IMG/VR virus record: IMGVR_UViG_3300020197_000129
Span: 1-26,769 of that record
Strand: one strand, 5' to 3'
Source: a virus
Length of the DNA stretch: 26,769 bases
Part shown: positions 1-26,769 of the stretch, in pieces
How the letters are laid out: every line of letters begins with the position of its first letter
Numbering within the stretch: the first letter of the stretch is position 1
Notes under the pieces: model-generated
What the model saw: the letters and a program-made list of their open reading frames with translations, nothing else
Database searches by the model: none
What the model was told of the DNA's origin: nothing
Made by a program: the position numbers and the translations under genes

Positions 1-668
1 TTAAATATATAGGTAGAGGTGAGAGTTTCTTTACATATCAAGGTTTTACTAGAACGATAGGATTTTCTTTTAGAGTAGCTGCTCAGTCTAAAGAAGAGTT
101 AAGGCCTATGTACAATAGGTTAAATACGCTGCTAGGTCAAGTTTACCCAGATTATAGCTATACACAAGGTATAATGAGAGCCCCTGTAGTTCGTGTAACT
201 ATTGGTGATTATCTATATCGTGTACCTGGTTTTATTGAATCTATTAATTTAACTGTTGATAATGATATGCCATGGGAAATTAATTTAGATGGAGACTTAG
301 CACAACTTCCACAAGTAGTAGATGTTGCTGTTACATTTAGACCAATTCTAGATGTACTTCCTAAGAGACCATCTACAAAGTCTACTAAAACTATAACAGT
401 TAATAAACAAACTGTAACGGCTACAGAAACAGAAACTATTACAAGTGAAGTTACACCGTTAATTGCTAATGTTCCAAAGTCCTCTACTAGTGATTCTAAT
501 ACTTTTATATTTCCAACTTTAAAACCATTACAAATAGTAACTAATAGAGTTGCAACAAATAAAGAGTTATTTCCTAATAAACCTTTTAATTTACGTAAAG
601 CAGTTAAATCATTTGATAAGTTTGTACAATCACAATTTGGCTTTGGCAATAATAAAACTTCAGAATAA
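1..668 (+). CDS. Baseplate tube cap / tail-tube initiator-like protein (gp48/gp54 type), 5' truncated
   Basis: The reading frame is open from base 3, before the first ATG at 108, and the upstream codons read as protein (…RGESFFTYQGFTRTIGF…), so the gene begins outside the window and 108 is an internal Met. The segment with VVRVTIGDYLYRVPGF, then DNDMPWEI, then QLPQVVDVAVTF matches the C-terminal part of T4-type gp48/gp54 proteins, which sit at the centre of the baseplate and start tail-tube assembly. In that family these are the conserved beta-strand motifs around 'IGxxYxxxPGF' and 'LPxxVxVxxxF'. The tail after it is rich in Thr, Lys and Ser and low in complexity. The next three genes are also baseplate-like, which fits. 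gp48 and gp54 are paralogues and I cannot tell which one this is. Confidence 0.75.
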   Translation, partial: KYIGRGESFFTYQGFTRTIGFSFRVAAQSKEELRPMYNRLNTLLGQVYPDYSYTQGIMRAPVVRVTIGDYLYRVPGFIESINLTVDNDMPWEINLDGDLAQLPQVVDVAVTFRPILDVLPKRPSTKSTKTITVNKQTVTATETETITSEVTPLIANVPKSSTSDSNTFIFPTLKPLQIVTNRVATNKELFPNKPFNLRKAVKSFDKFVQSQFGFGNNKTSE

Positions 669-678
669 TGTTTAAAAT

Positions 679-987
679 ATGAACTATAGATATCAAAATA
701 TAGAAGTTATCAAGTACGCTGCAACAGGGAGTCAGTATTATGTTAATAATATATACCCTGAAATACCGCTTACTAATGACGATAATTATATTATTACAGT
801 TTTAGGTGATAGATTAGATCTACTGGCCTTTGACTTTTATGGCGATTCTAGCTTTTGGTGGGTAATTGCTTCAGCAAACGCACTATCAGGAGATTCATTA
901 GTAGTAGAACCAGGCACACAACTTCGTATACCTGTAGATTTAATTGGAGCAATTAACACGTATAAAATAGTAAACGCCATAAGATAG
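679..987 (+). CDS. Small baseplate wedge protein, gp53-like
   Basis: This 102-residue protein carries the pattern GDRLDLLAFDFYGDSSFWWVIASAN followed by a Pro-Gly-Thr-x-Leu-Arg-Ile-Pro strand near residues 55-92 (shown here in parts: GDRLDLLA, FWWVIA, PGTQLRIP). That is the core of T4 gp53-like/LysM-like baseplate wedge proteins, in which a stretch like YYGDPxxWWVIxxAN is characteristic. T4 gp53 is about twice as long, so this would be a minimal version. It begins 10 bases after the previous stop and ends 2 bases before the large hub-like gene, consistent with a baseplate operon. No Shine-Dalgarno is visible. A LysM-type peptidoglycan- or tail-tip role is the alternative reading. Confidence 0.6.
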   Translation: MNYRYQNIEVIKYAATGSQYYVNNIYPEIPLTNDDNYIITVLGDRLDLLAFDFYGDSSFWWVIASANALSGDSLVVEPGTQLRIPVDLIGAINTYKIVNAIR

Positions 988-989
988 TT

Positions 990-3900
990 ATGCCATTTGA
1001 TAGTAATAAGATATCAAATATTATTGGCACTAAAATCCCGCAATGGTTAATAAACCAGTTGGATACTAGAGCTAATCAAGGAGCTAGAGATTCTAGAGAT
1101 AATAATAATATTTTATTTCTCTCTAATAAAACTGCTTGGATAAGACTTGTTTCTTCTATAGACTTATTGAATCCTAGTGACATAGAATATTTTAGAAAAA
1201 TAGTAGGAGACTCGATACAAAACAAAGAAGACCTTGCTAAAGAATTTGTTTTGTTTGGTGGTACATCAAAATATCTAAGAGAGAATTCATATCAACAAAG
1301 ATCAGGTATTGGAAAGGATGGTGCTTATGGTATATTAGGAGACGTAGAAATCCAACAGTTTGGTTATAGACCAATGCCAGGCATAACATCTGTTATTATT
1401 GATACTCAAGGTAAGTTAGGTTCACTTAGAGCAGCAACCATTAATTTTAAATGTTGGGATAAAACGCAATTAGACATTATAGATGCACTTTATTTTAAGC
1501 TTGGTTTTACTATGTTCTTAGAGTGGGGCCAAACTTTTTTTTATCCTGATGGCAGTAGTAGAGTGCAGTCATCTGAATTCTATTCTATAGATCCTTTTAA
1601 ACAAAATTTAACAAAAGAAGAGATTGCAATTGAAATAAGTAAAAATGTTAGGCAGTCTGAAGGTAACTATGATGCACTATTAGGCATGGTTACTAACTTT
1701 AACTTTACTTATAATCAAGATGGTGGATATGATTGTACTCTTAAATTGATGGCTCTTGGTATATTAGGAGACTCTATAAAAATTAATAATTCAGGAGGAC
1801 TGCCTGGTATATTAAGAGATGAGATATTATTATTAAGTAATACTTTAGTAAAAATTTCGCAACTGAGTCAAGGTTCTAGTGAAGATGTGGTTGAAAAATA
1901 TCCTAATGATCTTTTACAAGCTTTAGTTAAATTATTAAGATTACAATATGTAAATCCTGAAAAGGGATTCGCAGAACCTTTTAGTAATCTGCCTCAAAAT
2001 ACTTTTGATACCATCAGTTTTAGATCCTCTGATTTTTATTCTAGACAAGCAGTTTTAAGTTTAAAATATAATATTAGAAATTATGAGCTTATAAAAAGCA
2101 ATCCCGTTCCATTAGTACTACCTTCAAGATGGGCATTAAAACCTAAAGAAGGAAGAAATATTTTAACAAAAGATCAAGTAAATGCTATAAAGAATTCAGA
2201 GTTTTATGAATTTGATTATATTATAAGAGATAGCTCACCGTTATATCTTATAGGTAGAACAGGGCAGATATTAGATACATCAAAATTATCAAACTACTTT
2301 TTAGAATTTGATGCTAATTATTTAGATGAAAAAATACATAAAGGTATTTCTGCATATGCAGTAAGAACTCCCGATGGTGATCCACCAAATAAAGATTTTT
2401 ATGAATATAAAATATCTTATGGTAAATCCCAAGGTCCAGATTATTATAATTTTGATATAAAAGTTTATAACAAGTTATCAAATGCTAAAGTAGATAATAC
2501 ACAATATAAGAGTGGTTTTCTTACTATTGATCTTGGAGGAAAAAGAAGTGATTATATTTTACAAAACGTTATAGAAAAATTAAAAATAATCCAAGGGGGC
2601 GTTTATGAATCAGGTGTTAGTGTAAAATTAACTCAAATAAAAGAGGATGGAACATTTGTAGTTACTATTTCATATGAAAATTTTGAATCACCAGGAACTA
2701 TCGAACGTGCAGAATATTATAGCGATGTCTTAAAAGAACCAGATCCAGGTACTGGGGATAGTAGTTTCTCAGTTACTTATAAAGGTACAGTTGAAATAGA
2801 ATTTATTTTTAAAGATAGTTCATTTATTAATAAAATAACAGGAACAGAAAATTCTAAAGTTCAAATAAATCCATATAGTGAGGCTATAGCAAAAACTAAT
2901 GCGCAAAATAAAAAGCAATTTGAAGCTACTTTAAAAGAAGAACAAAGAAAAGATCAAGACGCTAGATCAGAACAAATTTTACAAGCCCTATCTTCACAAT
3001 CTTCTTTAGAACTTATTTTAAGAACCATAGAAGTTAAAGCTCTTACAGAAGCGATTCAAAAAACAAAAAGTTCAGAAATTGATAAAAAAGTACATCCTTT
3101 TAAAATATATAATCCAATAATAGAATCACAAAATATTCCATTTTATAAACAAATATTTTCTAATGGAATATTCTCACCTATTATAGATGATTTACTTAAT
3201 GAAAAAATAGATGATAATTTATATAGTACAAATAAAAGAATTAGTGTAATAGATAGATTAAAAATATATAGTAAATATGGATTTGCGACACAGTTATTAT
3301 CAGGAGAATCTATAGAAAACTTTAAAGATAATCAAGTTGATTTTAAAGAGTTATTAAGAGCCTATGTTGTACCTTATATAATAAACCAAGAAATCGTATC
3401 AGGTGCTTATACAAACCACCCAGTTTATATTCCTTTAGGTTTATTATTAATGATATTGAATCATAATTGTACTATATATGATTCTAAAACAAATCAGGAA
3501 AATCAAACCCCTTTAGTATATATTGATTTTAATCCTAATTTAAATTTCTTTTTAACTAATACTAAACAACTAAGTACAAATCCATTTAAGGTTTTAATTC
3601 CTTACGAAGGAACCTTTTCAGATTATCAAGCTTTATTCTCTACAAATATTTTAAATACTAATAAAGATGCAATTTTACCACAGACAAAAAATAGTGAATC
3701 AATCCCACTATTTAAAACTCCAGATGATGATCTACTATCTGCACAAATACCTCCTATAAAATATGATCAAACAACTAATAATTCTTATAGAGGTAAGTTA
3801 ATGAATATTCTATTAAATATAGATTATTTAGTAGAGTTAGTTAAAGATTATAGTTTAAAGGATGGTACAAATAGCATATATCTAAAACCTTTTTTAGAAC

Positions 3901-5327
3901 AAGTTATAATTGATATTAATAAATACTTAGGTAATTTTAATTTATTAAGATTATCATATAACGATGGAGGAAATACCTATCAATTTATAGATGATCAAAT
4001 TCTACCTCCTAAACAAGGCGCTAAAGAAACTATGCTAGAACCCACTAATACAACCTTTTTACATCTAGTAGGTCAACTAAGTATTGCAAAAAGTTTAGAA
4101 ATTAAAACCGAAGTTAGTAGTAAATTAAGTAGTATGATTGCTATTTCTGCAAATGCAGATGCAAAAAATAAGGCAACACTATCTACTAATGGAGATAGTT
4201 TTGGTTTTATAAATACTAATTTTGTTGATAGGTATATAGTAAATAGAGGTGAAATATCTGGAAATAATACAGGATCTTTAGATGCAGTAAAATTAGCAGC
4301 TTCCCAATTTAATCAAACTATATCAGATTTTTATAGTACTATTAATCCTTCTGAAGCAAATGTTTCTCAAGCTACAAATTATTATATTAATAAAATGACT
4401 AATATAAAAAATGATGATTCTGCAACAATAGCGTCTGCTATGATTCCTGTATCTGTTAATTTTACAACAGACGGAATATCTGGATTTACTATAGGTCAAG
4501 CATTTACTATTTCTGATCAACTTTTACCTTACACATATAATAATCGTATAGTAGCTAATCAACCGCTATTAACAAAAGATCATATAAATAAAGTGGGGTT
4601 TGTAGTAGTAGGACTTACTAACACTATTGAGAATAATCAATGGAACACTGCTGTAAGAGCTAATATGATCTTTTTAAAAAATGCTACTTATTTCTCAGGA
4701 TCAGTTAAACAATTAGAAACTAAAAATGTTCAGTTTGGATTTAATCCTTTGAATTTATTATCTTTAGACGTAAATACTAAAATAAATAGTGGAAATTGTG
4801 AAGAGCCTTATGTTAATACAAACTTAAATAGAGGCTGGGAAGGAAGAAAGCAAGCGTTCCAAAGAACAGTAATTGATCCTGCTGTAGAGGGTCCAAAATT
4901 AAAAGCTAAATATGGTGAGACTCTAGCTAAAGCAATATTAGCAACTATAAAAATAGAGCAGAACTTTATAGGCTTTAATAACAATTATGCAGGATTTGAT
5001 ATTACTGGAGGAGCATGGTCGTTTGATGCTAGATTTCATAATGGATATGTAGTAGCAAAAGAAGGTGGAACTAATTTATGTAAAGCTTTTATATCCTTTA
5101 TTAGTTTCGAAGCATTTGTTGTACATATCGCCGAGAGTTTTATAAGGAAGGGTTTTGATAAAGCTACTACAGCAGACTCTTATGCTAAATTATGGTTAGA
5201 GAAATGGAACAGCGACGGTATAAAAGATAAATATCCTGATAGAACCCGCACCCCAGAATTGGAAAAAGAATTGATTACATCTGCTATACTTCAAGCATCT
5301 AAGATTTGGAAACAAATAGTCATATAA
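990..5327 (+). CDS. Very large baseplate hub-like protein with C-terminal glucosaminidase-like domain
   Basis: The product has 1445 residues. Residues about 120-185 contain FGYRPMPGI, then GSLRAATINFKCWD and LYFKLGFTMFLEWG, a pattern I associate with hub-type tail proteins (gp27-like) of T4-like marine phages. The middle is Asn/Ile/Lys-rich; residues about 630-700 are charged and helical, likely a coiled coil. The C-terminal part (about 1300-1410) resembles glucosaminidase/muramidase domains: AILATIKIEQ (Glu1323 as candidate acid), NNNYAGFDIT, then SFISFEAFVVHIAESFI, corresponding to the family's 'E-S-G', 'NN-FGI' and 'F-S-x-E-x-I-x-D' blocks. T4 puts its hub lysozyme in gp5, so a hub fused to a muralytic domain makes functional sense: it would cut peptidoglycan during tail contraction. 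Codon use is strongly A/T-biased (AAT, ATA, TTA). Start ATG 990 follows TAG by 2 bases. The hub assignment is moderate; the hydrolase domain rests on motif pattern only. Confidence 0.6.
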   Translation: MPFDSNKISNIIGTKIPQWLINQLDTRANQGARDSRDNNNILFLSNKTAWIRLVSSIDLLNPSDIEYFRKIVGDSIQNKEDLAKEFVLFGGTSKYLRENSYQQRSGIGKDGAYGILGDVEIQQFGYRPMPGITSVIIDTQGKLGSLRAATINFKCWDKTQLDIIDALYFKLGFTMFLEWGQTFFYPDGSSRVQSSEFYSIDPFKQNLTKEEIAIEISKNVRQSEGNYDALLGMVTNFNFTYNQDGGYDCTLKLMALGILGDSIKINNSGGLPGILRDEILLLSNTLVKISQLSQGSSEDVVEKYPNDLLQALVKLLRLQYVNPEKGFAEPFSNLPQNTFDTISFRSSDFYSRQAVLSLKYNIRNYELIKSNPVPLVLPSRWALKPKEGRNILTKDQVNAIKNSEFYEFDYIIRDSSPLYLIGRTGQILDTSKLSNYFLEFDANYLDEKIHKGISAYAVRTPDGDPPNKDFYEYKISYGKSQGPDYYNFDIKVYNKLSNAKVDNTQYKSGFLTIDLGGKRSDYILQNVIEKLKIIQGGVYESGVSVKLTQIKEDGTFVVTISYENFESPGTIERAEYYSDVLKEPDPGTGDSSFSVTYKGTVEIEFIFKDSSFINKITGTENSKVQINPYSEAIAKTNAQNKKQFEATLKEEQRKDQDARSEQILQALSSQSSLELILRTIEVKALTEAIQKTKSSEIDKKVHPFKIYNPIIESQNIPFYKQIFSNGIFSPIIDDLLNEKIDDNLYSTNKRISVIDRLKIYSKYGFATQLLSGESIENFKDNQVDFKELLRAYVVPYIINQEIVSGAYTNHPVYIPLGLLLMILNHNCTIYDSKTNQENQTPLVYIDFNPNLNFFLTNTKQLSTNPFKVLIPYEGTFSDYQALFSTNILNTNKDAILPQTKNSESIPLFKTPDDDLLSAQIPPIKYDQTTNNSYRGKLMNILLNIDYLVELVKDYSLKDGTNSIYLKPFLEQVIIDINKYLGNFNLLRLSYNDGGNTYQFIDDQILPPKQGAKETMLEPTNTTFLHLVGQLSIAKSLEIKTEVSSKLSSMIAISANADAKNKATLSTNGDSFGFINTNFVDRYIVNRGEISGNNTGSLDAVKLAASQFNQTISDFYSTINPSEANVSQATNYYINKMTNIKNDDSATIASAMIPVSVNFTTDGISGFTIGQAFTISDQLLPYTYNNRIVANQPLLTKDHINKVGFVVVGLTNTIENNQWNTAVRANMIFLKNATYFSGSVKQLETKNVQFGFNPLNLLSLDVNTKINSGNCEEPYVNTNLNRGWEGRKQAFQRTVIDPAVEGPKLKAKYGETLAKAILATIKIEQNFIGFNNNYAGFDITGGAWSFDARFHNGYVVAKEGGTNLCKAFISFISFEAFVVHIAESFIRKGFDKATTADSYAKLWLEKWNSDGIKDKYPDRTRTPELEKELITSAILQASKIWKQIVI

Positions 5328-5328
5328 C

Positions 5329-6036
5329 ATGTTAAGATACTATCCATCATTCGCAATACAACCTAACTTAAACACAGTAGGAGGAGAATTCTTTTTAGAT
5401 GGACAACCTTATTCTGGCAAGTATTATGAAACCTACGATGGTAGAGCATTTACAGGATCAACCCCAGAAGTAGGACCTAGTGAACCTTTAGAGAGAATCA
5501 GAAGCTATGCATCTGCACCGGGTTTAGGCAATGCTAATTTATCATCAAAGTCAAAAAGAGATCTTGCTAGTAGAACAGGAGTTGTTCAATCAACAGCTAC
5601 CAATTCAAGAATTCCAGGACAGCCGAATTCATACTATCCACGACCTATTGAACAAGACTATAAGAAAGGATATATCATTCGCTACTTTACTAAAAAAGAA
5701 AACGAAAGAGGTTTTGTTACAGAGATATCACAAGACGAGTATAACTCAATTATAAACGGTACAACAGACTATGACATCACTATTTATCAGACTACAACTA
5801 TACTTTGGAAATTAACAGGCCCATTAAAAAGCACTAGAGAGTCGCAGTACAATATTATACCAGGTATCATTGACACAAATCAAAGACTCACTGAATCAGC
5901 AAATAGAACGTTTTTAGGCATCGTTGATTTTATTGGAGGCGAGTACTCTAAATTCGCTAGACCTACAGGAACAGTTGTAAAAAATACTCCAAGTACATCA
6001 AACGTACAAAGTACTTCAGGACCACTTTATAATTAA
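5329..6036 (+). CDS. Putative structural (baseplate-associated) protein of unknown role
   Basis: This 235-residue protein begins one base after the stop of the hub-like gene. The N-terminus has a motif seen in tail-region proteins of T4-like marine phages: YYPSF, then N-L-x-T-x-GGEFFLDGQPYSGKYYETYDG and a following FTGSTPEVG (residues about 4-50, quoted in parts). The repeated aromatic-Gly pattern suggests a compact beta domain. After a Ser/Asn-rich linker (about residues 60-105) there is a second domain with YKKGYIIRYF and ITIYQTTTILWKLTGPL. No catalytic motif, signal peptide or membrane segment is visible. Its place directly after the hub gene and before the replication block suggests a baseplate or tail component, but I do not know its function. 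Confidence 0.55.
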   Translation: MLRYYPSFAIQPNLNTVGGEFFLDGQPYSGKYYETYDGRAFTGSTPEVGPSEPLERIRSYASAPGLGNANLSSKSKRDLASRTGVVQSTATNSRIPGQPNSYYPRPIEQDYKKGYIIRYFTKKENERGFVTEISQDEYNSIINGTTDYDITIYQTTTILWKLTGPLKSTRESQYNIIPGIIDTNQRLTESANRTFLGIVDFIGGEYSKFARPTGTVVKNTPSTSNVQSTSGPLYN

Positions 6037-6086
6037 ATTATATGATGTAAAAATATTTTTATTATATTGTCTACTAATAACAGGTT

Positions 6087-7382
6087 ATGTATTTCATCAT
6101 TGAAAATAAAGAGCAACTAGACCGTCTAGAATTAACAGATGAAGCGTTTATTCAGATTGTTACTTCTAACGATTATTACCATCCTAAGCTGTCTAGAGCA
6201 AGTTTAATTTACTATCATAATGGTAAGAAAGGTTATATTTTTGTAATCAACCATTCAGAAGGTTTTTCACTAAATATTAAATTAGTAGAACAGTTCTTGC
6301 AAAAGCATGATAAGGTCTATCTACTAGACAAGAAGTTTCATTTATACTTTTTAGATCTTCCTAAGTCTATCGATGTACAGTTTATTTGTTTAGATAAAAA
6401 CAATGAATATAGTTCTTTTGAATACAACACTCCGGTTCATCGTGATTTTTATATTAAACATCCTGTACTATCAACAATCAACGAGATTATACCAATTTCT
6501 AAACACTATGAAAAGTGTCAATATTTGTATAAGATGGTAAAAGATTATTTTAATCTTGAAATGGATATTGAATTGCAAGACAGACTTGTTGAAGCATATA
6601 AAAAAGTAGAAGAGACTGGTATTGCTATTGACTTAAAATGCTTTCATAACAAGTTCCAGTTTCAGCACCCAGAGTATAGTTTAGATAGTTCAATTATCTA
6701 TTCATACTACAACCTGTACAACTTAACAGCTAGGCCTACTAATTCATTCAACGGTATTAATTTTCTAGCTATACCTAAAGATAAGGATTTTAGACAGTGT
6801 TTTGTACCAAAGAATGACTTTTTAGTAGAGTTTGATTTTGATGCCTACCATTTAAGGCTTATATCTAGACTCATTGGGTTTGAACTTCCAAAAGAATCTA
6901 TGCATGTCTATTTAGGGCGCTTATACTTTAACCTGACCGAGCTGACTAGTGAGCAATATAAGGAATCAAAGACCATTACATTTAGACAGCTGTATGGAGG
7001 GATTGAGACCAAATATAAACATATAGAATTCTTTAAACACTTAAGTGAGTTTATTGACCAGGAATGGAAGAAGTATAATGCACATAAAGCAGCAGTACTA
7101 CCAACTGGCCGTATTTTGAAGAAGCTTCCTGGCATGAATAAGCTAAAGTTGTTTAACTACATTATTCAGAATCTGGAGACCAAGGAAAACATTGACAAGA
7201 TCTTAGAGATAAATAAACTTCTAAGTAAAAAGAAGACAAAAATTATCTTAATCACCTACGATTCATTCTTATTTGACTTTTGTCAAGAAGATGGAAAAAC
7301 ACTGTTAAAAAAGATAAAAGAAGTGTTAGAAAACAATCAAATGGTCGTAAGACACAAATATGGCACCAACTATGCTTTCTAG
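6087..7382 (+). CDS. Divergent short family A DNA polymerase-like protein with degraded exonuclease domain
   Basis: The 431-residue product shows family A polymerase motifs. Motif A is EFDFDAYHLR (Asp250 at the place of E. coli Pol I Asp705; His255 replaces Glu710; Arg257 kept). Motif B is K295-x3-F299-x3-Y303-G (the O-helix Lys758, Phe762 and Tyr766 positions), but Arg754 is Tyr291. Motif C is LITYDSF (Asp392 at Asp882, flanks His and Glu lost). An upstream ARPTNSFNGINFLAI segment matches the usual RLSSxxPNLQNIP region. Residues 1-100 look like the beta-strand layout of a 3'-5' exonuclease domain, but the DxE motif reads VTSND and the NxxxD motif is absent, so proofreading should be lost. 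Both metal-binding polymerase aspartates remain, so it may still polymerise. It is much shorter than Pol I, and the window has a second, complete polymerase at 15613. GTT-ATG start context. Confidence 0.7.
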   Translation: MYFIIENKEQLDRLELTDEAFIQIVTSNDYYHPKLSRASLIYYHNGKKGYIFVINHSEGFSLNIKLVEQFLQKHDKVYLLDKKFHLYFLDLPKSIDVQFICLDKNNEYSSFEYNTPVHRDFYIKHPVLSTINEIIPISKHYEKCQYLYKMVKDYFNLEMDIELQDRLVEAYKKVEETGIAIDLKCFHNKFQFQHPEYSLDSSIIYSYYNLYNLTARPTNSFNGINFLAIPKDKDFRQCFVPKNDFLVEFDFDAYHLRLISRLIGFELPKESMHVYLGRLYFNLTELTSEQYKESKTITFRQLYGGIETKYKHIEFFKHLSEFIDQEWKKYNAHKAAVLPTGRILKKLPGMNKLKLFNYIIQNLETKENIDKILEINKLLSKKKTKIILITYDSFLFDFCQEDGKTLLKKIKEVLENNQMVVRHKYGTNYAF

Positions 7383-7393
7383 TAATATATTCA

Positions 7394-7401
7394 ATATTTA
7401 T
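7394..7401 (+). promoter_or_regulatory. ATATTTAT octamer upstream of the 142-residue gene
   Basis: One of seven exact ATATTTAT copies I found in intergenic gaps of this window. It ends 13 bases before the ATG at 7415. A phage promoter element is the simplest reading, but no -35-type partner is evident. Confidence 0.4.
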
Positions 7402-7414
7402 AATTAACCAAGTT

Positions 7415-7843
7415 ATGCAAGAATCAAAAATTATTGAAATTACAGTTGAAAATTTGATGAATAAGTTATTTTGTACTTTTTCTCCTAAAGATAGTCTAGA
7501 TGATACACTTAGAGAAATTAACAGAGAGTACACTATTTTATATAAAAAGATTTTCGTTTTGGCGTCCCCAGAGTCTGATGAGTTTATGTGTACATACAAC
7601 ATTGAACTCCAAGACGGCAAGACCAAGGTTCTTCCAAATACTATCCTACTCCATAGAAAGAAAGAGTCAAATACTCTTTATACCATTAATGCCTTGAACA
7701 CTTTGATTAAGAAGCTGAATAGTGGTGTACTAGATACATCTTTTATTATCAATTGGAATGATTACAAGAATAGTATCTTGTTGACTCAAGGAGACGACTT
7801 GAAAAGGTTGAACACTACTATCCATAAGATCGTGGCAGTCTAA
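7415..7843 (+). CDS. Conserved phage hypothetical protein, 142 aa
   Basis: I place the start at 7415 (MQESKIIEITVEN…), preceded by AAGTT and an ATATTTAT box. A longer reading from 7280 would overlap the end of the polymerase-like gene by about 100 bases and its extra N-terminus is Lys/Arg-rich and unlike a real domain. The protein has a motif of the type found in T4-like marine phage proteins: PNTILLHRKKESNTLYTINAL (quoted as LHRKKESNTLYTINAL; residues about 88-107), then NSGVLDTSFIINWNDYKNSILL. It looks soluble with no membrane segment and no catalytic motif I can name. Its place between a polymerase-like gene and gp32 suggests a replication-associated or regulatory role, but this is only context. 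Confidence 0.7.
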   Translation: MQESKIIEITVENLMNKLFCTFSPKDSLDDTLREINREYTILYKKIFVLASPESDEFMCTYNIELQDGKTKVLPNTILLHRKKESNTLYTINALNTLIKKLNSGVLDTSFIINWNDYKNSILLTQGDDLKRLNTTIHKIVAV

Positions 7844-7850
7844 TATTTAT
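7843..7850 (+). promoter_or_regulatory. ATATTTAT octamer directly before the 141-residue gene
   Basis: Exact copy of the octamer, starting on the last base of the preceding TAA stop and ending 4 bases before the ATG at 7855. If it is a -10-like element, the transcript would be leaderless or start inside the gene, so another role is possible. Confidence 0.35.
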
Positions 7851-7854
7851 TAGC

Positions 7855-8280
7855 ATGAAACAGCAACTTACCGAAGTAAAAAGGATGCAGAAATTAGCTG
7901 GCATTTTAAAAGAGGATCTAGAGTCTGATATAAGACAAGACTTACAAAAAGTGTCTGGTATTAGTTTACCTGCGACAGAAGATCCTGAATATTTAAAAGC
8001 TGCCAAAAAAGGAAGAGACTCCGCAACTGCTTTTTTAGCTAGTAAAGTAGACCAGAGTGGAGTTAGTCTTGATTCTATTAAAAAAGGTTTGATATCTACT
8101 TTTAGAGATGAGCCTTTTGATGAGCCTAGATTCGTCAATAGAACTATTCAAGGAGTAAAGAACGCAGAGGATCTAGATCAGCTAGTATCAGATGCAGCTG
8201 CCGATAGCGATGGGTTCTTTGATAAACATAACTTGTACGATTTAATACTCGATCTAATTGATCAAAGAGTGATAAAATAA
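7855..8280 (+). CDS. Hypothetical protein with N-terminal RMQKLAGILKE motif
   Basis: The 141-residue, acidic, soluble protein begins MKQQLTEVKRMQKLAGILKE. The 'KRMQKLAG(I/L)' start is a short motif I recognise from several unrelated proteins of T4-like phages of Bacteroidota and marine bacteria, where it may act as a shared targeting or packaging tag (inference). The remainder is helical with many Asp residues (EDLDQLV, DAAADSDGFFDKH, LYDLILDLIDQ) and no enzyme motif. The gene follows its neighbour by 11 bases and ends just before a clear hairpin terminator at 8283-8308, so it closes a transcription unit. Function unknown. Confidence 0.7.
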   Translation: MKQQLTEVKRMQKLAGILKEDLESDIRQDLQKVSGISLPATEDPEYLKAAKKGRDSATAFLASKVDQSGVSLDSIKKGLISTFRDEPFDEPRFVNRTIQGVKNAEDLDQLVSDAAADSDGFFDKHNLYDLILDLIDQRVIK

Positions 8281-8282
8281 GT

Positions 8283-8308
8283 AAAGCCGGCTAAACACCG
8301 GTTTTTTT
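8283..8308 (+). terminator. Rho-independent terminator after the 141-residue gene
   Basis: AAGCCGG at 8284-8290 pairs with CCGGTTT at 8298-8304 (one G-T wobble) around a 7-base loop CTAAACA, and the 3' side runs into seven T (8302-8308). It begins 3 bases after the stop codon. This is the clearest intrinsic terminator in the window and separates the upstream unit from gp32. Confidence 0.85.
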
Positions 8309-8320
8309 ATCTCACTTAAC

Positions 8321-8345
8321 AGAACGATTTTTTCCGTTCTAGAAC
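8321..8345 (+). promoter_or_regulatory. Hairpin in the gp32 leader with competing pairing
   Basis: AGAACG (8321-8326) pairs perfectly with CGTTCT (8335-8340) around the 8-base loop ATTTTTTC. A second AGAAC at 8341-8345 makes the 10-base palindrome GTTCTAGAAC, so the same GTTCT could pair with either copy in DNA or between RNAs. It sits 30 bases before the gp32 ATG. T4 gene 32 mRNA is autoregulated through a leader structure, so a similar role is possible; not shown. Confidence 0.45.
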
Positions 8346-8374
8346 ATTCATTACATTTACTAAAACAGTTATAT

Positions 8375-9157
8375 ATGGACATTTCAGTCATCAAATCAAG
8401 ATTGTCGGCTCTACAGAATCCACGTGGAGGACAAAAGAAAGACCTCACCCAAACTATTTGGAGGCCAACCGTGGGTAAACACTCGGTACGCATTGTACCT
8501 TCTGTGTTTAATAAACAGAATCCTTTTAAAGAAGTTTATATGCACTATGGTATCAATAATAGATCCATGATGGCATTAACTAACTTTGGTGAAAAAGATC
8601 CTATTGTTGAATTTGCACAAGGGCTTCGTAAGTCTAGTGAAAGAGACAATTGGCAACTAGCTAAGAAGCTTGAACCAAAAATGCGTGTATTCGCTCCTGT
8701 AATTGTACGTGGAGAAGAAGACAAAGGGGTGCGCCTTTGGGAGTTCGGTAAGCAAGTCTATATGGACTTACTTTGTATTGCTGAAGACGAAGATGTAGGA
8801 GACTACACAGATCCTATTCAAGGTCGTGATATTACAGTTGAAACTGCTGGGAAAGAAACCACAGGCCTTATGTATAACACATCTACTGTACGTGTTAGAA
8901 CTAAGTCAACGCCTCTATCAGAAGATGGTGACAAAGTAAAACAGTGGTTAGAGAATCAGCCTGATCCTTTAACACAGTTTAAGAGATACACTTATGATGA
9001 AATGAAAGAAGCGCTTCTAAAACACCTGAATCCAGAAGAAGACATCAAAGAACAAGCAGATCAAGTTGTTTCTAAACAGCCTGAAACAGGTCAATATACC
9101 TTGAGCACTAGTAAGCCTAGTATTGACTCTTCTATTGATGATTTATTTGATTTTTAA
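8375..9157 (+). CDS. 32: Single-stranded DNA-binding protein, gp32 type
   Basis: The 260-residue protein has the layout of T4 gp32: a basic N-terminal arm (MDISVIKSRLSALQNPRGGQKK), a central OB-fold region with WRPTVGKHSVRIVP at about 28-42 and FGKQVYMDLL at about 125-135, and an acidic C-terminal tail ending SSIDDLFDF, which in the family recruits replication partners. It would coat single-stranded DNA at the fork and during recombination. The T4 protein's zinc site (one His and three Cys) is missing: the matching region (residues about 55-120) has no cysteine, and the only Cys is in LLCIAED, so the core must be held without zinc. The gene is flanked by terminator-like hairpins on both sides, so it may be transcribed on its own at high level. 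UvsX, RNase H and helicase genes follow. Confidence 0.9.
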   Translation: MDISVIKSRLSALQNPRGGQKKDLTQTIWRPTVGKHSVRIVPSVFNKQNPFKEVYMHYGINNRSMMALTNFGEKDPIVEFAQGLRKSSERDNWQLAKKLEPKMRVFAPVIVRGEEDKGVRLWEFGKQVYMDLLCIAEDEDVGDYTDPIQGRDITVETAGKETTGLMYNTSTVRVRTKSTPLSEDGDKVKQWLENQPDPLTQFKRYTYDEMKEALLKHLNPEEDIKEQADQVVSKQPETGQYTLSTSKPSIDSSIDDLFDF

Positions 9158-9162
9158 TAACT

Positions 9163-9190
9163 AACCTCTGGTCTGTAAAATCAGGGTTTT
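9163..9190 (+). terminator. Candidate weak terminator after gp32
   Basis: AACC-T-CTGGT (9163-9172) pairs with ATCAGGGTT (9180-9188) with one bulged T and one G-T wobble, loop CTGTAAA, followed by a short T stretch (9187-9190) and AT-rich sequence. Less convincing than the hairpin at 8283, but well placed 6 bases after the gp32 stop. Confidence 0.5.
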
Positions 9191-9208
9191 ATAATATAAC
9201 AGTTTTGT

Positions 9209-10279
9209 ATGGCAAAAGCAAAAGAATCGCTTAATAGTACTATATTTAGTGCAATAAAAGGCACAGCAGACATAGAGAAGTTTAAGAAAGGCAAAAACTT
9301 ATCTGCTGGAGTAGTTTTCAAAGAACAGAGTTGGATACCACTTTCAAAAGCATTTCAAGATACGCTACAAATACCAGGAATTCCAATTGGTCACATTACA
9401 TTATTAAGAGGGCACTCTGATACTGGTAAAACTACAGCACTACTTGAAGCCGCAGTTAGTGCACAGAAGCTAGGGATACTACCTGTGTTTATTATCACAG
9501 AGATGAAGTGGGATTGGACACATGCTCGTGAAATGGGCTTTCAATTTGAAGAGGTAGCAGACTCTGCGACAGGAGAAGTTATAGACTATAAAGGCTTCTT
9601 CTTATATATTGATCGTGAAAGGTTAGAGTGTATTGAAGACGTGGCAGGCTTTATTGCTGATATTCTTGATGAACAGAAGAGAGGAACTCTTCCTTACAAC
9701 ATTTGTTTCTTCTGGGATTCTGTAGGGTCAATTCCTTGTAGAATGTCAATAGAGAAAAGTACTAATAATAACGAATGGAATGCAGGCGCGATGTCTCAAC
9801 AGTTCGGTAACTTTATTGATCAAAGGATTATATTATCACGTAAAGCATCGCAGCCCTATACTAATACATTAGTAGCCGTTAATAAGGTGTGGGTAGCTAA
9901 GCCTGATTCACCAATGAGCCAACCTACACTTAATAACAAAGGAGGTAATACTATGTACTTTGACTCGTCTTTAGTTATCACATTTGGCAACATTGCTAGA
10001 GCAGGTACTAACAAAATCAAAGCTACCAAGAACGGTAAAGAAATAGAGTTCGCTAAAAGAACTAGAATTAGCTGTGATAAGAATCACGTAACTGGTGTTA
10101 CAGCTGTTAATAAAGTTATTATGACTGTGCATGGATTTATCAATGATGATAAAAAGGAGCTTGATAACTATAAGAAAGAGTACTCTGATCAGTGGATGAA
10201 AGTTCTTGGATCAACATCATTCGACATAGTTGAAGAAGAAACCGTTTTATCACCAGATATATTTGACACAGCAGATTAA
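9209..10279 (+). CDS. uvsX: UvsX/RecA-type recombinase
   Basis: The 356-residue protein is a RecA-family recombinase that forms filaments on single-stranded DNA and drives strand exchange and recombination-dependent replication. Walker A is GHSDTGKT at 68-75, the catalytic Glu98 lies in IITEMKWDW at the place of RecA Glu96, and the Walker B strand is ICFFWDSVGS with Asp170. A DNA-binding loop-2-like segment follows (LNNKGGNTMYFDSS, about 240-255). The length is close to T4 UvsX (about 390). It lies after gp32 and overlaps the nuclease gene by one base (TAATG), so the two are likely translationally coupled. The upstream gap has ACAGTTTTGTATG before the start and no Shine-Dalgarno. Confidence 0.92.
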   Translation: MAKAKESLNSTIFSAIKGTADIEKFKKGKNLSAGVVFKEQSWIPLSKAFQDTLQIPGIPIGHITLLRGHSDTGKTTALLEAAVSAQKLGILPVFIITEMKWDWTHAREMGFQFEEVADSATGEVIDYKGFFLYIDRERLECIEDVAGFIADILDEQKRGTLPYNICFFWDSVGSIPCRMSIEKSTNNNEWNAGAMSQQFGNFIDQRIILSRKASQPYTNTLVAVNKVWVAKPDSPMSQPTLNNKGGNTMYFDSSLVITFGNIARAGTNKIKATKNGKEIEFAKRTRISCDKNHVTGVTAVNKVIMTVHGFINDDKKELDNYKKEYSDQWMKVLGSTSFDIVEEETVLSPDIFDTAD

Positions 10280-11289
10280 TGAATCCAGAATATAAAAAAA
10301 TATTTGACTCTTTAAAAGAGGAGAAGACCATAGATTCAGTAGATAGCAGAGTACTATTAATAGATGGCCTAAACACCTTCTTAAGAGCATTCGCTGCTAT
10401 TGGTTGGGTAGATAAAAATCTATCACATATTGGTGGCTTAACAGGTTTTCTTAGATCGTTAGGCTATGTAATTAAATTAGTTAGACCAACTAGAGTGATA
10501 ATAGTGTTTGATGGGCAAGGCTCATCTACAAATAAAAGGTATATTTACCCAGAATATAAAGCTAATCGTGGACTTAGTAGAGTAACTAATTGGGATTCAT
10601 TTGAATCACAGCAAGAAGAGTCTGATGCTATGACCGAGCAATTAGTTAGACTGATCTTCTATTTAAAGACATTACCAGTTGATCTATTGTCTATTGATAA
10701 GATAGAAGCAGATGATGTTATAGGTTACATTAGTCAACAGCTTAAAGGTGAAATTACTATCATGTCAAGTGATTGTGACTATCTACAACTAGTTTCTGAT
10801 AAAATCACAATCTATTCACCTACTAAGAAAAAATTTTATGATCATAACCTCGTAGTTACAGAGTACGGTATCAGTCCTAATAACTTTTTGACACAAAAGA
10901 TACTATTAGGTGATTCTGGAGATAATGTACCTGGTGTAAAGGGACTTGGTAGTAAAACTATGCTGAAACACTTTCCAGAATTATCTAAAGATATTGAAGT
11001 ATCTATAGATGATATTCTACAAAAGTGTGAAGGTAAACATAAAATATTAGAGTCTATTAAGAACTTCGAGTTTCAATTAAGGATTAATAAGAAGTTGATG
11101 GATTTAAAACACCCAAATATGTCAGAAGAAGTACTAGAGGAAATAAATAGTGTATTACTTAACCCAAATAAAGTTTATAATTCACAGAAATTTCTTACAT
11201 TATATCATGAAGATGAGTTAGGGAACTCAATTCAAAATGTACAAACGTGGTTATTTAATCATTTTCACAATTTGCAAAAGTATAAATAG
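10279..11289 (+). CDS. rnh: 5'-3' exonuclease / RNase H (flap endonuclease family)
   Basis: The 336-residue protein fits the FEN/T4 RNase H family, which removes RNA primers and flaps during lagging-strand synthesis. Metal-binding acidic residues are visible: LLIDGLN with Asp29, IIVFDG with Asp77, the EADD cluster at 143-146, and MSSDCDYLQL with Asp165 and Asp167. A helix-hairpin-helix segment follows, LLGDSGDNVPGVKGLGSKT (Asp212, Asp215), which in the family contacts the DNA duplex. Size is near that of T4 RNase H (305). The ATG shares its A with the UvsX stop codon, and the helicase starts 2 bases after its own stop, so the three genes form one unit. DNA polymerase in this phage (15613) lacks an attached 5'-3' exonuclease domain, so this protein probably supplies that activity. 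Confidence 0.9.
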   Translation: MNPEYKKIFDSLKEEKTIDSVDSRVLLIDGLNTFLRAFAAIGWVDKNLSHIGGLTGFLRSLGYVIKLVRPTRVIIVFDGQGSSTNKRYIYPEYKANRGLSRVTNWDSFESQQEESDAMTEQLVRLIFYLKTLPVDLLSIDKIEADDVIGYISQQLKGEITIMSSDCDYLQLVSDKITIYSPTKKKFYDHNLVVTEYGISPNNFLTQKILLGDSGDNVPGVKGLGSKTMLKHFPELSKDIEVSIDDILQKCEGKHKILESIKNFEFQLRINKKLMDLKHPNMSEEVLEEINSVLLNPNKVYNSQKFLTLYHEDELGNSIQNVQTWLFNHFHNLQKYK

Positions 11290-11291
11290 TT

Positions 11292-12677
11292 ATGTCGAAT
11301 TTAAACCAGTTACAGCAGTATGGTATCAGTTTTCAAGTTAAGGTACTATCTAGCTTACTAAAGCACAAAGAGTTTTTACAAAATATTAACGACATCTTAG
11401 ATACCGAGATGTTCGATAACCCAGCGCACAAATGGATAGTAGGTGAAATACTTCGTTACTATTACAAATATCATACTACACCATCAGTTGATGCACTACA
11501 GGTTGAAATTAGAAAGATAGAGAATGAAGTGTTGAAGGTGTCAGTAGTAGAACAGTTGAAAGAAGCGTTGAAAGCGTCTAATGATGACCGTGATTATGTA
11601 GAGCAAGAGTTTAGTAGCTTCTGTAAAAATCAACAAATCAAGAAAGCTATTTTGAATTCAGTAAGTCTGTTAGAAAAAGGCCAATATGATGATATTAAAT
11701 ATATGATGGACGCTGCCTTAAAAGCAGGTCAAGATAAGTCTATAGGCCACGAATACGAAAAAGATATTGAAACAAGGTATCGTGAAGAAGAGCGTGCCGC
11801 TATTCCTACAGCATGGCCACACGTAAATGAACTATTAATGGGAGGCCTTGGTGCTGGTGACTTTGGTATTATATTCGGAAATCCTGGAGGTGGCAAATCA
11901 TGGATGCTAATTAATATGGGAGCTATGGCAGTACAACACGGTTATACAGTTTGTCATTATACACTAGAATTATCTGAATATTATATAGGTAAAAGATATG
12001 ACTCCTTGTTTACCGGGATTGATGTACAAGCTGTACATAGACACAGAGCCGCCATTGAAGAAGCGGTGTCTAAGGTAAAAGGTAAGCTGATTATTAAAGA
12101 GTTTTCTATGGGAAAAACAACTATACATACCATTGAATCACACATTCAAAAGTGTAGAGATCTTGGGTACTCACCAGATCTAGTTATTGTTGATTATGTT
12201 GACCTATTGAAAAGTAAAATTAAATCAATAGATCCAAAAGATGCAATTGACGATGTTTACTCTGCTACTAAAGGTATGGCAAGAGATTTAAAAGTACCTA
12301 TCTGGACTGTGTCACAGGTAAATCGTGCAGGTGCTAAAGATGACGTAATCGAAGGTGACAAGGCAGCCGGGTCGTATAACAAGATGATGATAGCAGATTT
12401 TGCTATGTCATTATCAAGAAAAAGGCAAGATAAAATGAATGGTACAGGCCGTATTCATATTATGAAAAATCGATATGGCATGGATGGTATGACCTACGCT
12501 GCCAAGATCAGTACTAACAATGGGTCTATTGAGATTAATCCAGACAGCCTAGATGACGACGAATTAAACATAGAAACATCAACTCCAATTTCAGGCTCAA
12601 ATAAAGTATATAGTTCTAGTCTAGATCGTGATGAAAAGGCATATTTGGTATCCAAATTTTTTGAGCTCAATATCTAA
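11292..12677 (+). CDS. 41: Replicative DNA helicase, DnaB/gp41 type
   Basis: The 461-residue protein has an N-terminal helical domain (LLKHKEFLQNINDILDTEMF, quoted to its first 20 residues, typical of DnaB-like helicases) and a RecA-like ATPase domain. Walker A is GNPGGGKS at 196-203, preceded by MGGLGAGDFGIIFG. HYTLELSE supplies the catalytic-Glu strand, LVIVDYVDLLK the Walker B strand, and PIWTVSQVNRAG the sensor motif H4. It would be the hexameric helicase that unwinds the fork and works with a primase not present in this window. Start context is GTT-ATG directly after the stop of the nuclease gene. The C-terminal 50 residues are Asp/Ser-rich and probably flexible. Confidence 0.92.
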   Translation: MSNLNQLQQYGISFQVKVLSSLLKHKEFLQNINDILDTEMFDNPAHKWIVGEILRYYYKYHTTPSVDALQVEIRKIENEVLKVSVVEQLKEALKASNDDRDYVEQEFSSFCKNQQIKKAILNSVSLLEKGQYDDIKYMMDAALKAGQDKSIGHEYEKDIETRYREEERAAIPTAWPHVNELLMGGLGAGDFGIIFGNPGGGKSWMLINMGAMAVQHGYTVCHYTLELSEYYIGKRYDSLFTGIDVQAVHRHRAAIEEAVSKVKGKLIIKEFSMGKTTIHTIESHIQKCRDLGYSPDLVIVDYVDLLKSKIKSIDPKDAIDDVYSATKGMARDLKVPIWTVSQVNRAGAKDDVIEGDKAAGSYNKMMIADFAMSLSRKRQDKMNGTGRIHIMKNRYGMDGMTYAAKISTNNGSIEINPDSLDDDELNIETSTPISGSNKVYSSSLDRDEKAYLVSKFFELNI

Positions 12678-12692
12678 ATTGGCTGAAGGCAG

Positions 12693-12700
12693 ATATTTAT
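12693..12700 (+). promoter_or_regulatory. ATATTTAT octamer upstream of the 73-residue gene
   Basis: Exact copy, 20 bases before the ATG at 12721 and 15 bases after the helicase stop. Confidence 0.4.
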
Positions 12701-12720
12701 TAAAGAAAAAACGAACTTAT

Positions 12721-12942
12721 ATGAAATTCTTAATAGATCTATTAAAAAAGGCAATTAAAGGAGATAATTTCCGTATTAAAGCCAATCCTACAAAGTATAA
12801 CGACAAGATTGCTCAATTAAATACAACTTCAAATAATCAGTTTAATAGATTAACGACCTCTAATATTAATAAGATTCAAAAGACAAATAACTCTGTTTTG
12901 ACTCAAAATAGTTCTGTAGGGACTATACTCCCGGGTTCTTAA
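12721..12942 (+). CDS. Small hypothetical protein, 73 aa
   Basis: I choose the ATG at 12721 (MKFLIDLLKKAIKGDNF) because an ATATTTAT box lies just upstream; the longer open frame from 12628 overlaps the helicase C-terminus by 50 bases and its extra residues are a shadow. The N-terminal 15 residues form a short amphipathic, possibly membrane-associated helix. The rest is rich in Asn, Thr, Ser and Gln and likely disordered, ending in TILPGS. No family recognised. It lies between the helicase and the ribonucleotide reductase and reads like an accessory late gene or small structural peptide, but there is no direct evidence of role. Confidence 0.5.
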   Translation: MKFLIDLLKKAIKGDNFRIKANPTKYNDKIAQLNTTSNNQFNRLTTSNINKIQKTNNSVLTQNSSVGTILPGS

Positions 12943-13002
12943 TAGAATCTACTATCACTTAAGACTGAAAAAATAGGTTGTATTTTTTGCTAGAAGACTT
13001 AT

Positions 13003-13019
13003 TGGTCTCTTAGAGGCCA
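13003..13019 (+). other. Short strong hairpin upstream of the ribonucleotide reductase gene
   Basis: TGGTCTC (13003-13009) pairs with GAGGCCA (13013-13019), one G-T wobble, 3-base loop TTA. It has no U-run after it (ACTTTATT follows), so it is not a typical terminator. It lies 36 bases before the ATG and could be an RNA 5'-end or a regulatory structure. The rest of the 113-base gap is AT-rich with nothing else I can name. Confidence 0.4.
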
Positions 13020-13055
13020 CTTTATTATATAAACTATTTTAAAACAAAAAGAAAA

Positions 13056-14966
13056 ATGGAATTAAAGGACGTGCAAACCCCTTGGGGAGAAATTGGTTAT
13101 ATTACATTTAAAAGAACGTATGCAAGACGAATAAAAGAAGACGATTCTAATTCCAAGACAGAAGAGTTTTGGCAAGTTGTACAGCGTGAACTTGATGCTT
13201 CTGATAAGCAACTTAAAGTAGGTTTTACTGAAGAAGAGAAAAAAAGGTATGCTGAGATGAGACTCAATTTAAAGTTTTCTACAGCCGGCCGTTTTATGTG
13301 GCAGCTTGGCACTAAAACTGTAGATAAGCTAGGCCTTCCGTCACTACAAAACTGCGCATTTGTTACAGTTAATAATCCTATTAGACCTTTTACATGGGCA
13401 TTTGAAATGTTGATGCTAGGCTCAGGTGTCGGATACAATATTCAGAAGCACAATGTTTATCAACTACCTAAAGTAAAAGGAAAAGTAAAGATAGAACGTA
13501 AAGATGTAAAAGACGCTGATTTCATTGTGCCAGATACAAGAGAAGGTTGGGTAAAACTACTTGGTAAAGTATTGAAAGCCCACTTCTATTCTGGAGAAAG
13601 TTTTACATATTCCACGATGTTAATCAGATCTAAAGGAGCTACTATTAAAGGATTCGGTGGCACAGCATCTGGCCCAGAAGATCTTTGTTGGGGTATTAGT
13701 GAGATCAACAAGATATTAAATAGTCGTGCTAATAAGAAGCTAAGACCAATCGACTGCTTAGACATTATGAATATTATTGGTATGATAGTTGTAGCAGGAA
13801 ATGTTAGACGTTCTGCACAAATATCTATTGGTGATTATGATGATATTGAGTATTTAAAAGCCAAGCGTTGGGATTTCGGTTCTATTCCTAACTGGAGATC
13901 CATGAGTAATAACTCAATAGTAGCTCCAGAAAATACTAATGATTTACTTCCTGAATTCTGGGAAACTTATAATCAAGGTGAGCCTTATGGTCTTATAAAC
14001 TTAGAATTATCTAAAACAGTTGGTCGTACAGGTGAAACACAATATCCTGATCCAGAAGTAGAAGGATTCAATCCTTGTGCTGAGCAATCACTTTCTAATT
14101 TTGAAACATGTTGCCTAGCTGAGGTATATCTGCCTAATATTAATACATATGATGAGTTATTAGAAGCTATTACGTTTACATATCGTATGAACAAACACTC
14201 TCTTAATTTACATTGTTTTTTAAAAGAAACAGAAAATGTTGTTCATAAAAATATGAGAATGGGAATTGGCATGACAGGTATTTTACAAGCCACAGAAGAA
14301 CAACGTAGTTGGTTAAAAGATGCTTACGTTTGGCTTCGTGAGTATGACAAAAACTACTCAGCTAAGCACAAATTCCCAGTGAGTATTAAATTAACTACTG
14401 TCAAACCATCTGGCACCTTAAGTTTGTTAGCAGGCGTAACTCCAGGTGTGCATCCAAACCCAGCAGGCCCATATTATATTCGTCGTGTAAGAATATCATC
14501 ACAATCACCATTAGTAGATGTTTGCCGTCAACACGGTTACCACATTGAATACCAAATAAAGTTTGATGGTTCAGAAGATAAGTCTACAATGGTAATATCA
14601 TTCCCTTGTAAACTACCTCTAACTACACCTGTTGCTGCCGATTATGACTGGAAAACACAGATGGACATGGTATGTCGTATGCAAGCTGAGTGGAGTGACA
14701 ATTCTGTAAGTTGTACTGTATATTATAAAAAAGAAGACATAGAAGATATCAAGAAGTACTTAAAAGAGCACTTTAGACATAAAATGAAGACGGTATCATT
14801 TTTGTTGTATCATGGTCACGGTTTTGATCAAGCGCCGTACGAGACTATCACAGAAACACAGTATCTTGAAATGATAAAGAGTGTTAAACCAATTACGTCT
14901 GTTGAAGTAAAAGAATCAGAAATGGAACTTATTGAGTGTGAATATGGAAAATGCCCGGTTAAGTAA
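13056..14966 (+). CDS. nrdJ: Class II (adenosylcobalamin-dependent) ribonucleotide reductase, monomeric RTPR type
   Basis: The 636-residue protein would reduce ribonucleoside (tri)phosphates to deoxy forms using a cobalamin-derived radical, without oxygen or a small subunit. Expected residues are present: QNCAF with Cys100 (reducible pair with Cys352 or Cys353 in FETCCLAEV), the thiyl-radical site FNPCAEQSLSN with Asn339, Cys341 and Glu343, the conserved TVKPSGTLSLLAGVTPGVHP stretch, and a C-terminal shuttle pair CEYGKC (Cys628, Cys633). The Lactobacillus-type monomeric enzyme is about 740 residues, so this one is compact. T4 itself has a class I enzyme; class II versions occur in some marine phages, and cobalamin would have to come from the host or its surroundings. 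It stands alone in a unit of its own, with a hairpin before it. Confidence 0.92.
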   Translation: MELKDVQTPWGEIGYITFKRTYARRIKEDDSNSKTEEFWQVVQRELDASDKQLKVGFTEEEKKRYAEMRLNLKFSTAGRFMWQLGTKTVDKLGLPSLQNCAFVTVNNPIRPFTWAFEMLMLGSGVGYNIQKHNVYQLPKVKGKVKIERKDVKDADFIVPDTREGWVKLLGKVLKAHFYSGESFTYSTMLIRSKGATIKGFGGTASGPEDLCWGISEINKILNSRANKKLRPIDCLDIMNIIGMIVVAGNVRRSAQISIGDYDDIEYLKAKRWDFGSIPNWRSMSNNSIVAPENTNDLLPEFWETYNQGEPYGLINLELSKTVGRTGETQYPDPEVEGFNPCAEQSLSNFETCCLAEVYLPNINTYDELLEAITFTYRMNKHSLNLHCFLKETENVVHKNMRMGIGMTGILQATEEQRSWLKDAYVWLREYDKNYSAKHKFPVSIKLTTVKPSGTLSLLAGVTPGVHPNPAGPYYIRRVRISSQSPLVDVCRQHGYHIEYQIKFDGSEDKSTMVISFPCKLPLTTPVAADYDWKTQMDMVCRMQAEWSDNSVSCTVYYKKEDIEDIKKYLKEHFRHKMKTVSFLLYHGHGFDQAPYETITETQYLEMIKSVKPITSVEVKESEMELIECEYGKCPVK

Positions 14967-14978
14967 TAAAAAACGTTA

Positions 14979-14986
14979 ATATTTAT
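14979..14986 (+). promoter_or_regulatory. ATATTTAT octamer upstream of the frameshifted mini-gene
   Basis: Exact copy, 18 bases before the ATG at 15005 and 12 bases after the ribonucleotide reductase stop. It supports 15005 as a true gene start. Confidence 0.4.
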
Positions 14987-15004
14987 TATTGTAAAATTGG
15001 TAGA

Positions 15005-15198
15005 ATGGCCGAGTTCTTAATAATAAAAAAAAAGTAGTAGAAGGAATTCATTATTATATAGAAAATGATAGGGTCATTTTTACGGCCCTTTTTCATTTAC
15101 AGAGAGGTCAATGTTGTGGAAACGGATGCCGCCATTGTCCTTATGATCCTAAATATACAAAAGGTACTATAAACATTAATAAAAAATGTAGGAAATAG
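15005..15198 (+). CDS. CCGNGCRHCPY (DUF5522-like) mini-protein, split by a -1 frameshift at an A9 run
   Basis: Two pieces in different frames make one plausible protein. From ATG 15005 the frame reads MAEFLIIKKK and then TAG at 15035. In the -1 frame, from base 15034, codons run VVEGIHYYIENDRVIF… through QCCGNGCRHCPYDPKY to TAG at 15196-15198. That second frame has no ATG after its upstream stop at 15001. A -1 slip on A_AAA_AAG (15028-15034), read in the zero frame, joins them into a 64-residue product. The four-Cys-plus-His motif CCGNGCRHCPY preceded by FTxLFHLxRG is the signature I know from the DUF5522 family, small cysteine-rich proteins of unknown function common in Bacteroidota and probably metal-binding. 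Alternatives are transcription slippage, a single missing A in the assembly, a non-ATG start, or a decayed gene. Confidence 0.6.
15025..15037 (+). other. A9 run with A_AAA_AAG slippery heptamer abutting a stop codon
   Basis: Nine consecutive A (15025-15033) followed by GTAG. In the frame of ATG 15005 the codons are AAA-AAA-AAG-TAG, so the heptamer 15028-15034 is in register for -1 slippage. Runs of this length also cause transcription slippage. Confidence 0.65.
15070..15093 (+). terminator. Hairpin with U-run inside the CCGNGCRHCPY gene
   Basis: AGGGTC (15070-15075) pairs with GGCCCT (15084-15089), one G-T wobble, 8-base loop ATTTTTAC, followed by five T (15089-15093). It has the form of an intrinsic terminator, perhaps for the reductase transcript, yet it lies inside the second half of the frameshifted gene. 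It is about 35 bases past the slippery site, too far for a classical frameshift stimulator. Confidence 0.45.
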
Positions 15199-15204
15199 TT
15201 TTGT

Positions 15205-15212
15205 ATATTTAT
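15205..15212 (+). promoter_or_regulatory. ATATTTAT octamer, with a TAnnTTTG-like box beside it
   Basis: Exact copy, 13 bases before the ATG at 15226. Just upstream, TAGTTTTG (15196-15203) matches the Bacteroidota -7 consensus TAnnTTTG; no TTG at about -33 stands out. Confidence 0.4.
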
Positions 15213-15225
15213 CTAAAATCACATT

Positions 15226-15432
15226 ATGACATTTACTATTACTAGAGAACTTCTCTATCTTGTAGTGACAGTCTTACTTCTTTTAATGCAATTATGGCAG
15301 TCAAGAAGAGTCGACGTACTTAAAAGAGAGATTAAAGATCTTTGGGACCAAATTCATATTATTGCTATATCAGCTGGTAGTACACTACAAAAATTAGAAA
15401 AAAAGATCGATGGAAAACAAGACAAACAATGA
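15226..15432 (+). CDS. Small membrane-anchored coiled-coil protein
   Basis: The 68-residue protein has one hydrophobic segment near its N-terminus (LLYLVVTVLLLLMQLW, residues about 9-24) followed by a charged, helical tail with heptad-like spacing (VDVLKREIKDLWDQIHII, then LQKLEKKI). This is the architecture of a single-pass inner-membrane protein with its coiled coil in the cytoplasm, though I cannot fix the orientation. Phage proteins of this shape include spanin-like, holin-accessory and superinfection-exclusion proteins, but no family motif is visible and there is no endolysin gene beside it. It overlaps the next gene by 23 bases in another frame, so the two are probably co-expressed. Confidence 0.6.
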   Translation: MTFTITRELLYLVVTVLLLLMQLWQSRRVDVLKREIKDLWDQIHIIAISAGSTLQKLEKKIDGKQDKQ

Positions 15433-15604
15433 ACAGTCAAAAGGTCTTGGTGATACTATTGCTAAAATTACTCATGTAACAGGTATTGATATTATAGTAA
15501 AGAAGGTTACTAGTGCCGTAGGTAAAGAAGACTGCGGTTGTAATAAACGCCGTGAAAAGCTAAATGACCTATTTCCTTATAAGACTGAAGATAAAAAAGA
15601 CTAA
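15410..15604 (+). CDS. Small conserved phage protein with DCGCNKRREKLNDLFPY motif
   Basis: The 64-residue protein begins inside the 3' end of the preceding gene. Its C-terminal half has EDCGCNKRREKLNDLFPY (residues about 42-59), a motif I recognise from small proteins of Bacteroidota phages and prophages, with a preceding helix TGIDIIVKKVTSAVGK. The closely spaced Cys pair could bind metal or form a disulphide. Function is unknown. It is followed after 8 bases by the DNA polymerase gene, so this unit runs membrane protein, CGC protein, polymerase. Confidence 0.65.
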   Translation: MENKTNNEQSKGLGDTIAKITHVTGIDIIVKKVTSAVGKEDCGCNKRREKLNDLFPYKTEDKKD

Positions 15605-15612
15605 TCAAGTTT

Positions 15613-17916
15613 ATGAATAAAAGTTATGTTACGGTAAGGTCTCTTGATACACTAAAAGAGATGGTTGATCACATTAAGTCGCACGACCTTATTTCATTTG
15701 ACACAGAAACAAACAGCTTAAATCCTCGTAAAGGTAAGATTATTGGCTTCTCAGTATCAGCTGAAGTTGGTAAAGGCTTTTATATGCCTACTATGATCTG
15801 TGTTGATGGTGAATTACAAGACGCTTATATTAATGAAAAATTATGTCATGACATTGCAAAGAAGACTATTTCGCTTTTAATTGGAAAAAAGCTTGTGATG
15901 CACAACGCATCATTTGATTGTAGATTTGTTAAATGCTTTTATGGAATAGACTTGCTGTCTAGTTTATATGTCGATACACTATTATTAGTACATACAGTAC
16001 GTGAAGAAGGTGCAGGATTTATGGCTGGTTCATCATTTGGCTTAAAAGATATTGCTAAGACTATTCAAAAAGATATCGGTCTAGATATTGAGCAAGCTGC
16101 AAATGAAGAACAGTTGAAGATGAAAGAGTCTATTAAGAATAACGGTGGATCAATTACACGTGAAAATTATGAGATATGGAAAGCAGATCTTGAACTATTA
16201 TCAGAGTATGCATCAGCAGATACTGACTTGACTCTTAGAATATATTACTACTTCATGAATACACTAAAAGAAGAAGGACTGGAGAAGTTTTTCTTTGAAG
16301 ACGAGGTAATGCCTGTCTATAAAGAGGTAACTATTCCTATGGAGATGGTTGGTATGAAGATAGACATTGATCTTATAAATACTAGTCGTATTAAAATTAT
16401 AGAAGAGCTACAAAAGTATTCTGATCTTGTTATCAAAGAGTTGTTGAAGCATGAGTCTGTACGTGCTTGGGTTATTATGAAAGCACTAGATGCATATCCA
16501 CCTAATAACAAAGGTACATTTGCTCAAGAGCTTTGTCGTGAAGCTAACCTAGATCTTGAAGTGTCTAATAAAACACAAAAGCACAGCTTAACACAATCAG
16601 CTTTGATCAGACTTCCTGAATCACCATACAAACATTTTTTATTACGTGGTGATCAATCTGTACTTGATAAAGATTTTATAACTAAGATTAGTCTTAGACT
16701 ATGGAAAGAAGATAATGATGGACAATTCTTTAATATACAATCTAAAGATCAGTTAGGAGAAATTGCTTTCGGTGTACTTGGTATTAAATTTAAAGCCACT
16801 ACAAAGACAGGTAAGCCACAGTTTGATGATGATGCTGTGCAATCTATTGCTAACAAGTTTAATTGGGCAAAGAACTTACGTATCTACAACCGACTACTAA
16901 AGATTAAATCAACATACATGGACCGTTTTCTTGACAATCAAGAAGATGGCCGATACTACTTCTATTACAAACAACATGGTACTGTGTCTGGTCGTTACGG
17001 TTCAGACGCTCAACAGCTACCTAGACCTAAAGAAGAAGGAGATGATGAGCCTATTGTTATAGAGTACAACAACTTAATTCGTAAATTCTTTATATCAGAA
17101 GAACATAACATATTTATTGACTGTGACTATGAATCACTTGAGCCGCATGCATTTGCTCACGTATCAGGTGACGAAGGCTTGAAAGATATTTTTCGTAATA
17201 ACTGGGACTTCTATTCTACTATTGCAATCAAAACAGAAGGGCTTACTCAATATTCACCAGACAAAAATGTGCCTAACTTCTTACGTAAGCTAGAACCTAA
17301 ACTTAGAAATAAAGCTAAAGCGTACGCACTAGGTATACCTTATGGTATGGGAGCTTATGCTCTTGGTATGAATTTAGGAATATCAACAAAAGATGCTAAA
17401 AAACTAGTTGATGGTTATTTGAATGGATTTCCTGAACTCAAGAAGTGGATGGAAAGATCTAAGAAACAGGCTAAAGAGCAAGGTTTTATTAAAACTCAAG
17501 TTGGTCGTATTCGCCACTTACCAAAAGTAAAAGCTATCTACGATAAGATAGGTGACGATCTACTTAATTGGAATATGAAGAGAGCAATGGAACGTCAGTA
17601 TGGAGTCGAAAGAATCAAGAACTTAAGTCGTGACTATACCAATGGACTTAATAATGCATGTAATGTTCAGATTCAAGGCCTAGCGGCTTCAATTGTAAAC
17701 CGTGCAGCTTTAGCTATTAACCGTAAGTTTCAACAGATGGGTATTAATGGTTGGGTATGTGCACAAATCCATGACCAGTTGGTAATTGAGGTAGAACACT
17801 CAAGAGCAGAAGAAGCGGCCAGGATCGTCCAGGATTTGATGGAGAACACAACCAAGCTTAGTATCTCATTGAAAGCGCCACCAGCTCTAGCCAGTAATCT
17901 CAAAGACGGACATTAA
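15613..17916 (+). CDS. DNA polymerase, family A, with 3'-5' exonuclease domain
   Basis: The 767-residue protein is probably the replicative polymerase of the phage. The proofreading domain is intact: Exo I FDTET (Asp30, Glu32), Exo II HNASFD (Asn98, Asp102), Exo III YASAD (Tyr199, Asp203). Polymerase motif A is DCDYESLEPH (Asp505, Glu510; His512 where Arg is usual), motif B is R565-x3-K569-x3-L573-x3-Y577-G, and motif C is QIHDQLVIE (His720, Asp721). Two changes stand out: Leu573 replaces the O-helix Phe/Tyr, and Gln722 replaces the usual Glu of HDE. There is no 5'-3' exonuclease domain; the gene at 10279 supplies one. T4 uses a family B enzyme (gp43), so use of family A in a T4-type phage marks a different branch. 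Confidence 0.92.
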   Translation: MNKSYVTVRSLDTLKEMVDHIKSHDLISFDTETNSLNPRKGKIIGFSVSAEVGKGFYMPTMICVDGELQDAYINEKLCHDIAKKTISLLIGKKLVMHNASFDCRFVKCFYGIDLLSSLYVDTLLLVHTVREEGAGFMAGSSFGLKDIAKTIQKDIGLDIEQAANEEQLKMKESIKNNGGSITRENYEIWKADLELLSEYASADTDLTLRIYYYFMNTLKEEGLEKFFFEDEVMPVYKEVTIPMEMVGMKIDIDLINTSRIKIIEELQKYSDLVIKELLKHESVRAWVIMKALDAYPPNNKGTFAQELCREANLDLEVSNKTQKHSLTQSALIRLPESPYKHFLLRGDQSVLDKDFITKISLRLWKEDNDGQFFNIQSKDQLGEIAFGVLGIKFKATTKTGKPQFDDDAVQSIANKFNWAKNLRIYNRLLKIKSTYMDRFLDNQEDGRYYFYYKQHGTVSGRYGSDAQQLPRPKEEGDDEPIVIEYNNLIRKFFISEEHNIFIDCDYESLEPHAFAHVSGDEGLKDIFRNNWDFYSTIAIKTEGLTQYSPDKNVPNFLRKLEPKLRNKAKAYALGIPYGMGAYALGMNLGISTKDAKKLVDGYLNGFPELKKWMERSKKQAKEQGFIKTQVGRIRHLPKVKAIYDKIGDDLLNWNMKRAMERQYGVERIKNLSRDYTNGLNNACNVQIQGLAASIVNRAALAINRKFQQMGINGWVCAQIHDQLVIEVEHSRAEEAARIVQDLMENTTKLSISLKAPPALASNLKDGH

Positions 17917-17926
17917 AGAAAAGATA

Positions 17927-17940
17927 AGATAAGCTTATCT
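17927..17940. repeat. Perfect 14-base palindrome AGATAAGCTTATCT
   Basis: The sequence equals its own reverse complement. As RNA it would give only a 5-bp stem with a 4-base loop and no T-run follows, so a DNA operator site is more likely than a terminator. Confidence 0.45.
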
Positions 17941-18049
17941 GATGTAATGTGGACTAATACATAGGTTTTGTATTTAGTAAATTAAGCAAACTAGACTAAT
18001 AGCTCCATACACTTAAAAGATTTATTTCTCCATTAAGATATAATTTTAT

Positions 18050-18057
18050 ATATTTAT
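18050..18057 (+). promoter_or_regulatory. ATATTTAT octamer of the Hsp20 leader
   Basis: Exact copy, 82 bases before the Hsp20 ATG. If it is a promoter element, the mRNA has a leader of about 70 bases that includes the hairpin at 18108. Confidence 0.4.
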
Positions 18058-18107
18058 TAAGAAAGGTACTTGGTAGGCCTTAGTTACGAAAGACATATTA
18101 ATTAACC

Positions 18108-18124
18108 GTTCACCGTAAGGGAAC
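18108..18124 (+). promoter_or_regulatory. Leader hairpin with GTAA (GNRA) loop before Hsp20
   Basis: GTTC-A-CC pairs with GG-G-GAAC across one A/G mismatch, closed by a GTAA tetraloop. It ends 15 bases before the ATG and is followed by the A/C-rich, unpaired stretch ACAAAAACAACAACC. A thermosensor or 5' stabiliser is conceivable but it does not cover the start codon. Confidence 0.4.
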
Positions 18125-18139
18125 ACAAAAACAACAACC

Positions 18140-18550
18140 ATGGGAATATTTAAACCATTTGAGCTGGATCCATTTGACCTGCTCTGGAGAGACTTGTTAG
18201 AAACACAATCTCATTTCTCTGCAATTACGCAGAAAGTAACACATCCAGTAGACATTTACGAAACAGAAGCCGGCATTCGTTTTGAAATTGCCGCAGTAGG
18301 CATTGACAAAGAAGACGTCGATATCCTTATTGAAGGAGATCAACTTCGCATTAAGTACGATAAAACACGACCAGTAGATCAAGAGGCCGCGATTTATCGT
18401 GGTATCAAGAAAGGATCTTTCGATCTTAGTTGGAAGATTAGTTCTAAATTTGATCTAAACAAACTAGGAGCCAAGTTAGATAAAGGACTCCTAACATTAA
18501 CAATTCCAGTAGCTGAAGGAAAAGCTATCAAGAGAATTGAACTAAAATAA
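18140..18550 (+). CDS. hsp20: Small heat shock protein, Hsp20/alpha-crystallin family
   Basis: The 136-residue protein has the alpha-crystallin domain at about residues 36-125: VDIYETEAGIRFEIAAVG, DVDILIEGDQLRIKYDK, YRGIKKGSFDLSWKI, and the family's hallmark near the end, KLDKGLLTLTIPV. A C-terminal KAIKRIELK resembles the I-x-I anchoring region of bacterial Hsp20. It would bind unfolding proteins without ATP and hand them on. Hsp20 genes are known from T4-like cyanophages. Here it heads a block that also holds GroES and GroEL, suggesting that the phage carries its own folding set for virion or host-takeover proteins. The 5' leader is the longest in the window and structured, so this gene is likely individually regulated. 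Confidence 0.9.
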   Translation: MGIFKPFELDPFDLLWRDLLETQSHFSAITQKVTHPVDIYETEAGIRFEIAAVGIDKEDVDILIEGDQLRIKYDKTRPVDQEAAIYRGIKKGSFDLSWKISSKFDLNKLGAKLDKGLLTLTIPVAEGKAIKRIELK

Positions 18551-18578
18551 GGTAAATAGGCCTACTAAGTATCAAGTT

Positions 18579-18767
18579 ATGTTTCAAATCTGTCAAAACT
18601 TTATTAGAATTAATGATGATTTATTTTTAGTAAAGCGTACTTTTCCTGAAGAAAGAATCAAGAACTTTAATTTAGCAAAAGAATGGTTAAAAGTAGATTT
18701 TGTTTTTAAAAGAGAAGGCTTACTCTATTTTTGTGATAAAATAATTGATCTAGAAATTATAAATTAA
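18579..18767 (+). CDS. Small hypothetical protein, 62 aa
   Basis: The protein starts at a GTT-ATG context 28 bases after Hsp20 and ends 4 bases before GroES. It is rich in Phe, Lys and Ile (MFQICQNFIRINDDLFLVKR, EWLKVDFVFKREGLLYFCDK) and looks like a small alpha/beta domain. No family motif, membrane segment or signal peptide is evident. Tight linkage to the cochaperonin gene is the only functional hint. Confidence 0.6.
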   Translation: MFQICQNFIRINDDLFLVKRTFPEERIKNFNLAKEWLKVDFVFKREGLLYFCDKIIDLEIIN

Positions 18768-18771
18768 TTTT

Positions 18772-19173
18772 ATGAATAAAATAACCCCTTTAAATGGTTT
18801 TGTAATATTAAAACCAATTGAAACACAAGAAGAGACATTCGGTAATATTATTATTCCAGATCTTGGTAAAGAAAGGCCAGAAGTAGGAGAGGTAGTTGGA
18901 TCTTCGGCAGTTTATAATTTTCACACAGATAAACATGTTGAGTCTAAGTTAACACCAGGTCAAATTGTATTGATCCCTAAACTAGGATCACAAAGGATTG
19001 TTCTTGATGGACAAGATTACTTTATTTGTAAAGAGACAGACATTTTTGCAATCATTTATGATGAAGCAAATCCTAATCCAATCAATTATGAAGTTCATGC
19101 TAATAGTCCTTATAATGATGGTTGGACTAGAGAATATTATCAAAACATTTTAGACAAAGAAAAAAATAAATAA
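18772..19173 (+). CDS. groES: GroES-type cochaperonin with C-terminal extension
   Basis: The 133-residue protein has the GroES layout: N-terminal strand ITPLNGFVILKPIETQEET, a mobile-loop region with NIIIPDLGKERPEVGEVVG (about residues 23-42), then TPGQIVLIPKLGSQRIVLDGQDYF and the closing strand KETDIFAII. It would cap the GroEL ring. Cellular GroES has about 97 residues; this protein has about 30 more (EANPNPINYEV…DKEKNK), a polar, aromatic tail absent from cellular forms. T4 encodes only a diverged cochaperonin, gp31, which works with host GroEL to fold the capsid protein; here the cochaperonin is followed after 2 bases by its own GroEL gene, so the pair is likely co-translated. Unlike gp31 it is recognisably GroES in sequence. 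Confidence 0.88.
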   Translation: MNKITPLNGFVILKPIETQEETFGNIIIPDLGKERPEVGEVVGSSAVYNFHTDKHVESKLTPGQIVLIPKLGSQRIVLDGQDYFICKETDIFAIIYDEANPNPINYEVHANSPYNDGWTREYYQNILDKEKNK

Positions 19174-19175
19174 AG

Positions 19176-20816
19176 ATGGGTACAACTAAAAGTTTTTTTG
19201 GAATCGAACTTAAAGAAAAACTGTTACAAGGTATAGAGAAGTTAAACAACTCTGTATCATCAACATTAGGGCCAGGTGGCCGTACTGTTTTGATTCGTGA
19301 ACAAAATGGTGAAGTTAAAGTTACAAAAGATGGTGTAACTGTAGCTAAAGCTTTTCATAAATTAGAAGACGATATCGAAGACCTAGGTGCACAACTTGTT
19401 AAGCAAGTTAGTATCAAGAGTGCAAATGAAGCAGGTGATGGTACTACCACATCTACTTTGATTGCGACTGAGCTTGTTAAGCAAGGTCTGAAAGAGATTC
19501 GTCAAGGTGTAAACGCTGTAGAAATTAAGAATGAGATCGACAACATTGTGAATCAAATTGTTGAAGAGATCAAAGAGTTGGCTACAGAAGTATCATCAGA
19601 AGAGCAGATTAAACAAGTTGCAACTATATCAGGTAACAACGATTCAGAGGTTGGGAACTTGATAGCCGAGGCTCTTGATAAAGTAGGGCGTGATGGTATT
19701 GTCACAATTGAAGAGTCTAAGTCAGGCGAAACTACTCTTGAAGTTGTAGAAGGTATGCAATTTGATCGTGGTTACAAATCACCTTATTTTGTAACAAACA
19801 ACACGACAATGCAAGCTGTGCTTGACAATCCTTATATCCTACTTTATGATGGCCGTATTTCTACTGCACAAGAACTACTGCAAGTACTAACTAAGGCTAA
19901 CTCTGAGAATAAATCGATATTAATTATTGCTGAAGATATTGGAGACGAAGCTTTAGCAACACTTATTGTAAACAAGATGCGTGGGATCGTGCAAGTATGT
20001 GCAGTAAAAGCACCAGACTTTGGAGAGCGCAAAACTCTTATCTTAGAAGACATTGCTGTCTTGACTGGTGGTCAAGTGATATCTAAAGACAAAGGCTTGA
20101 AGTTAGATAAACTAACTACACAACAACTATCACAGTTTTTAGGTACAACTAGACTTGTTACTGTATCTAAAGAAGAGACTACTATCATTGATGGTAAAGG
20201 TGATGAGAAAGCAATCGCTAATCGTGCAATAGAAATCAAAAATCAAATTGATCAAGCTACTTCATTTTATGAGAAAGAGAAGTTACAAGAGAGACTTGGT
20301 AAGTTGGTCGGTGGTGTTGCTATCATCTCTGTTGGAGGTAATAGTGATATTGAGATTAGAGAAAAAAAATATCGTGTAGAAGATGCTTTATTTGCAACTA
20401 AAGCAGCATTAGCCGACGGTATTGTTCCAGGCGGTGGTGTAGCATTGTTAAGAGCTGCAAAGTTAGGCAATCTTAGTTTTGATAATAAAGTAGATTTTAA
20501 TGATAACTCTAACATCGTAACTGCTAGAATTATATTGAAAGCAGCACTCGTTGCACCTTTCATCAAAATATTATCAAATGCTGGTATTGATAACTGGTGG
20601 GAATTTATTCCAAATGAAGGTGAAGTGTATGACGTTAAGAATTATGCAACTGTCAATGCATTAGAAGCAGGTATCATTGACCCAGCAAAAGTAGTGATAA
20701 CAGCCCTCAAGAATGCATCTTCTGTTGCTGGCACAATCTTAACCACAGAATCAGTTGTGTTCGAAAAGAAAGATAAGGACGAGAAAGGACAAGATCATAT
20801 GATGAGTATGATGTAA
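19176..20816 (+). CDS. groEL: GroEL chaperonin (complete)
   Basis: The 546-residue protein matches GroEL in full length. ATP-site residues are kept: TLGPGGRTVLI at 30-40, TKDG with Asp52, GDGTTT with Asp88, and VEDALFATKAAL with Asp403 at the place of catalytic Asp398; GIVPGGGVALLRAA follows. Apical-domain segments are normal (VVEGMQFDRGYKSPYFVTN, ILIIAEDIGDEALATLIVNK, APDFGERK). The usual GGM repeat tail is replaced by DHMMSMM. With the preceding GroES this gives the phage its own folding chamber. The ring should be active because no key residue is missing. The many CGT, GGT and ACT codons and higher GC than the structural region suggest it is well expressed or of separate origin. Phage GroEL genes are uncommon, and fewer come with GroES. 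Confidence 0.95.
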   Translation: MGTTKSFFGIELKEKLLQGIEKLNNSVSSTLGPGGRTVLIREQNGEVKVTKDGVTVAKAFHKLEDDIEDLGAQLVKQVSIKSANEAGDGTTTSTLIATELVKQGLKEIRQGVNAVEIKNEIDNIVNQIVEEIKELATEVSSEEQIKQVATISGNNDSEVGNLIAEALDKVGRDGIVTIEESKSGETTLEVVEGMQFDRGYKSPYFVTNNTTMQAVLDNPYILLYDGRISTAQELLQVLTKANSENKSILIIAEDIGDEALATLIVNKMRGIVQVCAVKAPDFGERKTLILEDIAVLTGGQVISKDKGLKLDKLTTQQLSQFLGTTRLVTVSKEETTIIDGKGDEKAIANRAIEIKNQIDQATSFYEKEKLQERLGKLVGGVAIISVGGNSDIEIREKKYRVEDALFATKAALADGIVPGGGVALLRAAKLGNLSFDNKVDFNDNSNIVTARIILKAALVAPFIKILSNAGIDNWWEFIPNEGEVYDVKNYATVNALEAGIIDPAKVVITALKNASSVAGTILTTESVVFEKKDKDEKGQDHMMSMM

Positions 20817-20835
20817 TAAATAAAATTAATCAGTT

Positions 20836-21765
20836 ATGAAAGCCGCCGTTGTAGGTATGCTCAACAATGTTGGTAAATCCACCTCTCATCATGGAGGTGG
20901 TTACTATCATGTTATGATGCATATAATAAAAGCACAGCATCCAGGTGAATTAATGTTTAACGCAGATCCTTCGATCTGGAACGACTATGAACGTATTTAT
21001 ATTCTAGAAGGAGTCAACTATCAAGAGAACGTATTTAACTTTATTGGAGGGCCTCAGCCTGAACATAGAGCTAAGCTAGAAGCAATAGCTAATTATAAAG
21101 GGCTAGTTATTGCAGTAAATGTACCTATTGATTTAAACGTCTTCAATAAGAGGTTTCAAGTAGATCATGTATTTCCAGCTATCAATTGTATTGATTATGC
21201 TAGACAATATGGTATTACTACAAGAAAGTTAGTTGTAGGTGATTCGCATGTACTCAGTGTATGGAAGCCTGGTTATGGTTTAGATAGAACTGATGGTAAA
21301 ACATTGTTCGGCTTCTTGAAAGAGTCAGATCAACTAATTGAAGAGTGGAACAGTAAGTACGATGAGATCATTTTATATTTTGGCAACATTGATCTACGTT
21401 TTCACTTGATGAGGCAAGACAACCCTGAAGCCGCGACAGGTGAACTGTTTAGACGTTATGTTGAGTTTGCTAAAAAACTAAACAATGCAACTCTAGTTAA
21501 TTTGCTCCCGGTTGAGCACGAAAGTCGTAAATTACCTGGTACAGGTTTATATCTCAAACAACCATACTTTGGTACAAGGCAAGAGCGTATGCACTTAAGA
21601 GACATAGCTAATCGAATCATGAACAACTCAGGCCTTAATACATTACAATGGCCAGATGAATGGATTGATGAAAACGGTATGAAGATGTTTCAATATATGG
21701 AACCTAAACAATCTGTACATTTGAAGCCTCAATATTATATGTTCAGTAAAGAGTTTATATCATGA
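20836..21765 (+). CDS. SGNH-hydrolase-like protein, first gene of a four-gene cassette
   Basis: The 309-residue protein has three blocks spaced like an SGNH/GDSL hydrolase: VVGDSH with Ser137 (block I), ILYFGNIDLR with Gly183-Asn184 (block III) and SVHLKP with His295 (block V). The catalytic Asp normally two or three residues before that His is not obvious. Residues 1-125 form a separate domain that I do not recognise; it opens MKAAVVGMLNNVGKST, which looks like a P-loop but has one residue too many between the glycines. Family members hydrolyse or transfer acyl esters. The stop overlaps the next ATG by 4 bases, and the two genes after that look like base-modification and PLP enzymes, so action on a modified nucleotide is possible (inference). 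Homology has not been tested. Confidence 0.5.
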   Translation: MKAAVVGMLNNVGKSTSHHGGGYYHVMMHIIKAQHPGELMFNADPSIWNDYERIYILEGVNYQENVFNFIGGPQPEHRAKLEAIANYKGLVIAVNVPIDLNVFNKRFQVDHVFPAINCIDYARQYGITTRKLVVGDSHVLSVWKPGYGLDRTDGKTLFGFLKESDQLIEEWNSKYDEIILYFGNIDLRFHLMRQDNPEAATGELFRRYVEFAKKLNNATLVNLLPVEHESRKLPGTGLYLKQPYFGTRQERMHLRDIANRIMNNSGLNTLQWPDEWIDENGMKMFQYMEPKQSVHLKPQYYMFSKEFIS

Positions 21766-21959
21766 CACCAAAAGAAAAAGCAAAACAGTTATACAATAAA
21801 ATGGTGGTTGATTTTACTATAGACGGGTGGCAATCTAAGCAATGCGCATTAGTAGCAGTAGACGAGATAATAGATGTTGCTAGAGATGCTTCCAATGAAG
21901 TAGCAGCATCAGTTATAATATATTGGAGTAAAGTAAAACAAGAAATAGAACAACTATAA
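21762..21959 (+). CDS. Small conserved phage protein, 65 aa
   Basis: The protein reads MTPKEKAKQLYNKM near its start, then SKQCALVAVDEIID and a C-terminal YWSKVKQEIEQL. This is a familiar small helical protein in phages and prophages of Bacteroidota, where 'KQCALIAVDEII' and 'YWxxVKxEIExL' are the constant parts. Its function is not known; it looks like a three-helix bundle. It overlaps the upstream gene by 4 bases (ATGA) and is followed by a GTG start after 3 bases, so it is tightly built into the cassette and probably translated by coupling. Confidence 0.7.
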   Translation: MTPKEKAKQLYNKMVVDFTIDGWQSKQCALVAVDEIIDVARDASNEVAASVIIYWSKVKQEIEQL

Positions 21960-21962
21960 TAC

Positions 21963-23006
21963 GTGCAGAAGTTTATAATCAACGAAAAGCTGTTAGAAGC
22001 ACTAGACGAATACGATAAGCGTAGTCTATTAATGCAGCAACACGGTAGTCTTGGCCTACCTTATGAAGGTGACTTGTATAAAGACGTGAATGATGATCTT
22101 ATCTATCATGTGCCTATTTATGATACGGCTCATCGTAGATTCGCTGCCTTCTGTGCATTTACAGAAGCTGTATGGTATAAAGAAAAAGATCTAAGAAAAA
22201 TGGGATGCCACTTTTCACAACACGAAATTAAAGATGACTTTGATTGGTTCATGTTATTTTATTTATTTCGTTTAGCAGGATCTGGCATTAACTATGTCCC
22301 AAGATACAAGAAGGATCATATCAAGGATATATTAGGGACGCATGGCTTCGGTAACTTCTGGATTGTAGATTCTATATTAAATAACAGATATACATGGCCA
22401 GAATGGAAAGAAGACCTTAGAAACCGCATCACACCATTCACAGATAACAAAGGTTACTTATTACCACAATTTACATTTAAAGGTGAAACAAAAGGCCATT
22501 TGAGGAAGTTTATTGTAGATTATTCTGAAGGATTAATTAAACATATTTTTGAAGCTGTACAGACTAAAAAATATGATATCTATCAAATTACTGATCTAGG
22601 GAATCAATACTTGAAAAACCTTGGTTTTAAAAGACAAAATTTTGTTTTAACTGCATTTGCAGCTGACTTGGGTGAATATTTTCCTAACTATGTTAATCCA
22701 AAAGGTTTGGTGTATGCTGGTACAAATGCTATACGTTGCATTAACGCTATTTTTCCTAAGGTGAGCCCTAAAGTAAAAGAGTTTGAATACATCAATGAAG
22801 TATTACAATTCTTGTCTAAAAGATATAACTTGAACCCTATTGATTGTGAAGATAGTCGTGCTTGTGATGTTGTTAGATATTTTCAAGAGTATCAATCAGA
22901 CGATCACATCATTAAGAACAATGGTCGTAGAATGCGCAACAACTCTATATTGAAACAGACCTGGGGTCTAGATACATACTATGACTTTGCTAAAAGACTG
23001 AAATAA
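21963..23006 (+). CDS. Putative DNA base-modification enzyme resembling alpha-glutamyl/putrescinyl-thymine pyrophosphorylases
   Basis: The 347-residue protein begins with GTG, the first possible start after the in-frame upstream stop 3 bases away. The pattern FRLAGSGINYVPRY with HGFGNFWIVDSIL (about residues 98-135) and the later LKNLGFKRQNFVLTAFAADL, VYAGTNAIRCINAIF (about 215-260) and DCEDSRACDVVRYFQEY resemble the phage enzymes of the HhH-GPD glycosylase-like group called alpha-glutamyl/putrescinyl-thymine pyrophosphorylases or amino acid:DNA transferases. In that family an activated hydroxymethyl pyrimidine in DNA is joined to an amine. Neighbours fit: a PLP enzyme follows by 2 bases, and a hydroxymethylase-like gene lies 2.7 kb downstream. 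The kinase that normally activates the base is not in the window. The family call is from motif memory, not from a search. Confidence 0.45.
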   Translation: MQKFIINEKLLEALDEYDKRSLLMQQHGSLGLPYEGDLYKDVNDDLIYHVPIYDTAHRRFAAFCAFTEAVWYKEKDLRKMGCHFSQHEIKDDFDWFMLFYLFRLAGSGINYVPRYKKDHIKDILGTHGFGNFWIVDSILNNRYTWPEWKEDLRNRITPFTDNKGYLLPQFTFKGETKGHLRKFIVDYSEGLIKHIFEAVQTKKYDIYQITDLGNQYLKNLGFKRQNFVLTAFAADLGEYFPNYVNPKGLVYAGTNAIRCINAIFPKVSPKVKEFEYINEVLQFLSKRYNLNPIDCEDSRACDVVRYFQEYQSDDHIIKNNGRRMRNNSILKQTWGLDTYYDFAKRLK

Positions 23007-23007
23007 T

Positions 23008-23895
23008 ATGTACATAAATAAAGCGACAGACGAGTCTAACTTAGACATGTCAGATGGTAGAAATTTAAAATACTACCTTGAAATGACGAAAGATTACAAG
23101 CCAGACTTTGACTTCAAGCTAAAACAAATTGAAGGGTTTAAGATTGTAGACGATGGTGACTTTCAATACGGTACAAAAGCAAAGATGGGTGACTTCATGA
23201 TTAGTCAAGTCAAAGAAGACACCTTAGTTTATGTTGCACCTAGAACAGGATATGCTCCTTACTCACTAACTTATCTTGCAAAGAAGTATAATAAAAAGCT
23301 TGTACTATTTATGCCTGCATCTAAAGAAGCGTCTGAGCATCAATTACGTGTGATTGAAGATGGAGCAACACCTATCTTCTTAAAAACACCAGCAATGCCA
23401 ACTATCAATAGTTGGGCAAAAGAGTTTGCACAAAAGATCGGCGCAAAATATCTACCATTTGGTCTTAAGCACGAACAAGTAGTAGCAGGTGGAGTTAAGA
23501 TCTTTCATGAAGCGTTCAAAGACAAGGTTATACCAAGAATGTGGTCAGTATTTTCTACAGGTGTTCTATCAAGAACTCTTCAAATTGCACTCCCTAATGT
23601 AGACTTTAGTGCAGTTGCTGTTGCAAGAAATGTACAACCAGGTGAACTTGGCCGAGCTAAATTCTATACATACCACAAAGAGTTCTTAAAAGATTGTGAC
23701 AGTGATACTCCATTTGATTGTATTAAAACCTACGATGCCAAAGGCTGGGAGTATATGAAGAAATACGGTAACTTAGGAGATTGGTTCTGGAATGTTGCAA
23801 GAAACATGCCTAAGCCAACAATCAAACCAAGCGATATAAACTCTCAAAGAGAGTGGGGTGATAAGACCGACATCACTAAGTACTTAGGGAAATAA
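23008..23895 (+). CDS. Fold-type II PLP-dependent enzyme (ACC deaminase / tryptophan synthase beta-like)
   Basis: The 295-residue protein has the layout of fold-type II PLP enzymes: QYGTKAKMGD with Lys57 as likely Schiff-base lysine, a substrate/phosphate loop RTGYAPYSLTYLAKKYNKKLVLFMP (about 78-102, quoted here as RTGYAPYSLTYLAKKY), the Rossmann-like segment HQLRVIEDGATPIFL, and a Gly/Ser/Thr phosphate-binding turn VFSTGVLSRTLQIALP near 183-198. Such enzymes carry out beta-elimination, beta-replacement or deamination on amino acids. It is shorter than cellular relatives (about 340-400). The gene directly follows the pyrophosphorylase-like gene, and PLP enzymes act on amino-acid adducts of thymine in known hypermodified phage DNA, so action on a DNA-linked amino acid is a reasonable hypothesis. 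Plain amino-acid metabolism is the alternative. Confidence 0.6.
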   Translation: MYINKATDESNLDMSDGRNLKYYLEMTKDYKPDFDFKLKQIEGFKIVDDGDFQYGTKAKMGDFMISQVKEDTLVYVAPRTGYAPYSLTYLAKKYNKKLVLFMPASKEASEHQLRVIEDGATPIFLKTPAMPTINSWAKEFAQKIGAKYLPFGLKHEQVVAGGVKIFHEAFKDKVIPRMWSVFSTGVLSRTLQIALPNVDFSAVAVARNVQPGELGRAKFYTYHKEFLKDCDSDTPFDCIKTYDAKGWEYMKKYGNLGDWFWNVARNMPKPTIKPSDINSQREWGDKTDITKYLGK

Positions 23896-23920
23896 TTTTA
23901 TTGTTTACTTAATCTTTTTT

Positions 23921-23928
23921 ATATTTAT
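23921..23928 (+). promoter_or_regulatory. ATATTTAT octamer before the DUF6378-like gene
   Basis: Exact copy, 3 bases before ATG 23932 and 12 before an in-frame ATG at 23941. The second distance equals that seen at 7415 and 15226, which favours 23941 as the true start. Confidence 0.4.
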
Positions 23929-23931
23929 CCT

Positions 23932-24246
23932 ATGAATACTATGAATATACTAGAAAAAGCTAATGAGATTCTCTATAAGAGATCTCAAGAAAAGACCCGT
24001 AAATATGGGCCAATGCAAGAAGGTATGAAAGAAGCTGCCAAGATTGCGTCGTTATTAAGCCGTAAAGAGATTACAGCAATAGACATGTATAATGCAATGA
24101 TTGCTCTCAAGTTGTCGAGACAGGCTTACAATCACAAAGAAGACAATCTATTAGATTGTGTAGCTTATATTGCTTCATTAAATGATTATCAAAATGCTAT
24201 TCAAGATGAAAGTACAAAAGTTACGAAACGTAAAAACACCAAGTAG
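23932..24246 (+). CDS. DUF6378-like phage protein
   Basis: The 104-residue protein has NILEKANEILYKRSQEKTRKYGP, then MKEAAKIASLLSRKEIT, MIALKLSRQAYNHKEDNLLDCVAYIASL. This 'KYGP…AAKIA…MIALKLAR…HKEDNLLDxVAYI' pattern is what I know from DUF6378, a small helical family common in phages and often beside nucleotide-metabolism genes; the His and acidic residues recall MazG-like pyrophosphohydrolases, but the link is only suggestive. Two starts are possible, 23932 and 23941; the later one begins directly with MNILEKA, the usual family start. The C-terminus overlaps the dUTPase gene by 41 bases. Confidence 0.7.
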   Translation: MNTMNILEKANEILYKRSQEKTRKYGPMQEGMKEAAKIASLLSRKEITAIDMYNAMIALKLSRQAYNHKEDNLLDCVAYIASLNDYQNAIQDESTKVTKRKNTK

Positions 24247-24628
24247 AGGCACATCAGTTTCAGCAGGCATTGACTTCTATGTACCTGAGGACTTTGAAAC
24301 ACAAGTACTTAAACCAGGACAGTCAGTATTAATCCCATCAGGAATCAAGGCGCAAGTCCCTAGAGGATACGCTTTAATTGCATTCAACAAATCAGGTGTA
24401 GCTACCAAGCAAGGTCTACAAGTTGGTGCATGCGTAGTTGATGAAGATTATAGATTGGAAATACATCTCCATGTCATTAATATCTCTGATAAAAATCAAA
24501 CAGTAGTTACAGGGCAAAAACTAGTACAGTTTATCCTAATGCCAGTATCATACTTAGATATTGAAGAAGTAGATAATATTGAGAATAATACTGAAAGGAA
24601 AGGTGGCTTTGGTTCAACAGGTTTATAA
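24206..24628 (+). CDS. dut: dUTPase (deoxyuridine 5'-triphosphate nucleotidohydrolase)
   Basis: I place the start at 24206 (MKVQKLRNVKTPSRGTSVSAG), not at the upstream in-frame ATG 24182, because dUTPases begin close to this point; the product then has 140 residues. All five trimeric dUTPase motifs are seen: AGIDFYVP (1), FNKSGVA (2, with Lys for the usual Arg of RSG), GACVVDEDYRLEI (3, Asp activating water), GQKLVQFILMP (4) and RKGGFGSTG (5, P-loop-like). It splits dUTP to dUMP and pyrophosphate, keeping uracil out of phage DNA and feeding the TS-family enzyme encoded downstream. It overlaps the preceding gene by 41 bases in another frame. Confidence 0.92.
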   Translation: MKVQKLRNVKTPSRGTSVSAGIDFYVPEDFETQVLKPGQSVLIPSGIKAQVPRGYALIAFNKSGVATKQGLQVGACVVDEDYRLEIHLHVINISDKNQTVVTGQKLVQFILMPVSYLDIEEVDNIENNTERKGGFGSTGL

Positions 24629-24644
24629 ACATTAAATACGTAGT

Positions 24645-25187
24645 ATGAGATCTTTAACTATATTAGCAATACCGATTTATCAAAAGTTAAGCAAGCAGCA
24701 TTCTAATTTAGCAGAGAGAAAAGAGGCTACTAAGCAATATATTTTAAACGAGATTAGTCAGTGGAATATAAAAAGTTTAGAACAAGATGGTAATTACTTT
24801 TTTAAACCTAAAGAGTTTCAAGGAGATAGTAAAAGCAGTCCATTTGAAATTAGGCTTATAAAAGGAGGGCCCTATCCTGGAATGTACGAATTAAAGTTCG
24901 GCAATTTAAATGCTGATACAGATAAAGATAGGTATAGTTGGAACGATAATGATCCATACAGTCTACAAAAAGCATTATTCTTAAGAAGAGTATTAGAATC
25001 AAAAGTAGCTCAGTTATTAGAAAAAGGAGCAATTAATGCAATTACATTTAGTGCGTACGATGAAGATGGTCTTGGTAGTGATAGATACAGTTATTTTTAT
25101 AACATGTATGAGAAGTTAGAAAAAGACAATTTTGATCTACAACTCATAGACTCAGATACTTATATTATAACAAAAAAGAATGACTAA
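24645..25187 (+). CDS. Hypothetical phage protein, 180 aa
   Basis: The protein has no motif I can tie to a function. It is polar and alpha/beta in character, with KGGPYPGMYELKFGN near residues 73-88 and, towards the end, ITFSAYDEDGLGSDRYSYFYNMYEKLE then IDSDTYIITKK (quoted in parts: ITFSAYDEDG, YSYFYNMYEKL). The last part, a strand followed by a tyrosine-rich helix and another strand, is a shape common in hypothetical proteins of T4-like marine phages and faintly recalls the end of GNAT acetyltransferases, but the acetyl-CoA loop is missing. It sits between dUTPase and dCMP deaminase and overlaps the latter by 8 bases, so it may be co-expressed with pyrimidine metabolism genes. Confidence 0.6.
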   Translation: MRSLTILAIPIYQKLSKQHSNLAERKEATKQYILNEISQWNIKSLEQDGNYFFKPKEFQGDSKSSPFEIRLIKGGPYPGMYELKFGNLNADTDKDRYSWNDNDPYSLQKALFLRRVLESKVAQLLEKGAINAITFSAYDEDGLGSDRYSYFYNMYEKLEKDNFDLQLIDSDTYIITKKND

Positions 25188-25674
25188 ACTAGATACAGTA
25201 TTTATAAACATAGCAAAAGAAGTTGCTACTTTATCACACTGCGCTAGATCAAAAGTCGGCGCAGTTCTTGTTAAAGATGGTAACATTATATCTTTTGGCT
25301 ACAATGGTACACCTAAAGGTATGGATAATTGTTGTGAGAAGAAACTGTACATGGCTTATGATGCTAGTGATTGGATAGACGTAGATACTATTGAAGATAC
25401 ATGGCCTCATAAAGATCACTTAGGTCAATACAGACTAGAAACTAAGACTGAAGTGATCCATTCAGAGTGTAATGCTATTTTGAAAGCTGCTAAAAGCGGT
25501 ACTTCTATGGAAGACTCTACTCTATATTTGACTTTGTCTCCATGTATAGATTGCTCTAAACTTATACTGCAATCAGGAATCAAACGTGTTGTATATTTGT
25601 ATCAATATCGAGATCTTGAAGGAGTAGATTTTCTTAAACAATTTATAAAAGTAAATCAATATGAAGTACAATAA
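25180..25674 (+). CDS. dcd: dCMP deaminase (deoxycytidylate deaminase)
   Basis: The 164-residue protein is a zinc-dependent cytidine/deoxycytidylate deaminase. The catalytic site is His94-Ser-Glu96 with a zinc-binding Pro121-Cys122-x-x-Cys125, and the N-terminal part shows CARSKVGAVLVKDGNIISFGYNG as in T4 CD and ComEB proteins. Extra cysteines at MDNCCEKK could form the second, structural zinc site known from T4 deaminase. It converts dCMP to dUMP, the substrate for thymidylate synthesis. Its start lies inside the previous gene (8-base overlap) and its end overlaps the TS-family gene by 14 bases, so the two enzymes are likely made together. The symbol is that used for the T4-type gene (cd/dcd). 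Confidence 0.9.
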   Translation: MTKLDTVFINIAKEVATLSHCARSKVGAVLVKDGNIISFGYNGTPKGMDNCCEKKLYMAYDASDWIDVDTIEDTWPHKDHLGQYRLETKTEVIHSECNAILKAAKSGTSMEDSTLYLTLSPCIDCSKLILQSGIKRVVYLYQYRDLEGVDFLKQFIKVNQYEVQ

Positions 25675-26299
25675 TGCAACTGATGCCTTTCAATTATTGT
25701 TTCAAGATATTATTATAGATGGTATAGACTATGCTGGAACTAAAGCATTGTTCAACCAATCGTTTACACTATTTTATCCAGAAGACAAAGTTATCACTAC
25801 ATCTGAGCGTAAGTTCAATCAAGACTACGCTGACTACGAATGGGAGTGGTATCTCAGAGGTGATCGTGATGCTAGTGAAATAAGTGAGCGTGCCAATATC
25901 TGGAAACAAATGATGGTTCCTACTACTACAGAAGTAAACTCTAACTATGGCTACTTCTGGAAGTATAACGATCAGCTTAATCGTGTCATTGACGACCTTA
26001 AACTAAATAAAGAAACACGCCGTGCTATTGTTGTACATTATATACTACACGAGCTTGATAGATATAAATACGACACGCCATGTAACGACGTACTTAACTT
26101 CTATATCAAAGACGACAAGTTACATCTAACTGTGTTCGCTAGATCTATTGATCTTGTATTTGGCTTCTGTAATGATCAATACACATTTGCTAAACTAATG
26201 GAGTATGTCTCAAAGAAGATAAAGTACACTGTTGGTGAGATGCATTGGTTTGTTACAAACTTACACATCTATCCAAGACACTATAATATGTTTAAATAA
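25661..26299 (+). CDS. Thymidylate synthase family enzyme, likely pyrimidine (dCMP) hydroxymethylase, gp42-like
   Basis: The 212-residue protein aligns by eye with T4 gp42: YEWEWYLRG (Glu60), IWKQMM, EVNSNYGYFW, a catalytic-Cys region DTPCNDVLNFYI (Cys141), the phosphate-binding ARSIDLVFGFCND (Arg161, Asp164, Asp172) and NLHIYPRHY. In thymidylate synthase an Asn at the place of residue 172 selects dUMP; T4 dCMP hydroxymethylase has Asp there, and this protein has Asp. That favours transfer of a hydroxymethyl group to dCMP, giving 5-hydroxymethyl-dCMP. No other thymidylate synthase is in the window, so a role in dTMP or hydroxymethyl-dUMP synthesis remains possible. It is about 30 residues shorter than T4 gp42. 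The adjoining dCMP deaminase would compete for, or supply, its substrate. Confidence 0.78.
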   Translation: MKYNNATDAFQLLFQDIIIDGIDYAGTKALFNQSFTLFYPEDKVITTSERKFNQDYADYEWEWYLRGDRDASEISERANIWKQMMVPTTTEVNSNYGYFWKYNDQLNRVIDDLKLNKETRRAIVVHYILHELDRYKYDTPCNDVLNFYIKDDKLHLTVFARSIDLVFGFCNDQYTFAKLMEYVSKKIKYTVGEMHWFVTNLHIYPRHYNMFK

Positions 26300-26308
26300 A
26301 TAAAGGTT

Positions 26309-26413
26309 ATGAAAAAAAGAGTAGAAGACGCCACTTATTTTATTACGATTGTTTTTGCATTATTTGTTATTATATTGAAGTCAACATCTATATTGATCAG
26401 TGTCTTAAATTAA
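26309..26413 (+). CDS. 34-residue single-pass membrane peptide
   Basis: An open frame with GTT-ATG start (AAAGGTTATG) encodes MKKRVEDATYF followed by a hydrophobic run ITIVFALFVIIL and a short STSILISVLN end. Positive charges at the N-terminus and one membrane span suggest a small inner-membrane peptide with its N-terminus in the cytoplasm. The same AAAGGTTATG context starts the next gene 6 bases on, which supports both. Function unknown. Confidence 0.5.
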   Translation: MKKRVEDATYFITIVFALFVIILKSTSILISVLN

Positions 26414-26419
26414 AAGGTT

Positions 26420-26769
26420 ATGTTATTTCCTGTATTACAATCTAGAGAGTTTATAGAGACTCAGTTATCTAAACTACAAAAGAAGAACTATAACCAGTTT
26501 CAATGGTGGAGAAGATATCAAACTAGAAATATATTGCATCCTAAAATACCTCTTGAACAAAGGATATTGAATGGTGATTATGAGCACTCAGACTATTATT
26601 ATCAAGCACAACATGAGAACTATCTTCTTGAAGACAAGATTCAAAAAAAAGTACATTATGAAGATATGCTAGATGACATTAGCTTATTTAGAATGAGATA
26701 CAAAAGACTAATAGATGATTATGAAAAAGATGAGAAGCAGTTAATTAAAGATCTTCGTAAAGAGATTAG
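26420..26769 (+). CDS. Hypothetical phage protein, 3' end outside the window
   Basis: The frame opens at 26420 with AAAAGGTTATG and stays open for 116 codons to the window edge. The protein is charged and tyrosine-rich: QKKNYNQFQWWRRYQTRNIL, HPKIPLEQRILNGDYEHSDY, then a helical, Lys/Asp-rich segment (DDISLFRMRYKRLIDDYEKD). The 'NYNQFQWWRRYQTRN' and 'LEQRILNGDYExSDYxxQA' parts look conserved and are of a kind seen in T4-like phages of Bacteroidota. No enzyme motif or membrane segment is visible, and the final residues are unknown because the gene is cut. Confidence 0.65.
   Translation, partial: MLFPVLQSREFIETQLSKLQKKNYNQFQWWRRYQTRNILHPKIPLEQRILNGDYEHSDYYYQAQHENYLLEDKIQKKVHYEDMLDDISLFRMRYKRLIDDYEKDEKQLIKDLRKEI

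Follow-up and report, generated by a model that had tools for sequence, protein, structure and literature searches.

A new member of the divPolA1 family of divergent family A DNA polymerases, encoded beside the recombination and replication genes of a phage

The window analysed here is a 26.8-kb viral fragment (26,769 nucleotides, IMG/VR record IMGVR_UViG_3300020197_000129), and full genome content was therefore judged from relatives, near ones of which lie on contigs of 136-162 kb. The gene of interest encodes a 431-residue protein and is named divPolA1 below, after the family to which the product is assigned. Tail/baseplate-type genes flank it on one side and a replication cluster on the other; it is followed by a 142-residue ORF, another small ORF and the genes for a single-strand DNA binding protein (SSB), UvsX, a FEN-type nuclease, DnaB, a ribonucleotide reductase and a regular PolA of 767 residues. 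Conservation of the downstream genes was counted in 44 representatives whose downstream sequence extends for 7 kb or more.

6087..7382, + strand: divPolA1 gene, 431 aa (intact ORF, homology to gp1 of phage immuto, AlphaFold2 model and Foldseek)
7415..7843, + strand: companion ORF, 142 aa (downstream of divPolA1 in 43/44 representatives; AlphaFold2 pLDDT 90.2)
8375..9157, + strand: gp32-type single-strand DNA binding protein (phrog_1192, E=2.8e-19; 44/44 loci)
9209..10279, + strand: UvsX/RecA-type recombinase (phrog_97, E=3.7e-14; 44/44 loci)
10279..11289, + strand: separate 5'-3' exonuclease of the FEN type (PF02739, E=1.5e-29; 42/44 loci)
11292..12677, + strand: DnaB-type replicative helicase (phrog_19, E=2.6e-75; 41/44 loci)
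15613..17916, + strand: regular PolA with exonuclease and polymerase domains, 767 aa, probably the main polymerase (PF00476, E=2.1e-65, and PF01612; motif alignment)

Upstream of divPolA1 the same pair of structural genes was found in all 44 representatives that have at least 6.5 kb of upstream sequence. The companion ORF, which lies between divPolA1 and the SSB gene in 43 of the 44 downstream loci, belongs to a family with the motif HRKKETNTLYTINALN and a dN/dS of 0.054. Searches by PHROGs, PDB profile and fold gave no identification (the model is of the alpha/beta type, with no confident PDB match), and the protein is likely an unrecognised replication or regulation protein. The ribonucleotide reductase (13056-14966) matches the B12-dependent insertion domain PF21995; at the same site Flavobacterium phage immuto carries a two-subunit enzyme of the NrdA/NrdF type instead. 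The regular PolA is followed at 18140-20816 by genes for an Hsp20-like protein, GroES and GroEL; immuto has the same GroES/GroEL pair after its PolA. Chaperonins near the regular DNA polymerase have been reported for all divPolA1 genomes (Yutin et al., PMC11348598).

The 431-residue ORF contains no internal stops and has a codon use like that of the neighbouring genes, as an initial annotation made from the DNA letters had described; its GC3 is likewise similar to theirs. As a single query the protein gave no Pfam or PHROG polymerase match, and the L083 single-sequence scan gave no match; PF00476 was not hit directly by this sequence alone, whereas 75 of 113 aligned relatives match it individually. 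A phmmer search against the PDB returned chance matches only. BLASTP against the 767-residue PolA of the window found nothing, and the proposal that the protein is a relative of that enzyme holds at the level of family A only. Since the single-protein Pfam and PHROG scans were empty, the protein was identified through its homologues, the alignment profile and the fold. Gp1 of immuto, annotated as 'DNA polymerase family A', is a homologue (34.7% identity over 99%, E=8e-62, tblastn). The profile of a 20-sequence alignment has Klenow as its top PDB match (E=0.0011) with the motifs in correct register, and the AlphaFold2 model built on a 113-sequence alignment (pLDDT 94.5, pTM 0.90) matched Pol I large fragments in Foldseek with E ~1e-18, probability 1.0 and a query TM-score of up to 0.77. 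Profile, Foldseek and motif alignment all place motifs A, B and C in order on a palm fold; the initial annotation had made its reading depend on such a fold, and the model has it. We conclude from homology and model that the product is a member of the family A DNA polymerases, an assignment that we hold to be nearly certain (a judgement of ours, not a computed value).

The family has been described before. Yutin et al. (2024, Virol J 21:200, PMC11348598) named divPolA1 from 14 phages, immuto among them. In their description the palm retains the main catalytic residues, the thumb is truncated and the exonuclease domain inactivated; the genomes, of 155-190 kb, have conserved replication genes downstream of divPolA1 and also encode a regular DNA polymerase of family A, B or C. 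They read the neighbourhood as one of replication. The window protein combines homology, the palm residues, a dead exonuclease, a short thumb, downstream replication genes and an accompanying regular DNA polymerase, and is on this comparison a new member of the published family, in a subclade that shares about 35% identity with immuto. In the literature searched, the name divPolA1 occurs only in Yutin et al. and its preprint. Pattern scans of IMG/VR gave 438, 312 and 109 confirmed loci and a profile search at least 588, in overlapping sets. Among GenBank phages (50,697 records) clear homologues were confined to four records of immuto, Microcystis phage Mel-JY01 and the 484-kb LR756508, and among GTDB genomes to two MAG contigs, which are presumably viral. 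Hundreds of IMG/VR members are thus added to the family of Yutin et al.; the invariant histidine at the steric gate, the short members without an exonuclease-like domain and the fixed link to SSB and UvsX, all described below, are absent from the main text of PMC11348598.

Residue conservation was assessed in 93 representatives with less than 80% identity, and the register was set by a MAFFT alignment with eight regular phage PolAs together with an HMM alignment to Klenow. The parts of the protein are as follows.

6087..6476, + strand: exonuclease-like domain, catalytic acids missing (aa 1-130, boundary approximate; strand-strand-strand-helix-strand order in the model)
6477..6701, + strand: reduced thumb (approximately aa 131-205; modelled with two long helices, H137-154 and H161-177)
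6702..7379, + strand: palm and fingers (aa 206-431; profile match to Klenow, Foldseek)
6732..6734, + strand: Arg216 (Pol I R668), 93/93 representatives
6834..6836, + strand: Asp250, motif A metal ligand (Pol I D705), 93/93 representatives
6849..6851, + strand: His255, steric-gate position (Pol I E710), His in 93/93, whereas the eight aligned regular phage PolAs have Glu
6957..6959, + strand: Tyr291 (Pol I R754), Tyr in 85, Arg in 3, Ile in 3, Met in 1 and Val in 1 of 93
6969..6995, + strand: O-helix Lys295, Phe299 and Tyr303 (Pol I K758, F762 and Y766), each 93/93
7155..7169, + strand: Asn357 and Gln361 (Pol I N845 and Q849), 91/93 and 92/93
7257..7262, + strand: Tyr391-Asp392, motif C (Pol I H881-D882), each 92/93, the remaining one a gap

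Both alignments agree that Asp250 and Asp392 are the metal aspartates and that the Lys-Phe-Tyr of the O-helix is kept, in line with the first reading of the locus, and the two aspartates, whose free variation would have told against that reading, do not vary among the 93 representatives apart from the single gap at Asp392. Arg216, Asn357 and Gln361 extend the set of kept residues beyond those listed earlier. At the positions of E710, R754 and H881 each of the eight regular phage PolAs carries Glu, Arg and His, respectively, so that the changes noticed there in the window protein stand. The change at Glu883 does not stand as a distinctive feature: most regular phage PolAs, the window's own included, also have Ser, Ala or Gln directly after the motif C aspartate. 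As E883 varies among regular enzymes, divPolA1 is marked only by the changes at E710, R754 and H881. The 767-residue PolA itself has Leu at the 762 position, IHDQ as motif C and DYESLEPHAFA as motif A, in which Pol I R712 is changed as well.

From this pattern, two-metal catalysis and the reading of a template are probably kept in divPolA1, and the handling of the nucleotide appears to have been rebuilt, the E710 position being always His. Klenow biochemistry leads one to expect that changes of Glu710, Arg754 and His881 would damage a normal Pol I; with the three changed jointly, divPolA1 may use dNTPs poorly or act on an unusual substrate. One could take the same replacements as a sign of a non-catalytic structural or regulatory partner in the replisome that has kept the fold only, a view to which the newly conserved His32, His56, Lys82 and Lys83 in the exonuclease-like domain of most members also lend something. 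A dead scaffold needs, however, neither the metal Asp pair nor the O-helix Lys, Phe and Tyr nor the equivalents of Arg668 and Gln849, all of which are invariant, and we regard such a partner as improbable. The invariance of the catalytic set likewise opposes the dead clamp-like partner offered in the initial annotation. The terminal transferase offered there is without support, since the template-contact equivalents of R668, Y766, N845 and Q849 are kept; accessory or translesion-type primer extension, also on that list, remains a candidate. Our judgement, again not a calculated figure, is that divPolA1 is very probably catalytically active.

A more specific consequence of the rebuilt pocket would be an altered choice of sugar, i.e. 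insertion of ribonucleotides or synthesis of RNA or mixed primers. In Pol I the steric gate is Glu710 (PMC13228545), a position occupied by His in all 93 representatives. His is still bulky, however, the gate helper Phe299 is invariant, and immuto, the best annotated relative, already has a DnaG primase; altered sugar choice is therefore very unlikely in our view. Because immuto encodes its own DnaG as well as a full PolA, divPolA1 is needed neither as primase nor as main replicase. A replacement for a missing primase had been among the candidates and was dropped on finding the DnaG of immuto.

The exonuclease-like domain has lost its acids. Motif I reads VTSND in the window protein, without the DxE, and the acid pair is missing throughout the divPolA1 alignment, so that the loss first noticed in this one protein extends to the family and proofreading is predicted to be lost. 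His32, His56, Lys82, Lys83 and Asp96 are conserved in place of the catalytic acids; wherever the domain is present His56 is retained, and most sequences also keep His32, Lys82 and Lys83. The domain is missing from six representatives, 326-339 residues in length (L299, L294, L313, L295, L327 and L336), which nevertheless have the palm with all catalytic residues. The thumb takes up some 75 residues between the exonuclease-like domain and the palm in the model, which is short in comparison with Klenow, and the fingers also appear shorter; both comparisons of length are based on the known residue numbering of Klenow.

Among near relatives the median dN/dS of divPolA1 is 0.050, with 0.063 for the exonuclease-like domain, 0.026 for the thumb and 0.035 for palm and fingers; the overall value is similar to those of UvsX (0.052) and DnaB (0.044), while SSB gives 0.082 and FEN 0.103. 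Decay of the gene is ruled out by these ratios and by the invariant residues, and the original view of a living protein with selective losses is borne out. The strong constraint even on the dead exonuclease domain points to a probable structural or binding function where the domain is present.

The wording of the initial annotation, a second polymerase next to a complete one, had suggested paralogy, and here the outcome differs. The 24 long records with divPolA1 encode as main polymerase a full PolA (10), a PolB (11) or neither (3, fragments), and none encodes both; LR756508 has a family C polymerase match too. divPolA1 thus stays while the main polymerase is swapped, and since the main polymerase of the carriers is of family A or B, never both, a recent origin of divPolA1 by copying of the 767-residue enzyme is excluded. 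In the tree a branch with 100/100 support separates the divPolA1 clade from the regular phage PolAs; the 767-residue PolA of the window pairs with the PolA of immuto, and the divPolA1 of the window groups with other divPolA1s. These pairings imply that the two lineages split before the phages did. Recent paralogy is rejected by this topology, and in the tree divPolA1 forms a separate deep lineage, kept also beside a family B main polymerase; a constraint forcing divPolA1 together with the PolAs of the window and immuto was not rejected (p-AU 0.07).

Strong selection and constant recombination-gene neighbours indicate that divPolA1 is probably a working helper polymerase. We consider it reasonably probable, from sequence and model, that it is an active, non-proofreading, template-dependent accessory family A polymerase in recombination-dependent replication, gap filling or bypass. 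It would work as an accessory enzyme of low processivity inside an SSB-UvsX-FEN-helicase module, having lost proofreading and part of thumb and fingers and kept the two-metal active site. It might extend 3' ends produced by UvsX strand invasion and fill gaps left by the main polymerase, including those at Okazaki fragments or beside lesions, while the separate FEN gene could provide the 5' nuclease activity, which in bacterial Pol I is part of the same chain. DNA polymerisation, low processivity and the assignment to recombination, gap filling or bypass are all inferred. Its association with SSB, UvsX and FEN speaks for D-loop extension, gap filling or bypass rather than for bulk replication; the neighbourhood indicates joint use rather than the exact step, and for the specific role our (uncomputed) judgement is at or a little above even.

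A narrower reading has the enzyme as a dedicated translesion polymerase, copying damaged template during infection in place of Y-family enzymes. Proofreading is absent, fingers and thumb are shorter, and a Y-family polymerase was found in none of the 24 long records, some of which are incomplete contigs. Furthermore, motif A is D-[FY]-D-[AGS]-[YF]-H in most representatives and recalls motif I of the Y-family, D-x-D-x-F-[FY], a likeness that may be convergence. Such a short likeness is weak, however, and the Y-family IMS profile PF00817 has no match in Pfam scans of the 431-residue protein; moreover, bypass could come from host polymerases, and the gene order indicates recombination as much as bypass. 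We regard a dedicated translesion enzyme as unlikely. Similarly doubtful is the bolder idea that divPolA1 forms a distinct class of family A whose rebuilt pocket (Glu710 to His, Arg754 to Tyr and His881 to Tyr) would give a UvsX-coupled bypass or ribonucleotide-tolerant polymerase, a phage counterpart of the Y-family. Phages of this kind carry two DNA polymerases, one of them without proofreading; if active, the small enzyme would be a source of phage mutation as well as a tool for repair or recombination, and some members, with only about 330 residues, would rank with the smallest polymerases of family A.

Finally, the protein can be set beside known systems. With gp1 of immuto it shares full-length homology at 35%; with divPolA1 as published, the palm Asp residues, the loss of the exonuclease acids, the short thumb, the downstream replication genes and the additional regular DNA polymerase. 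Klenow and Bst have the same palm, O-helix and motif order and the residues equivalent to R668, D705, K758, F762, Y766, N845, Q849 and D882, whereas the window protein has 431 rather than about 605 residues and carries His, Tyr and Tyr at E710, R754 and H881. Unlike Pol I, it lacks a proofreading site, has a short thumb and short fingers, and has the 5' nuclease on a separate gene. Y-family polymerases have no proofreading, small fingers and thumb, and a little-finger domain; motif A looks alike, yet the domain arrangement differs and no profile match was found, so this is a resemblance only. The divPolA2 proteins of the Rheinheimera barbaviruses are, like divPolA1, divergent additional PolAs without working proofreading, but are set apart by the published description, with an unrelated N-terminal domain, no typical thumb and variable neighbourhoods, and may be RNA polymerases (PMC11348598).
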